A stretch of 64,000 bases of DNA, taken from contig NZ_CP009505.1 in NCBI RefSeq assembly GCF_000970045.1, positions 1,426,001 through 1,490,000 of the forward strand. The letters are read 5' to 3'. Made by a program: the position numbers and the translations under genes. This stretch comes from Methanosarcina sp. MTP4 (lineage in GTDB: Archaea; Halobacteriota; Methanosarcinia; Methanosarcinales; Methanosarcinaceae). The notes beneath the pieces were generated by a model. The model was not told the origin of the DNA. It saw nothing but the letters and a program-made list of their open reading frames with translations, and ran no database searches. Of this stretch, positions 1-64,000 are shown piece after piece (position 1 is the first letter of the stretch; each line of letters begins with the position of its first letter).

Positions 1-602
1 CTCCGAAGCAACCGGAACTCTACTGAAAACCTACTCGGACCTTCTTTCCTTCGCTTCGCAACCTCCCTCCCCTCGTCCCCGCCCTGTCGAATTGCTCAGT
101 TCTTTTGACCTTGGGAGGGCAGGTTTTTTGAAAGTGGACGAGTTTTCGGCGGCGGTTTCAGCGATTGCTTGGTAGAGCTTTACCGGAGTAACCTGAATGG
201 TTTCTTCTGTCGTTTTTGTTCCGAACGAAGTGAGGCCCGTCCACTTTGACAAGGAGATTAAGAAGCTGCATTAAAAGAATAGATGTTGGGAAAGAAAGCA
301 TCAACTCTGTATTAAACCACATCAAGTTTTTGAACGCATGGATTGAAAATAAAAATGCAATTTCTATTTCACTCTCTTATTTTTATTCATTAAATTCAAG
401 GGCAGGCCGCTCTCCTTCGTCGAGCGTGGCTGGGCATGGAACCTGCCTACTAAACGGTCGCTTCGGTACAGAGTCAAAATCCCGAAAACCCACCCTAAAC
501 CCAAGTTCAATCCATCCAAAAAACCGGGTTTCTTCTCTCCAATCACCCCTCCTCCTTCGCCGCGAAACCCAAAAGCCTCCGCTCCCCGATAAAAATCCCC
601 TC
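1..602. other. Gene-poor left edge, no supported gene
   Basis: No gene is supported here. A 73-codon minus-strand frame (31-252, TTG start) has a plausible first 45 residues and then a low-complexity charged tail. I recognise no family in it, and it may be a remnant. The C-rich stretch at 390-600 is open in several frames at once, which suggests composition rather than coding. Confidence 0.4.
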
Positions 603-640
603 AAAAAAAGAAAAAAGAAATAACGGCCGTAAAAGCCGTT
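603..640 (-). terminator. Terminator of the hacA-hacB operon
   Basis: Read on the minus strand, a 6 bp GC-rich stem (AACGGC at 622-627 with GCCGTT at 635-640) is followed by a long T-rich run. It begins 4 bases past the hacB stop codon. The plus-strand side also has a T run, so it could act in both directions. Confidence 0.65.
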
Positions 641-643
641 TTT

Positions 644-1162
644 TCACTCTAACTTAAAGTCCCCGTACTTACTGATATGAGCAGCAAGCCCGCCGTCACT
701 CAAAATCTTGATCATGACATCCGGCAGCGGCGAAAAGGTAAGCTCGATTCCCTTCGTCACGTCCTTGATTACGCCTGTGGAAAGGTCGATCTCCAGGTCG
801 TCTTCGGGGTCGATCTGGTCGGTGTCGCAGATGAGGACGGGGAGGCCGACGTTGATGGCGTTTCGGAAGAAGATTCTTGCGAAGGATTTGGCAAGGACTG
901 CGCCTACGCCGGAAATTTTTATGATCGTTGGGGCGTGTTCGCGGCTGGAGCCGAGGCCGAAGTTGCGTCCGCCGACTACGAAGTCGCCTTTCCGGACTTT
1001 GTTCGGGAACTCGGGGTCGGCGTCTTCCAGGACGTGTTTGGCGAGTTCCGGAAGGTTGGTCCGGAGGTGGAAGAGGCGGCCGGGGGCTATGTGGTCAGTG
1101 CTGATGTCGTCTCCGAATTTCCAGGCTTTACCTTTCAGGTTGTTTTGCATTTCTTCTGCCAT
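644..1162 (-). CDS. hacB: Homoaconitase / 3-isopropylmalate dehydratase small subunit
   Basis: Small (swivel-domain) subunit of an aconitase-family hydro-lyase, 172 residues, about the usual length for LeuD/HacB. It carries the GDDISTDHI segment near residue 17 and the GRNFGLGSSREHAP substrate-binding segment near residue 66. With the large subunit it isomerises a hydroxy-tricarboxylic acid, either in leucine synthesis (isopropylmalate) or in 2-oxosuberate synthesis for coenzyme B (homocitrate series). The specificity loop reads HLRT. From memory, the M. jannaschii homoaconitase subunit has YLRT and the isopropylmalate subunit YLVM, so homoaconitase is favoured by inference. It follows the large subunit directly, stop next to start, in one operon. 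Confidence 0.9.
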   Translation of the reverse strand: MAEEMQNNLKGKAWKFGDDISTDHIAPGRLFHLRTNLPELAKHVLEDADPEFPNKVRKGDFVVGGRNFGLGSSREHAPTIIKISGVGAVLAKSFARIFFRNAINVGLPVLICDTDQIDPEDDLEIDLSTGVIKDVTKGIELTFSPLPDVMIKILSDGGLAAHISKYGDFKLE

Positions 1163-2416
1163 TTAGAGCACCTCCCTGGGGTCTGTGATTTCGCCTTTTA
1201 TGGCCGAGACTGCGGCTGTAGCCGGGGATGAGAGGTAGATTAAGCCTTCGGTGTTTCCCATCCTGCCCTGGAAGTTCCTGTTTTGGGTGGAGAGGCAGGC
1301 TTCCCCGTCGCCGAGGATGCCCTGGTGTACGCCCACACAGGGGCCGCATCCGGGAGCCATGACTGCGGCTCCGGCTTTGATGAAGGTCTCGATGTAGCCG
1401 GCTGCGATTGCGTCAAGGTAGACGTCTTTTGAGGCGGGGACCACGATCAGGCGGGTGTCCGGGTGGCGCTGCTTGCCTTCCAGGATTTTGGCTGCGATTG
1501 CGAGGTCCTCGATCCTGCCGTTAGTGCAGGTCCCGATAAAGACCTGGTCGATCTTCGTGCCTGCAAGTCCGGCTGCGGTGCTGGTGTTGTCCACGGTGTG
1601 GGGGGCAGAGACCATGGGTTCGAGGGTGGAGGCGTCGATCTCGATTACTTCTTCGTAGACTGCGTCCTCGTCAGGGGTAATTTCCCTGAACTTGTCTCCT
1701 CGCCCGCGGGATTCCAGGAAAGCTCTGGTCGTCTCGTCGGATGCGATCAGGCCGGTCTTGGCTCCGGCTTCGACTGCCATGTTGGAGAGGGTGAAGCGGT
1801 CGGACATTGCCATCTTTTCGATGGTCTCGCCACCGAATTCAAGGGCTTTGTAGGTGGCACCGTCTGCTGTTATCTTGCCGATCAGGTAGAGGATGAGGTC
1901 TTTTGCACAGACGCCTTCTTTGAATTCCCCGGTCACGTTGATCCTGATTGTCTCGGGCACGCGGAGCCAGGTCTTTCCAAGAGCGATTCCGACAGCAACG
2001 TCGGTTGAACCCATGCCTGTGGCAAAGGCGCCAAGGGCACCGGAGGTGCAGGTGTGGGAGTCTGCCCCGATCAGGATATCTCCGGGGTTCACGTAGCTTT
2101 CGACCAGGCGCTGGTGGCAGACGCCGGTCCCGACTTCGGAAAGGTCCACGCCTGTCTTCTTTGCGAAATCCCTCAGGATCTTGTGGGCGTTGGAAAGGTC
2201 CTTGTGAGGGCTTGGAGCTGCGTGGTCAATGAAAAGGACAGTCCTTTCGGGGTTTTTAGCCTGGACAAGGCCCATCTTCTCGAGCTGCTGGACAGCCAGG
2301 GGGCCGGTCCCGTCCTGAACCGCGGCAACGTCCACCGCAGCGACCACAATGTCGCCGGCGGAAACTTCCTTGCCTGCGTGTTCACTTATTATTTTTTCTG
2401 CCATTGTCTTTCCCAT
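1163..2416 (-). CDS. hacA: Homoaconitase / 3-isopropylmalate dehydratase large subunit
   Basis: Large catalytic subunit, 417 residues, of a two-subunit aconitase-family enzyme. The [4Fe-4S] cysteines are visible in the motifs FIGTCTNGR and APGCGPCVG, and GADSHTCTSGALGAFA matches the family substrate segment. The first ATG is favoured because AAGGTGATT lies just before it; a second in-frame ATG follows four codons later. It is transcribed with the small subunit. Archaeal LeuC and HacA large subunits are hard to tell apart by sequence, so the specificity call rests on the small subunit loop. The cluster probably serves coenzyme B (2-oxosuberate) or leucine synthesis. Confidence 0.9.
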   Translation of the reverse strand: MGKTMAEKIISEHAGKEVSAGDIVVAAVDVAAVQDGTGPLAVQQLEKMGLVQAKNPERTVLFIDHAAPSPHKDLSNAHKILRDFAKKTGVDLSEVGTGVCHQRLVESYVNPGDILIGADSHTCTSGALGAFATGMGSTDVAVGIALGKTWLRVPETIRINVTGEFKEGVCAKDLILYLIGKITADGATYKALEFGGETIEKMAMSDRFTLSNMAVEAGAKTGLIASDETTRAFLESRGRGDKFREITPDEDAVYEEVIEIDASTLEPMVSAPHTVDNTSTAAGLAGTKIDQVFIGTCTNGRIEDLAIAAKILEGKQRHPDTRLIVVPASKDVYLDAIAAGYIETFIKAGAAVMAPGCGPCVGVHQGILGDGEACLSTQNRNFQGRMGNTEGLIYLSSPATAAVSAIKGEITDPREVL

Positions 2417-3035
2417 ATAATCACCTTAAAAAAGTGTTTGATGATACTTTTGAATTAGCTTGATCGAAAAAGCCTATGAATGCAGGGATTAGCTGAAGAA
2501 TCCCCTGTGCGGCTTTTTTCAGTAAATCTAACTTCTTTTTGGAACTGTTGAGAGTAATCGCCTTTTCCGTATATGACATTAACGGAGTTCCGGGAATTTT
2601 TTTATAGAAGTCTGGACAACAGAACCCGTATAAATCCGGGGAAATTGTCTGTAAATTGTCCGTAAAATGTCTATAAAATGTCTATAAAATGTCTATAAAA
2701 TGTCTATAAAATGTCTATAAAATGTCTATAAAATGTCCAATAAGTTGTTCGTAAAATATCCGTAAAATTGTCTGTAAAACTGTTGATCTGGCCTTTATTG
2801 TCTGCCATTTTCTATCATTGTAAGGAAAGATTCCCTCTATTTCTTTCCGGGAATTCCTGCTCCCTTTTCCTCTTTATCTCCTGATCCCAATAAGTTTAAG
2901 TCCAATGCCTGTTATGGAAATGTAAATTCCGATTGTCACGAAAAAAGGTTTACAAAACGGGGTTGTTTTTTTGCAGGACCCGGGTTTGTTTACCTGCAAA
3001 TTTCCAATCCTAAAAACTCCTGATGAGAGATTAAC
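2417..3035. other. Intergenic spacer with minisatellite
   Basis: Divergent spacer between hacA and thi4. Apart from the 11 bp tandem repeat, annotated separately, I see only AT-rich sequence. No TPP-riboswitch core is visible before thi4. Confidence 0.6.
2646..2744. repeat. 11 bp tandem repeat, about 9 units
   Basis: The unit tgtctataaaa is repeated six times exactly at 2668-2733. Two degenerate units (tgtctgtaaat, tgtccgtaaaa) come before and one (tgtccaataag) after. It is intergenic and AT-rich, without the spacers of a CRISPR. Confidence 0.9.
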
Positions 3036-3818
3036 ATGGAACTTGACGAAGTCATCATAACACGCGCAATTGTTGAAGAGTACTCAAAAACTTTCCTTGA
3101 ATACACGGACATCGACGTGGCCCTGGTAGGAGGAGGCCCTGCAAACCTGGTGGCTGCAAAGTACCTGGCTGAAGCCGGGGTAAAAGTCGCCTTATACGAG
3201 CAGAAACTCTCTCTCGGCGGCGGCATGTGGGCCGGAGGCATGATGTTTCCCCGCATCGTTGTACAGGAGGAAGCCACCCGTATCCTGGACGACTTCGGAA
3301 TCCGGTATAAGGAATATGAATCCGGCTACTACATTGCAAACTCTGTGGAATCGGTCGGAAAGCTGATCAGCGGAGCGACTTCTGCAGGGGCTGAGATTTT
3401 CAACCTGGTTAGTTTCGAGGACGTCATGATCAGGGAAAACGACCGGGTCGTAGGCATCGTCATCAACTGGAGTCCTGTCACCACCAACCGCCTGCACGTC
3501 GACCCCCTCATGATCCGCACAAAGCTCGTGGTCGACGGGACCGGGCACGACGCCGTGGTCTGCAACACTATCCTGAGAAAAATCCCTGATGCAAAAATCG
3601 GGGAATTCGGGCAGATCGGGGAAAAACCCATGTGGGCCGAGATCGGAGAAAAACTTGTTGTTGAAGCCACCCAGGAAATCTATCCCGGGCTGATCGTAGC
3701 CGGCATGGCTGCAAGTGCCGCAACCCGCGCCCCGCGGATGGGTCCGGTCTTTGGAGGCATGCTCCTTTCCGGGGAAAAAGCCGCAAAACTTGCCCTTGAC
3801 CGCCTCAAAAAACTCTGA
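3036..3818 (+). CDS. thi4: Thi4-family thiazole synthase
   Basis: FAD/NAD-fold protein of 260 residues that makes the adenylated thiazole precursor of thiamine from NAD and glycine. The dinucleotide-binding motif VGGGPANLVAAKYLAEAG lies at residues 30-48, followed by the conserved GGGMWAGGMMFP segment and the C-terminal RMGPVFGGMLLSG. Length fits archaeal Thi4. Fungal enzymes donate sulfur from a Cys near the TGHD motif. Here TGHD is followed by AVVCNTIL, so a Cys is close but apparently not aligned with the fungal one. Archaeal enzymes are known to lack the suicide Cys and use sulfide. Some databases call this family ribose 1,5-bisphosphate isomerase. thiC lies 19 kb away. Confidence 0.92.
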   Translation: MELDEVIITRAIVEEYSKTFLEYTDIDVALVGGGPANLVAAKYLAEAGVKVALYEQKLSLGGGMWAGGMMFPRIVVQEEATRILDDFGIRYKEYESGYYIANSVESVGKLISGATSAGAEIFNLVSFEDVMIRENDRVVGIVINWSPVTTNRLHVDPLMIRTKLVVDGTGHDAVVCNTILRKIPDAKIGEFGQIGEKPMWAEIGEKLVVEATQEIYPGLIVAGMAASAATRAPRMGPVFGGMLLSGEKAAKLALDRLKKL

Positions 3819-3914
3819 AAGCGGGCCTGAAAAGCAAATTTCTCCCTCTTAAGCCGCCGGGAAGCAGAAAATCCCCTTTCTTAAGGGGTCTCTCCTGTCC
3901 TTTCCGGCAAAAAC

Positions 3915-3922
3915 TTTATATA
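3915..3922 (+). promoter_or_regulatory. TATA box of the tRNA-His gene
   Basis: TTTATATA stands about 57 bases before tRNA-His, so transcription should start near 3945 and give a short leader. The leader can fold into a small GCTC/GAGC hairpin. Confidence 0.55.
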
Positions 3923-3971
3923 AAAAAACTCCTTCTATAGGTTGCTCAAGCCTGAGCACCCAATCCTGCGT

Positions 3972-4047
3972 GGCCGGGGTAGGGTAGCGGTCATCCTGTA
4001 GCCCTGTGGAGGCTACGATCCGAGTTCGATTCTCGGTCCCGGCCCCA
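3972..4047 (+). tRNA. tRNA-His (GTG), with encoded G-1 and CCA
   Basis: Cloverleaf with acceptor GCCGGGG (3973-3979) pairing TCCCGGC (4037-4043). The anticodon loop CTGTGGA gives anticodon GTG, and the T arm is CCGAG/CTCGG with loop TTCGATT. The discriminator is C73, and a G precedes the acceptor at 3972. G-1 opposite C73 is the identity element of histidine tRNAs. CCA is encoded at 4045-4047. Confidence 0.95.
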
Positions 4048-4414
4048 TTACTTTAACTTATTCTAAGTAATCTTTCTAATTCTGTTTGCTTTGTTTTCTT
4101 CGTTTTAACAAAATTCAGTTTTAATACTGTTTTCATAACGTTTTTAATATATCATTCAGCTTTTAATATCCCTTTTATATTGTTTCAAAATCTACCTTAC
4201 AATATCAGCCTTCTACCTTACAATATCAGCCTTAAATCTCTGCTCCAAAAATCGACCTTACAATATACTTACAATATATATCTATCACCTCTATCTAACC
4301 CACCTGAATTCCACCTAAATTCCACCTAAATTCCACCTAAATTCCACCTGAATTCCACCTGAATTCCTGCCATCATAAAAGAGGATTCAAAAGAGGATTC
4401 AAAAGAGGACTTCC
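4048..4414. other. Intergenic spacer with two repeat families
   Basis: AT-rich spacer. A roughly 21 bp unit containing taccttacaatatcagcc is repeated imperfectly around 4190-4265. An 11 bp array follows, then a 13 bp direct repeat (aaaagaggattca) that ends by supplying the ribosome-binding AGAGGA of the next gene. No gene is seen. Confidence 0.6.
4301..4366. repeat. 11 bp tandem repeat, 6 units
   Basis: Six units of cacctaaattc or cacctgaattc run head to tail. The only variation is A or G at one position. Confidence 0.9.
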
Positions 4415-6163
4415 ATGAAAGCACTGATCATCGACGGTTATGTAGACGAACCCGCCTGCCTCGGGGTTCCTCCCTACTTTTCCCCCTACCCCCGGTACAT
4501 AGCAGGCGCTCTCCGGGAGTGCGGGCTCTCCGAAACCGATATCCACTACCTGACAATCGACCGCCTGCGGGAAAACCCGCCGGGGGCCGGGGAACTGATC
4601 GGGAAAGCAGAACTCGTAATCGTGATTGCAGGCATGACCGTTCCGGGAAAATACCTCCGGGCCACGCCCATCTCCCCCGGGGAAATCGAAACCATCTTCC
4701 GGAGCTCAACAGGGGTAAAAGTCATAGGCGGTCCTATTCGGCTTGGTTTCAGTGGGGAAGGCGGAAAAGCTGCAAAAGGCCTGGGCAGTGGGATCAGCCT
4801 TGAAGGTGCCGTGCTTGCGGAAATGGACATTGAGGCTTTTGTCTTTGACCTTTTTGAGGGCAGTGAAGGCATTAAAGACAGTAAAGGCAGTAATGGAATC
4901 ATTCTGGGGAAGCAGCCGAGCATTAAACTGAAAGCCCCGGAAACCGTGGGACACCGCTTCAGGACGACCTCCGAAATCGGGCGCTGGGCACCGATGGGAG
5001 CTTTTCTTCTCCGGCAGCACCCTGATTATCCTTACTGCATGTGCGAACTCGAAACCTACCGGGGCTGCGGCCGGACCATTCATTGTTCTTTTTGCACCGA
5101 ACCGTTCTACGGGGCTTCGGACTACCGGCCAGTGGAGGACGTGGTCTTTGAAGTCTCGGCCTTATATTCCCATGGAGCCCGCTATTTCAGGATTGGGCGG
5201 CAGCCTGACCTCCTATCCTACCACGGCACCGATGCAGGCGGCCCGGTCCCGAAACCCGATCCCGCAGTTCTTGAGAGGCTCTACAGGGGGATAAGGAATT
5301 CCGCTCCGGAACTTTCCGTGCTCCACCTGGACAACGCAAACCCGATAACCATTGCCACCTACCCTGAAGAAGCCGCGCAGATAATTAAGACGATCATCAA
5401 ATACCACACCTCTGGGGACGTGGCTGCTTTTGGCATGGAAAGTGCGGACCCGCAGGTGATCCGGGCAAACTCCCTGAAAGCCAGCCCCGAAGAGGTCTTC
5501 GAAGCCATCAAACTCGTAAACGGCCTGGGCGCCGTCCGCGGGGCAAACGGGCTTCCGGAACTCCTCCCAGGCCTGAACTTCGTCCACGGGCTTATGGGCG
5601 AGACAAAAAAGACCTTCCAGCTGAACTACGACTTCCTCCAGAATGTGCTGGACTCCGGCCTGATGCTCCGCAGGATCAATATCCGGCAGGTCATGGCTTT
5701 CCCTGACACCCCCATGTACGGAAAGGACGAGGCTGCCGGCAAGCACAAGAAACTCTTCCTGAAATACAAGGACCAGGTCCGGAAAAACATCGACCTCCCA
5801 ATGCTCCGCCGCGTCGTTCCCGAAGGCACGGTGCTGAAGGATGTCATGTGTGAGGTGCACGAAAACGGAATCACTTTCGGAAGACAGCTTGGATCTTATC
5901 CCCTGCTGGTCGGAATTCCCGCTTCCCTGCCCTTCAGGAAGTTCACTGACGTAACCGTGACCGGACACGGGATGCGCTCCATCACCGGTATTCCTCACCC
6001 CCTTTCGATTAATTCCGCTTCTCCTGCCCTTCTCAGGGAACTTCCGGGGCTTGGCAAGAAAGCTTCGAATGCTGTTGCCGCAGGGCTGCCCTATGCCGAT
6101 GAAGAGGATTTTGTAAGCAGGGTAAAGGACGGAGAAAAGTTCCTCAAATATATAGAGTTCTGA
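4415..6163 (+). CDS. Radical-SAM protein with C-terminal helix-hairpin-helix
   Basis: Protein of 582 residues. Residues 1-200 look like an alpha/beta domain without a recognised motif. The iron-sulfur site is in ETYRGCGRTIHCSFCTEP near residue 215, giving a CX5CX2C spacing instead of the classical CX3CX2C. A TIM-barrel-like radical-SAM core follows to about residue 500. The tail ends with a helix-hairpin-helix signature (LRELPGLGKKASNAVAAGLP), usual for nucleic-acid contact. The substrate is unknown; the tail suggests an RNA- or DNA-linked modification, by inference. The start is supported by AGAGGA eight bases upstream. No co-transcribed partner is evident. Confidence 0.85.
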   Translation: MKALIIDGYVDEPACLGVPPYFSPYPRYIAGALRECGLSETDIHYLTIDRLRENPPGAGELIGKAELVIVIAGMTVPGKYLRATPISPGEIETIFRSSTGVKVIGGPIRLGFSGEGGKAAKGLGSGISLEGAVLAEMDIEAFVFDLFEGSEGIKDSKGSNGIILGKQPSIKLKAPETVGHRFRTTSEIGRWAPMGAFLLRQHPDYPYCMCELETYRGCGRTIHCSFCTEPFYGASDYRPVEDVVFEVSALYSHGARYFRIGRQPDLLSYHGTDAGGPVPKPDPAVLERLYRGIRNSAPELSVLHLDNANPITIATYPEEAAQIIKTIIKYHTSGDVAAFGMESADPQVIRANSLKASPEEVFEAIKLVNGLGAVRGANGLPELLPGLNFVHGLMGETKKTFQLNYDFLQNVLDSGLMLRRINIRQVMAFPDTPMYGKDEAAGKHKKLFLKYKDQVRKNIDLPMLRRVVPEGTVLKDVMCEVHENGITFGRQLGSYPLLVGIPASLPFRKFTDVTVTGHGMRSITGIPHPLSINSASPALLRELPGLGKKASNAVAAGLPYADEEDFVSRVKDGEKFLKYIEF

Positions 6164-6316
6164 ACTCCAGGCTCTTTTTCGTTTCTTTTTCTCTTTTTCA
6201 TCTCTTTTCAATCTCTTTTTTGTCACCCCTCTTCAACTTATTTATATTTTTAAAATAATTATTTACTTATTCTAACGAGAACTATATTATTCTGGGGCAT
6301 TTAAGGGAGGACTATT

Positions 6317-6547
6317 TTGAGTGAGAGCACGGACTATGTTCACAAGGTAAAAATTGCTTTTCAGTTGAGCTTTATTTTCTGGGTTGTAGTTTTTATTCTC
6401 ATGTTTTACGCCACCGTCGAGGCAGGGTTCAGGACACTGGGCACCTTCTTTTTACTCTTTTCAGTGCTTTTGGTAACTCCTTTTTTGCCGGACGGGGCGA
6501 GGAGTTATGAAGAACTTGGAAGTTGTAGTGAGTGCGAAGAGGACTGA
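6317..6547 (+). CDS. Small two-helix membrane protein
   Basis: A 76-residue protein of unknown function. It starts at TTG, with GGGAGGAC seven bases upstream as a strong ribosome-binding site. Two hydrophobic helices span about residues 14-34 and 38-58. The short acidic tail holds a Cys-Ser-Glu-Cys pair (CSECEED) that could bind a metal or form a disulfide. I recognise no family. The good ribosome-binding site and clean two-helix pattern favour a real gene. Confidence 0.6.
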   Translation: MSESTDYVHKVKIAFQLSFIFWVVVFILMFYATVEAGFRTLGTFFLLFSVLLVTPFLPDGARSYEELGSCSECEED

Positions 6548-6767
6548 TAAATCAGATAAATTAGAAGTCCGAGAAATGAAAAATAAGATGAATGGAAAAT
6601 GGGCACTTCCTGCTTCGAACTCTTTTGAATGAGAATGAACTGATCCTGCTACTGAGAGTTGGAACTGAACAGATGCTTAAGATAACTTTTCAAGGTCTTT
6701 TTTCAGATTTCTGTTTTTGTTAGCCTGTTCAGCTATTCGGATCATATCTCTGTTTCAACTTCCCGGT

Positions 6768-7910
6768 TCAGGTCTCTGTTATCCCCAGAATTCCTGCAAG
6801 CTCCAGCCCTTCGCTTCCGATGTCCGAGAGTCGGCTCAGGAGCTCCGAACTTGAAAGGTACTTTTCAGTCCTGATCCCTCCGGGCTCTTCGATCTTGATG
6901 CTAATCTCGCCTTTGGTATAGCCTCTCTCAACACATTCCCCTATGAGTTTCCCGTATATCCCCGCGATCAGCTTGAGGGAGTCCTGGACCCTGTTTTCGT
7001 CCATTACATTCTTGCCTTCCAGCAGGACCCGCCTGAGCTTTCTGGACTCCACGGATACTTTAAAAAACTGTTTGAGCTTTTTTGTCAGTTCATAGAAGGC
7101 ATCCATATCTATGGAAGCTGCCAGTTTTTCATCTCCGCTTATCTCATAGTCCCCGTGCAGGATCAGGTATGACATCTCGTCTGCCGAGATAGTGATCCTG
7201 TGTTCGCCGTCTTTATCTTCGAACACGGTACTGAGGCTATTTCCCTCATATTCGATCGACATGATGTGGAAATCGGAAACGTCGAGCTTTTTTATTTTGT
7301 CTTCCTTATGCAGGATTCCTGCCTTCACCCAGATCGGCAGGGTGAATTCGTGCAGGTCCCCAACCTTTATCATATCCTCTGCAAAAGTCAGGTCGTATTC
7401 GTACTGAATGCTGTCAATGGAACTTACCTGCATTCCTGTCAGCTTTTTCCCCTCAACGGCAGCAGAATAAGCGTGCTTTGCCCCATAGATCCCGGCTTCG
7501 AAAAAGGGGCTCAGGATCGAAAGAATCTTCGTTTCCAGTTGCTGGATTTCATTTCTGGCAATCCTTGTCTCCTTCTCAAGTTCTTCCAGATTTTCGTCCT
7601 TTTTCCCGGAAGCAGCCGCGTCACAGGTTTCCAGTATCTTGTTCTTGATTTCCAGAATGTCCTCCGAATCGACTTCCTGGGTGAGTTTCTCAAGATAACC
7701 TGTCACTTCTATCTGGAACTCATCTATCTCCCGGATTCTTTTCTCCAGAATTGCGGTCCCTGCTCTGTTCTCTTCTTTTGTTCTGATTGCAGACCTTTCA
7801 AGAGGGATAACCTCTTCCGAAACCCCCAGGAAGTCCTGCAGGTCCTGAATGAAATCCCTCTGTACGGGAAACTCGGTTGAATCCTGAAAAGTATACTTTA
7901 TGCTATCCAC
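6768..7910 (-). CDS. Conserved coiled-coil protein, function unknown
   Basis: 380-residue soluble protein. Residues 40-135 are Glu/Lys-rich heptads predicted to form a coiled coil, with an Asp/Glu/Lys insert (ASGKKDENLEELEKE). The C-terminal two thirds alternate short strands and helices. No catalytic motif, membrane segment or signal peptide is visible. Codon use looks native. It is a single gene between AT-rich gaps, and I do not recognise the family. Confidence 0.7.
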   Translation of the reverse strand: MDSIKYTFQDSTEFPVQRDFIQDLQDFLGVSEEVIPLERSAIRTKEENRAGTAILEKRIREIDEFQIEVTGYLEKLTQEVDSEDILEIKNKILETCDAAASGKKDENLEELEKETRIARNEIQQLETKILSILSPFFEAGIYGAKHAYSAAVEGKKLTGMQVSSIDSIQYEYDLTFAEDMIKVGDLHEFTLPIWVKAGILHKEDKIKKLDVSDFHIMSIEYEGNSLSTVFEDKDGEHRITISADEMSYLILHGDYEISGDEKLAASIDMDAFYELTKKLKQFFKVSVESRKLRRVLLEGKNVMDENRVQDSLKLIAGIYGKLIGECVERGYTKGEISIKIEEPGGIRTEKYLSSSELLSRLSDIGSEGLELAGILGITET

Positions 7911-8207
7911 TCCCCGGTTAATTGTGAAAAAGATGGTTTTTGAAATTAAATTGGCGGCTTTCCTTATTTAGCTTTGTGAGTTCAAAAACTTGCAGCTGAA
8001 GGGGGGTAATTGAATAAAATTTTGGAAAATAAAATGAACAATGTCGGAAAATAAAGTGAACAATGTCGGAAAATAATATGAAAAATATCTGGGAAATTAA
8101 GTGAACAATGTCGGAAAGTAATGTGAAAAATATCTGGGAAATTAAGTGAACAATGTCGGAAAATAAGGGTCGGAAATTAAAGTGAAAAATGTCTGGGAAA
8201 TAAGGTA
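7911..8207. repeat. Degenerate 22-23 bp tandem repeat, about 7 units
   Basis: At 8033-8204, units of the form gtgaacaatgtcggaaaata alternate with gtgaaaaatatctgggaaat. The two variants form a higher-order repeat of about 46 bp. It is intergenic, and no gene is seen. Confidence 0.75.
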
Positions 8208-8279
8208 TACACCAGCCGGGATTCGAACCCGGGTTCGAGCGTTGGCAACGCCCGGTGATGACCGCTACACTACTGATGT
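8208..8279 (-). tRNA. tRNA-Gly (GCC), unusual A1-U72 acceptor
   Basis: On the minus strand the acceptor ACATCAG pairs CTGGTGT fully, with one G-U. The anticodon stem GGGCG/CGCTC closes the loop TTGCCAA, giving anticodon GCC, and the T arm is CCGGG/CCCGG. All arms fold, but the first pair is A-U where glycine tRNAs normally have G1-C72. CCA is not encoded. A GC-rich hairpin region lies directly upstream. It may be a real but atypical isodecoder or a decaying copy. Confidence 0.8.
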
Positions 8280-8696
8280 CCGAAGTAGGCGAGGCGCCCC
8301 GCCAGCATTACGCAATATACATTTTCTCATTAATTAATTTGACCCTTGAATGATTCTGTTTGACCCGGGAGGTTTTTCTGATCCGGAAAAAGGCTGCATT
8401 GCTATGATTCTTTCCGGATCCAGGCTGTAATATTTTTTTATGTCCTGCTGTTACTGCTGTATATTCTGGTTATAGTCTTTTGCTGTATCTCTGGCTGTAG
8501 TGTTCTGCCATTCCTGCTGTATCTCTGGTTATAATGTCCTGAAGGTCTTCCTTTTAAGAAAGGTATTGTGTTTTATAAGATCAAAGCTGTATAAAATGAC
8601 GTCTGATGTTAGAGCGATATCCGACGTGAGGCTTTTTCAGGTAAATTATTTAATTTTATTTCCTGATTTTACTACTAAATTTACGAGTGATGGATT
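8280..8696. other. Intergenic spacer
   Basis: Contains the presumptive tRNA-Gly promoter (a TATA-like tgtatatt on the minus strand near 8315) and repeated ctgctgtatctctggttat-like phrases at 8450-8540. No gene is seen. Confidence 0.5.
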
Positions 8697-10031
8697 TTGA
8701 GCGAAGTTGAAAAACTGATAAACCTTGCAAAAAATGCGGCTGAAAAGATCCTGAAATACCAGTTTGTGCGCCTTATCTCGCATAACGACGCTGACGGGCT
8801 GACCTCGGCAGGGATCATGGCCCAGGCTTTGCTCCGGGCTGGCATCCGTTTTCAGCTTTCGATAGCTGCCCGGCTTGATGAGGCCGTTATTGAGGAAGTT
8901 AACGGGAGTACTTCTCCAGGGGACCTTGTTATCTTTTGTGATATGGGCAGCGGCTATTCTGACCTGGTAGGGAAGGTGGCGGCTGATGTTGTTGTGCTTG
9001 ACCACCACAAGCCTGTAGGGGAGTCCCCTGCAAAGGCTGTTGTAAACGCGCATACGGTGGGAATCGATGGGGCCACGGACATCTCGGCTTCCGGCACATG
9101 CTACCTGGTTGCAAGGGAAATGGGACCCGAAAACACGGATCTGGCAGGCCTGGCGATTGCCGGGGCAGTCGGGGATAAGCAGCTTTTCCGGACTGCAAAC
9201 GCTTTTATCCTGGAAGAGGCCCTGAAGGCAGGGGTCGTATCCTTCCGGAAAGGGCTGAAAGTGGGGGATGGAGACCTTGCCGAAGTGCTGACTTACAGCA
9301 CCGAACCTTTCCTGGACATAACCGGGGACCCGGTAAAGGTCCGGGAATTCCTTGGCGGGCTCGGGCTTTCCGGCCGGATCGAGGAGCTCTCTGATGAGGG
9401 GGTCTCGAAACTGGTTAATGCCGTTGCCCTGAAACTTGCAAGGCAAGCAAGCCCGGAAGCCGTGGAAGCCGTCATCGGGGACATTTATATCCTGAACCGG
9501 GAACTCGTGCCAAATGTCTACGATTTCATCTCCATCCTCAACACTTGCGGTAAAATGAAAGTTTACGGGCTCGCTGTAGGGCTTTGCATGAAGGACCCCG
9601 GAGTCCTGGAAGAAGCCCTTGCTCTTTCTAGGGAGCACCAGCAAAACCTTGCCCGTTCCATCAGGGAAGAAATCGAAAAAATCCACAAAGGAGAAAACCT
9701 CTGGTACATCAACACCGTGGACGCCCTTTCCACCGGGACCCTGGCAAGCACGGTGGTCCGCTACCTCCACCCTGAACTTCCCTTCATCTGTGTAAACGAG
9801 TCCGAAGGCATCCTGAAAGTCTCGGGTAGGGGCACCCGTGAACTCGTTTCCCGGGGCCTTGACCTTTCCTTTGCCCTGCGGGAAGCAGCTGGCGCAGTCG
9901 GGGGAAATGGCGGTGGGCACAGTGTCGCCTCCGGGGCTTCCATCCCCCTCGGAACTGCCGAGGAGTTTCTGGGCATCGCGGACAAGATTATCGGGGAGCA
10001 GCTCCAGGCCAGAGGAAAAGTTAAGAAGTAA
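8697..10031 (+). CDS. DHH-family phosphoesterase (archaeal RecJ-like)
   Basis: 444-residue nuclease-type phosphoesterase. The metal motifs are in order: SHNDADGLTSA near residue 23, FCDMGSG near 80, VLDHHKP near 101, and the DHHA1 motif GGNGGGHSVASGAS near residue 405. Members cleave single-stranded DNA or small phosphodiesters with Mn or Mg. Archaeal homologues include the GINS-associated nuclease, but the exact role cannot be read from sequence. It starts at TTG. The Pcc1 gene follows about 70 bases downstream on the same strand, so co-transcription is possible, although a TATA-like element lies in the gap. Confidence 0.88.
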   Translation: MSEVEKLINLAKNAAEKILKYQFVRLISHNDADGLTSAGIMAQALLRAGIRFQLSIAARLDEAVIEEVNGSTSPGDLVIFCDMGSGYSDLVGKVAADVVVLDHHKPVGESPAKAVVNAHTVGIDGATDISASGTCYLVAREMGPENTDLAGLAIAGAVGDKQLFRTANAFILEEALKAGVVSFRKGLKVGDGDLAEVLTYSTEPFLDITGDPVKVREFLGGLGLSGRIEELSDEGVSKLVNAVALKLARQASPEAVEAVIGDIYILNRELVPNVYDFISILNTCGKMKVYGLAVGLCMKDPGVLEEALALSREHQQNLARSIREEIEKIHKGENLWYINTVDALSTGTLASTVVRYLHPELPFICVNESEGILKVSGRGTRELVSRGLDLSFALREAAGAVGGNGGGHSVASGASIPLGTAEEFLGIADKIIGEQLQARGKVKK

Positions 10032-10104
10032 TAGCAGAAGCCGAATGCAAAAAGACAAAGGAAGACAGCGAATATTTATATGAAAAATGACTGGAGAAAC
10101 GCTT

Positions 10105-10344
10105 ATGAAAATTACTGGAACCATCGAATTTCCGGACCCCGAAACAAAGGAATTTGCTAAAAGGATTCTGGAAGCCCTTTCCCCGGACAACCTGAGGAGT
10201 ATGGAAAGCGAAATAAGTGATGAGCGGGTAGCTGTCCACTTCCGGTCGGAAAAAATAGGGTCCCTTCTTGCGACTGTTGATGATTTCCTGATGAATTTGA
10301 AAATAGGGGAAGGAGTAGGAAAAGCGCTGGAGATGGAAAAATAA
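10105..10344 (+). CDS. pcc1: KEOPS complex subunit Pcc1
   Basis: 79-residue protein with the Pcc1 pattern: strand (MKITGTIEFPD), helix (AKRILEALSPDN), strands (EISDERVAVHF), and a C-terminal helix (LATVDDFLMNLKIGEGV). Pcc1 dimerises and binds Kae1 in KEOPS, which makes t6A at position 37 of ANN-decoding tRNAs. GGAG at 10093 lies eight bases before the ATG at 10105. An earlier in-frame ATG at 10087 would add six residues. Small size and motif order match archaeal Pcc1. Confidence 0.85.
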   Translation: MKITGTIEFPDPETKEFAKRILEALSPDNLRSMESEISDERVAVHFRSEKIGSLLATVDDFLMNLKIGEGVGKALEMEK

Positions 10345-10520
10345 GTTTCCGGAAAGTGAAATATCTGCTTCCCGGCTCTACTATTTTCTCATACTAATTT
10401 TTCCTTACTCATTTTCCGGAGTTTTTTATTCTTCTCAAATTCTTCTCAATTCATTCTTTTGGGTTTAATTTTTCTTGACATGGACTTCTTGTTCCGCCCT
10501 GACTTTTTCATCCTTCAGGT

Positions 10521-12710
10521 TCACTCTTCAAGCCACATCTTGACCAGTTGCCCGAGTCTCTCATCTGTAGACTTTGCCCCGCTTTCCGGAAACTCCAGCC
10601 CGTTTAAGTAACAGTGGACCGATTCCTGGAGTTCTTCAGTCGTGACGTTTGTCCCTTCCGTTGAGCCGGGGTTGTCCCAGGGGTTCCAGTCGCGGACGGT
10701 CCAGTTCCAGGACTCCTGGCGGCTTTCGTATCCCTCTTCGGCAGTTGCGGTCACGTTATAAACTCCCGGCAATGGCGTGCTGCTTGTGTATGAACTTACG
10801 GAAAGCCCTGTTCCGGACTTTATTTCCGCCCCGTCGAGGTCCCAGCTTATCGTGCAGGGGTAGTTCGTGCTTATGCTGAATTCCACTTCCTCGTCCTCGA
10901 AGCCCTCGACATCTCCTGCGGGAAGGGAACCGGAAATGGAGAGGGGTTCTACGCTAATGTAAGCTGTTTTTGTTTCGGCGCTTTCCCCATTCCTGTTGTT
11001 CACATTCAGGGTGACGTTATAAGTCCCGTAGAGTTCGTAGCTGTGCTCCGGGTCCCGGGTTGTATAATCAACTATCCCGTCTCCGTCAGTGTCCCATTCC
11101 CAGGAAAAGGCATTTTCCGAGAGGTCCGTGAACCGGACTGTAAGAGGGGGGACCCCGGCGGTAACGTCTCCGAAGAAACCGACTTCAGGGGGTTCGTTGG
11201 TGGTGCTGAAGGCTTTGATGCAGAGGTTTGCGTTACTGTAGAGGCTGGTAAGGTCTTCCCAGGTCTCCCCGTCCTGACTGGTGTAACTTTGCCCTGCGGA
11301 AGCCCTGGCTTTGCTGCTCCAGCCGGGTTCCGGGTATTCATAGGCAAGGGGATATGAATATTCGGGGTTGCTGAACTTTATTACCACTGAAAAAACCTGT
11401 CCCGAACTGAGGGTGATGGGGGGGCCGAGCACATGGGTATGGTAGCCCGGGAAGGTAAATACCCCGCTTTCGAGGATTTCGGGACCCGCTGAATTTATGG
11501 GTCCTGAGTCCGGGGTTTTGTAAACGTAGACCTCATAACTCGTTTCCGAGTCCGTGGTATAGAAACTCACCGCCTCCAGGGTCTCGTTCCCCCCTGCAGT
11601 AAAGACATTGGCTCCCCAGGCAGTGCCATTCTCGTACCTCATCTGGCTGACCCAGCCGAAGGGGTCGTACTGGTAAGTGTAATCGTAGTTGCTGGGAGTC
11701 TCGGAGAGGAATACGGCGTTTTCATCGTATCCAAGCCGGGTGTCATAATAGGAAATGTAGAAGTAGCCTGCTTCTCCCCAGCCCGTTCCCCAGCTGTTTT
11801 TGATTATAAAAGCCCCGTTTCCGGGAGGCTGCGGGGAAAAACACGTCATGTTGAAGGAATCGTCCCATCCGACAATTGTTATTGCGTGGTTTGCGCTCCT
11901 TATGCCCGGATAGTAGTAGCTGTAATTGCCTGCAAGGTAGTAATTGGAAGTGTCCGCATACATTGTTGAATACACGGCTCCGTAATTCAGGAGCGCCCTC
12001 TTGAGCTGTTCATTGTCCAGGGGTCCGCTCCTCTCCGGCAGGAACAATACTTCCTGGACGTGCTTTTGCACGGGCAGCCCCTGAGGGGAATTGTCCGATA
12101 AATCATTGTAAAGGTCGTCGGATTCGTTTACGGGCCCGGTCCAGCGGGCAAGGTAAGCTGTGGACATGTAGCGGTTTCCTCCTGCGTCGTGCTCCAGGTC
12201 AAAACCCTCGGGATAGCGGTAGGAGAGCAGGTTTTTCATGTTGTTTTCGGAAAAGTCCCGTGTTTCCCCTTCCGCCTTCAGGAGCCAGGACTCAAGGGAA
12301 GCAAGGCTTGCAAATGCCCAGCAGCTGCCTGCACGCCCCTGGTTTTTCACGGAAGTGACCTGCTCGATCTCCCGGAGGTCATAAGCTTCCGGGATTTCAG
12401 GGCCTGATAGCAGGGCTCTCCCCGTTTCGGAAAGGTCTGCTGGGGACGGGACCAGTCCGGCTGCGTACCCGTCCCCGTAGATGCCCCGGGAGCTGACAAC
12501 GTCTCTTGACAAGCTTTGAAGGGCCATCATATTCCGGTATTCCACGAATTCGGGGTTCAAGGGTGCGGTTTCTAGTGCTGCTTCCGGGGAAAAAGTGCCG
12601 TTTGCGGGAATTTCGGCGCTCCCCTCGGTTCCGGCGGCAAAACTCGAGCCGGCCATTAAGAATGTGCATGCGATAACAAGCACGAGGAGGGTTGATTTTG
12701 TTTTTTTCAA
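10521..12710 (-). CDS. Secreted papain-like (C1) cysteine protease with PKD domain
   Basis: About 729 residues from a TTG start chosen so that the signal peptide (LKKTKSTLLVLVIACTFLMA) is N-terminal; an open frame continues 43 codons further upstream. The catalytic domain has QGRAGSCWAFAS (active Cys), NHAITIVGWDD (His) and IIKNSWGTGWGEAGYFYIS (Asn). A lectin-like beta region follows at about 370-520. A PKD domain comes next, with SWEWDTDGDGIVDYTTRDPEHSY and the YNVTLNV strand. The last 60 residues may be a dockerin-like or anchoring tail. It acts outside the cell, in protein turnover or envelope processing. Many such multi-domain proteases occur in Methanosarcina. Confidence 0.88.
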   Translation of the reverse strand: MKKTKSTLLVLVIACTFLMAGSSFAAGTEGSAEIPANGTFSPEAALETAPLNPEFVEYRNMMALQSLSRDVVSSRGIYGDGYAAGLVPSPADLSETGRALLSGPEIPEAYDLREIEQVTSVKNQGRAGSCWAFASLASLESWLLKAEGETRDFSENNMKNLLSYRYPEGFDLEHDAGGNRYMSTAYLARWTGPVNESDDLYNDLSDNSPQGLPVQKHVQEVLFLPERSGPLDNEQLKRALLNYGAVYSTMYADTSNYYLAGNYSYYYPGIRSANHAITIVGWDDSFNMTCFSPQPPGNGAFIIKNSWGTGWGEAGYFYISYYDTRLGYDENAVFLSETPSNYDYTYQYDPFGWVSQMRYENGTAWGANVFTAGGNETLEAVSFYTTDSETSYEVYVYKTPDSGPINSAGPEILESGVFTFPGYHTHVLGPPITLSSGQVFSVVIKFSNPEYSYPLAYEYPEPGWSSKARASAGQSYTSQDGETWEDLTSLYSNANLCIKAFSTTNEPPEVGFFGDVTAGVPPLTVRFTDLSENAFSWEWDTDGDGIVDYTTRDPEHSYELYGTYNVTLNVNNRNGESAETKTAYISVEPLSISGSLPAGDVEGFEDEEVEFSISTNYPCTISWDLDGAEIKSGTGLSVSSYTSSTPLPGVYNVTATAEEGYESRQESWNWTVRDWNPWDNPGSTEGTNVTTEELQESVHCYLNGLEFPESGAKSTDERLGQLVKMWLEE

Positions 12711-13083
12711 GGTTTTTCGGCCTCGGGGGGTTGATAAGTGGGGTAGCTTAGATTGATAGGTTGGGCTGCTGGTACGCTGGATTAGCTGGTATGTTGGGTT
12801 TACGAGCTTGTTGGCTGCTATGTTAGATGGACTTAGCAAGCCGATAGGTCGTAGGGATAGTTTGAGAGTAATTCACGAACTGGAATTAATTCTTTAGTAT
12901 AACTTTTAAATTATTTATACCTCTTTGGGAACTCAAAATAATATTAAAAATAATGTGAAGTTAATTATAAATTAGTTACTATGTCCTGGACTACTGTATA
13001 GAAATACTTGATGTTCGGGGGGGTTAAAAAAGAAAAGGAGATGGCTGAAAATGCAGGATACAGGATTTATATTTCAATTTTTT
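12711..13083. other. Intergenic spacer
   Basis: Upstream part of the protease gene region. It holds short repeated phrases (ttggctgctatg-like, 12740-12830) and AT-rich sequence. No additional gene is seen. Confidence 0.5.
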
Positions 13084-13168
13084 AATTTCAATGATTTTTT
13101 AATTTCAATGATTTTTTAATTTCAATGATTTTTTAATTTCAATGATTTTTTAATTTCAATGATTTTTT
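13084..13168. repeat. 17 bp tandem repeat, 5 units, running into panE
   Basis: The unit aatttcaatgatttttt occurs five times. The last two units lie inside the 3' end of the panE frame and supply its final codons and stop. Confidence 0.9.
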
Positions 13169-14080
13169 TTCGTTCAGGGCTTCCATAAAGCGGATTTCTT
13201 CCGAAATAAGGTCATTGTAAGGCGCTTGCAGCCCCAGTTTTTCTGCTCTTGACACGACTGCCCCGTTCAGGAAATCGATTTCGGTTTTCCTGCCCGACGT
13301 GATGTCCTGGAACATGGAGGAGTGGTGGGCAGCCGTGCTCGGGAGCTGGACATCTTTCAGGTAGCTGAGGTACTCGTCGGCAGTTGCCCAGGGGAGTTTT
13401 ACGTCGCTTTTATCAGTGACCGCAAAAGCTTCCTTCACGATTTCCCTGACTATGTTCCAGGCATGGGGGTCAGCGAGTTCCCCGTAAGGTATGCCCATGA
13501 CCGCTCCCAGGGGGTTTAAGGCGCAGTTGTAAATCGTCTTGGCCCAGAGGGCTCCCTTTATGTTGTCGCTTACCTGTACGGAAATGCCTGCCTCCCTGAC
13601 AATTTCCACCAGGGTTTCCACCTTTTCATCGCAGCCTTCCGGAAAGCGCCCGAGGGTCATAGGTCCGGCTTCCACGGAGACGTGCACCTCGGCATCTCCT
13701 CTCCATTCAAAGCCTGTGATGATGGTCCCTCCAATGACTTTGTCGGTATAGCGGGCGATAATCTCCTCGTTTCCGACCCCGTTCTGGAGGCTTATTGTTT
13801 CTTTTCCTTTTATCACGCCTGCAAACTGCTCGCAGACAGCCTCCGTTGCAATCGACTTCGAACTGACAATTACGTAGTCGAAGTCCATACCCTCGGGAAC
13901 GGCTTCCCCACAGCTGAATTTGTACTTTCCTTCGCCCCAGATCCCGGTCATTAGAAGCCCGCGTTCTGCTATCATATCGGCGTGGCGCTTCCTGCATATG
14001 GCGTGGACGTCACAGACAGCTGAGAGTTTTGCAGCAAGGGAGAGGCCTACTGCTCCTGCTCCAAGGATTAAGATTTGCAT
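13139..14080 (-). CDS. panE: 2-dehydropantoate 2-reductase (PanE/ApbA family)
   Basis: 313-residue NADPH-dependent reductase that converts ketopantoate to pantoate for coenzyme A. The N-terminal Rossmann motif is MQILILGAGAVGLSLAA. SLQNGVGNEE near residue 98 and the C-terminal helical domain with KTIYNCALNPLGA (catalytic Lys) and SSMFQDITSGRKTEIDFLNG match PanE. The ATG at 14080 is preferred over the upstream TTG because GAGGT lies eight bases before it. The tail KSLKLKNH is encoded by the 17 bp tandem repeat, so it is not conserved sequence. Other PanE-like reductases exist; the assignment within the family is good but not certain. Confidence 0.88.
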   Translation of the reverse strand: MQILILGAGAVGLSLAAKLSAVCDVHAICRKRHADMIAERGLLMTGIWGEGKYKFSCGEAVPEGMDFDYVIVSSKSIATEAVCEQFAGVIKGKETISLQNGVGNEEIIARYTDKVIGGTIITGFEWRGDAEVHVSVEAGPMTLGRFPEGCDEKVETLVEIVREAGISVQVSDNIKGALWAKTIYNCALNPLGAVMGIPYGELADPHAWNIVREIVKEAFAVTDKSDVKLPWATADEYLSYLKDVQLPSTAAHHSSMFQDITSGRKTEIDFLNGAVVSRAEKLGLQAPYNDLISEEIRFMEALNEKKSLKLKNH

Positions 14081-14374
14081 GATCAATTACCTCGTGATTG
14101 TTTCTTAGTTCGTAGTGGATTCAGTGTATTGTTACAGTGTAGGTTGTTATTATACAGTGTTACAATATTCAGTGTTCAATCTCTTTCAGGCTTTATTATT
14201 TTTTATTGTACCCCGTGAAAGAAAAACAAAGATACATTATGGCGGTTAAAATATTTTTTGTATTTCTCTTTCTATATTATTACTTAAACTTCTGATGTTT
14301 GGTCCGAAACCGAAAAGTTCCCGGAAAAAGCCTTTATCCCTGACAGCCATACTCTCTTATGGGGAGTGAAAAAC

Positions 14375-14644
14375 TTGCTTTCGGAAACAATTGCTGACCT
14401 TAAAAAGACAAGACCTGAAGACCTCGACAAGGAAATTCTCAGGGCCGCCATGATCGCCGAACTGGACGCTGTCAACATTTACGAGCAAATGGCAAACATC
14501 ACGAAAAGTGAGGAGATCAGGAAAATCCTTCTGGATATTGCCAGGGAAGAAAAAATCCACGTTGCCATGTTTGAGACCGTGCTCTTGCAGGCCGACGAGG
14601 AGTTTCTGCAGGTCTACATCGATTACGCCCTTGCTAGAAGGTAA
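14375..14644 (+). CDS. Encapsulated-ferritin-like (EncFtn-type) protein
   Basis: About 89 residues from TTG 14375, with GGGGAG eight bases upstream; GTG 14366 is an alternative that adds three residues. The two-helix protein resembles encapsulated ferritins. AELDAVNIYEQ carries the first metal-ligand Glu, and AREEKIHVAMFE supplies the Glu and His (EXXH) of the second helix. Spacing and flanks (EIRKILLDI, DEEFLQVYI) follow the EncFtn pattern as I remember it. Such proteins form decamers with a ferroxidase site at dimer interfaces and normally sit inside an encapsulin shell. No shell gene is in the window, and no encapsulation tail is obvious. A generic rubrerythrin-like protein is the alternative. 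Confidence 0.75.
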   Translation: MLSETIADLKKTRPEDLDKEILRAAMIAELDAVNIYEQMANITKSEEIRKILLDIAREEKIHVAMFETVLLQADEEFLQVYIDYALARR

Positions 14645-14821
14645 TCTAGGGTTCGGAATCCCTGGAATGAAAGTGGCAGGGGTCCGGTTTTATTTCCTTC
14701 TAGGGAGCCGGGGCTCTAGACGGTAGTTTTAATCGGTAGCTTTAACAGGCTTTACTCTTCTGTCTCGATTCATCCGCATAACTCTATTATATTCCTGTAG
14801 CGTATTTCTTAATGGTTCTTT

Positions 14822-15280
14822 ATGCTCGAAAAATACAGGAAGAAAAGGGATTTCAAAGAGACTCCTGAACCTGCGCCGGGAAATTCAAAAAAAGATCTGG
14901 ATAAACCTATCTTCGTAATCCAGAAACATGATGCCAGTACCCTCCACTATGATTTCCGCCTGGAAATAGACGGGGTCCTGAAAAGCTGGGCAGTCCCTAA
15001 AGAGCCGCCCTCAAAAGCCGGAATAAAAAGGCTGGCCATCCAGACCGAAGACCATCCCCTGGAATACGCTGATTTTGAAGGGGAGATCCCGGAAGGGCAT
15101 TATGGGGCAGGAAAGGTCGAAATCTGGGATAAGGGGACCTTTAAACTCAAGAAATTTGAAGAAAAGGAAATCATTTTCACGCTTGATGGAGAAAAGCTTC
15201 AGGGAGGTTATGTTATGATCAAAACGAAGTTCGGGAAAGAGGGGAAGGGATGGCTGCTATTTAAGAAAAAGGCAGAGTAA
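14822..15280 (+). CDS. Stand-alone LigD 3'-phosphoesterase domain protein
   Basis: 152-residue protein equal to the phosphoesterase (PE) domain of bacterial LigD, here without ligase or polymerase. Typical motifs are FVIQKHDASTLHYDFRLE (His and Asp ligands), LKSWAVPKEPP, AIQTEDHPLEYADFEGEIP and EGHYGAGKVEIWDKG. The domain removes 3'-phosphates and terminal ribonucleotides from DNA ends using Mn. Single-domain versions are known in Methanosarcina and other archaea. It is encoded just after the EncFtn-like gene, with a 180-base gap, so co-regulation is unclear. The usual end-joining partners are not nearby. Confidence 0.92.
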   Translation: MLEKYRKKRDFKETPEPAPGNSKKDLDKPIFVIQKHDASTLHYDFRLEIDGVLKSWAVPKEPPSKAGIKRLAIQTEDHPLEYADFEGEIPEGHYGAGKVEIWDKGTFKLKKFEEKEIIFTLDGEKLQGGYVMIKTKFGKEGKGWLLFKKKAE

Positions 15281-15306
15281 AGGGAGAGTTAGAAAAGTAA
15301 AATATA

Positions 15307-15386
15307 CTTGAATCAACCTTAACTTGAACCAACCTTAACTTGAACCAACCTTAACTTGAACCAACCTTAACTTGAATCAACCTTAA
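15307..15386. repeat. 16 bp tandem repeat, 5 units
   Basis: The unit cttgaaccaaccttaa (or cttgaatcaaccttaa) is repeated five times directly before the STAS-like/PIN gene pair. Confidence 0.9.
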
Positions 15387-15413
15387 CTTCAAGTAATCTG
15401 ATGGGGGATTTAT

Positions 15414-15773
15414 ATGGGGGGAACTATAAAAATCAAGGCAGTTGAGACTGCCGGAGGCAGCTGCTGTATTGCCCTCGGGGACGGGCAAAAGGTTTATGAT
15501 CGAATTGCTGAGGCTTTCCTTGAAAACAGGAAAGTTGAACTTTCTTTTGCGGAGGCAGGAGACCTGACCCCGGCTTTTTTGAACGCTGCGGTTGGGCAGC
15601 TGTACGGAAGTTTTCCGGAAGAGTTTATCAGGCGCAATCTGGTTTTCACGGATATTGGCCCCGGGGATGAAATTATTCTGAGAAGGGTTTCGGAGAGGGC
15701 AAAATGCTATTTTGAGAACGCCGATCATTACAGGAAGGTTGTCAGGGAAGTAATGGGGGGCGAAGATGAGTAA
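15414..15773 (+). CDS. STAS-like (DUF4325-type) protein
   Basis: 119-residue protein with the pattern of STAS-like DUF4325 proteins: an N-terminal strand, GQKVYDRIAEAFLENRKVELSF, then the loop and helix LTPAFLNAAVGQLYGSFPEE, as in antisigma-antagonist folds. It contains a Cys-Cys pair at residues 18-19. The stop overlaps the start of the PIN-domain gene by 8 bases, so translation is probably coupled. The function is unknown. By position it could be the partner or antidote of the PIN nuclease, or a regulator of it; both are inferences. The ATG is followed at once by GGGGGG, so a slightly later non-ATG start cannot be excluded. Confidence 0.7.
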   Translation: MGGTIKIKAVETAGGSCCIALGDGQKVYDRIAEAFLENRKVELSFAEAGDLTPAFLNAAVGQLYGSFPEEFIRRNLVFTDIGPGDEIILRRVSERAKCYFENADHYRKVVREVMGGEDE

Positions 15774-16434
15774 AAAAGCCCATGCTACAAAGGTCCGTCC
15801 CCTGGGAGTTCAGGCTTCGGAAGCTTATTCTTCAGGAACCCACTCCACAGAGGTCCAATCTTTAAAAACCCATTCTGAAGAACTTTCTTTGGCAAAAATC
15901 CGTTCGGCAAAGGTCCATTCCGTAGAGAAATATGATTTTTCGGAAGGCCGACAATTTTTCTTTGATACGAATATCTGGCTCTACATCTACGGGCCCATAA
16001 GTTTCCCTGACTGGCGTTCTGATGTTTATTCCAGGGCTCTGAAAGAGATCCGGGTCTCAGAAGGCAGTATCTACATAAACTGCATGATTATTTCGGAGTT
16101 TGTCAACGCCTTTGCCAGGATCGAGTTCAAGCAGCAGTCGGAATTCGCGAAGTACAAGGAGTTTCGAAACTCTCCTTCCTTCCGGCCTGTCGCCGAAGAT
16201 ATCTCGAACAACGTGAAAAAAATCCTGAAAAATACCCTTACCTGTGACCCTGAACTCGCAGCCGTAAAGCTCCCGGAAATCATGGACACCTTCGAAGAGG
16301 GCAGATATGACTTTAACGACCTGCTTTTTGCAGAGGTTTGCCGCGCAAAAGACCTGATTTTCGTAACCCATGACCGGGATTTCAGGGACCTTGAAATTGA
16401 AATTCTGACCGCAAACGAGAGGATGCTGGGGTGA
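15766..16434 (+). CDS. PIN-domain nuclease with repetitive N-terminal extension
   Basis: 222 residues. The PIN domain begins near residue 62, with the acidic metal-binding residues visible: FFFDTNIWLYI (Asp67), SEFVNAF (Glu111), YDFNDLLFAEV (Asp185) and VTHDRDF (Asp203). Such proteins are Mg-dependent RNases, often toxins of VapBC-type pairs. The first 60 residues are an unusual Ser/His/Lys/Glu-rich segment with a loose 11-residue repeat (SAKVHS, STEVQS, LAKIRS). It is absent from ordinary PIN toxins and may be disordered. The start overlaps the STAS-like gene, with a G-rich ribosome-binding site just before it. The partner is not a classical VapB antitoxin. Confidence 0.8.
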   Translation: MSKKAHATKVRPLGVQASEAYSSGTHSTEVQSLKTHSEELSLAKIRSAKVHSVEKYDFSEGRQFFFDTNIWLYIYGPISFPDWRSDVYSRALKEIRVSEGSIYINCMIISEFVNAFARIEFKQQSEFAKYKEFRNSPSFRPVAEDISNNVKKILKNTLTCDPELAAVKLPEIMDTFEEGRYDFNDLLFAEVCRAKDLIFVTHDRDFRDLEIEILTANERMLG

Positions 16435-16844
16435 AGGGGAAGCTGCCTGTGAGCTTATGCCAATCCGAATTAGCATGTTTGCCTCCTCTCAAGGTGCGGC
16501 TTGCTCGAATATCAAAAGGGATGTGGATATAAAATTTGGTTGGATTTGCCGAGCAATTTATTCGAGTCGAGCCTTCCCTGAATCCTTGATTTGAATTTTA
16601 TATCTCCTCTTTATATCTCCTCTTTTTTTCCACTCTTTATAATTCCTCATTTTTTCCACTCTTTATAATTCCTTTTTCTATCCCCTCTTTCTCCTATTAC
16701 GCAAACCTTTTTAAACCTCCAACTCCATCAAAACACGAATCCGCGAAAAATAGCAAACTATAAACTTCATCCCTCATTACTACACTAATATATTAATCAG
16801 ACAGATTCATTCTAACATAATTCATAGTAAAAGAGGCCCAAAAC
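16435..16844. other. Intergenic spacer before serS
   Basis: AT-rich, with repeated ctctttataattcctc-type phrases at 16608-16680 and a TATA-like taatatatta at 16786, about 60 bases before serS. No gene is seen. Confidence 0.5.
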
Positions 16845-18353
16845 TTGGAATTAGAGTTCAACCTTAAGGCTTATTACAGGACAAGCGCAGACCCGGCTCC
16901 TGCAATGGAAGCTATTCTTGCGTTTTTTAATGAGGCGAACAAAACCATACTTACGAAAGGAGCACCTGAAGGGCAGGGAGCATTGGTTACCGGATGGGAT
17001 CTCGGGGAAGACAGGATCAATTTTTCCCTGAAATCCGGCAGGTACGTGCGGGTGCACGACGCTGCTCTCCGGCTGAAGAAGCAGCTTGCCGGCATCCTCG
17101 GGAAAGAGTTCAAGATCGGCATCAGAGGGACTGAGGTCGATTCTTTCTTCATCTTTGTGCCTTCCGAACAGGAACTCAAGGAGACCAAGGTCCCGTACGT
17201 CACGAAGATGGAGAACGTGGAAGGCGGGATTATGCTCCAGCTCGAAGTTGGGGAGGCCGAGATGAAGAACAGGGTCCCGGACAGGATCCTTACCCTGCTC
17301 GAGGACAAGATCGAGGCTGCCCGGTACGGGGCAAAAGCCGAGCACTGGAACCTGCTCTGGCAGCGGGAACCCATGGAGCACCCCTTCAAGGAAGACCCCA
17401 CCCAGGCTATGATGAAAGAAGGCTGGCTCAAGCGGGGGGCAAGCCGCGGACAGTGGATCCACGGGCCGCAGTCCACCCGGATTTTCCGCGCTTTTGAACA
17501 GATTGTCTACGAGGAGCTCCTGAAACCTCTCGGGTACAGGGAAATGATTTTCCCCAAGCTCGTTCCCTGGGAGGTCTGGATGAAGTCCGGGCATGCCAAG
17601 GGTGTCTATCCCGAAATCTACTACGTTTCCCCGCCTGCGACCAGGGACCCCGAGTACTGGGAAGAGGTTGCTGACTATTATAAGGTGACTCACGAGGTGC
17701 CGACAAAACTCATCAAGGAAAAGATCGGGGAGCCCATTGGTGGTATGTGCTATGCCCAGTGCCCGCCGTTCTGGGTCTACGTGTCAGGGGAAACCCTCCC
17801 CAACGATGAAGTCCCTATCAGGGTCTTCGACCGCTCCGGGACCTCTCACAGGTACGAAAGTGGCGGGATCCACGGAATCGAAAGGGTGGACGAGTTCCAC
17901 AGGATCGAGATCCTCTGGCTTGGCACAAAGGAGCAGACCATCAAGGTTGCTGAAGACCTGCACGACCGCTACATGCACATCTTCAACGATATCCTGGACA
18001 TCGAATGGAGGAAAGCCAAGGTTACTCCCTGGTTCATGGCTCAGGAAGGGTTGCTGGGACTTGCCGAAGGAAACGTTGTCGGGACCACCGACTATGAGGC
18101 CTGCCTCCCCTACAGGGGCGAGGACGGGGAATGGCTCGAGTTCCAGAACGTGAGCATCAACGGGGACAAGTACCCCTCCGGCTTCAACGTGAAGTTGCAG
18201 TCAGGGGAAGATCTCTGGTCCGGCTGCTCGGGCGTCGGGCTCGAGAGGTGGGCTGCTGTCTTCCTTGCCCAGAAAGGGCTTGACCCGGAGAACTGGCCTG
18301 AAGAGTTCAGGAAGAGAGTGGGCGAAATGCCAGAGGGCATCCGCTTCCTTTAA
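16845..18353 (+). CDS. serS: Seryl-tRNA synthetase, methanogen type (class 2 SerRS)
   Basis: 502 residues, the same length as the Methanosarcina barkeri enzyme as I remember it. It belongs to the rare SerRS type of methanogens, with its own N-terminal tRNA-binding domain (1-165) and a class II catalytic core. The active-site zinc is held by two Cys and one Glu in the family. Candidates here are CYAQCPPFW, the Glu in [13 protein letters not shown], and [11 protein letters not shown], whose GLERW is class II motif 3. It charges tRNA-Ser with serine in the cytoplasm. It starts at TTG. A pyrimidine-rich tail follows the stop codon. Confidence 0.96.
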
Positions 18354-18590
18354 GCCCTTTCTCTTTTCCCCCTACTTTTTCTTCCTACTTTTTCTTCCTA
18401 CTTTTTCCCATTCTATTTTTTCTTCCTATTTTTTCCCATTCTATTTCTCCACGCCATTTCTTCCTACCTTTTCTTCCTACCTTTTCTTCCTTCCTCATAC
18501 CCTTTCTTTTTATTTTCAAAACCATTTTTTTCTTTTTTTGTTCACTTTCCGCTGTGGTGAAGGGTGGTGGACTGGCTTTATGACCGATTC
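18354..18590. repeat. Pyrimidine-rich repeat tract after serS
   Basis: The region 18365-18500 consists of imperfect 12-22 bp units such as ctactttttcttc and tattttttcccattc. The coding strand is almost purely pyrimidine, which may aid transcription termination. No gene is seen. Confidence 0.6.
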
Positions 18591-18591
18591 G

Positions 18592-18599
18592 TTTATATA
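18592..18599 (+). promoter_or_regulatory. TATA box before a transcribed region upstream of eS1
   Basis: TTTATATA in a good archaeal context. It predicts a start near 18622, about 370 bases before the eS1 start codon. Confidence 0.55.
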
Positions 18600-18621
18600 T
18601 TGAAATGATAAGTATAGTGGA

Positions 18622-18913
18622 GCCAGAAACTAGAATCCGCAAATTTCTGAGAATACTTCTGATCCGTTCAGATCGTCTTTTCGGGCTTCGGGGACCTTGC
18701 CGATCGGCCATGCTGGGTGCCCTGAACTCAGGGATTGGGATTTCGCAAAAGGAACAGGCGCGTAAAGCCGCCGGAACCTGCAGACCGTATGGTTTCGGGA
18801 CTGAGCTGCCCGGCCGCTGGATTCGCCTGCTATATCGTTCACGCTCATTGTTAAGGGAATGAATCGACTCTATCGGGCCATATTCGGAATATGGAGCATT
18901 GCCTTTTGGCAAT
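18622..18913 (+). ncRNA. Candidate structured RNA or long leader of eS1 mRNA
   Basis: The stretch is more GC-rich than its surroundings and full of hairpins: CCCTGAACTCAGGG, CCATATTCGGAATATGG, and ATTGCCTTTTGGCAAT at the end. It follows a TATA box and precedes an AT-rich stretch. An 85-codon frame (18605-18862) has an implausible composition. I could not match it to SRP RNA or RNase P RNA landmarks. It may be a separate RNA or a regulatory leader of the ribosomal protein mRNA. Confidence 0.4.
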
Positions 18914-18995
18914 GTAAATCTAATAAATTGCAGCAGAATTCAAACAAAGTGAAATAAACACAAATTAAATTCAATATCAAATTCGGAGGAATTAC

Positions 18996-19745
18996 TTGGC
19001 AAGAAAGAAAGTACAGAGAAAACTTGACAGCTGGAAGTCAAAGGAATGGTACAACATTGAAGCACCTTCTTATTTGAACAGGGCTCAGATTGGGCTTACC
19101 ATGGCAAGTGACCCGAGCCTGCTCATAGGCAGGAAGATTGAGACCACTGTCGGGGAACTTACAAACGACATGACCAAGAACAATACCAAGGTCCTGCTCA
19201 GGGTCAACAATGTTGTCGGGGACACTGCACACACCACCCTTATAGGGCACGAACTCACCACCGACTACATCAGGTCCATCGTAAAAAGGCAGACTTCCAG
19301 GATCGATGCCAACGTAGATGTAAGGACAAAAGACGGCTACATCATCCGTGTAAAGCCTACCTGCTTTACCATCAAGAGGGCTCGCTCAAGCCAGATGAAG
19401 GCTATCAGGGAACTGATGATCAATATCGTCAAGAGGCGTGCAGCAGAATCCGATTTCGAGACCTTCATGCAGGAAGCAATCCTCGGCAGGCTCTCCGCAG
19501 GCATCTACAGGCAGGCCAAGTTCATCTACCCTCTCCGCAGGGTCGAGATCAGGAAGACCGAAGTCACTACAGCTCCCAAATCCGCTTCCGCACCTAAAGC
19601 AGTGCCAGTGCCCGAGCCTGTACCTGAGCCCGAAGTTGAACCTGAAGTTGAATCCGAAGTTGAACCTGAAGTTGAATCCGAAGTTGAACCTGAAGTTGAA
19701 TCCGAAGCTGAATCCGAAGTTGCTCCGGAAGAAGTGGAAGAATAA
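18996..19745 (+). CDS. rps3ae: 30S ribosomal protein eS1 (S3Ae) with acidic repeat tail
   Basis: 249 residues. Residues 1-195 are a typical archaeal eS1: N-terminal [18 protein letters not shown], then [11 protein letters not shown] and [20 protein letters not shown]. It binds the small subunit near the mRNA exit. The last 45 residues are an unusual Pro-Glu-Val tail made of PEVESEVE repeats, encoded by 24 bp tandem DNA repeats at 19630-19715, so its length may vary. TTG start with GGAGG seven bases upstream. A long leader or separate RNA precedes it. Confidence 0.95.
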
Positions 19746-19778
19746 GCTTCTTTCAGGTCTTATCTCTAAATAAAAAAG

Positions 19779-19803
19779 GAAAATCCGCAAGGATTTTCTT
19801 TTC
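19779..19803 (+). terminator. Terminator of rps3ae
   Basis: Perfect 8 bp stem GAAAATCC / GGATTTTC with a GCAA tetraloop followed by a T run, 34 bases after the stop codon. Confidence 0.75.
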
Positions 19804-19907
19804 AACCTATTCTATCCAGGGTGTTTGCAGACGGGCAAAGCACTCTGACCACTTTACTCTTTGTTCACAAACTGTTTTCACAGATACAGGCAGGTAGCCA
19901 GAGGCTT

Positions 19908-22454
19908 TTACTTCTTCTCTTTTCCGGCAACTTTTGTCCCTGTAGTTCTTGTCCCTGTAGTTCTTGTCCCTGTAGTTTTTGTCCCGGCCGGGGAAGCTCT
20001 TGAAGCTGATCCTTTTGTTGTCGCTTCTTTTATTGTTGTCCCCTTTGATGTTGTTCCTTTCGAAGCCAGAACTCCCTTCGAAGAGCTTCCCTTTGTCGGA
20101 GCTCCTCCAGGGCCGGGGGGATTCTTCTTCCAGAACTTTCGTCCTTCCTCGCAGCGCCGGTTCACACAGAACTCCTTCGCTTCCTCTCCCTGTTCTTTTA
20201 CCCTGATCAGCCGCCAGCCGCAACTCTTGCAGGTCTCTTCGAGCAGGGTAAGCCGACCTGTCTTCGGGACCGACTGGGTGTATCCGCAGCGTTTCGTGCA
20301 GCCCAGGAAGCGGGAATCTTTCAGGGTGATCAGGAACATGCTCCCATCGCATTTCGGGCAGGGGCCGACTATTTCGGGGGGGAAGCACTCCTTTTCGAGT
20401 TCGCAGGTGAAACAGGGCCCGATGCCTACGGCCCAGTGGTACTTGTTCCCTACTTTCATAACCGTGACCCCCCCTTCCTTTTTGCATTCTTTCGAGCGCA
20501 GGATGTTCAGGGCTCCGGTTTTCGGGAGGGGGTATGAATTCCTGCAGTCCGGGTATCCGGTACAGCCCACGAAGCGTCCGGAATCCGTCTGCACGATATG
20601 CAGCACATGCCCGCATTCGGGACAGGTTCCTATAAGGTTCTTTTTGTCTTCCAGAGCGGCTTCATCCTTGATCGTGCCTGCGATGCTGGAGGTAAGTTCC
20701 TTTTTCTTTGCTTCGAGCTGGGAGTACATCTCCCTGATAAGAGCCGTGCCCTCGTCAAGGGAGGCATCGAATTCCTTTTTCCCGTCTTCAATTTCCTGGA
20801 TCAGGGCTTCAATCCTTGCCCTGATCTCGGGCTTGATGAGGATCGGGACTGAAAGGGAGAGCCCGTCCATAAGGGTGAAGCCGGTATCCAGGATTGAGAT
20901 CGTCTTTCCTTTGTTCTCGAAGTAGCCGCGCTTCTTGTTTGTCTCGATATGGGAGGGGGCAGTCGCCTTTGTCCCGATCCCGTTCTTGTCCATGAGCGTG
21001 AGGAGTTCGGCTTCGGTAAGCTTTTTCGGGGGGCTTGTTTTGGACTTTGTGTTGCTGAGCTTTTTTACATTCACGGTCTGCCCTTCCTCCACATACGGGA
21101 GGAGCTTGTCCTTCTTGTTTTCGAAGGGGTAAGCTTCCAGCCAGCCTGCGTCTTTCAGCACCGTTCCCGAGGAGTCGAAAGGGTCCTCCTGTAAGAGCAG
21201 GTGCAGGTGGGTCTTTTCAAAGACTGCGGCAGGCATCAGGTTTGCCAGGAAGTGCCGGGAAATCAGGTCGTAGACCTCGGGTGCATGGGGGATGGCAACG
21301 GCTGAGCTGACCTCGCCCCTGGCCGCAGCCCGGATAGGATGGATCGGAGGGTGGTCGTGCCCGTCTTTCGTCCCGTTTTTCGGGACGATTTTCCCTGAAA
21401 GGATCGACTCGGCAAAGGGTTGATACTCCTTTTTCCCCGCAAAATCCGAAACAATGGTCTTGAAATCGAAGTCGTCGGCGTACTTGTTGGTCTCGGTCCT
21501 GGGATAACTGGTAAATCCTGCAAGGTAGAGCTGTTCCGCAACCTCAAGGGCAACTTCCGGGCTGATTCCCAGGAACTTGGAAGCCCGCTTCAGGTATTCT
21601 GTTGTGTTAAGCGGGTTAGGGGGTGTGGTCTTTGTTTCCTTCACTGTCTTTTTCGAGACAAGCGCGGTTTTTGTTCCTTTCAGGCGCTTGAAGATCTCTG
21701 CGGCTTTTTCCTTATCGTGGATGTTCCCTGCCCTGTGGGTGCCCTCGAACTCCCCCCCGTTAGCTGCAAAGAGAGCCGTGATCTTCCAGAAGTCCTTTGC
21801 CTTGAAAGCCCTGATCGCCTTTTCCCGCTCGTACACGAAACCGCAGGTCGGTGTCTGGCAGGGCCCGATTGAAAGCACGTCTTTTGTCCTTGCCCGTTCC
21901 CTCACGGAAAGGGTCACGAAGCGGGTAAAGGCTGCCCCCATCTTCAGGTCCAGGATCTGCCGGGCTTCCGCTGCCATTGCCATGTTGTAGTCCGGTTCCA
22001 TGGGGCTCCCGAAAGCCTTCAGGACCTCTTTTGGGGAGAGGGCTGAAAAACGAGCTCTGAAAACGGGCACATTAGTCACTTCCTCGGCAAGGGTCTTTGC
22101 CTCGAAGCCTATGTTTTCCCCCTCCCGGTCATAGTCGCATGCCAGGATTATTTTGCTGGCCCGCTTGGCGAGCTTCTTTACGGCTGCAGCATATTCTTTT
22201 CTGGTCACGAACTTTTCCGGGTCCACCCCCAGGAGCACTCTGGGGTCCACGTCGCGCCATTTGTTGTACTGCTCCGGGAAGTCGTAGTTCATGATGTGTC
22301 CCGAAAGCCCCATCACGTACCACTCCTCTCCTTTCCACTTGAATTCGTATGCAGGCAGCCCTTCGATGGAAATCTTGTCCACCTGCCCTTCCCCGAGGAT
22401 TTTTGCGATCTGGGCTGCTGCTTTGTTCTTTTCTGCAAATGCGACGACTGTCAT
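19908..22454 (-). CDS. topA: DNA topoisomerase I (type IA)
   Basis: 848 residues. The N-terminal Toprim domain has FAEKNKAAAQI and the metal motif ACDYDREGENIG. The active-site Tyr is in GFTSYPRTETNKY near residue 317. Three C-terminal zinc ribbons follow: CPECGHVLHI...CTGYPDC, CPKCDGSMFL...CTKRC and CKSCGWRLI...CVNRRC. It relaxes negative supercoils by cutting one strand through a 5'-phosphotyrosine. The last 70 residues are a basic Thr/Gly/Lys/Ser-rich tail (for example GTRTTGTRTTGTK) encoded by 15 bp tandem DNA repeats near 19935-19985, probably disordered and DNA-binding. No strong ribosome-binding site is seen. Confidence 0.95.
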   Translation of the reverse strand: MTVVAFAEKNKAAAQIAKILGEGQVDKISIEGLPAYEFKWKGEEWYVMGLSGHIMNYDFPEQYNKWRDVDPRVLLGVDPEKFVTRKEYAAAVKKLAKRASKIILACDYDREGENIGFEAKTLAEEVTNVPVFRARFSALSPKEVLKAFGSPMEPDYNMAMAAEARQILDLKMGAAFTRFVTLSVRERARTKDVLSIGPCQTPTCGFVYEREKAIRAFKAKDFWKITALFAANGGEFEGTHRAGNIHDKEKAAEIFKRLKGTKTALVSKKTVKETKTTPPNPLNTTEYLKRASKFLGISPEVALEVAEQLYLAGFTSYPRTETNKYADDFDFKTIVSDFAGKKEYQPFAESILSGKIVPKNGTKDGHDHPPIHPIRAAARGEVSSAVAIPHAPEVYDLISRHFLANLMPAAVFEKTHLHLLLQEDPFDSSGTVLKDAGWLEAYPFENKKDKLLPYVEEGQTVNVKKLSNTKSKTSPPKKLTEAELLTLMDKNGIGTKATAPSHIETNKKRGYFENKGKTISILDTGFTLMDGLSLSVPILIKPEIRARIEALIQEIEDGKKEFDASLDEGTALIREMYSQLEAKKKELTSSIAGTIKDEAALEDKKNLIGTCPECGHVLHIVQTDSGRFVGCTGYPDCRNSYPLPKTGALNILRSKECKKEGGVTVMKVGNKYHWAVGIGPCFTCELEKECFPPEIVGPCPKCDGSMFLITLKDSRFLGCTKRCGYTQSVPKTGRLTLLEETCKSCGWRLIRVKEQGEEAKEFCVNRRCEEGRKFWKKNPPGPGGAPTKGSSSKGVLASKGTTSKGTTIKEATTKGSASRASPAGTKTTGTRTTGTRTTGTKVAGKEKK

Positions 22455-23106
22455 GATAAAAAACCTGAATATTGTGATTAAGATATTTTTGATTAAGATA
22501 TTTTTGATTAGGATATTTTTGATTAGGATATTTTTGATCAGGATATTTTTGATCAGGATATTACGGTTCGGATATTACGGTTCGGATAGTAAAATAAGAG
22601 AGAATTTTTCGATTGATTCTCCGAGCAATTTTTCGAATAACTCTTTGATTGATTCCCGGGCAATTTTTCGAGTAATTCCCGGCTCCGGTTCTGAAATCTT
22701 AGCAGTAAAAACCCCGAGCCTTTATATATTAGTTGCCATTAACCGGATTTTTTCCGCTTTTCAAGCAGCATGTGCAAGCAATACAAATTTTGTGCTTATG
22801 TTCGTTTATCTATTATGTGCACACATTATATATTCCTATAGTGGCCGGCACAGTATTTATATATTTCTTTGTTTATAGTTTATTGAGAAGCCCCTGCAAG
22901 ATGAAAAGCTATATATCAGTATATTGTTTGTTCTACTTTGCAACCAGGGAACGTACAGATTATTCATGCCAATTGGGCCTTTTTGCTTTGCCGGTCTGCA
23001 TACTGGTTTGTCCGGTTGGCCTGTTCAGCTGGTTTGCACCGGCCCGTTTTATCCGGCAGGTCCGCTCTTATTATTATCCGCATTCACCTCATCCCATGGA
23101 GTAAAA
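22455..23106. other. Intergenic spacer between topA and thiC
   Basis: Holds a 15 bp tandem array, imperfect repeats of cgagcaatttttcgaataa-type phrases at 22620-22680 and TATA-like elements (tttatatatt at 22721, tatttatatattt at 22854). I found no TPP-riboswitch signature before thiC. The open frame through the array is an artefact of the repeat. Confidence 0.6.
22476..22563. repeat. 15 bp tandem repeat, 6 units
   Basis: Units gattaagatattttt, gattaggatattttt and gatcaggatattttt change progressively along the array, as in an ageing minisatellite. It lies just before topA. Confidence 0.9.
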
Positions 23107-24390
23107 ATGACACTGATGGAAGACGCGAAAAAGGGAATCATAACCCCTGCCATTGAAGCCGTGGCAAAATCCGAAGGAATCGACCCTGAGACTGTCCGCT
23201 CATGCGTGGCGAAGGGCCTCATCGCTATTCCCCGGAACAACAGGCGGGATACCCTGCCTGTGGGGATTGGCAAGTTCATGAGCACGAAGATCAACGCCAA
23301 TGTGGGGACTTCAAGAGACTACGTTGACATCGAAGCCGAAGTCGAGAAAGCAAAAGCTGCCGAAGCTTACGGCGCAAATGCCGTCATGGACCTTTCCACC
23401 GGCGGGGACCTGAACGAGATTCGCAGGCGCATCCTTGAAGCCGTGGAAATCCCGGTCGGGACCGTCCCGATCTATCAGGCCGCAGCCTCCCAGAAGACCG
23501 TGGTCGAGATGACTTCCGACGACATGTTCAACGCCGTCCGGAAACATGCCGAACAGGGTGTGGACTTCGTTACCGTGCATGCCGGGGTCAACTTAAACTC
23601 TCTTGAGCGCTTGCGCCAGAGCGACCGGATCATGAACGTGGTCAGCAGGGGCGGGTCTTTCACCCTGGCCTGGATGCTCCACAATGGGGAAGACAACCCC
23701 TTCTACGCCGAATTCGACTATCTTGTGGAAATTGCAAAGGAATATGATATGACCCTGAGCCTGGGGGACGGCATGCGTCCCGGTTGCATTGCCGATGCTT
23801 CCGACCGCCCGAAGTTCATGGAGTTCATCACTCTCGGTGAGCTCGTGAAGCGTTCCCGTGCAGCCGACGTCCAGACTTTTGTGGAAGGTCCGGGGCACGT
23901 TCCCCTTGACGAGATCGAGCTCAGTGTCCGGGGCATGAAAGAGCTTTGCGACGGAGCCCCTCTTTACCTGCTCGGCCCCCTGGTAACCGACATCACCCCC
24001 GGCTTCGACCACATAGCCTGCGCAATCGGGGGTGCAGTTGCCGGGATGCACGGGACCGACTTCCTCTGCATGGTAACCCCCTCCGAACACCTCGCCCTCC
24101 CCACCCTGGACGACATCAGGGAAGGCACTCTCGTCACAAAACTCGCAGCCCACACCATCGACCTTATAAAAGAAGGCCAGCGCGAACGCGCCTGGAAACA
24201 GGACACAGCCATGGCCTACGCTCGTCGGGACCTGGACTGGGAAAAGCAGTTCGAACTAGCCCTTGACGGGGACCGTGCCCGTAAAATCCGGGATGCCCGG
24301 AAGACCGAAAGCGAAGCCTGCTCCATGTGCGGAGAACTCTGCGCCGTAAAAATCGTAAAAGAAGCTTTTGAGAAAAAGAAAGAAGAGTAA
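23107..24390 (+). CDS. thiC: Phosphomethylpyrimidine synthase ThiC
   Basis: 427 residues from the ATG at 23107, which has GGAG five bases upstream; the frame is open 61 codons further but lacks a start signal. ThiC rearranges 5-aminoimidazole ribotide into the HMP-phosphate pyrimidine of thiamine, using radical SAM chemistry. Recognisable segments are [44 protein letters not shown] and [11 protein letters not shown]. The C-terminal cluster motif is CSMCGELC, spacing CX2CX3C, one residue shorter than the bacterial CX2CX4C. This looks like a feature of the archaeal branch. Together with Thi4 it provides both halves of thiamine. Confidence 0.95.
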
Positions 24391-24911
24391 AAGTAGGTGA
24401 ATGGTCGGGCTGGAGGTTCAGGCTGGAATTGGAATTTTAATTTCTTCCTGAAATACGCTCTTCAGCCTCTTCTTGTCCTTATTCTTCTTTTCCTTTTTTG
24501 TACTTATTTTTTAATTATCCACGGTAATTATACTTACATTTTTCTCGAGACAGACGCTTATAAAGTTTCTTTCTCTGCATTTTTTTCTTCATTTTAATGC
24601 AGCAAAAGCCGTTCGCCTTCGGTGAACGTGGGTGGGTACGGGTACTGGCACTCGGTGGTTGCCCGGGTTTTGAGTTTCGGCTTATAATTCAGGATGCCGG
24701 TTTCATTTACTTCTCTTTTTTCCTGCTGTAGTTGTCACTCCGAATAAAAAACTTATTAAAAAATGAGCCGATACCCTATTGCATAAGTTCGATTCGTTAG
24801 AATGTTCGCTTTATTTGATCGTTCGACTTTTCGATTCACTAATTCAATTAATTCGCTTCATTCGATCAATCTTTCATCACGATTTCAAAACAAAGGAAAA
24901 AAGGAATAAAA
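24391..24911. other. Intergenic spacer
   Basis: AT-rich. A 66-codon hydrophobic frame at 24397-24597 has no ribosome-binding site and I do not accept it. A short GC-rich hairpin (CGTTC/GAACG) lies at 24610-24629. No other element is seen. Confidence 0.5.
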
Positions 24912-25409
24912 ATGACTGGCACAGAAAATAATTCCAACCTGAACATCCGTATCGCCGAAAAAAAAGACGTCCCCCTCATTTTAGAGTTCATCAAAGGCAT
25001 AGCCGAGTTCGAGAAACTTTCCCACCTCGTTGAGGCTACCGAAGAGACCCTCATGGAGTCCATGTTCGGGGAACGGCCCTATGCCGAGGTCTTTTTTGCA
25101 GAGCTTGACGGGGTGCCTGCCGGCTTTACGGTCTTCTTCCACAACTTTTCTACTTTTGTAGGAAAGCAGGGGCTCTATATCGAGGACATTTACGTAAAAC
25201 CCGAATTCCGTGGGAAAGGGCTTGGAAAAGCCATGTTCCTCAACTGCATCAAACTGGCAAAGGAAAGGAATTGCGGCAGGGTGGAATGGGTCGTGCTTGA
25301 CTGGAACCCTGCAAGGGAATTCTACGAATACTTCGGGGCGGGGCCTGTGGAAGGCTGGCACATCTACCGCATGGGCGAAGACAAGTTTACATCTGCGCTT
25401 GAAAAATGA
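24912..25409 (+). CDS. GNAT-family N-acetyltransferase
   Basis: 165 residues with the GNAT fold. The N-terminal strand-helix is NIRIAEKKDVPLILEFI, the acetyl-CoA motif A is VKPEFRGKGLGKAMF near residue 100, and motif B is VLDWNPAREFYEYFGA. The sequence resembles the diamine (spermidine/thialysine) acetyltransferase branch, with FAELDGVPAGFTVFFHNFSTF and GLYIEDIYV. The substrate is probably a small amine, by inference. It is monocistronic, and its ATG follows an A/G-rich AAAGGAATAAAA. Confidence 0.88.
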   Translation: MTGTENNSNLNIRIAEKKDVPLILEFIKGIAEFEKLSHLVEATEETLMESMFGERPYAEVFFAELDGVPAGFTVFFHNFSTFVGKQGLYIEDIYVKPEFRGKGLGKAMFLNCIKLAKERNCGRVEWVVLDWNPAREFYEYFGAGPVEGWHIYRMGEDKFTSALEK

Positions 25410-25472
25410 ATTATGAAGTGAGGTCTTTTTCCCCACTTTCTTCTTTTTGAACCGGCTGATCGGCTTGTGCCG

Positions 25473-25889
25473 TCAGGTAGTGTCTTCCTGCTGGATAAAG
25501 GAGTGGTGTTCCAGGCGCTGAACCCTTTTTTCAAGCCCTTCGATTTGTTCCATGATTTCTTCATTTTCTTCTTCGAGGACTTCTTCGTATTCCGGGACAG
25601 AGGCTCTTCTTTCCCCCAATTTTTCAGCAATGGCCTGGAATTTTTGCATGTACTCTCCCGACCTCAGGACAGGAAAGGTTTCAAACCAGCAAATGTCCAT
25701 GAAAGGCTGAATCGAAGCTATGTAGGCTTCCGGGTCGTCTGTTTCGTAGATAATGAACGAGCGGCAGCCTGAAAGGTCCATCCACTCGTCGATAACTTTC
25801 ATGCCTTCCGGGTATTCGTACGTTGAGAAAATATCTCCCACTCTTGCGTTGTCTTCCGGTTCCCAGGAAACAATATCCATGAATATCAT
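25473..25889 (-). CDS. DUF3303-like protein
   Basis: 138 residues from the ATG at 25889, preceded by a GGGGGAT ribosome-binding site; the open frame extends 21 codons further. Residues 1-85 look like a small alpha/beta barrel-type domain (MIFMDIVSWEPEDNARV, MKVIDEWMDLSGCRSFIIYETDDPEAY), which I associate with DUF3303. The rest is a Glu-rich coiled coil (LEEENEEIMEQIEGLEKRVQRLE). Function unknown. Confidence 0.7.
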   Translation of the reverse strand: MIFMDIVSWEPEDNARVGDIFSTYEYPEGMKVIDEWMDLSGCRSFIIYETDDPEAYIASIQPFMDICWFETFPVLRSGEYMQKFQAIAEKLGERRASVPEYEEVLEEENEEIMEQIEGLEKRVQRLEHHSFIQQEDTT

Positions 25890-26132
25890 TTGTCTTATCC
25901 CCCACATTGAAATACGAATTCTGATTTCAGATCCCAATTCCCAATTCGTCATCCCGATTCCGATTCAATATCCCGATTCTCAATTTAATACTGTTTATAT
26001 ATTTAATGCAGTCAAGTATTGTTTTTCTTCAAAGGGGAATATACTTTTGGGAAAGAATGTTTCTGAAAAGAGTTCGGGATCAAAACGGTTTAGAGGTCAA
26101 AAATGAGTCCGGGAAAAAACCAGCCAGTAGAA
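25890..26132. other. Intergenic spacer
   Basis: Short imperfect repeats (attcccaattcgtcatcccgat type) at 25922-25985 and AT-rich sequence. No gene is seen. Confidence 0.5.
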
Positions 26133-26177
26133 CAAAAAAGTTAGGGGACAGTTTCCTGCTTTTTGACAGGAACTGTC
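26133..26177 (-). terminator. Terminator of the TPR gene
   Basis: On the minus strand a stem of about 11 bp (GACAGTTCCTG with CAGGAAACTGTC, one bulge) is followed by CCCCTAAC and a T run. It begins about 40 bases after the stop codon. Confidence 0.65.
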
Positions 26178-26214
26178 AGTAAAAAGTTCTTTTCAGTAGT
26201 TAAAACTCTCGTTT

Positions 26215-29200
26215 TCAGTAGCCAGCTTCGTCCCTTTCGAGGCTTTTCAGGATCTCGAGCCTTTCCCGGGCATCGGCGAAGTCGGGGTAGAGGCGGAGGA
26301 TTTCATTGAAGGTCCTGATGGCTTCCTCGTATTTTCCCATTTTCCCGAGGATTACTCCCCGGTAGTTCATGGCCCGGACGTCGCGGGGGTTTATTTTAAG
26401 CAGCTTGTCAAAGGCTCTCAGGGCCTCTTCGTAGTCTTCCATCTTTGCAAGGGAGATCCCCAGGTATTTCAGGGACTGTTCATGCCAGGGGTTGATCGAA
26501 AGGGCTTCCCTGAAGGCCCTGGCTGCGGTTTCGAAGATGTTTAGTTTGAAGCAGACGACGCCCACGTTGTAGAGTGCCTTGATGTTTTCGGGGTCCTTTT
26601 CGAGCACCTGGTCAAAGGATTTCAGGGCTTCCTTGTAGCGCTCGAGCCTGCAAAAAGCAATTCCCCTGTAGTTCAGGGCGTCCGGGTTGTCGGGGGAGAT
26701 GTCCAGGATGCGGTCGAAGTATCCCAGGGCTTCTTTTGCCCTGTTGAGCTTGATCAGGGTGGTGGCTGTGTTATAGAGGGCTTCCTCGTCCTGGGGGTCG
26801 ATTGCCGTGACCCTTTTAAAAGTTTCCAGGGCAGCCTCGAACTCTTCAAGCTCGAGCCAGCAGAGCCCCAGGTAGTTCAGGGCTTCCGGGTCGTCCGGGG
26901 AAAGTTTCAGGAGGGTCTCAAGAGTTTCGGCCGCCTCTTCGTACTTCTCAAGGTTGAAAAGCACCAGTGCCCTGTGGTAGAGGGCTTCTTTGTGGGCGGG
27001 GTCGTGCTGGAGGGCCATGTTGAAAGCCTGCAGGGCTTTTTCGTATTCCTCGATCTCGATCCTGGCAATTCCGAGCCTGTAGCAGGCTTCCGTGAACTCG
27101 GAGAATTCCGGGGCAAAAAGGAGCACAAGTTCCAGGTCCCTGGCAGCTTCCTTGAAGTGCAGGAGTTTGAAATTGGCAACAGCCCGGCTGTATAGGGCGT
27201 CCGGGTTTTCCTGGTCCAGGACCAGGGCGGAATTGAAAGCCTGGCGGGCTTCTTCGTACCTGTTGAGCCCGAGCAGGGTAAGCCCTTTTTGCTGCCAGGC
27301 GGCTTCCAGCCCTGATTTGAGTTCAGTTGCTCTTACGAAAGCTTCCACAGCTTTCTCTTCCCTGTCAAGCCCCCTAAGGGCAAGCCCCTTGCTGTACCAG
27401 ATGTCCGCATTTTTCGGGTTTTTGGCAAGGAGCCCTCCGAAGGTCTCCAGGGCGGCTTCATAGTGTTCCAGCTTGAGCTGGGTAAGCCCTATCCTGGTCC
27501 AGGCATCTTCCAGGTCCCGGTCGCTTACGTCCTGGCTGCCTTCCGCAGTTTCGGACACCGCCTGCTCGAAAGCTTCCACAGCTTCTCCGTAACGTTCCAG
27601 GGTGAAGAGAGCGAGCCCTTTCCTGTACCAGGCCTTTGCAAGTCCGGGGTTAGCCGCAAGGAGACAGGAATAAGTTTCCAGGGCCTCTTCAGTTCTCCCA
27701 AGCTCCATAAGCACGAAGCCCTTCCTGTAAATTGCATCCGTTGCGTCAGGTTTTGCGGCAATGAGTTTTTCCAGGGCAAGCAGGGCTTTTTCATACTGCC
27801 TGAGCTCTACCAGGGCTGAGGCAAACTTTTCCAGGATTTCCGTGTAAGCTGCCTCTTCCCCGGTTCCGGCTTCCTTGAATCTCTCGGGAGCAAGGGCGAG
27901 CAGGGCATTGACAGTCGAGACAGCTTCTCCTGTCCTGCCGAGTTCGAAAAGGGCAAGGGCTTTCTTTTGCAGGACCCCGGGTTCGTGGGCTCCGGCTTTA
28001 AGGACGGCGTCAAAAGCTTCCAGGGCTTTTTCATATTCCTTGAGTTCGAAGGAAATAAGTCCGAGGTAATACGGGAGTTCGGGCCTGGGTGTGGTACCGG
28101 TTTCCCGGAGCCTTTTAAATGCAGGAAGGGCTGCTTTGTAGTTTCTCTGCCTGAAGAGGGCAAGGGCCCGGGCGTATTCCAGGTCTTCGTTTTTCGGGTC
28201 CGATTTCAGTGCTGTGGTAAAGGTCTCGGCCGCTTCCCCGTATTCTCCCAGTTCGAAGTGGATGTACCCTTTCTGTTCAAGGGCAGACAGGTATCCCGGG
28301 ACAAGCTCCAGGGCCGAATCAAAGGCAGCTGCAGCCTCCTCCGGTTTCCCGAGTTCCTTCAGGGCAAGCCCTTTCTCGAACCAGGCTTTTTCGCTTTCGG
28401 GGTACTGCTGGAGGTAACGGTCAAAAGCTTCCAGGGCCTCTTCATATTCCCCTATTTTGAGGCAGGCCGAACCAAGCGAAGAAAGAATATCCTTGCTGGT
28501 TGGGTTGGCGGCCAGGACTTCCCTGAAACCTGCGGCTGCTTCCTCATATTTTCCGAGTTTGAGAAGGGCAAGGCTCTTCTTGTGAAGGGCATCGATATTT
28601 TCAGGAGCTGCTTCCAGGGCTTCCCCGAAAGCTTCGGCTGCAGCTGTATAGCGTTCCAGGGCAAAGCAGGCAAGCCCGAGCTGGTATGGGGTATCGTGGC
28701 AGGCAGGGTCTATTTCCAGGGCCCTGTTGAAGTCTCCTACGGCTTCCTCGGGCCGTCCCAGGCTGCTGAGGGCAAGGCCTCTGAAGTACCAGGCTTCCGC
28801 AAGCCAGGGGTTCTGTTCAATAAGTTCGGAGAAAGTTTCCAGGGCCGCATCGTAAGCTTCCTGCCGGATAAACACAAGGCCTTTCCAGTAGAGGGCAGAA
28901 GAGGCTTTCTGGGACCCATCCTTTATTTTGTCAAGAATAGAGAGGGCTTCTTCGTACTGGCCCAGCTGGAAGTGGGAGACTCCCAGGTTAAACTTTGCCT
29001 CCTCGTTTTCAGGGTCAAGTTTGAGGAGTTCGGCAAAAGCCGCGGAAGCTTTTTCATGCTTCCCCAGGCGGAGAAGGGAAAGCGCCCTGTGGTAGAGGGC
29101 GGAAAGGTTTTCAGGGTTCTTTTCAAGGTATGTCTCGAAGGCTTCCTGGGCTTCCTCGTACTGCTTGATTTCGAAGAGGCAAAATGCCCTGTGCTCCTTG

Positions 29201-31614
29201 GCTTCCGGATTCTCCGGGTTCAGGAGGAGTGCGGCTTCAAAGGCAGAGGCGGCTTCCCTGGGCCTGTGCAGCCTGCGGAGGGTCAGGCCCTTGTAGTGCC
29301 AGGTTTTTTCCGAGTCAGTTTTTTCCCGGAGCACGCTTTCGAAGGTTTCAAGGGCAGGGGTATATTTCCCCAGTTTCATCTGGGCAAACCCCTTGCAGGT
29401 CCAGATGTCCTCATAATCGGAATCCCTGATAATCACCCTGTCAAAGGCTTTTATAGCTTCTTCGAAACGTTCGAGTTCCAGAAGCACCAGCCCTTTCCTG
29501 TACCAGGCGTCTATGGACTCGGGTTCCCGGGAAAGGACCTGCTCGAAAGCTTCCAGGGCTTCTTCAAATTTTCCGAGTTCCATTGAGATCATGCCTTTCT
29601 TAAACTGGATCTCGGGGTCAAGGGAATTCTTTGCAGCTAGCTTTTCAAAGGTTTCCAGGGCTTTTTCATGCTTGCCCAGTTCCATTTGAGCAAGGGCAAG
29701 GTTGTACTGAAGTTCGGGGTAATCGGGGTCAAGGGCAAGGACTTTTTCAAAACATTCCAGAGCAGCTTCTTTTCTCTCGAGCTTGAGGAGGGCTTTTCCC
29801 CGGTTGTAAAGGGAAGAAGTGTCTTCAGGGTTGCTCTTCAGGACTTCGGAAAAGGCTGCTTCGGCCTTATCATACTCTTCAGCCGAAAGCAAAATGAGGG
29901 CTTTGTTTTTCCAGGCGTCTTCATAATCGGGCCTGAGTTTCAGGGCCTCGTCAAAAGCTTCGAGGGCTTTTTCCTCTTCCCCGAGCTTTCCGAGGACAAT
30001 TCCTTTCTTGTTCCAGCCTTTCTCAAGATATGGGTTCTGCCGCAGCCCTTCTTCAAAAGCTTCCAGGGCTTCTTCATAACGTTTCAGGGAATAGAGAGCA
30101 AAACCTTTGTTCAGCCAGGAGCTTTCGGATTCCGGTTTTAGTTCAATGGTTTTCTCAAAAGCTTCGAGGGCTTTTTCGAATTCTCCGGAGTCAAGGCCGA
30201 GGAGGCCTTTCTGGAACCAGAGGTTGAAGTTTTCAGGTTCCTCTTCAAGGCTTTCCGAAAGGGAATCCTGGGCTTCCTCGAGGTTGCCGAGCGCCACAAG
30301 CACAGTGCCCCTGAACTTCCGGGCCTCGGTATGTTCCGGGTCGAGTTTGAGCACCCTGTCAAAGGCTTCCAGGGCCTCTTTATATTTCCCGGTCTTTGCG
30401 AACAGCCTCCCTTGCTGGAACCAGGCGTCCTTATATCCGGGGTTCAGCCGGGTTACTTCGGCAAAGGATTCGGCGGCGGGTTCGAGACGCTGCAGTTTCA
30501 CGAGGGCAAGAGCCCGGTTGTACCAGATTTCCTCCAGTTCCGGGTAGATTTCCAGAAGGGAGTCAAAGGCTTCGAGAGCTTCGTCGTAGACCTCCAGTTT
30601 CATGAGGGCAAAGCACTTGTGGTTCCAGGCCTCGAAATAGCCGGGGTCAAGCTTGATGGCTTCCCCAAAGGCATTAATGGCTTCGTTGAACCGGAGGAGC
30701 TGGAGCATGAGCGTCCCCTGCCTGAACCAGGCGTCTTTGTGCTCGGGGTTGATTTTCAGTAATTTCGAGAAACTTTTTTCGGCTTCTTCGTAGCGGGAAA
30801 GTTCACTCAGGAGGACTCCTTTGCTGTAAAGGGCCGGTTCGTGGTTCGGGGCCTTTTTCAGGAGGGATTCAAGGCATTCCAGGGCTTCTTCGTTTCTCTC
30901 GAGTTTCCCGAGAACCAGGCATTTCTGTTCCCTGGCATCCATATACTTCGGGTTTGCCCGGATAAGGGAATCGAAAGCTTCCAGCGCTTTTTCGTATTCT
31001 TCAAGTTGTGCAAAAATCAGTCCCCTGGAATACAGGGCTTCGCTGTGCCTGGGGTTGATTGAGAGCACGCGGGCAAAACTTTCCAGGGCGGCTTCATATT
31101 GTCCCGCCTGTCCGGATACCGTGCCCCTGGCGTACCATGCATCGACGTATTCAGGTTCCGCTTCCAGGGCTTCCTCAAAACAGAGCAGGGCTTTTCCGGT
31201 CCGGTTGAGTTCTGCCAGGGCAAGCCCTTTCAGGTAGAGGACTTCCGGGTTTTCCGGCTTGATTTCAAAGGCATGCTCGTAGGCTTCCAGGGCAGCATCA
31301 AACTCTTTAAGGCCGGCGAAAGCAAGCCCTTTCTGCTGCCAGGCTTCGGGATTTCCGGGATCAAGCTGCAGGACTTCGTCAAAGGAGTTCAGGGCTTCTC
31401 CGGTTTTTCCGGATTCCAGCAATGCGAGCCCCCTGTTGAAAAGAGCCCCGGGGTGCTGCGGCTCTTTGTTCAAAATTTTGTTGAAGACGTTGATAGCTTT
31501 TTCGTACCTTCTGTGTTTAAAAAGGTCAAGACCTTTTCGAAAGGCTTCCTCCTGACTGATAATAATTCCTCCGATCCCTTTTTTATTTTTTATTTCCTGC
31601 AGACTCAAAAGCAA
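26215..31614 (-). CDS. Giant tetratricopeptide-repeat protein, about 50 repeats
   Basis: About 1799 codons, almost wholly composed of 34-residue TPR units such as AWYRKGLALFTLERYGEAVEAF, with the usual Gly8-Tyr11-Ala20-Pro32 pattern. I estimate close to 50 units. No enzymatic domain, signal peptide or membrane segment is visible, so it is probably a large cytoplasmic superhelical scaffold. Every 102 bp the DNA repeats imperfectly, and the repeats have diverged, arguing against recent expansion. The start is uncertain. The first in-frame TTG is at 31614, but the only good ribosome-binding site (GGAGGA, 31567-31572) lies inside that frame just before ATT-ATT-ATC codons. Confidence 0.9.
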   Translation of the reverse strand: MLLSLQEIKNKKGIGGIIISQEEAFRKGLDLFKHRRYEKAINVFNKILNKEPQHPGALFNRGLALLESGKTGEALNSFDEVLQLDPGNPEAWQQKGLAFAGLKEFDAALEAYEHAFEIKPENPEVLYLKGLALAELNRTGKALLCFEEALEAEPEYVDAWYARGTVSGQAGQYEAALESFARVLSINPRHSEALYSRGLIFAQLEEYEKALEAFDSLIRANPKYMDAREQKCLVLGKLERNEEALECLESLLKKAPNHEPALYSKGVLLSELSRYEEAEKSFSKLLKINPEHKDAWFRQGTLMLQLLRFNEAINAFGEAIKLDPGYFEAWNHKCFALMKLEVYDEALEAFDSLLEIYPELEEIWYNRALALVKLQRLEPAAESFAEVTRLNPGYKDAWFQQGRLFAKTGKYKEALEAFDRVLKLDPEHTEARKFRGTVLVALGNLEEAQDSLSESLEEEPENFNLWFQKGLLGLDSGEFEKALEAFEKTIELKPESESSWLNKGFALYSLKRYEEALEAFEEGLRQNPYLEKGWNKKGIVLGKLGEEEKALEAFDEALKLRPDYEDAWKNKALILLSAEEYDKAEAAFSEVLKSNPEDTSSLYNRGKALLKLERKEAALECFEKVLALDPDYPELQYNLALAQMELGKHEKALETFEKLAAKNSLDPEIQFKKGMISMELGKFEEALEAFEQVLSREPESIDAWYRKGLVLLELERFEEAIKAFDRVIIRDSDYEDIWTCKGFAQMKLGKYTPALETFESVLREKTDSEKTWHYKGLTLRRLHRPREAASAFEAALLLNPENPEAKEHRAFCLFEIKQYEEAQEAFETYLEKNPENLSALYHRALSLLRLGKHEKASAAFAELLKLDPENEEAKFNLGVSHFQLGQYEEALSILDKIKDGSQKASSALYWKGLVFIRQEAYDAALETFSELIEQNPWLAEAWYFRGLALSSLGRPEEAVGDFNRALEIDPACHDTPYQLGLACFALERYTAAAEAFGEALEAAPENIDALHKKSLALLKLGKYEEAAAGFREVLAANPTSKDILSSLGSACLKIGEYEEALEAFDRYLQQYPESEKAWFEKGLALKELGKPEEAAAAFDSALELVPGYLSALEQKGYIHFELGEYGEAAETFTTALKSDPKNEDLEYARALALFRQRNYKAALPAFKRLRETGTTPRPELPYYLGLISFELKEYEKALEAFDAVLKAGAHEPGVLQKKALALFELGRTGEAVSTVNALLALAPERFKEAGTGEEAAYTEILEKFASALVELRQYEKALLALEKLIAAKPDATDAIYRKGFVLMELGRTEEALETYSCLLAANPGLAKAWYRKGLALFTLERYGEAVEAFEQAVSETAEGSQDVSDRDLEDAWTRIGLTQLKLEHYEAALETFGGLLAKNPKNADIWYSKGLALRGLDREEKAVEAFVRATELKSGLEAAWQQKGLTLLGLNRYEEARQAFNSALVLDQENPDALYSRAVANFKLLHFKEAARDLELVLLFAPEFSEFTEACYRLGIARIEIEEYEKALQAFNMALQHDPAHKEALYHRALVLFNLEKYEEAAETLETLLKLSPDDPEALNYLGLCWLELEEFEAALETFKRVTAIDPQDEEALYNTATTLIKLNRAKEALGYFDRILDISPDNPDALNYRGIAFCRLERYKEALKSFDQVLEKDPENIKALYNVGVVCFKLNIFETAARAFREALSINPWHEQSLKYLGISLAKMEDYEEALRAFDKLLKINPRDVRAMNYRGVILGKMGKYEEAIRTFNEILRLYPDFADARERLEILKSLERDEAGY

Positions 31615-31693
31615 AGCACAAATTCAAGACTTAAGTAAATCTCTTCTTTCCCTCTTTTCGGGATGCGGAGCTTTCCTTCTCCGCCGTCCTGTA

Positions 31694-31797
31694 TTGCAAC
31701 TTACTTTTTATTGCAACTTACTTTTTATTGCAACTTACTTTTTATTGCAACTTACTTTTTATTGCAACTTACTTTTTATTGCAGCTTATAAGTGCGG
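31694..31797. repeat. 18 bp tandem repeat, 5 full units plus a partial
   Basis: The unit ttgcaacttactttttat is repeated exactly five times at 31694-31783, followed by a decaying copy. A second short duplication (gtaattttgtggattata, twice) follows at 31823-31868. Confidence 0.9.
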
Positions 31798-31863
31798 CAA
31801 TTTATCGTTTCTTTGCAAGTTTGTAATTGTAATTTTGTGGATTATAGCTGTAATTTTGTGGAT

Positions 31864-31959
31864 TATAGTCCCGAACGTAAATATTTACACTTACATTATA
31901 ACCACGGAAGACACGGAAAGCACGGAAGAATTGTACCCTATTTCCTTTATTCCGTGTTT
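31864..31959 (+). repeat. Dispersed palindromic element, copy 1
   Basis: Contains tatagtcccgaacgtaaat, then ataaccacggaagacacgg and cacggaag, a short middle, and ccgtgttt at the other end. The right arm is degenerate. The same sequence occurs at 48.4 kb (inverted) and 58.2 kb. It has no coding capacity. Confidence 0.8.
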
Positions 31960-32006
31960 GACTGTTCTGCCCACAAATTATTGTTACTATTAACTTTTAT
32001 TTGGGA

Positions 32007-32132
32007 CTATTCTTCTAACATACTATATAAATAATCCTCCAGACTGTTTCCGAGAAATTCTTTCTCCTTCTCCTGTTTTTCTCTCAGTTTCTCGCCTGTG
32101 GAGGGCCGGAACTTTATCTTTGCAAGCTCCAT
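32007..32132 (-). CDS. Small charged protein after the macro-domain gene, 41 residues
   Basis: Short frame from ATG 32132 to TAG 32007, 51 bases downstream of the macro-domain gene on the same strand, so possibly in its operon. The product begins MELAKIKFRPSTGEKLREKQ and continues as a Lys/Glu-rich helix with the hydrophobic end EDYLYSMLEE. The ribosome-binding site (AAGGT) is very close to the ATG. I recognise no family. It could also be a remnant. Confidence 0.4.
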   Translation of the reverse strand: MELAKIKFRPSTGEKLREKQEKEKEFLGNSLEDYLYSMLEE

Positions 32133-32182
32133 ACCTTATAAAATAAAATATAAAAAGATAATAAGGAATATAAATTATTTTT

Positions 32183-32707
32183 TCAAAGCTCCATTTCAAG
32201 GGCTCTTCGGAGGTTCCGGCAGGCTTCCCTGTTAAAGCAGACCAGGCTTACTTTTTCGGGCAGCTCGTTTTCCCGAAGGAAGCGCATGATCTCGGAAACC
32301 GCGACCCTTGCAGCTCTGTCAGCAGGAAAACCGTATGCTCCCGTGCTTATGGCCGGGAAGGCGATGGTCTTTACGGAAGCTTCCTTTGCCAGTTTCAGGC
32401 TTTTCCGGTAGCAGGATGCCAGTAGTTCGTCCTCGCCCCTCCCGCCGCCGTGCCAGACCGGGCCCACAGTATGGATGACCCATTTTGCGGAAAGCCGGTA
32501 TCCTTTAGTAAGCTTTGCTTCCCCTGTAGGGCAGCCTTTCAGGGTCCTGCACTCTTCAAGAAGTTCCAGGCCTGCAGCTTTGTGGATTGCCCCGTCCACT
32601 CCCCCGCCTCCGAGGAGGGTGGGATTGGCTGCGTTTACGATGGCGTCTACGCCCAGTTTTACTATGTCGCCTTCAATTACTTCGATTCTTTCTGATATCG
32701 GAAGCAT
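32183..32707 (-). CDS. Macro-domain protein, ADP-ribose derivative hydrolase
   Basis: 174 residues forming one macro domain of the MacroD/YmdB type. The ADP-ribose motifs are [34 protein letters not shown] and [13 protein letters not shown]. Such proteins remove ADP-ribose from proteins or deacetylate O-acetyl-ADP-ribose in the cytoplasm. [25 protein letters not shown] also fits. It is complete and of normal length. A 41-codon frame follows on the same strand. There is no ADP-ribosyltransferase next to it. Confidence 0.93.
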
Positions 32708-33179
32708 GTTCCGGCTCTCTTTCTCCCTAATCTTTTAAAAGTTTTGTGTATCAGTTCCTGTTTTTCCGACTATTCTCGTATCCCAAACATCGGTGCCCTG
32801 CACAATAGTGTCCCATACAACGGTATTCCGAATAATGATGCCTCGCACAACGGTGCCCCTAATATCGATATACCAAACAATGATATAGCATAAAATAGAG
32901 ATTATATTAGCCAATCCTGGCCTGAAAAATTTCAGTTTCCTGCTGGCGATATTGCCTGCACGGATAGCTTAAAAACCGGCCTGCCTCCGGGGGATTTCGA
33001 GGCAGGGCAGGAAGAAAAGTCTGATCTGAAAATCAAGGCAGGAGCCTGGTAAATTACAGATCGTAAATAAATAATACATTGGGTGTAAAATTTGTGTTAA
33101 GTGGGCTGTGGAGAAATCCCGTATTGGAGAAAGCCCGTATTCCCGAACCAGGGAATCAAAATTATGGGGAGGATAAAGA
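32708..33179. other. Intergenic spacer before mtaA
   Basis: At 32775-32885, degenerate repeats of about 20 bp (cacaacggtgcccctaatat and relatives). The rest probably carries the mtaA promoter and leader, but I cannot fix a TATA box. The ribosome-binding site GGGGAGGAT is at 33166-33174. Confidence 0.5.
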
Positions 33180-34199
33180 ATGAGTGACCTGACACTTAAA
33201 GAGAGGCTGTTAAACGTCCTTGAAGGTAAAGAGGTTGACAAAGTACCTGTTTGTTCCGTTACCCAGACCGGGATCGTGGAACTTATGGATGAGGTAGGGG
33301 CGCCCTGGCCGGAATCCCACTCTGACGCCGAGCTGATGGCAAAGCTGGCGATTGCAAACCATGAACTAAGCGGGCTCGAGGCTGTGAGGGTCCCTTACTG
33401 CCTGACCGTGCTTGTGGAAGCCATGGGCTGTGAGATCAACATGGGTACGAAGAACAGACAGCCTTCTGTCACCGGGCACCCCTACCCCAAGAGTCTGGAC
33501 GATGCAGCAATTCCCGAAGACCTCCTGCAGAGAGGAAGGATTCCGGCAGTGCTCGAAGCCATCAAAATTATCAGGGATAAGGTCGGTCCCGATGTCCCGA
33601 TCATCGGCGGTATGGAAGGCCCTATCACCATTGCATCCGACCTGGCAAGTGTAAAGTCCTTCATGAAATGGTCTATCAAGAAACCTGATCTCTTCGAGCA
33701 GGTCCTTGATCTTGCAACCGAAGCCGCAATAATCTATGCAAATGAAATGGTTGAAGCAGGCGCAGACGTCATCTCCGTTGCAGACCCCGTTGCTTCTCCT
33801 GACCTGATGAGCCCTGACTCTTTCAAGGACTTCCTTATGCCCAGGCTGCAGAAATTTTCCGGAGCTGTCAACTCCACAACCATCCTGCATATCTGCGGAA
33901 ACGTGAACCCTGTCCTTGACTACATGGCTGACTGCGGCTTTGAAGGCCTGAGCGTAGAAGAAAAGATCGGCAGCGTAAAGAAAGCAAAAGAAGTAATCGG
34001 GACCCGGGCAAGACTTGTCGGAAACATCTCGAGTCCTTTCACCCTTCTGCCGGGGCCGGCTGATAAAATCAAGACCGAATCCAGGCAGGCCATGGATGAC
34101 GGTATCGACGTGCTTGCCCCGGGCTGCGGGATCGCCCCGATGACCCCGCTGGAGAACATCAAGGCTCTTGTGGCTGCCAGGGACGAGTATTACGCCTGA
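33180..34199 (+). CDS. mtaA: Methylcobamide:CoM methyltransferase MtaA
   Basis: 339 residues of the uroporphyrinogen-decarboxylase-like methyltransferase family. It transfers the methyl group from the corrinoid of MtaC to coenzyme M, forming methyl-CoM for methanogenesis. The zinc site is visible as HICGNVNPVL (His-X-Cys) plus the downstream Cys in APGCGIAPMTP. GGMEGPITIASDLASVK and FTLLPGPADKI are family segments. MtbA, the methylamine version, is very similar. The choice of MtaA rests on the convergent mtaCB operon 230 bases away and is therefore partly inference. Strong ribosome-binding site. Confidence 0.85.
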   Translation: MSDLTLKERLLNVLEGKEVDKVPVCSVTQTGIVELMDEVGAPWPESHSDAELMAKLAIANHELSGLEAVRVPYCLTVLVEAMGCEINMGTKNRQPSVTGHPYPKSLDDAAIPEDLLQRGRIPAVLEAIKIIRDKVGPDVPIIGGMEGPITIASDLASVKSFMKWSIKKPDLFEQVLDLATEAAIIYANEMVEAGADVISVADPVASPDLMSPDSFKDFLMPRLQKFSGAVNSTTILHICGNVNPVLDYMADCGFEGLSVEEKIGSVKKAKEVIGTRARLVGNISSPFTLLPGPADKIKTESRQAMDDGIDVLAPGCGIAPMTPLENIKALVAARDEYYA

Positions 34200-34432
34200 A
34201 TTTCTTTTTAAAAACAGTTTCCTGAAAAACGGGCCTTTTTTTTCTTTTTTTCCTTCAAGTTTTTTAATTTTTTTCCCAAATTTTTCTCAGTGTTATGCGG
34301 TAGCGTTCAGCAGATGCTTCATTGTGAAAAAGGACTGTTGAACTAAAATGATTGCAGGCATGGTGCAGGTAAAAGAAAAAAATCACTTTAGGCTAAATCA
34401 AAAAAATAGAGAAGGAAGAGAACTTTCCTCAT

Positions 34433-35815
34433 TCAGAGGTCGTAGTTCTCAGGCAGGAAAACCTTGACTTCCTTCTTATACTTATCCAGGCAGTCGCTCA
34501 TGAACTTGTCCTTGTCATCGGTCATTCCTTCAAAGGCTTCCTTTGCGTCTGCAAGGGCTTTGGCTTCGAACCTGGAGAGTTCAAGTTTGCCTCTTGCGCC
34601 TTCTTCGACGATGTTGATACATTCCATGGCGGCGTTCTTGGCACGGAGATAGATGTCTTTTCCGTCCTTTGCGATTGCCTGCCCGACTCTGTAGGCGTGT
34701 GGATAGGCCAGCACAAAGCCCTGCGGGTCTCTGTACATGTCAGAAGCAACGAACATGTCCCTGAGGGTCTTTTCGTTGCCTGAGTCAAGGGCCACGTTCA
34801 TGAGAGAACAGTCGTATGCAAGGGATTCTCCCCAGCACTGCACGGTAGTACCGCCGAATTCCCCATGGTATTCCACGGATTCGTTGGACCAGAGGTCACA
34901 GCACTGCATTACAAGGTTCCCCATGACGTCAGAGTGTGCACAGGTAGAGGTCTTACCTTCCTGGGCAATCGGGACACCTGAAATGGCTTTTACGATTGTG
35001 TTCTCGTAACCGCAGTCCTTCCCCGGGCCTGTTGCGCCGCATTCGTATGCAACAAGGGTTCTAGATGCGGAAATTGCCCTTGCGATGATTGCCAGGGTGT
35101 GGGCCAGGTTCTTGTCCAGAAGTCCGCCTGCAATGAACATTGCGGTGTTTGCCTGGGCACAGTCCGTGTCCCCTGCTGCAACGGTGCCGGTCTTCTTGGC
35201 GATGTCCGCAACACCCTGCCAGACGTATTCCATGTCCATGGCACCCAGGCAGCCAATACCGTAGAGGACACCAGCCATGTCGTTCCTCAGGATGGCGTAG
35301 TCGAAGACTTCCTTTCCGCCCATACTTTCGACGGAAAGCAGGTCTGCCCCGTTCTCAGCGCACTGCTCGAAGGATTCCATAAGGACCGAGTATTTGTCCT
35401 TGAGTTTCAGGAAATCACGTTCTTCACGGACGTCTCCCGGGGTGTGTCTCAGGGCACATTTGATCCCGTACTCGTCGTGGTAGTCTTCCATGATGGCTTT
35501 CTGGGCGTGGGCCACAGCGCCTCCCCACTCCGGGTTGTTTGTCATCTGCTGGACGTGTTCGGTTTCAAGGACAACGGCAGGTGCTCCAATCTGGACCATC
35601 CTTGCCATAGTGTCTGTTGTGATCTTTTCATATTCCTTGATTAGCTTCTCCCTGGATGCCCCTGCTTCCGGTCTTGGTGCATAGTTGACTTCAGGAGTTG
35701 TGTATCCGGCACCGATCTCCAGGCCCAAACCAGCTTTTACGGGCTTGACGGCTTTTCCGAAGATCATGTCATCTGCGCTTGCATATGCCATTTTAGTGTA
35801 TCTGTTTACTGCCAT
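34433..35815 (-). CDS. mtaB: Methanol:corrinoid methyltransferase MtaB
   Basis: 460 residues, the known MtaB length. It activates methanol on a zinc ion and methylates Co(I) of MtaC. The zinc ligands of the M. barkeri enzyme (one Glu and two Cys, from memory) are matched by LSVESMGGKEV, GDTDCAQANTAM and YECGATGPGKDCGYENT. The second gene of the mtaCB operon, it starts 13 bases after the mtaC stop with GGAGGTGA close upstream, so translation is coupled. It acts in the cytoplasm as an MtaBC complex. Confidence 0.97.
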   Translation of the reverse strand: MAVNRYTKMAYASADDMIFGKAVKPVKAGLGLEIGAGYTTPEVNYAPRPEAGASREKLIKEYEKITTDTMARMVQIGAPAVVLETEHVQQMTNNPEWGGAVAHAQKAIMEDYHDEYGIKCALRHTPGDVREERDFLKLKDKYSVLMESFEQCAENGADLLSVESMGGKEVFDYAILRNDMAGVLYGIGCLGAMDMEYVWQGVADIAKKTGTVAAGDTDCAQANTAMFIAGGLLDKNLAHTLAIIARAISASRTLVAYECGATGPGKDCGYENTIVKAISGVPIAQEGKTSTCAHSDVMGNLVMQCCDLWSNESVEYHGEFGGTTVQCWGESLAYDCSLMNVALDSGNEKTLRDMFVASDMYRDPQGFVLAYPHAYRVGQAIAKDGKDIYLRAKNAAMECINIVEEGARGKLELSRFEAKALADAKEAFEGMTDDKDKFMSDCLDKYKKEVKVFLPENYDL

Positions 35816-35828
35816 CTACTTCACCTCC

Positions 35829-36596
35829 TCAGTGTTTATGGAATTTCTCCCTAAGCTTCACGATGTTGTCCCCATTTTCCTTGATGAAGTCTGCCATCTT
35901 CGGGGCATCGGATGCTTCTTCACCATAGACTCCGAGTTCGTACTGGGCTACGAAGTCCTGGTTCACGGCACCACCGCCGCATGCGAAGGGTACCCGGTAT
36001 CCTTTCTCAAGGAGTTTGTCGTTGATTTCCTTGAAGGCATACATGGTTGTGGTCATGAGAGCGGTTCCTGTAAGCATTAGGGGGCTCTCTTTGTCCACTG
36101 CATCGATGACTTCATCGACAGGCACATCCCTTCCGAGGTCTACCACATCATACCCGTTTGCTCTCAGGAGGGCGACGACAATGTTCTTCCCAATGTCATG
36201 CACATCCCCTTCTGCGACATGGCAGATGATCTTGCCCTTGACCTCCGGGGCTGTTCCTGCCGTTTCCTTGCAGTATTCGATACCTTCCAGCATTGCGTCA
36301 GCGGACATCATGACGTTTGGCAGAAAGATGACCCCCTCGTCGTAAAGCCTTGAGACGACCGCCATGCCGGGCATCAGGGCTCCATTGATGAGCGAGATCG
36401 GATCCTTGCCTGAGGCAACTGCCTTTTTAAGACCTTCTACAACGTCGTCTTCTTCACCTTCAAAGATGGCCTCTGCAATCGAACGGATGAATTCATCTTT
36501 TGGATAAAGCTCGGCTGCTGCCTCTTCGGGTGTCATTTCCTTTTCCATTTTTACGTTGTAACGTACCAGAATAGCTCCGGGATCTATGTCTATCAA
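35829..36596 (-). CDS. mtaC: Methanol corrinoid protein MtaC
   Basis: About 255 residues from a TTG start at 36596, chosen because GGAGGTTAG lies five bases before it; the upstream ATG at 36611 overlaps that site. Residues 10-90 form the helical cap. The cobalamin-binding domain follows, with EGDVHDIGKNIV (lower-ligand His, DXHXXG) near residue 130, LTGTALMTTTM and CGGGAVNQDF. It carries the methyl group from methanol (MtaB) to MtaA. The sequence closely follows M. barkeri MtaC as I remember it, including the C-terminal LREKFHKH. Confidence 0.96.
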   Translation of the reverse strand: MIDIDPGAILVRYNVKMEKEMTPEEAAAELYPKDEFIRSIAEAIFEGEEDDVVEGLKKAVASGKDPISLINGALMPGMAVVSRLYDEGVIFLPNVMMSADAMLEGIEYCKETAGTAPEVKGKIICHVAEGDVHDIGKNIVVALLRANGYDVVDLGRDVPVDEVIDAVDKESPLMLTGTALMTTTMYAFKEINDKLLEKGYRVPFACGGGAVNQDFVAQYELGVYGEEASDAPKMADFIKENGDNIVKLREKFHKH

Positions 36597-36844
36597 ATAT
36601 CTAACCTCCATTTTAACAATTGAGGAGAATTGAATCCCTGATTCTATTGTGGGTGCTATGGATGCCAAAACATGGCTTAAAAGTCAAACATATCTAATAA
36701 GGATCAATATCAGATGCGAATCTCTAATTTCCCCGTTTTAGAAAGATGCATCTATTGAAAACCTGAATTAGATTTTAAAATCCATACTCTTCCCAAACTC
36801 TTTAAGGGACTTTTAATTCCCCTTTAATAAATTAGGACATGCAA

Positions 36845-36852
36845 TATATAAA
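36845..36852 (-). promoter_or_regulatory. Probable TATA box of the mtaCB operon
   Basis: TTTATATA on the minus strand, in GATTTATATATTGC. Transcription would start near 36822 and leave a leader of about 225 bases before mtaC. Long leaders are known for mtaCB operons of Methanosarcina. Confidence 0.55.
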
Positions 36853-37464
36853 TCCCACGCAAGCACCTAAATGTTAACCGGAAGCAAGGCAATTATCACC
36901 GTTTTTACTGGTAATCTTGTAATCCTGGGTGGATTGTTTTCCGGAATTCGGCGAATACTCGGAGTTTCCTGCTTTAATTTCGGTTTGCTAAGGGAGGTCT
37001 GATTATTAAGATTAAAATACGGAATTGGATTGGACGTTTGAAAACCTGGATTTGACTTGAGGCTGATTAAAGGCTTGTTGTATAATGTCCTGAAAATATT
37101 TGTCCTGAATATAACATTTCCGGGTTTTTATGGTCATGTGTCTCTTAAATAGTAAACTCTCCTTCGGTACGAGGGCTAACACATCTCTATTAATATTACA
37201 CATCTCTATTAACATATATTTATGCCCAAATCTATATAATTAGTTGGATCTTGTTTCTATAATTACTACATTTCTCATGTTTTTTCTTATGGTTGGTGTA
37301 TGCATTTGTACAATTCATGGGCTGGATTAGGTTCCTCCGTATCCGAATTTGATTTGATATTTGCCCTGGTTGGGGCTCAGTGGCTAGATATGTACATTTG
37401 TGGTGCTGAGGGCTGGTTACTTAAGTTAAATATGTGACATGTTATGGCGATACAGCAACAACTA
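36853..37464. other. Spacer between mtaCB and the rRNA promoters
   Basis: AT-rich, with no gene accepted. Upstream control elements for methanol-dependent expression of mtaCB would be expected here, but I cannot point to a specific site. Confidence 0.5.
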
Positions 37465-37472
37465 TTTATATG
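37465..37472 (+). promoter_or_regulatory. rRNA promoter P1 (diverged)
   Basis: TTTATATG followed by a start region resembling the later repeats (attccctggtcacaaaggat, caggcgagcagtaat). It lies 129 bases before P2. Confidence 0.6.
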
Positions 37473-37593
37473 GGTCGTGCGTTTAGAGAATTCCCTGGTC
37501 ACAAAGGATCAGGCGAGCAGTAATCAATAGATCCAGGCAAAATATCTTTATTTTGTTTGAGTTCTATATGTTGAAAATTGTTCGATCAAAACC

Positions 37594-37601
37594 TTTATAT
37601 A
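37594..37601 (+). promoter_or_regulatory. rRNA promoter P2
   Basis: TTTATATA preceded by the purine-rich TFB-contact sequence gatcaaaacc. First of the well-conserved tandem promoters. Confidence 0.75.
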
Positions 37602-37724
37602 TCACAACTGATATTCTGGTATTCCCTGATTCAAATGAATCAGGCGGGCAATAAACTCATAGGTGCTGACAAAAAAATTCTTTTTGTCTGAAATCGATGC
37701 GTTGAAAATTGTTCGATCAAAACC

Positions 37725-37732
37725 TTTATATA
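37725..37732 (+). promoter_or_regulatory. rRNA promoter P3
   Basis: Same TATA context as P2, exactly 131 bases downstream. Confidence 0.75.
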
Positions 37733-37855
37733 TCACAACTGATATTCTGGTATTCCCTGATTCAACTGAATCGGGTGAGCAATAAACCCATGGATGTTGA
37801 CAAAAAGATTCTTTTTGTCTGAAATCTATGCGTTGAAAATTGTTCAATGAAAACC

Positions 37856-37863
37856 TTTATATA
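37856..37863 (+). promoter_or_regulatory. rRNA promoter P4
   Basis: TTTATATA another 131 bases downstream. The sequence after it (aaaaaggatatgtaaggaat) differs from P2/P3 and leads into the pre-16S leader. Confidence 0.7.
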
Positions 37864-37964
37864 TCAAAAAGGATATGTAAGGAATCCCTCACACATCTGA
37901 TGTGTGGTGGAATACAATATCTCTATCATCTTTTAATGGAGACTGAAGCTTTTTTCAGTCTGAC

Positions 37965-38004
37965 GAGGATTTGTCGGTTCGGTTAATTCTGGTCGGTGGT
38001 TTTT
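37965..38004 (+). other. 16S processing stem, 5' strand
   Basis: Pairs with 39577-39618 downstream of 16S: GAGGAT with ATCCTC, TGTCGGTT with AACCGACA, and GGTCGGTGG with CCACCGGCC. Together they form the long helix cut by the archaeal splicing endonuclease. A separate hairpin (GACTGAA/TTCAGTC) lies just upstream at 37941. Confidence 0.8.
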
Positions 38005-38092
38005 ACAAACTATCGAGACTCTGGAAATAGCTGAATTGGCTTTTTGTGCAGTTTCAACGACCAATTTCTTTAGAACAAGTGTGCGATACATT

Positions 38093-39568
<1,476 letters not shown>

Positions 39569-39576
39569 AAGCTAAA

Positions 39577-39618
39577 GAAACTGCCACCGGCCAGAGGCCG
39601 AAAAACCGACAGATCCTC
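39577..39618 (+). other. 16S processing stem, 3' strand
   Basis: Complement of the leader segment 37965-38004. The rest of the roughly 190-base spacer holds the 23S stem. No tRNA-Ala is recognisable in the spacer. Confidence 0.8.
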
Positions 39619-39712
39619 AACCCTATTCATATTATACACAATGCACCCGTCGAATGATATCGCCGGGGAAGGATGGATTGTCTGCTTCCGTAGCTGGAAG
39701 CCGGCGTGTGAA

Positions 39713-39754
39713 GTCATGTATAGGTGCTGTATACTGGACGCTTACTGGATCTGG
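39713..39754 (+). other. 23S processing stem, 5' strand
   Basis: GTCATGTATA, GTGCTGTATACTGGA and CTGGATCTGG pair with 42677-42720 after the 23S gene, forming the second precursor helix. Confidence 0.8.
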
Positions 39755-39757
39755 TTA

Positions 39758-42650
<2,893 letters not shown>

Positions 42651-42676
42651 AACCATCCGTTCCGGTTTACCATTTT

Positions 42677-42720
42677 CCAGATCCAGGCGAAATCCAGTAT
42701 GCAGCACTGTTATACATGAC
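42677..42720 (+). other. 23S processing stem, 3' strand
   Basis: CCAGATCCAG, TCCAGTATGCAGCAC and TATACATGAC are complementary to 39713-39754. Confidence 0.8.
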
Positions 42721-42758
42721 TATTCATTCACATTTTCCAATCCATTTTACAGGTTGAG

Positions 42759-42880
42759 TATGGCGGCCATAGCGGCAGGGCAACTCCTGTACCCTTTCCG
42801 AACACAGAAGATAAGCCTGCCTGCGTTCCACACTGTACTGAAGTGCGCGAGCCTTCGGGAACTCTGGCACGCTGCCATAT
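42759..42880 (+). rRNA. rrf: 5S ribosomal RNA
   Basis: TATGGCGGCCATAGCGGCAG at the 5' end pairs with GCTGCCATA at the 3' end. Internal segments CCGAACACAGAAGATAAGCC and GCGAGCCTTCGGGAACTC are as in Methanosarcina 5S. About 122 bases, complete, last gene of the rRNA operon. Confidence 0.95.
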
Positions 42881-43044
42881 TCACCTTAATCTACTCCCTT
42901 TTTCTAACAAATTTTGTTTTTAAGAGTTTTTACTATGTTTTTTGACTTTTCTTTACTTTATCATTTATCCTATTCTCAATTTTTTGTCCGCTTGAGCAAG
43001 CGCAGCGAGTGAAACGGACAGCGTACTTCCGTGTCGCAACTCGG

Positions 43045-43119
43045 AGAAGATAAGCCTGCCCGCGTTCCCTATGGTACTGAAGTGCGCGAGCCTTCGGGAA
43101 CTCTGGCACGCTGCCATAT
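43045..43119 (+). pseudogene. Truncated second 5S rRNA copy
   Basis: Repeats the 3' 75 bases of the 5S gene almost exactly, from AGAAGATAAGCCTGCC to GGCACGCTGCCATA, with a few changes (ccgcgttccctatgg). The 5' half is missing, and unrelated sequence stands in its place. It cannot form the 5S closing helix. Confidence 0.85.
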
Positions 43120-43345
43120 CTTCCCTGTTACTTATCTTTACTTTTATGGAAGTTATTTTCGATTTTCATTTAAATTATTTTTATCTTCACTTCTAAGTAA
43201 GTTGTTTCCTATCATTATTACAAAATATATTGAAATTTCAATCCTGCTTATAACTGATTTAATCCAGGCAAAACAGGTAGTAATCTATCTTTCAGTTGTT
43301 CCTGAAAACCTTTTTTGACACTCTTTTCGGGTACCAACGCTCTCA

Positions 43346-43370
43346 CCGGCTGCGAAGCAGCCGGCTTTTT
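43346..43370 (+). terminator. Terminator of the rRNA operon
   Basis: Perfect 8 bp GC-rich stem CCGGCTGC/GCAGCCGG with a GAA loop followed by CTTTTT. It is the strongest hairpin after the 5S copies, in plus orientation. Confidence 0.75.
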
Positions 43371-43513
43371 CCATAAAGTATATTTGAATGAATAAAAAAG
43401 AAAATCGGGATCACATGATAGGTGTATTTGAATTAATACGTTGAGTTAGAAGTTGATTGAAATCTGTGGGTATTTTTATCTTTTTTCTTCCGAGAACTCA
43501 TCTGGATCCGGGT

Positions 43514-44146
43514 TCATTCCCCTCTCAACTCAAGCCCCGCCTTTACTCCTTTCATGACCGCTTTCGTTATCTTTTTCCCGAAATCCGTGCTGGAACCGGC
43601 GTAGGGGATTTCCAGCCCTTCTTCACATTCCGAATTCTTCTCCGAATCTTTTTCATAGGCAACAATCACGGCATCCGTGTTCGTGCCCAAAAATGTGTAA
43701 CCTTTTTCCAGGAGGGCAAGTCCTTTTGCTTCCGTGGCCGTTATGATGGCTCCAAGGAGGCCAGTCTCTGAGAGTTTTTCTTTGGAAATGAGAATGATGT
43801 TGATAGTCCCTATCTTTTCTACCTTTTCCACCTTTTCCACCTTTTCTATCCTGAATTCGGAGCCGTTGCTGACGCCGGCGGTTACGAAGACAGTGAGGTA
43901 ATCGTCTTCGATGACCTGGAGGTATTCCATGTTTACGGCGGTCAGGAGGCCGAAATAAGGTTCACGGATTCCCAGTTCAAGGGCGGCTTCTTCTACGAAT
44001 TTGCCCGGGTCGGGGGGGTTGAAGGTCCTTGGGACCTGTTTGTTGAAGAGGTCTTTTACCCGGGCGCGGCCGCCGTTTAAGCCAGTGCTCACGGCTTCGA
44101 AATCACCTTCTATGATGAGGGTACTGTCTTTTTCGTAAAATTGCAT
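43514..44146 (-). CDS. cbiZ: Adenosylcobinamide amidohydrolase CbiZ
   Basis: 210 residues of the CbiZ family: VTAGVSNGSEFRIEK, TINIILISKEKLSETGLLGA, ITATEAKGLALLEKGY and LGTNTDAVIVA. CbiZ cuts the amide side chain of adenosylcobinamide to give adenosylcobyric acid, letting archaea salvage incomplete corrinoids. That fits an organism living on corrinoid methyltransferases such as MtaC. Residues 103-111 (VEKVEKVEK) come from a 9 bp tandem repeat in the DNA. No cobalamin-transport genes are adjacent. Confidence 0.88.
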   Translation of the reverse strand: MQFYEKDSTLIIEGDFEAVSTGLNGGRARVKDLFNKQVPRTFNPPDPGKFVEEAALELGIREPYFGLLTAVNMEYLQVIEDDYLTVFVTAGVSNGSEFRIEKVEKVEKVEKIGTINIILISKEKLSETGLLGAIITATEAKGLALLEKGYTFLGTNTDAVIVAYEKDSEKNSECEEGLEIPYAGSSTDFGKKITKAVMKGVKAGLELRGE

Positions 44147-44255
44147 GATATGGGCTCCGTTTTTTCAGAGAATGTATCTTCTATATTTTCGGAGAATGTA
44201 TATGCTATATTATTATTTTCTGCAAAATTAGTTAGTTTCCTTTTGATAGAAAGTT

Positions 44256-44708
44256 TTAGCTTTGCCCACCACCTCTGACTACCATGACCGGAACTTTTGA
44301 TCCTCTTAACACTTTCTCTGCAACGCTTCCGATCAGAAATTTCTCGAGTCCGGTTTTTCCAAGGGTGCCCATTACTATCAGGTCAATATTGTTATTTTCC
44401 GCAAAATCGATAATTTCACTGCTCGGGTAGCCGTCTAAAATAACTTCTTTTACCTCCACCCTTGAAGCTTCTCCAAGCTTTTTTATTTTAGATACTGCTT
44501 TCTCTCCATCTTTTCTCATAACTTCGTAGATCATTTTTTTGCCAAGAGTCCATGTTTCAGAAATTGTGGATGGTGTATCTACTACATAGAGGGCGTAGAC
44601 AGTGGCTCCGCTAAGTTTTGCAAGCTCAATTCCGCAAGAAATAGCTTTCAGGGTATTATCGGACCCGTCTGTTGCAATCAATATGTTTCGGTGTAGCTCA
44701 CTTTTCAT
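44256..44708 (-). CDS. Universal stress protein, UspA family
   Basis: 150 residues with the Usp fold: ILIATDGSDNTLKAI at the start and the ATP-binding signature GTLGKTGLEKFLIGS (GX2GX9GS) near residue 117, then KVPVMVVRGG. It probably binds ATP. The physiological role is not predictable. A decayed piece of a close homologue lies at 51.55-51.71 kb. Confidence 0.93.
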   Translation of the reverse strand: MKSELHRNILIATDGSDNTLKAISCGIELAKLSGATVYALYVVDTPSTISETWTLGKKMIYEVMRKDGEKAVSKIKKLGEASRVEVKEVILDGYPSSEIIDFAENNNIDLIVMGTLGKTGLEKFLIGSVAEKVLRGSKVPVMVVRGGGQS

Positions 44709-44789
44709 ATGACGTTCTCCATTTGCTTACATATAATGTACCGGATGACAGAAAAAATTAATTCAGTTATACTGATATCGCTGTCTCAG

Positions 44790-45326
44790 AATTCAGGGCC
44801 TGGCGCCCGCAGATGAGGAGCAGATCGAGAGTGAAGCCAGGGGTTTTAACGGCTTCTGGTTTGGCGATTATGAATCAGCAAAAGAAGCAGTGCAGTCATA
44901 TCCGGAGCCTTCCCCCATTGAAGCGCTTGTACTGAGCCCTCTGGATGAGGAATAATTTGAACCGGACTACTTTTTGATCTATGCCAATGGCGGGCAGATG
45001 ACTCTTTTGATGAATGGCTTGCAATATTATAAATATGAGGTTGTTGAACCAGTTTTTCCGGAGAAGGCTCCTGTACGGATGCGCTGCCCCGCTGTGTTGC
45101 CACCGGAAAGCTGTCACTTTGCCTGCCCTGTTTGGGTGAAAGAGGCTTTGGACAGGTGAACGATGATGAAATGGTGCTTGCCATGCCGGCTGACAGGCTG
45201 GAACGCACGGTAAAAGGACTGAAAGCGCTGAAAGAGACCGGCCTTGCTTATCCTATAGGCCACTTTGAACCGGGTATGGATGTAACTCCTCTGTTTGAAG
45301 CGTGGTATCCGGTGCAAGATAAATAA
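44790..45326 (+). pseudogene. Broken DUF169-family gene
   Basis: Translation in pieces gives a DUF169-like protein. The first part (IESEARGFNGFWFGDYESAK) runs to an in-frame TAA near 44953 and continues with DYFLIYANGGQMTLLMNG. The frame then shifts near 45105, and the tail (GQVNDDEMVLAMPADRLERT, ending in WYPVQDK) is in another frame. One stop plus one frameshift, and no clear start codon. DUF169 proteins occur near methanogen redox and corrinoid genes; this copy should be non-functional. Confidence 0.75.
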
Positions 45327-45665
45327 TAAGAGGACCGTAGTTTAATCTGCAAGAATGTACTGGATGGATTTAACTAATAGAGAGCTCAATGGCGGTATGG
45401 GGCCGCCACCGGGTTCTCAATCCAGGCAAAATATTTCAATAAAAATATTTCAATAAAAAAGGATAAAAAATGGATGCAATTGACCAATCCGGTTACGAAC
45501 CAGGATGTACTCCAGATGGATGTACTCCGGATAATTGCATGGTAGAACTGATGCGGCCCTGCTTTTCAGGCCACTTTCTCATTGCCAGAATAAATCAAAA
45601 CCATATCTTGCAGCTTCGGAATAGGTCCCGGTCGCTAAAATATCACCCACCCGGAAGAGGAAATT
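45327..45665. other. Intergenic spacer before kefF
   Basis: Contains a small palindrome (ggcggtatggggccgcc) at 45393 and a duplicated aaaatatttcaata at 45430-45455. A 71-codon frame starting at 45470 has a Cys-Pro-Asp repeat but no ribosome-binding site and overlaps kefF; I do not accept it. Confidence 0.45.
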
Positions 45666-46274
45666 ATGAAAAAAATTCTCATTAATTTTGCCCATCCGGC
45701 AAGAGCACGTTCAAAGATTAATAATGCTCTTCGTGCTGCTGTTGAAGGTCTTGAAAATGTAACCATCAATGATCTCTATGCAAACTATCCGGATTTTCTG
45801 ATCGATGTCAAAAGAGAGCAAAGGCTCTGTGAAGATCACGATGTCATTATTTTTCAGCACCCGTTCTACTGGTACTCAACTCCGTCAATTATAAATGAAT
45901 GGCTTGATCTGGTACTTGAACACGGCTGGGCCTATGGTTCGCAGGGCAGGGCGCTTGAAGGAAAGATTTTCCTGCAGGCTATCACGGCAGGCGGTGATGA
46001 CAGTGTCTACCAGAAAGATGGTTTTACCGCTTTTACAATTAGAGAACTTACCTCACCCTATTGTGCTATGGCAAAGCTATGCAACATGAACTGGCTTCCT
46101 CCATTCACCGTTCTTGGTATTCACCGGGGCTTGTCTGAGGAGACAGTTAAGGTTTATGCAGAAGACTATCGCCGTGTCATCATTGCCCTGCGGGACGGCA
46201 CTCTGGATCTTGAGAAAGCGAGGCATGAGCAATATCTCAACAGCGACCTGAACTCAATTATCAGGAGGCCGTAA
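45666..46274 (+). CDS. kefF: KefF-like NAD(P)H quinone oxidoreductase
   Basis: 202-residue flavodoxin-fold flavoprotein of the NQO/KefF family. [14 protein letters not shown] binds flavin phosphate, and [29 protein letters not shown] and [10 protein letters not shown] are family hallmarks. In bacteria KefF binds the KefC channel and is needed for full activity; it can also reduce quinones or electrophiles. GAGGAAATT precedes the ATG. It is followed within 2 bases by kefC, so the two are surely co-transcribed. The pair looks bacterial in origin. Confidence 0.9.
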
Positions 46275-46276
46275 AA

Positions 46277-48133
46277 GTGGAAAATTTCCTGTTTCAGCTC
46301 TTTATTTTCCTGGCTGCAGCAGCCATTGCCGTTCCTATTGCCAAAAAATTCGGGCTCGGCTCAGTACTCGGATACCTTATAGCAGGTATCATCATCGGAC
46401 CTTTCGGCCTCTCTCTCATTGCTGACATTGAAGAAGTCATGCATTTCACGGAGTTTGGCGTAGTGATGATGCTTTTCCTGGTCGGCCTCGAACTCAAACC
46501 GTCACTGCTCTGGCAGATGCGCACCCCTATACTGGGAATGGGAGGAGTACAGGTTGTTCTGTCGAGTATTATCATTGCCGGTATATCCCTCATCTTTCTG
46601 CCCTGGCAGCAGGCAATAGCCATCGGTCTTACTCTTTCCCTCTCCTCTACAGCCATAGTTTTGCAAACCTTGCGGGAAAAGGGACTGATGAATACCTCTT
46701 CCGGAAGATCTATCTTTTCAGTTCTCCTTTTCCAGGACCTGGCAGTCATTCCTATACTTGCTGTCCTACCTTTCCTGGCAACAATCGCCGTGCATGACGA
46801 CGGGCATCTTGAGTCAGCTCTTTTTGATATCAGCTCCCTGCCGGAATACATGCAAATTATTATTACGCTACTTGCAATTCTATCCATTTTCTTTATTGGT
46901 AAATTTGCAAGCAGGCCAGTGTTCAGGACCATTGCAGCTACACGAATCAGAGAGATCTTTGTTGCTGCCGCCCTGGCTCTTGTAGTTGGCATATCATTAC
47001 TCATGACTTCAGTTGGGCTTTCTCCTGCCCTTGGAACCTTTCTTGCCGGGGTTGTCCTGGCAGACAGCGAATACCGCCATGAACTCGAAAGTGATATAGA
47101 GCCGTTTAAGGGCCTGTTGCTGGGGGTATTCTTCATCTCCATTGGTGCCAGCCTCAACTTTACACTGATCGGAGAGAATATCCCGCTGATCGCAGGACTT
47201 GCGGCAGGTCTGATGGCTTTCAAATGGCTGGTCCTCGAGGGTACTGGTTTCGTCTTTAAAATGGCGAAAAAAGAACGTTCACTCTTTGCTATTGCCCTTG
47301 CCCAGGGAGGTGAATTCGCATTTGTCCTTTTCCAGTTTTCCAGGACCAACGGCGTATTGCCAGCTCAAACCATAGAACCCCTTATTTCCGCAGTTGCAAT
47401 CTCCATGTTCCTTACTCCCCTCCTTTTCCTGGCACATGAAAAATTCGGTACAAATGGTCAGGGAGATGAAGAAGCCAGGCGTGATTCGGATACTATTGAC
47501 CGTAGCGGACACAGGGTCATTCTTGCCGGATTTGGCCGTCTCGGGACTGACCTTGGCCGTTTCCTCATTTCTGCGGGTATCAAACCGGTCATTATCGATC
47601 ATGATGCGGCCAATGTGGATGTTCTAAGAAAATTTGGATTTAAGGTGTATTACGGAGACATCACACGACTCGACCTGCTTGAAGCTGCCGGAGCTGCCGA
47701 AGCCGAACTCTTAATAATTGCCATAGGTGATATAGACCAATCAAGAAAGCTGGTTGAATTAGCAGGTAAACACTACCCACACCTCAAAATAGCAGTCAGT
47801 GCTTCCGACCGTTCCTCTGCCTACGAACTCATGGACCTGGGAATTACCCGGATACGAAGGGAAACCTTCGGCAGTGCTCTGGCACTTGGTCAGGATGCCC
47901 TGCAACTTCTCGGGACCGATCCTTATGAAGCACACCGATTGATGCGTATTTTTCGGAAAAAGGACGAAGAGATGATGCCTGAATTATACAAAATGCACCG
48001 TAAAGATGAGGACAGTTACATATCAATGTATCAGAAGCATAATGCAGACCTTGAGGAACTAATGACGCTCGATTTGGACCTGGACATGGAAGAGATCGAC
48101 AAAGCCTGGAATGCTGCAAACCCGGAAGCATAA
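46277..48133 (+). CDS. kefC: KefB/KefC-type potassium efflux antiporter
   Basis: 618 residues. The first 380 form a CPA2 monovalent cation:proton antiporter with about 12 membrane segments ([72 protein letters not shown]). A cytoplasmic RCK/TrkA-N domain follows from about residue 410, with [19 protein letters not shown]. It begins at GTG with GGAGGCC upstream, just after kefF. Bacterial KefC is gated by glutathione conjugates. Methanogens are not known to make glutathione, so the ligand here must differ or be environmental. This is inference. Confidence 0.93.
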
Positions 48134-48360
48134 TTCGACATAGGGAAATCCGGAATGCTTTGATTTTATGCCCGGAATCGCATTTGGCTCTCTCTGAAAT
48201 TACAGCACTCTCACGCGACCGATTTCAGGGGGTGGGAAGGTTTTAGGGAGAGGTAGTTCACATCGGACTAAGTCAAAGCCCGCCTATGCTTGATTTCTAC
48301 TTTTTTCTACCTTTTTTCTACCTTTTTTCTACCTTTTTTCTGTACTATAGTCAAGGACCC
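48134..48360. other. Intergenic spacer with 11 bp repeat
   Basis: The unit taccttttttc is repeated about four times at 48298-48340, just before the dispersed element. No gene is seen. Confidence 0.5.
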
Positions 48361-48364
48361 ACAT

Positions 48365-48508
48365 TCCTTCACAAATCTCAAGTGAAAGTTTAACCACAGA
48401 AAGCACGGAAAAACACGGAATAAAGGGAGCAAGGGTGAAATCCTTCCGTGCTTTCCGTGTCTTCCGTGGTTATAAAGTAAGTGTAAATATTTACGTCCGG
48501 GACTATAA
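48365..48508 (-). repeat. Dispersed palindromic element, copy 2 (inverted)
   Basis: Most complete copy. One arm is taaccacagaaagcacgg with aaacacggaataaagg, the other ccgtgctttccgtgtc with ttccgtggttataaagtaag. It is followed by gtgtaaatatttacgtccgg and gactata. The arms are imperfect inverted repeats. Orientation is opposite to the copies at 31.9 and 58.2 kb. Confidence 0.85.
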
Positions 48509-48590
48509 CTTAATGTCTGCACATTAACCAACCCCTGTCTTTATAAATGTATACAACTTACCTATGATATCAATTATAAGGTGGGAGTTC

Positions 48591-49088
48591 ATGAAAACAT
48601 TAGTAACATATATGACACAGACAGGAAACACAAAGAAGATCGCAGAAGCTATTTATAGTGAAGTTGCTGGCGAAAAGGACATCAAAGACATCAAAGATGT
48701 AAGCAATTTTGAAGGTTATGACCTTGTGTTCGTGGGTTTCCCTGTAATGCAATTCAACATTCCTGAGAATGTTTCAAAATTCGTGAAAGAGAATGTAGCT
48801 GGCAAGAACATAGCATTCTTCATGACCCATGCTGTTCCTGAAGGATTTGAAGCCATACATTCATGGACCGGTTCCTGCAAGGATATCGCAGCTAGTGGTA
48901 ATTATCTTGGTACATTTGAATGTCAGGGTGAACTTGCACAATCTATTATTGATATGCTCGAAAAATCCGATGATCCTCAGATGAAAGCATTTGCTGAGAT
49001 GGGTCCTTCCACAAAAGGACAGCCTGATGAATCCCGTGTTCAGAAAGCAAAGGAATTTGCAAAGGAAATTCAGGCAAAGGTCCAGTGA
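48591..49088 (+). CDS. Flavodoxin-family protein
   Basis: 165 residues from the ATG at 48591, which has GGTGGGAG upstream; the frame is open nine codons further. The FMN phosphate-binding loop is TYMTQTGNTKKIAEAI, followed by DLVFVGFPVMQFNIPENVSKF and NIAFFMTHAVPEGFEAIHSW. It should be an FMN electron carrier or small reductase. A longer C-terminal helix region (residues 125-165) is typical of the flavodoxin variants found in methanogens and other anaerobes. Monocistronic. Confidence 0.9.
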   Translation: MKTLVTYMTQTGNTKKIAEAIYSEVAGEKDIKDIKDVSNFEGYDLVFVGFPVMQFNIPENVSKFVKENVAGKNIAFFMTHAVPEGFEAIHSWTGSCKDIAASGNYLGTFECQGELAQSIIDMLEKSDDPQMKAFAEMGPSTKGQPDESRVQKAKEFAKEIQAKVQ

Positions 49089-49150
49089 CCAAATATTCCT
49101 GTTTTCTTTTTTTAAATCTTTTTAAATTGCCCTTTGATTAATTTTGACTT

Positions 49151-49417
49151 TCAATCCTGCTTACTATTCTCAATTTCCAATACCTTCACAACCTCTAGTA
49201 GAGAATTGAGGAGATTATGACCCTGCAAACTGATTTGATATTCACCCCGCTCTTCACGTTGGCGTATCAATCCCTTGCTTTGCAATTTATCCGGATGGAA
49301 AAGGAGATTTCCACCACGAAGTTTTGTGAGTTTTGAAAGTGCAAATGATTTGCCTTCATCGTGCAATGCTTTTAGAATCCGGACTCTTGCAGCGCTACTC
49401 AATGCATCCCCTATCAA
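49151..49417 (-). CDS. Winged-helix DNA-binding protein, small
   Basis: 88 residues from a TTG start: SSAARVRILKALHDEGKSFA, LSKLTKLRGGNLLFHPDKLQ and GLIRQREERGEYQISLQG match an ArsR/MarR-like winged helix with a short C-terminal helix. It is probably a transcriptional regulator. No strong ribosome-binding site is visible, and the frame may have lost its original start. It is transcribed towards the flavodoxin gene. Confidence 0.65.
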   Translation of the reverse strand: MIGDALSSAARVRILKALHDEGKSFALSKLTKLRGGNLLFHPDKLQSKGLIRQREERGEYQISLQGHNLLNSLLEVVKVLEIENSKQD

Positions 49418-50215
49418 AATGGATATCTGTTCTTCAGGAAGGTCGTGAACTTGTATTTGCCTGTTTTACAACCGTGAGAAAACAGCACAGGAAGTTATGG
49501 AAACCATGAAAGCTATGAAAGTTCGTCAGAAAATTGAACTACAGGGATAAATTGGTACTGACCAATCAACCAGTGCCTTGAGATTATATTCTCTTCCTTC
49601 GATTATTTTGTTAATGGTGAATTGGCGCGGCCGTGCCAGTTTACCCTGGTAATATACTGCGTGGGAGCTGTTTTGCGACTTTTAGCTAAAGAAAAGCCAT
49701 TTAATTTCCATATATACGTTGACAAGTATAAGAGTGACCAGAACTATCAAATGCCAGCCTCGATAGTATTTCATGTCTGGCTTAAGTCCCTTATCCCAAT
49801 CGTATTCATCTCGTTTTATATAATTTCCTCCTTCGTTTTTATTGTTTCAATCCTTTTTTTGCCGGGGGCTGTTTTGCAATAGGGTTTCAAAAAGCCCTAT
49901 TCTGATTTTGTTTTCAAAATAGAGCATTTATCGGGAGATGTTTTTGACATTTTCCGCCGATCTAATTATTACAACAGTATATATAAATGTCGGCGACATA
50001 TAAATTTTTCGAAAATGATCCGGATGACGTCGATGTTATATTTTTCTAATGTATGTAGCTGTACATTGAAGTTAATTTCTTTAAGGGTTTAGGGTAGATC
50101 AGCAGAAAAAAACTGATTGTTTTTATTTGCATTCGAGGCGAATGATCAGGGGATTAGAATCTTTTCAGAACTTCTGGACTCTTTTCATTTTTGATTAAAG
50201 TTTCATATAAAAACT
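49418..50215. other. Remnant-rich spacer
   Basis: Contains decayed coding sequence. A frame ending at TAA 49550 reads NREKTAQEVMETMKAMKVRQ with no intact start. An 86-codon frame at 49622-49882 has no ribosome-binding site and mixed composition. I accept no gene here. It lies inside the mosaic accessory region. Confidence 0.45.
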
Positions 50216-50461
50216 GTGTATAATGTTCTGAAACCGGGAGCACTGTACTTTTCAGTTTGTTTTTCTGAAAAGGACCCACAATTTGGCGAAGGAGGTAAAT
50301 TCCGAAAAACGAAGCTTGGGACAACACTGTATTTCTCTTCGGAATCCGAAATAAGGGGTCTTATCTCACCGTATTTTGTCATACAGGAACTAAAAACGAT
50401 AGAAATTAACGCTATGGTCGGATCACATTATGCCGTTTCTGTGCTGGCTAAACGGCGCTGA
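50216..50461 (+). pseudogene. C-terminal fragment of a class I methyltransferase
   Basis: 81 codons reading VLKPGALYFSVCFSEKDPQF, then LGTTLYFSSESEIRGL and the end INAMVGSHYAVSVLAKRR. This is the C-terminal third of a SAM-dependent methyltransferase. The SAM-binding part is missing upstream, so it is a truncated relic. Its last 90 bases are duplicated beyond the next gene. Confidence 0.75.
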
Positions 50462-50469
50462 TTTTAATT
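50380..50469. repeat. 90 bp direct repeat, left copy
   Basis: Identical to 51326-51415 except for one base (gtgctggc versus gtgttggc). Together they bracket the complete methyltransferase gene. Confidence 0.95.
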
Positions 50470-50485
50470 GTTCATCAGTAACAGG

Positions 50486-51238
50486 TCATTTATTTGTGTT
50501 CTTCTGTAAAATGAAGAACGTATAACCATATTCATCCGGATATTCTCTGAAGATCTTTATCTCTTTTCTGTTAAAACTAAGTATCTCTTCTGCATCGGTG
50601 TTTCCTTTATAGTTATCACTGATCTCATCAACTCTTTTTTCCAGATGGGAGTAAAAATCGTACCAGGTAGAAGCTGGCAGTTTAAAGCGGTCAATGAGAT
50701 CATATCCTACTGCCATGATAACTTTTTCAGTGTCAGGTATGCTCTTGATATCAGGATAACAGCCCTGCCAGAATTGAAGCACTTCCGAAGAAGGTTCATC
50801 CGTGAACCATGTGCTTTCTGTCAGTGCCATATAACCTCCTTCTTTCAGAAACTGTTTCCAGTAGCTAAGTCCTTTTTCAAAACCAATGATAAAGATAGAG
50901 CCTTCTGCCCAGATTATGTCGAATTCTCCTGCTTCAAAAGGCAGGTCATCCATGGAAGCACAAACCGTGGTAATCCTGTCATCAAATCCTTCTTTAACTG
51001 CATTTTCCATCAGTTTATCCAGAAAAGGCTGGTAAATGTCAGTTGCAGTGATGTGACAGTCGTTGCAGATCTTCGCAAGATGTATTGTCTGCATACCCAC
51101 ACCGCAACCAATGTCAAGGATCTTACTGCCTGCAGGAAGGGAAGAAAGCAAATTAAAGGCTTTTTCAGTGCACTTGTTATTACCCGGACCCTGTCTGGGC
51201 AATCCATCAAATATCTCAAAAATTGGTGAATCTACCAT
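50486..51238 (-). CDS. SAM-dependent methyltransferase
   Basis: 250 residues from the ATG at 51238, which has GAGGG five bases upstream. The open frame runs 30 codons further, into the right-hand direct repeat, and that part is unlikely to be translated. SAM motif I is KILDIGCGVGMQTIHLA, followed by ITATDIYQPFLDKL, EFDIIWAEGSIFIIG and LKEGGYMALTE, as in class I small-molecule methyltransferases. Substrate unknown. It lies between two copies of a 90 bp repeat, on the opposite strand to the relic it interrupts, which suggests insertion. Confidence 0.85.
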   Translation of the reverse strand: MVDSPIFEIFDGLPRQGPGNNKCTEKAFNLLSSLPAGSKILDIGCGVGMQTIHLAKICNDCHITATDIYQPFLDKLMENAVKEGFDDRITTVCASMDDLPFEAGEFDIIWAEGSIFIIGFEKGLSYWKQFLKEGGYMALTESTWFTDEPSSEVLQFWQGCYPDIKSIPDTEKVIMAVGYDLIDRFKLPASTWYDFYSHLEKRVDEISDNYKGNTDAEEILSFNRKEIKIFREYPDEYGYTFFILQKNTNK

Positions 51239-51325
51239 AAAACCCTCACAGAGACAATTGCTTAAATCTGTTGTGGTATCCTGATAATGGTTGCGTTTTT
51301 TAAGCACTACCAGGACAGTCTTTGC

Positions 51326-51415
51326 CATACAGGAACTAAAAACGATAGAAATTAACGCTATGGTCGGATCACATTATGCCGTTTCTGTGTTGGCTAAACG
51401 GCGCTGATTTTAATT
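51326..51415. repeat. 90 bp direct repeat, right copy
   Basis: Second copy of the repeat at 50380-50469. It contains only the last codons and stop of the methyltransferase relic, without the rest of that frame. Confidence 0.95.
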
Positions 51416-51549
51416 ATGGTGTTTTTGGCAATGGCGCAGCCGTGTCCGTGAGTCATTGATCATGATTGAGAAAACAGACATATTCAGCTTGGTAAATACA
51501 TATCTGGAGAAAGTTTTTCTGAAGCCGGTTTTCAATGACTGACCTCCAC

Positions 51550-51710
51550 GACCGAACTCAAAACTTCGTAGATCATTTCTTTGCTAATAGTCTATGTTTC
51601 AGAAATTGTAGATGGTGTATTTACTACGTAGAGGGCGTAGACACAGTGGCTCCGCTAAGTTTTGCAATCTCAATGCCGCAAGAAATGGCTCTCAGGGTAT
51701 TCTGGACGGA
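51550..51710 (-). pseudogene. Fragment of a second universal stress protein gene
   Basis: Closely similar at DNA level to 44518-44665 inside the intact UspA gene (shared tatgtttcagaaattg, agagggcgtagac, gtggctccgctaagttttgc), with small indels. Only the middle of the gene is present, so it is a relic. Confidence 0.8.
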
Positions 51711-51777
51711 ACATTGATTGTGAATCTGGAGAAGTTAAGGAAGATCTCATTATTTTAAACCACTAAGCAGAATCGTT

Positions 51778-52002
51778 TTGCAGTATGTTGAACATCTAGA
51801 AAATAAGTTTGATGGGGAAATAGGGGTTTTAGAGAAAAGGCATATTCAGGTTGATTGTTTGGTCTACATAGGGAAAGAAGCCAATAATATTGAGAATCAA
51901 CCCTTGGATGTTAGGCAGGTACAAGTATTTGTTAATGAGGAAGAGGTCATGAGGAAGGTACTTAAAATCCATAGAAAGAAACAGAGATTTTTGGGTTGTT
52001 AG
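51778..52002 (+). CDS. Short hypothetical protein, possibly a fragment
   Basis: 74 codons from TTG: EHLENKFDGEIGVLEKRHIQ, VDCLVYIGKEANNIENQPLD and so on. Charged, no membrane segment, no recognised family, and no clear ribosome-binding site. Surrounded by relics, it may itself be the remains of a larger gene. Confidence 0.3.
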   Translation: MQYVEHLENKFDGEIGVLEKRHIQVDCLVYIGKEANNIENQPLDVRQVQVFVNEEEVMRKVLKIHRKKQRFLGC

Positions 52003-52101
52003 GAGTACTTTTCAGGGTATCAAGAAGAGGATACAGGGGAGAGAAAAAGGTCAATTTGAATAATATTACAGTTAAATAGTTCTTAATTTGTTAAGTATGG
52101 T

Positions 52102-53463
52102 TTACTTTAAAAGATCAGTAAACCAGTTTTCTTTTCGAATATTTATCAGTTCGTCGTCATGCATTAAAGTATCAATAAATGCTGAGTGTACGTTTTCATT
52201 CTTTCTACTACGAAATGTTGAATTTTTACTGGCTTTAACAGCATTTGTTAAGGCTATTTTTGTTTTGTCTTGTTCACCCATCTTCATGTATATTTTTGCT
52301 TTTCTGTACCATAAATGGTATAAATTATTCCTAACATTAGTGAAAAGCAATGAAGCTACAATTATTTTTCCATGTTGATTATTTATTGTATCGCACAGTG
52401 GCAAAAATTCTTCGTTGATAACTTTATCTAGTTCCTTTAATTCAAAGATATAGCACTGAGATATTTTTTTCACAGAACTGAATGGAAAAATTACCTCGTC
52501 ACCCTCCACGTAATTCTTAAATCTGTAATCGACTGAAGTTGTTTTATATAATATTAAATTTTCAGTTATAGTTCCGTCTAGGGCATGTAAAGTTACAAAT
52601 TTCGGTTTTTCCATCATTGAAACAATAACTCTATGCAATGATATGAATTTAGTACCATAGTACAAAATGATTATAGATTCATACAATAAAAGACCAGTTA
52701 AACTATTTACTGCTAAAAAACTTGGAATAATTATATACAAAAAAATGAATACAACTGTCCTAAATAAATCGAAAATAGAGATTATTAAGAATTGAGGGAT
52801 ATTTAGGATAAATTCAACTATTTGGATTACTTGTTTTATTTGTTTCTTTTCTGGAAACCTTTCCAAATACCCCCTCGTTTTTAGCATTCTAGTTTTTTTT
52901 GGAAAAGCCTTAAAACTTGAAATTTGAGATATCAATTTAATTACAGAAGTTAGTATAATATTCAAAGTTATATATCCATTATTCTGAAGTCCTTCTTTGA
53001 TTTGGATCTGGTAAAATCTCAAATATATTTTAAAAAACAATATTATATGAAGTGTGAACAATATGGATGCGCTTATTTTTAGTCCATTGTACTCAAAAAG
53101 ATAGAATGCGATGCCTATAATGATGAAGTAAAAAAAAGCCATAATACAAGATATTGAAAAAAAGTACTTAAAAAACTTAAACGATGAATTAAGGTTCTCT
53201 ATAATGTTATTAACAGATCTTGGTGATAAGTCTATTTCTGGATTTTCTTCGAGTTCATACTTAATTGTATATTTTTTCTTAACGTATATCATATATATAC
53301 TTATGAGTGTTAAAACAAGTAAAATGAGTGATAAATTCTCAAAAAGATATGATAGTATTTTAGAAGAGTAAAATTCTATAGAAATATAGATATCTAATAT
53401 TTTTTCATTTAAGTTGGATATACTATCAAACATATTTGCAGAGTTTAATAATACATGCAACAT
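52102..53463 (-). CDS. AT-rich multi-pass membrane protein, unknown
   Basis: 453 residues. About six hydrophobic segments can be seen, near residues 42-60, 103-125, 130-150, 222-245, 235-255 and 262-280. A soluble C-terminal part of about 160 residues follows (KFVTLHALDGTITENLILYK, EVIFPFSSVKKI, NNQHGKIIVAS). Codon use is strongly AT-biased (many Ile, Lys, Phe, Asn), unlike the core genes, which suggests transfer. I recognise no family. The start is the first ATG; a second in-frame ATG follows 10 codons later. No ribosome-binding site is evident. Confidence 0.65.
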   Translation of the reverse strand: MLHVLLNSANMFDSISNLNEKILDIYISIEFYSSKILSYLFENLSLILLVLTLISIYMIYVKKKYTIKYELEENPEIDLSPRSVNNIIENLNSSFKFFKYFFSISCIMAFFYFIIIGIAFYLFEYNGLKISASILFTLHIILFFKIYLRFYQIQIKEGLQNNGYITLNIILTSVIKLISQISSFKAFPKKTRMLKTRGYLERFPEKKQIKQVIQIVEFILNIPQFLIISIFDLFRTVVFIFLYIIIPSFLAVNSLTGLLLYESIIILYYGTKFISLHRVIVSMMEKPKFVTLHALDGTITENLILYKTTSVDYRFKNYVEGDEVIFPFSSVKKISQCYIFELKELDKVINEEFLPLCDTINNQHGKIIVASLLFTNVRNNLYHLWYRKAKIYMKMGEQDKTKIALTNAVKASKNSTFRSRKNENVHSAFIDTLMHDDELINIRKENWFTDLLK

Positions 53464-53551
53464 ATAAAAAAGTTTTGTATATTTAACATGCCTACTGCTT
53501 AAGTATTAAAAGAGTTCGTTTTTTTGACTTACCTATTACCCCAAAATTTAA

Positions 53552-53627
53552 TGCGGGGGGTATGATTCGAACCCACGAAATCCCTAAATACCAGATCTTG
53601 AGTCCTTTGCATCAGAGAGAATCTTGC
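53552..53627 (-). pseudogene. tRNA-Leu relic
   Basis: On the minus strand GATGCAAAGG, then CTCAAGA (Leu CAA-like anticodon loop), a short variable arm and an intact T arm GTGGGTTCGAATC are followed by CCCCCCGCA. The 5' acceptor strand and part of the D arm are absent, and the anticodon stem is mispaired. It resembles a 3' tRNA remnant such as an attachment-site scar. Confidence 0.6.
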
Positions 53628-53708
53628 GAACTCAATAAAAAGCAAATGAACCAGAATAATTGAGAAAAAAGTAACTAAACGAAAATCAATCTATTAAAAA
53701 AAGTTTAG

Positions 53709-53793
53709 TGCGAGGGGTGGGATTCGAACCCACGAACTCCTACAAGACTAGGCCCTGAACCTAGCGCCTTTGACCTGGCTGGGCAACCCTCGC
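53709..53793 (-). tRNA. tRNA-Leu (CAG)
   Basis: 85 bases. The acceptor GCGAGGG/CCCTCGC is perfect. The anticodon stem CTAGG/CCTAG closes the loop TTCAGGG, giving anticodon CAG. The long variable arm (TCTTGTAGGAGTTC) is typical of leucine tRNAs, and the T arm is GTGGG/CCCAC. CCA is not encoded. Confidence 0.96.
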
Positions 53794-53989
53794 ACAATGT
53801 AAGTGTTGTTGCCTCCCCATAGAGGGATTCATCATTCTTATACTTTATCCTTGAATTCCCTTCCGGAGTACCGAAAGCTTGAGACCTGCATTGATTTTTT
53901 TTGCTTTTCGGATAATAATATTTGACTGTGGCCTGGGATATAGGGTTTGAGGCTGGAAGAATACCTGTGGAAGTATATGAAAATTGAAG

Positions 53990-54024
53990 AAATTGAAAAA
54001 TTGATGAAATTTTCATTTCATCAA
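53990..54024 (-). terminator. Terminator of argF
   Basis: On the minus strand a 9 bp stem TTGATGAAA/TTTCATCAA is followed by TTTTTC, starting directly after the argF stop codon. Confidence 0.7.
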
Positions 54025-54026
54025 TT

Positions 54027-54938
54027 TCAGGCCAGGCCCATCAGTTTAAGGACGATTGCCTTGTGGGCGTGTAACCGGTTTTCTGCTTCGTCAAAGACTG
54101 CGGAGTGGGGGCCGTCCATGACTTCCGCGGAGATTTCTTCTCCTCTGTGGGCGGGCAGGCAGTGTTCGACCATCACGTCGGGTTTTGCAAGGGCCAGTAG
54201 TTCGTTATTGACCTGGTAGCCTTCAAAGGCTTTGAAGCGCTTTTCCTTTTCTTCTTCGTCTCCCATGGAGACCCAGACATCGGTGTAGATTACATCGGCG
54301 TCTTTTGCGGCTTCTTCCGGGTCTCTGGTGATTGTGATCTTGCCGCCGAAGGCTTTTGCTTTTTCAATGAATTCGGCGTCCGGTTCAAAGCCTTCCGGGC
54401 AGGCTGCGGCAAACTCCATTCCCACAAGGGCACAGCCCATCATGGCGGAGTTGCAGACGTTATTGCCGTCCCCGATCCAGGCGAATTTCAGGCCATCGAG
54501 TTTGCCCTTGTATTCCTGGATGGTCATGAAGTCCGCGATTATCTGGCAGGGGTGTTCGCGGTCCGAAAGGGCATTGATCACGGGCACGCTTGCGGAGGCT
54601 GCGAGCCTTGCCACGGTTTCGTGGCTGTAGACCCGGGCAATGATCCCGTGCACGTAGCGTGAAAGGGTGAGGGCGGTGTCTTCAATTGTCTCGCCTCTTC
54701 CTATCTGGATATCCCTGGGGTTCAGGTAAAGGGCGTGGCCCCCGAGGTCTGTCATCCCTACCTCGAAAGAGACCCTGGTCCTTGTAGAGGATTTTTCGAA
54801 GATCATGGCAAGGCTCTTGTTTTTCAAAAGCTCCGTTACCTTGCCGGCTTTGCGCTTTTCCTTGAGATCTATGCCAATCTCAATGAGCTCTAGAATTTCT
54901 CCACGGGACAGGTCAGCTATGGAAAGAAAATCCTTCAT
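54027..54938 (-). CDS. argF: Ornithine carbamoyltransferase
   Basis: 303 residues. It transfers the carbamoyl group to ornithine, giving citrulline in arginine synthesis. The carbamoyl-phosphate site is [15 protein letters not shown], with [10 protein letters not shown] and [17 protein letters not shown]; the ornithine motif is [10 protein letters not shown], and the catalytic Cys is in [12 protein letters not shown]. The ATG at 54938 is preferred over a TTG three codons upstream because GTGAG lies nine bases before it. It follows purD on the same strand with a 46-base gap, so an operon is possible. Confidence 0.97.
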
Positions 54939-54984
54939 CGTTATCAACTCACTTTTCTTTACAGGTTAGTTTCATTGGGGCGGC

Positions 54985-56295
54985 TTATGCGCCTCTCAGC
55001 TCTTTCATGTGTTCGATCCTCTTCTGGATAAGTGCGGCTGTGCCGATGTCTTTCCGGAAGAAGAGTTTGCCCTGGATGTTTTCAAGTGCGTTCTGGGCGA
55101 TTTTTTCGGCTTCTTCAATAGTGTCCGCGCGTCCTACAACCGCGATTGAGCGGGAACCGGTGGTGTAAACCTTTCCTTCCTTTTCGTAGACGCTGGCGTA
55201 GTAGACGGATGCTTCCCCCACGTTCCCGACGACCACTTCACTGTCTTTTTCCGGGTTTTCGGGGTAGCCTGCAGGAACTGCGTACTTGCAGACCGTGGCT
55301 TTCCTGCTGAATTCCACGGGAAGTTCGGAGAGGGTGCCGTTTACCACAGCAGACATTATGTCCACGAAGTCGGTTTCGATCAGGGGGATTACGTTCATGG
55401 CTTCGGGGTCTCCGAACCTTGCATTGAACTCTACGACCTTGGGCCCGTTTTTCGTGAGGATGAACTGCCCGTAGAGGACACCCTGGTACCCTGCGCCCGT
55501 TTCCTCGGAAATCGCCTTTACGGTGGCTTCCATGATCTGTTTTGCATTTTCAAGGTCTTCCGGGAGCATGAAGGGCAGGATTTCCCCTGCTTCCGTATAG
55601 GAACCCATGCCGCCGGTATTGGGGCCGAGGTCGCCTTCATAAATCCGCTTGTGGTCCTGCACCGCCGGGAAGAAGGCCAGGTTTTTTCCGTCAACGAAGG
55701 CCTGCAGGGTGAACTCTTCTCCTATGAAGCGCTCTTCGATTACCACGGGCCCTTTTTCAAGGAGTTCGACGGTATAGGCTTTTGCAGCTTCCAGGTCCGG
55801 GAGCTGGTCTCCCATTACTTTGACGCCTTTGCCTCCGGTGAGCCCGGACGGCTTGACCGCAACGTCTCCGAGCTCTTCAATGAAAGCCCTGGCAGCTTCT
55901 GCTTCCGCTTCCGTAAAGACCTCGTAAGCAGGGCAGCCCTCTATTCCGTATTTTTTCATGAAGTTCCGGGCCCAGGCTTTGTCAAACTCGATAATTGCAC
56001 AGGCTTTTCTGGGTCCGACAACGGGAATCCCGGCTTCCCACAGGGCATCTGCTGCGCCTGCAGCGAGAGGGGCTTCAGGGCCCACAAATGCCATTTCTAT
56101 TTTTTTGGCTCTTGCGTATTCCACGAGCTTTTCGACCTCTGTTTCCTTTTCCAGCAGGAAATCTTCACAGAGGGCGGCAATTCCCGGGTTTTTCTTTGCC
56201 ATTATAGCATAAAGGGCAGGGTCACGCTTGCTTTTTTTAATTCCTTCGGCAATTGCGTGTTCTCTTCCACCGCCACCGATAAGCAAAATATTCAT
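54985..56295 (-). CDS. purD: Phosphoribosylamine-glycine ligase
   Basis: 436 residues of the ATP-grasp GAR synthetase, second step of purine synthesis. The N-terminal segment is [19 protein letters not shown], followed by [52 protein letters not shown] and [17 protein letters not shown]. Full length. GGAGAATAGAG precedes the ATG. Confidence 0.97.
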
Positions 56296-56656
56296 CTCTA
56301 TTCTCCTGGATTTGAAAAAAATTTATTCGATTCGTCTGAAATTTGTTTCTAATATGATATGTGAGGTCTAAAAGGTGAATAATATGGAAAAACGATTGGT
56401 TGATTGTAAATCGGTTGATTTTAAGTTTGATGGGCTATTGATTGTTGCTTTTTGATTATTGCTTTGCAATTGTTGGGGTTTATGATCGTTAATTGTTTCC
56501 CTGTATGATCTTTTATTTCTTTTGGAGCTTTTCCAAACAAAAGCTACCAATAATATTTCAACGAACAATGGTTTCCAATTATATGTATACTAAGGAAGTC
56601 CTAATTCTCTATTTCTTCTAATAAATATCTTCTCATTGTCGGGACCTTATTTTTTA
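56296..56656. other. Intergenic spacer
   Basis: AT-rich, with repeated gattgttgctttttgattattg-like phrases at 56395-56500. No gene is seen. Confidence 0.5.
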
Positions 56657-58102
56657 AGGATCTCAAATTAGCTCTGAAAATCGATGTTCTAATTTGAGAT
56701 TCACTTCTCAAAAATAAGATAACCATATCAAAAATTTCATTTTTTAATCCAAAAAAGACCACATTTCAAGCACTTTTTGTTGCTTGAACAACAAAAATAT
56801 CAAATGTTAAACAAAAAATCCATGATTTATTCACAGCTTCCGCTACCCTGAAATAGATTTTCTCTCTTTTGTGGAAGTTAGAAGTACCTTCCAAAAGAAT
56901 TTTTGCTCTTAACTTTATTTTGGAGTTCTGTGAGTACAAGTAGCTGATATGCTATGAGGTTCAAGAGAGAATATAGCTTCTTGCTTTCATTTCTTATTCT
57001 TCGGATATCGAATTTTACTACATCCTTTATATGGCCATGTATCTTTTCACATTCAGCTCTCTTTTTGTACTGTTCATCAAAAGATTCATCGCTAATGTTT
57101 TGGTTTCTCAGGTACATTCCAACCTGTTCTTCCCTTCCATTTTCATATAGGAATTTGAGCTTGATAGCCATTGGTGTATGGACATCTCCGCCAATTTTCC
57201 ACATCTTGTTTACCCAATGATCGATTCGTTCCTCTTCCCCTTCCTGATTAATTACAGCATTGGATGCGTAGGAAATAATTGGTTTTGCATTCAGGTGATA
57301 CCATATGTCAGAATGATTAAGGAATGAATCATAGCCTCCATCTGCAGAATATGATTCAACATCAGCATTCATCTTCTTTAGAGTTTCAATATGCTTGATA
57401 AGTTCTGGAGAATCACCAGCAACTCCTTTTGTATGAGTCATAAAAACAGGGTAGGTTCCAATCATTGTGATGTGGGCCTTATCCATTTTGCATTCATAAT
57501 GAGGATTGTAATCGGCGTATTTATCGTATCTTGAAGCTTCAAGTGGAGTGGAATCGATCTTAGCTTCCTTTTCCGAGGAGAGTTTGAGGATTTTTTCACC
57601 GAGCAACATCATCACCTCATTGATTCCTTCTTCTCCAAGTCTGTACTTCACAAAATGATGAAGGGTTCCACCTGAAGGGAGTTTTATCTGGCCATTTTCA
57701 TCAAAAAATGATAGCAAGATAGCTTCTTCCTCTGTTAAGGAAGAAATGGTTTTATCATACGAAAGTTTCCTGAAACATTTCACAACAAAGAGTTTTATCA
57801 TGGAAGAAACACTGTACTTAAAGTGCCAACTTTTGTTGGTATAAAAAGTACGTTCGACGTGCTTTGCAATATCATCAATGCAGAGGAAGTATAGAAATTG
57901 GCAAATAGATGTGCTTTCTCTGCTCAGATAGTTTTCGAAGGAGTCCTCGTAGAGGACTCCCTTATACACCATACTTTTCTTTGCCATGAGAGCGGCCAAT
58001 TTTATACTATTTAAAGCTACCGCTATCGAAAAAAACAGATAACTGCCAGCGTTAGTGAAAAAAGGAATAGTTTTTTAAGTCAAAATTCTAATTTGAGAAC
58101 CT
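56657..58102 (-). mobile_element. Insertion sequence with one DDE transposase
   Basis: The ends carry an inverted repeat of about 15 bp, aggatctcaaattag on the left and ctaatttgagaacct on the right, with one mismatch. It is about 1.45 kb and contains only the transposase gene. I could not define a target-site duplication with confidence. The left end also holds a second internal inverted copy (ctaatttgaga at 56689-56699). Confidence 0.75.
56878..57987 (-). CDS. IS transposase (DDE type, IS5/IS1182-like)
   Basis: 369 residues from the ATG at 57987. The first acidic residue is in KIDSTPLEASRYDKYADYNP, the second in SYSADGGYDSFLNHSDIWYH, and the Glu in KRAECEKIHGHIKDVVKF. That order and spacing are typical of IS4/IS5-superfamily DDE enzymes. 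The N-terminal helical domain (SMIKLFVVKCFRKLSYDKTI) binds DNA. The frame is uninterrupted, so the element may still be active. Confidence 0.88.
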   Translation of the reverse strand: MAKKSMVYKGVLYEDSFENYLSRESTSICQFLYFLCIDDIAKHVERTFYTNKSWHFKYSVSSMIKLFVVKCFRKLSYDKTISSLTEEEAILLSFFDENGQIKLPSGGTLHHFVKYRLGEEGINEVMMLLGEKILKLSSEKEAKIDSTPLEASRYDKYADYNPHYECKMDKAHITMIGTYPVFMTHTKGVAGDSPELIKHIETLKKMNADVESYSADGGYDSFLNHSDIWYHLNAKPIISYASNAVINQEGEEERIDHWVNKMWKIGGDVHTPMAIKLKFLYENGREEQVGMYLRNQNISDESFDEQYKKRAECEKIHGHIKDVVKFDIRRIRNESKKLYSLLNLIAYQLLVLTELQNKVKSKNSFGRYF

Positions 58103-58188
58103 CTTTTTATAAAAATACAGACGGTTTTAAGAGGTTTCGTTAACCAAAAAAGAGCTGGTTCCTAAAACATCCACGGAAAAGATAGGAA

Positions 58189-58316
58189 GATTTACACTTA
58201 TTTTATAACCACGGAAGACGCGGAAAGCACGGAAGGATTGTACTCCTATTTCCTTTATTCCGTGTTTTCCGTGCTTTCTGTGGTTAAACTTCACTTAAAA
58301 TTGGGGAAGGAATTTG
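58189..58316 (+). repeat. Dispersed palindromic element, copy 3
   Basis: The left arm ataaccacggaagacgcgg with aaagcacggaaggattg and the right arm ccgtgttttccgtgctttc with tgtggttaaacttcactt form an imperfect inverted repeat around tcctatttcctttatt. It lies 87 bases from the right end of the insertion sequence. Same orientation as copy 1. Confidence 0.85.
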
Positions 58317-58381
58317 GAACCTTGAATATCAATCCGTTCCCTCGAATAAATTCGAAATAAAAAACGATTCTGAAAATCGGT

Positions 58382-58942
58382 TCAGAGCAGGTCACTTGCA
58401 GTTACCAGAGGGACGAGTTCCACGCCAAGTTCTGCGAGGTTTTCTTTTGCTCCTTCTTCCCTGTCCACGACCGTGATCACATATTTTACAAGGGCTTCGG
58501 CTTCCAGGACCACCTTTATGGCGTCTTTGACCGAGCCTCCGCTGGTTGTCACGTCCTCGAGCAGGACGAGCCTGTCTCCGGCTTTGAGTTCTCCTACAAA
58601 CCTGCCCTTTGTCCCGTAGTCCTTTGTAGTTTTCCTTACCAGGAGCAGGGGAAGTTCTGTTTCAAGGGAAACCGCGGTTGCCAGGGGCACACCTCCCAGT
58701 TCCACCCCTGCAACGCTGTCGATTTCCATATCCTTTATCAGGACGGCTGCCTGCTCTGCGATGAGCTTCAGGGTTTTCGGGTCCGTACTTGCCTTTTTGA
58801 TGTCTATATAATACTTGCTCTTCTTTCCCGAGGCAAGCGTAAAATCTCCGTAGCGGACAGCTCCGCAGGCGTTGAGGGCTTCGATAAGCTCTCCTTTTTG
58901 CACTTTAAGTTCAGTTCCTGTTTCTGCTTTTGATTCACTCAT
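58382..58942 (-). CDS. pyrE: Orotate phosphoribosyltransferase
   Basis: 186 residues. It converts orotate and PRPP to OMP in pyrimidine synthesis. FTLASGKKSKYYIDIK, the middle loop VRKTTKDYGTKGRFVG and the PRPP motif VLLEDVTTSGGSVKDAI are all present. GGTGAG precedes the ATG. Single gene, followed by a short spacer and the dispersed element. Confidence 0.97.
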   Translation of the reverse strand: MSESKAETGTELKVQKGELIEALNACGAVRYGDFTLASGKKSKYYIDIKKASTDPKTLKLIAEQAAVLIKDMEIDSVAGVELGGVPLATAVSLETELPLLLVRKTTKDYGTKGRFVGELKAGDRLVLLEDVTTSGGSVKDAIKVVLEAEALVKYVITVVDREEGAKENLAELGVELVPLVTASDLL

Positions 58943-59115
58943 TGTCTCACCGATATTTGCAGCCTTATCTCAATATGTTTTATTTCGGCAATGGGTTATC
59001 CTTTTTTTCAGTGAATGTTTTTTCCGGGCTTTTCTGATATTTTTTCCGGGTTTTTCAGGCATTTTTTCAGACTTTTCAGGTCTTTTTCCGGTGTTACCCG
59101 GTGCTTTCCCGGATT

Positions 59116-59754
59116 TCACCAGGGCTCTTTCTTAACTCCAATCATGTATCCAATAATGTTTGTCGTCAGGTGGAGCAGAGGGGTCATTACAAGGACTGTT
59201 ATTATTATGCCCAGGGTGAAATTGCTTACGAACCATTCGGGATCAACCAGGTATGTGAAAACCCAGGCCCCGACGACAAAATCCAGCTGGTCCACAAGAG
59301 GCAGGGACGCGCCCCTTTTCATGCCCATCCTGCGCTTGAAAAAGCTCTTGAACATATCTCCGAAAAGGGCGCCGGAGGCAAGGGCAAGGACGACTGTGAG
59401 TGCGCTTGCGTAGTCAAGGCCAAAGGTGGGCATTTCAATTCCCATAATCTCAAAACCTCTCGAACTCAGCCAGATCTCAATGCATCCTGCAAGAAAACCG
59501 CAAAATATGCCTGAAAAGAGTCCTCTCCAGGTCTTCCCATCCCCTAAAATCCTTTTCCCGTCCTTATACGTCCTGCCACCGTCAATAGGTTTTCCACCCC
59601 CGAAAACGGCTGCGAAGGGGTTAGGGAGGTAGGCGGGTATCATTAGCCAGAATGCCGTGATTATCAGCTCGATCGTAAGTATCAACTCGCTGTTTATTCT
59701 AATTGTTAGTTTTCCGGGTGCTAATTTACCGGATTTTAATGTTCCTGATGGCAA
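59116..59754 (-). CDS. carS: CDP-archaeol synthase
   Basis: Up to 212 residues. This integral membrane enzyme activates unsaturated archaeol (digeranylgeranylglyceryl phosphate) with CTP for archaeal phospholipid synthesis. Hydrophobic segments start at LILTIELIITAFWLMIPAYL, and the cytidylyltransferase signature is DGGRTYKDGKRILGDGKTWR; LASGALFGDMFKSFFKRRMG and VDQLDFVVGAWVFTYL follow. The first 20 residues (PSGTLKSGKLAPGKLTIRIN) are unlike the family and come from a repetitive stretch, so the true start is probably a TTG about 23 codons in. Confidence 0.92.
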   Translation of the reverse strand: MPSGTLKSGKLAPGKLTIRINSELILTIELIITAFWLMIPAYLPNPFAAVFGGGKPIDGGRTYKDGKRILGDGKTWRGLFSGIFCGFLAGCIEIWLSSRGFEIMGIEMPTFGLDYASALTVVLALASGALFGDMFKSFFKRRMGMKRGASLPLVDQLDFVVGAWVFTYLVDPEWFVSNFTLGIIITVLVMTPLLHLTTNIIGYMIGVKKEPW

Positions 59755-60062
59755 TTTTCCGGATTTTAATGTTCCTGATGTTAAATACCAGGTATTATAC
59801 TATAAGCTATTCTTAGTTCCCTTCCATTTCCCTTTCGGAGGAGGGGAGTTTCCCTTCCTTCCATACCTTTATCCTTTTTATTTTTTTGTGTGTATCAGGA
59901 ACCGGGCGGGAAATACTTTTCAATTTACAGGCTTTCCCAATGTGGAAAATGCTTTCAACTTTTTCAGGTACGTTTAAATAATTGGTTTGAGTAAGTATTA
60001 TTCGTTTAATAGTCTTTATTTTATTGAATTGTTATTTTAATCCGCTTTTTTCAGGCTTTTCC
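59755..60062. other. Intergenic spacer before ccmF
   Basis: A short tandem duplication (ccggattttaatgttcctga, twice) at 59730-59780 and a TATA-like tttaaata near 59967, about 95 bases before ccmF2. No gene is seen. Confidence 0.5.
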
Positions 60063-61058
60063 ATGAAAAAAATCGATGAAATTCTCACAGTTCGCAGCAC
60101 CATGTTTGCGGCCATCTCGGTTCTGGTGTTGCTTGCAGCCATAGTCACGATGGGGCTTTTGACCCCTTTTCTCGTGAAGGTTACTTCAGGAGAAGGAATT
60201 CTGCTGGAAGCTGCTTATTTTAATGCTCGGACAGCTCTGCCTACCCTTGCCCTTGTGCTGGTGCTGGCTTTCTGTCTCATGCTTGGGAGCGCTGGCCGGA
60301 AAGAGGGACTGGTAGTTGTAGGGCTCGGAGTGCTGGGGTCGATAGTTTCGGCTGTGCTCTCTCCCTTCTCCAGTATGCCGATTAACGTCGCTTTTCCGAT
60401 CCTTTCAGCTGCTCTTTTTGCGGTTGTATATAAGTTGCTTTCTTCCCGTGGCAGCAATTTTTCGGAAAAACTCCGGAGAACCGGGTCCCACATCATCCAC
60501 CTCGGAGCGATTTTACTCCTGGTCGGGATCGTGTTCAGCACAAACCTGAACCTGGAAGATTCCGCGATAATCTCCCTGGACGAAGTGAGCACTTTTGAGT
60601 CAATGGGCTACAGCATCCGTATTACGGACTTCTCTTCCGGCATGGAAGGGGAACCTTATGGCGGGTATGCCGGCTCTGCTTACGTGAGCACGATAGATTT
60701 TGATGTGTACAAATGGGGCAGGTTCTTTGAGCACGGGCAGGTCAAATACATAAGAGACTTCAAATGGGGCCAGTCTTATACTGAAACTTATATCCACAGA
60801 GGGCTTCTTGAGGAGCTCTTCATCGCCCCTAAATCCGTGGATTCAAAAACTCAAACCGTGGACCTCTATGTCCGGAAAGTGCCTTTCATGACTTTTCTCT
60901 GGGGCGGGTTTTACATAATGGTCCTTGGAATCGTGCTGGTTTTTGTTTCGGGTTCCCTGTCTTCCGGAAATCGCGTGTCCGGAAACGAGGGGCAGGCAAA
61001 AATGACAAAAATGACAAAAAATCAGAACAAAGCAAAGTCTGAAATGAGGCGGAAATAA
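60063..61058 (+). CDS. ccmF2: Cytochrome c haem lyase subunit CcmF, C-terminal half
   Basis: 331 residues from the ATG at 60063. It starts with a membrane helix (MFAAISVLVLLAAIVTMGLL) and has further helices near 60-140 and GSHIIHLGAILLLVGIVFS, which carries the conserved His. An extracytoplasmic domain (residues 165-265) and a last helix (GGFYIMVLGIVLVFVS) follow. It corresponds to the C-terminal half of bacterial CcmF, which attaches haem to apocytochrome c outside the membrane. It overlaps no other gene and lies 26 bases before the N-terminal half. The Lys-rich tail contains a short KMT repeat. Confidence 0.85.
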   Translation: MKKIDEILTVRSTMFAAISVLVLLAAIVTMGLLTPFLVKVTSGEGILLEAAYFNARTALPTLALVLVLAFCLMLGSAGRKEGLVVVGLGVLGSIVSAVLSPFSSMPINVAFPILSAALFAVVYKLLSSRGSNFSEKLRRTGSHIIHLGAILLLVGIVFSTNLNLEDSAIISLDEVSTFESMGYSIRITDFSSGMEGEPYGGYAGSAYVSTIDFDVYKWGRFFEHGQVKYIRDFKWGQSYTETYIHRGLLEELFIAPKSVDSKTQTVDLYVRKVPFMTFLWGGFYIMVLGIVLVFVSGSLSSGNRVSGNEGQAKMTKMTKNQNKAKSEMRRK

Positions 61059-61084
61059 ACGCAGGCATTTGATGGTGATTTCTT

Positions 61085-62146
61085 ATGAATTTCGGAATGA
61101 TTCTTATCTGGGTTGCAGGTGCTTGCGGGCTACTGGCTTTCCTGACTTCTCTCCTGTATTACCTGAGGGAGGACGGGAAGGTCAAAATGCTTTCCGAAAA
61201 GCTTGAGCTGGCAGGCGGGGCGGGAATTGTTGCCTCTCTCCTGCTGCTTACCTCTTACCTGCTTAACGTAAAAACGGAATACAGCTATGTTTTCCAGCAT
61301 TCCAGTTCGGACCTTGTCTGGTACTACAGGTTCTCGGCACTCTGGGCAGGGCAGGAAGGTTCGTTCCTGCTCTGGACAGGTTTCATTTTCATAATGCTAG
61401 CGGCTACCCGTTACTCCGAAAGTGGAAAAGCTCTCCGGGATACGAAACTTCACACTCTCACAAGATCCACAGCACTTTTTGTAGCCTCGGTCTTCCTGGT
61501 CCTCCTCGTTTTGAAAAACCCTTTTTCGATGTACCAATTTTCCGCTACCGGAATGCCGGAAATTGCTAACTGGAACCCCTTTGCGGAGCCTTTCCTTGTC
61601 TCCTACGGGCAGGGAATGAACCCTCTGCTCCGGAACCCCTGGATGGCAATTCATCCCCCTGTCCTTTTCCTGGGATATGCCGCTTTTACCCTGCCTTTTT
61701 CGGCTGCGTTTGCAGGGCTCATCCTGGGTGACAAAAGGTGGCCGGAGCTTGCCTCTACCTGGATGCGGGCTGCCTGGCTTTTCCTGACCCTCGGGATCGG
61801 TTTCGGGGGTTTCTGGGCATACGAGGTGCTCGGCTGGGGTGCCTGGTACTGGAGCTGGGACCCCGTGGAAACTTCCTCTTTGATCCCCTGGCTGACTGCA
61901 ACCGCCTACCTGCATGCAAACCTGCGGTTCCGCCACGGGGAATATGGCTTTTTGCTCCCTCTGCTCGCAGTGCTTTCCTTTATCCTGGTCATCTTCTCGA
62001 CCTTCGTAACGAGAAGCGGACTCTGGACCTCGGTGCATTCCTGGCAGGATTTTACCTCCGAAGGAATGGTAATCGCCCTTTTCCTCCTGGTACTCATCGC
62101 TTCAAGTACAGGCCTTCTGGCCAGGAAATATTTCGGCGAGGAATGA
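61085..62146 (+). CDS. ccmF1: Cytochrome c haem lyase subunit CcmF, N-terminal half
   Basis: 353 residues. The WWD haem-handling motif is GFWAYEVLGWGAWYWSWDPV near residue 240. Upstream are FSALWAGQEGSFLLWTGF and the His segment NPWMAIHPPVLFLGYA; a second conserved His lies in SLIPWLTATAYLHAN. About nine membrane helices. This is the N-terminal half of CcmF. GGTGAT precedes the ATG. Both halves are intact frames with their own starts, so this is a stable split rather than a frameshift. Methanosarcina uses multihaem cytochromes c in electron transport, which fits. Confidence 0.9.
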   Translation: MNFGMILIWVAGACGLLAFLTSLLYYLREDGKVKMLSEKLELAGGAGIVASLLLLTSYLLNVKTEYSYVFQHSSSDLVWYYRFSALWAGQEGSFLLWTGFIFIMLAATRYSESGKALRDTKLHTLTRSTALFVASVFLVLLVLKNPFSMYQFSATGMPEIANWNPFAEPFLVSYGQGMNPLLRNPWMAIHPPVLFLGYAAFTLPFSAAFAGLILGDKRWPELASTWMRAAWLFLTLGIGFGGFWAYEVLGWGAWYWSWDPVETSSLIPWLTATAYLHANLRFRHGEYGFLLPLLAVLSFILVIFSTFVTRSGLWTSVHSWQDFTSEGMVIALFLLVLIASSTGLLARKYFGEE

Positions 62147-62176
62147 ACAAATCGGTGAAGTGCAAATGTTAAGGTG

Positions 62177-62341
62177 ATAATTGGTAAGAGAATAATTGGT
62201 AAGAGAATAATTGGTAAGAGAATAATTGGTAAGAGAATAATTGGTAAGAGAATAATTGGTAAGAGAATAATTGGTAAGAGAATAATTGGTAAGAGAATAA
62301 TTGGTAAGAGAATAATTGGTAAGGGAATAATTGGTAAGAGA
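62177..62341. repeat. 15 bp tandem repeat, 11 units
   Basis: The unit ataattggtaagaga is repeated eleven times with one substitution (aaggga near 62323). It begins 30 bases after the ccmF1 stop. This is the longest exact array in the window. Confidence 0.95.
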
Positions 62342-63231
62342 TAAAATGGGAACTCGGTGAAGTGCAGGAAACTATCTCCTTTCCTTTTCTGGCTCTTTTT
62401 GAGACATTCTCCGCTTAATCTCTTTATTTGGGTTCATTTAAATATACATTTAAATAATGTATTTGTCGTCTATATATTTTTTCATTTTTTATATTTGGTC
62501 TGACTTTTTGATTTATGCTCTTGAGGTTAAGGCAGATGTTTAAGGGAAATGCCGATATTTTAATTCCAGGATTGATATTTTACTCGACAAAAAACGAAGT
62601 ATTCTTAATCTTTTACGCATATGAGGGCTAATATAAATACTCTATATATTCTTGCCGTCTTCTTGCATATTCTTAACTACTTGTGCTCAAAATTTTTTTA
62701 TTAAGAACTCCCCCACTTTTTTATTCAAACTTATGCATGATAATGCATAATAATTTCAGGCATTTTTTTAATAATAATATGTGTTCTGGAAGGAAAGAAG
62801 TTTTTAAATTCCCTTTTAATATATACAACTTTAAATAGTATGAGTTCATTATTAGTTGTTGGAGATGAATAACCTTCTAATTATATACGTATACAGGTTT
62901 AATTGTTAAGCCTATACGTTTCGTCCAATGAATCTATAAAACGGGGCTTTAAGGCTGGTTGTATAAAATATAATTTAATTGTTTTGATAACCGGCTAGTT
63001 GGACTAAAAACGGGGAACAATCCGCTGGATTGTAAAAACGATTTTTGATTGCTTTAAAATGGCAAAACATAGTTAGTTACTGAATTAATATCTACAGTAT
63101 TATAATTTGGTAAGTGTTGTTGGCTTTTAATGGCTGATCAGGAATCCGTTATTTAATGGTCTAATAATAATTACCAGGATATTCTTTAGCTAACGCCATG
63201 TTGTCGAAGTACAGAGTATGAAGGGGTTATC
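62342..63231. other. Long AT-rich spacer before the regulator gene
   Basis: Several TATA-like elements (taatataaatac at 62631, tctatatattc at 62642, ttttaatatatacaac at 62815), but no gene. The last would imply a leader of nearly 400 bases for the downstream gene. I see no recognisable riboswitch. Confidence 0.5.
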
Positions 63232-63630
63232 ATGAAAGATTTCGAAGTGAAAGTACTGGACGAAAATGACCACATATTTATTGAAACGTTAAGGAACCTC
63301 GGGATGTCAAGAAACGTTGCCACAACGATGGCATATCTTATGAATGTGGACGAGGCTTCATCCCGTGAAATCGAAATCAGTACCGGACTGAGGCAGCCGG
63401 AAGTCAGCCTTGCAATGCGGTTGATGAGAAACCAGTCCTGGGTCAACGTGCGTTCGGAAAAGAAGCCGGGCAAGGGACGCCCTATCAAGATATACTCTCT
63501 CGCGGCTCCGGTTGATGAGATTATCAGTTACTATGAGGACAAAATCTACAAAGAGTCCCAGGCCACCATTTCCGCAATCAAGAAACTGAAAGTTATGAGC
63601 AAAAAGGTGCCCATTAACCTTCCAAAATGA
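63232..63630 (+). CDS. Winged-helix transcriptional regulator
   Basis: 132 residues. The HTH lies at about 18-75 (NLGMSRNVATTMAYLMN, SREIEISTGLRQPEVSLAMR), followed by the wing SEKKPGKGRPIKIYSL and a C-terminal helix that may dimerise. It resembles archaeal TrmB/ArsR-like regulators that sense a ligand or protein partner; the signal is unknown. Complete and well framed, with GGGG six bases before the ATG. It has a very long AT-rich upstream region, suggesting complex control. Confidence 0.8.
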   Translation: MKDFEVKVLDENDHIFIETLRNLGMSRNVATTMAYLMNVDEASSREIEISTGLRQPEVSLAMRLMRNQSWVNVRSEKKPGKGRPIKIYSLAAPVDEIISYYEDKIYKESQATISAIKKLKVMSKKVPINLPK

Positions 63631-64000
63631 GGGTATTTGAGGCACTGGATCAAAATAAGGTTTCGCTCCCATAATGGCTGTAAGTCCCTCGGGGAATTGC
63701 CCTCAGGAATTTGCCCATTATGGAAGTAAAATCCATGCATGTACTTTTCTGTTCTATCTTTCCTGACTTGTGTATTATTGTTCTGTTTTTCCCTAGTTTT
63801 TCCGGTTTTCTTGTTTCTTCTTATTTTCTTATTTGCTTACATATCAACTCTGTTAGTTTTATCCTGTCCCCTTATTCTATCCTGATTTTCTGTTGCCAAA
63901 TTCTGTTTTCTCTTAGATTTGTAATCTGAATATGGCTGATGATTCCTTAAGTTAATTCCAGCTCTTAACGATATTCTTTTTTCAAGTGAATGGTCATCTT
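63631..64000. other. Right-edge spacer
   Basis: No gene is supported. There is a pair of similar phrases (gggaattgccctcaggaattgccc type) near 63690, and a T/C-rich stretch that is open in one frame by composition. Confidence 0.5.

Follow-up and report, generated by a model that had tools for sequence, protein, structure and literature searches.

A pair of overlapping genes in the 64,000-nucleotide stretch of DNA analysed here (the window) is probably a kinase-less, two-gene derivative of the VapKSC system, in which the STAS-like protein VapS holds the PIN nuclease VapC, and VapC is released by some route other than phosphorylation by the kinase VapK. The host is an archaeon of the Methanosarcina group with a 4.21-Mb, single-contig genome. 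As a derived form of a known system, the kinase-less, phosphosite-less VapSC of Methanosarcina appears to be new; no description of it was found in the literature searched. The pair and its upstream surroundings comprise:

14822..15280, + strand: stand-alone LigD 3′-phosphoesterase (LigD-PE) domain protein, a syntenic neighbour (PF13298, 144 bits)
15306..15389, no strand assigned: 16-bp minisatellite, 5.2 copies, incidental; upstream of the pair, in the closest relatives only
15414..15773, + strand: putative VapS-like antitoxin, STAS-like DUF4325, 119 aa (PF14213; phmmer to 9z7o_A; dN/dS)
15766..16434, + strand: predicted VapC-like PIN nuclease, 222 aa (PF01850; profile to 9z7o_C; dN/dS)

The start of the VapC reading frame overlaps the stop of VapS by 8 bases, as the original prediction had stated. 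It had also described the upstream partner as a STAS-like, DUF4325-type protein rather than a DNA-binding antitoxin; the protein matches PF14213 (DUF4325) with 59.1 bits (cut-off 23), and Pfam gives DUF4325 only, which bears out both statements. The downstream protein matches PF01850 (PIN) with 37.1 bits (cut-off 23.6). The link to VapKSC was found via a sequence search of the PDB. A profile of the DUF4325 alignment matches chain A of 9z7o ('Escherichia VapS') with E = 2e-24, and the window VapS itself matches this chain by phmmer with E = 1.3e-10. The PIN family profile matches chain C ('Escherichia VapC') with E = 1.3e-12; the window VapC sequence alone gives no match to that chain. PADLOC has no specific model for the kinase, DUF4325 or PIN protein, and literature naming DUF4325 or 'STAS-like' was uninformative.

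VapKSC was described in June 2026 by Chambers et al. in EMBO J (PMC13373217; PDB 9z7o). The genes are in the order VapK (a STAS+GHKL kinase), VapS (DUF4325) and VapC (PIN). The Escherichia VapC is toxic and is neutralized by VapS, to which it is bound 2:2; neutralization is abolished by deletion of VapS residues 94-116 or by S48E. The system is activated by ssDNA/DNA damage through VapK, and it is proposed that VapK frees VapC by phosphorylating Ser48 of VapS; the kinase step was not tested directly for VapK, as the protein was insoluble. Protection against phage requires VapC D28, VapS S48 and VapK F54, S48A abolished protection, and Ser/Thr at VapS position 48 is called absolutely conserved. 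The text of that paper mentions only bacterial groups (all PMC13373217). The homology to Escherichia VapS and VapC supports the earlier suggestion of an unconventional pair in which a STAS-like protein is the antidote for a PIN nuclease, and by analogy we infer that the window genes constitute a toxin-antitoxin pair.

The window pair shares with VapKSC the order of VapS followed by an overlapping VapC, with both proteins detectably homologous, and it keeps the PIN catalytic residues and the C-terminal segment of VapS. It differs in having no VapK gene, in having proline for the Ser/Thr phospho-acceptor, in the additional N-terminal arm of VapC, and in being archaeal and at a fixed chromosomal site that is not beside defence genes. 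In CapKS (regulators of immune operons; PMC13373217) a related STAS protein is likewise the regulated component, but CapS has a wHTH domain and acts as a DNA-binding repressor, whereas the window VapS lacks such a domain and is paired with a nuclease. A STAS-fold antagonist is also found in SpoIIAB/SpoIIAA and RsbW/RsbV; there the output is a sigma factor and not a PIN nuclease, and the cognate GHKL kinase and the phosphorylatable STAS residue of such systems are both lacking in the window pair. Type II VapBC modules resemble it in having a PIN-domain toxin, a small cognate partner and overlapping genes, but their antitoxins are DNA-binding proteins of AbrB, RHH or Phd type.

A genome search bears out the proposed adjacency of the two genes. 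Searched with the PIN protein, 84,980 species genomes yielded 31 loci, and a DUF4325 gene lies directly upstream, overlapping by 8-14 bases, in every locus with enough upstream sequence. The pair is conserved in 30 genomes of the Methanosarcina group. In the genus (including G033 and the M. acetivorans-like G316) both genes are present in 26 of 31 genomes and neither in five, at least one of which is 99% complete; no genome has one gene alone (0/31). In one of the genomes that have lost the pair (G332) the LigD-PE gene remains, and roughly 1.5 kb downstream of it contains no remnant of either partner. All seven strong PIN hits in a sample of 247 Bacteroidota genomes have an adjacent DUF4325 gene (7/7). 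Such conservation of the pair greatly exceeds what chance would produce.

All three genes together are found in many bacteria and other archaea, as well as in one prophage and one plasmid, and a kinase gene lies upstream of DUF4325 in the archaeal genomes G001, G003, G047, G610, G013, G686 and G424; this extends VapKSC to several archaeal families. The kinase is a STAS+GHKL protein of about 290 aa with invariant or nearly invariant GHKL signature residues, and its predicted structure resembles SpoIIAB (Z 12.3), its N-terminal part being similar to TM1442, an anti-sigma-factor antagonist (Z 12.1). The module is mobile, because it is present in the Streptococcus prophage Javan172 (between repressor and integrase) and on plasmid P5 of Deinococcus gobiensis (these being among the few matches from the phage and plasmid searches), and beside type I restriction genes (hsdM) in the close relatives G001 and G003. 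In Javan172 an unannotated PIN gene (L162:4170-4700), with an ImmA/IrrE-like gene on one side and the integrase on the other, completes VapKSC.

There is no VapK gene beside the window pair, and sequence and profile searches found none in the window genome. By profile search VapK is absent genome-wide from 28 of the 30 genomes with VapSC, and in the remaining two (G001 and G003) it is found only in a separate VapKSC. The genome-wide profile search rules out VapK supplied in trans. The kinase-less pairs form a single clade with support of 100/99 in both the VapS and VapC trees, and the hsdM-site VapKSC of G001 and G003 is placed next to this clade (98/93 in the VapS tree; 94/67 in the VapC tree). 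Because many of the deep forks are poorly supported, nothing but the monophyly and the G001/G003 neighbour relation is taken from the trees.

Together with the kinase, its presumed target residue has been lost. The relevant elements of VapS are:

15567-15569, + strand: codon of T52, retained
15570..15572, + strand: codon of Pro53, at the position of the Ser48 phospho-acceptor of Escherichia VapS (phmmer alignment; 29/29 tallies)
15705..15770, + strand: VapS C-terminal segment, residues 98-119, counterpart of Escherichia VapS residues 94-116

Pro53 aligns by phmmer with chain residue Ser66 of 9z7o_A, which should be Ser48 given 18 tag residues (the chain has 134 aa and the protein 116). Among distinct VapS sequences adjoining VapC, the phospho-acceptor position is Ser or Thr in 29/29 with a kinase in the operon and Pro in 29/29 without one, which amounts effectively to one correlated event since kinase loss and the Ser-to-Pro change occur once on the tree; the motif rows of L056 and L181 (TTLFFN) and L180 (SSPFFN) were read by eye. 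The proline codon varies synonymously across the kinase-less sequences (CCT 24, CCG 5), and T52 is invariant in all 29. Of the 28 VapS columns whose residue class is conserved in the kinase-bearing set, four differ in the kinase-less clade (12, 13, 48 and 53); at the first three of these, nearly all kinase-bearing forms have a hydrophobic residue. The joint loss of VapK and of the residue that it should target gives independent support to the proposed phospho-switch. A thirtieth kinase-less VapS, on one MAG contig (L016, i.e. G333:C53), is without the phosphosite helix altogether. At this locus (L016:811-1786) the core STAS helix has been lost in-frame beside an intact VapC, the sole case seen.

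There is a second, smaller case of such a change. The window genome has a solo VapS (L002), without VapC and with Ala at the phosphosite, that sits at the restriction-site (hsdM) locus and is sister to the VapS of G001 and G003. We note that this gene adjoins a type I restriction operon (L167:7653-12380, about 1665652-1670380 of G000:C1), where a CBASS-like pair (oligonucleotide cyclase and 2TM effector) is inserted between hsdM and hsdS. Elsewhere, G318 has a partial duplication (L182:2543-2854), in which a second, truncated kinase-less VapS stands without VapC.

The structural model of the DUF4325 protein gave no Foldseek match at E<=0.001. In a second comparison it resembled SLC26 and anti-anti-sigma STAS domains with Z of 6-7.6, including RsbV (Z 7.1) and SpoIIAA (Z 6.8), scores that are weak to middling; since these are mixed with unrelated aminopeptidases the structural likeness is supportive only. 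9z7o was not among the matches listed in the comparison.

The catalytic center of VapC is intact, with the following positions:

15964..16374, + strand: PIN active-site acid span, invariant in the VapC alignment and in 59 VapC proteins
15964-15966, + strand: codon of D67
16096-16098, + strand: codon of E111
16318-16320, + strand: codon of D185
16372-16374, + strand: codon of D203
15766..15930, + strand: VapC N-terminal arm, residues 1-55, confined to the kinase-less clade

All four acidic residues are thus kept, as was originally noted; together with D182 and D205 they are invariant or nearly so in the alignment of 28 relatives. Of the 26 VapC columns whose residue class is conserved in the kinase-bearing set, the kinase-less clade departs from it at F64 alone (where it mostly has Tyr), and no catalytic column is affected. 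The median dN/dS across the two-gene clade is 0.061 for the VapC core and 0.106 for VapS, and the C-terminal residues 98-117 of VapS are conserved in the alignment with a pooled dN/dS of 0.14. With such low values and intact PIN catalytic residues the pair is hardly a dead remnant.

The arm is more loosely constrained (dN/dS = 0.396). Within the clade there are 64 (window) or 47-48 residues before the FFDTN motif, and in relatives outside it 17-21, so that the window VapC has an excess of about 45 residues over the latter. An extension of 60 residues, repetitive in sequence, had been proposed; the extension is real and a repeat is present, but the added length is shorter and the repeat is weak (three degenerate 28-nt copies with 60-nt spacing, 61-71% identical in the DNA). 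The arm is rich in Arg and Lys in Methanosarcina proper; in the genus of the window it has about 16 more residues and is less basic.

Inheritance of the kinase-less pair is vertical, and throughout Methanosarcina the pair occupies a single fixed place in the chromosome: the LigD-PE gene lies directly upstream in every one of the clade's loci (17/17), as it does in the M. acetivorans-like G316, and a rubrerythrin gene is present at 15 of the 17. The position of LigD-PE makes co-regulation with DNA repair possible. The 16-bp minisatellite is present before the pair as predicted, but a role for it in the system finds no support. Only the closest relatives of the window have related arrays at this place, the other Methanosarcina loci that were read having none, so the array is not part of the system. 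As a regulatory element it was rejected on these grounds, and because of the many similar intergenic arrays in the window. Minisatellites of 11-17 bp occur at 2642-2779, 4300-4367, 13077-13168, 22475-22562, 31692-31788, 48294-48341 and 62177-62341, apparently a general trait of the genome, and a 131-bp tandem repeat (2.7 copies, 85%) lies at 37508-37866. A sigma-70 promoter scan found nothing; its model is not applicable to archaea.

By analogy with the Escherichia proteins, VapS would bind the PIN ribonuclease VapC and keep it inactive, and the C-terminal segment that reaches the VapC active site in the Escherichia homologue would probably do so here. With VapK gone and Ser/Thr replaced by Pro, the sequences indicate that the phosphorylation trigger could not work in the Methanosarcina clade. 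As S48A abolishes protection in Escherichia, proline without a kinase should give a VapC that cannot be released by VapK-type signalling. Phosphorylation therefore seems no longer to control the window pair, and with kinase and phospho-acceptor both gone it must be controlled some other way. Both genes are under purifying selection, so VapC must act in some condition; the simplest route to its release might be that VapS is turned over or diluted out, as antitoxins are in classical type II systems. The new arm may, speculatively, contribute targeting or regulation.

Control might still be exerted by phosphorylation if an unrelated kinase encoded elsewhere acted on another residue, e.g. Thr52, to free VapC. 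Methanosarcina genomes encode many other GHKL kinases, and the invariance of T52 in kinase-less VapS would be in keeping with such a site. But archaeal relatives that do have the kinase carry T52 as well, and in them phosphorylation would be expected at Ser53; T52 is thus not necessarily a newly gained site. Several bacterial VapS have Ile or Ala in place of T52, and the changes at positions 12, 13 and 48 are compatible with loss of a kinase surface. We regard control by another kinase as rather unlikely. A constitutive housekeeping RNase complex, with VapS as a stabilizing subunit or specificity factor rather than a releasing antitoxin, is unlikely too. The absence of a phospho-switch, the very low dN/dS of VapC and the genus-wide fixed site among housekeeping genes (rubrerythrin and LigD-PE, with ProS and S3ae in several) would all suit it. 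Against this, the Escherichia VapS is an inhibitor and not an activator of VapC (PMC13373217), the segment that is inhibitory there is still constrained here, and the pair is missing from five genomes of the genus.

A decaying VapKSC remnant, permanently locked and without function, would account for the VapS on the MAG contig that lacks its core helix, and for the solo VapS relic at the hsdM site of the window genome. The selection analysis largely refutes this, as both genes are constrained and the catalytic residues are intact over the whole genus, and we consider it very improbable. We give slightly less credence still to an ordinary VapBC with an unusual DNA-binding antitoxin. The small partner gene that overlaps the PIN toxin gene from upstream fits that description, but Pfam gives no DNA-binding domain for this STAS-like partner, its structural model resembles anti-anti-sigma STAS proteins (the weak-to-middling RsbV and SpoIIAA matches), and the NCBIfam VapC equivalog score is 13.6 against a cut-off of 80.

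We thus favor a two-gene VapSC in which VapS restrains VapC and the kinase plays no part in release. More tentatively, and with rather less than even confidence, a mobile kinase-switched anti-phage system may have become a chromosomal, kinase-independent RNase module in which the arm of VapC has a new targeting or control function. The Methanosarcina clade is a natural separation of the toxin-antitoxin core from the damage-sensing kinase, and because the pair occurs in genetically tractable Methanosarcina the phosphorylation-free action of a STAS antitoxin can be tested.

DUF4325 is not restricted to the pair: it is also part of single-chain wHTH-ATPase-DUF4325 proteins, and there are kinase/DUF4325 cassettes whose third gene is of another kind. 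In the Bacteroidota sample loci (L074-L090) many DUF4325 domains end single chains of about 350 aa that are HTH-like at the N-terminus and ATPase-like in the middle; these would be a one-protein version of a kinase and STAS regulator. Two of the cassettes (L092:848-2801 and L095:362-2314) combine kinase and DUF4325 with a non-PIN protein of about 170-190 aa that has an apparent transmembrane segment and a coiled coil, and these third genes are possible new outputs of a switch of the VapK/VapS type.
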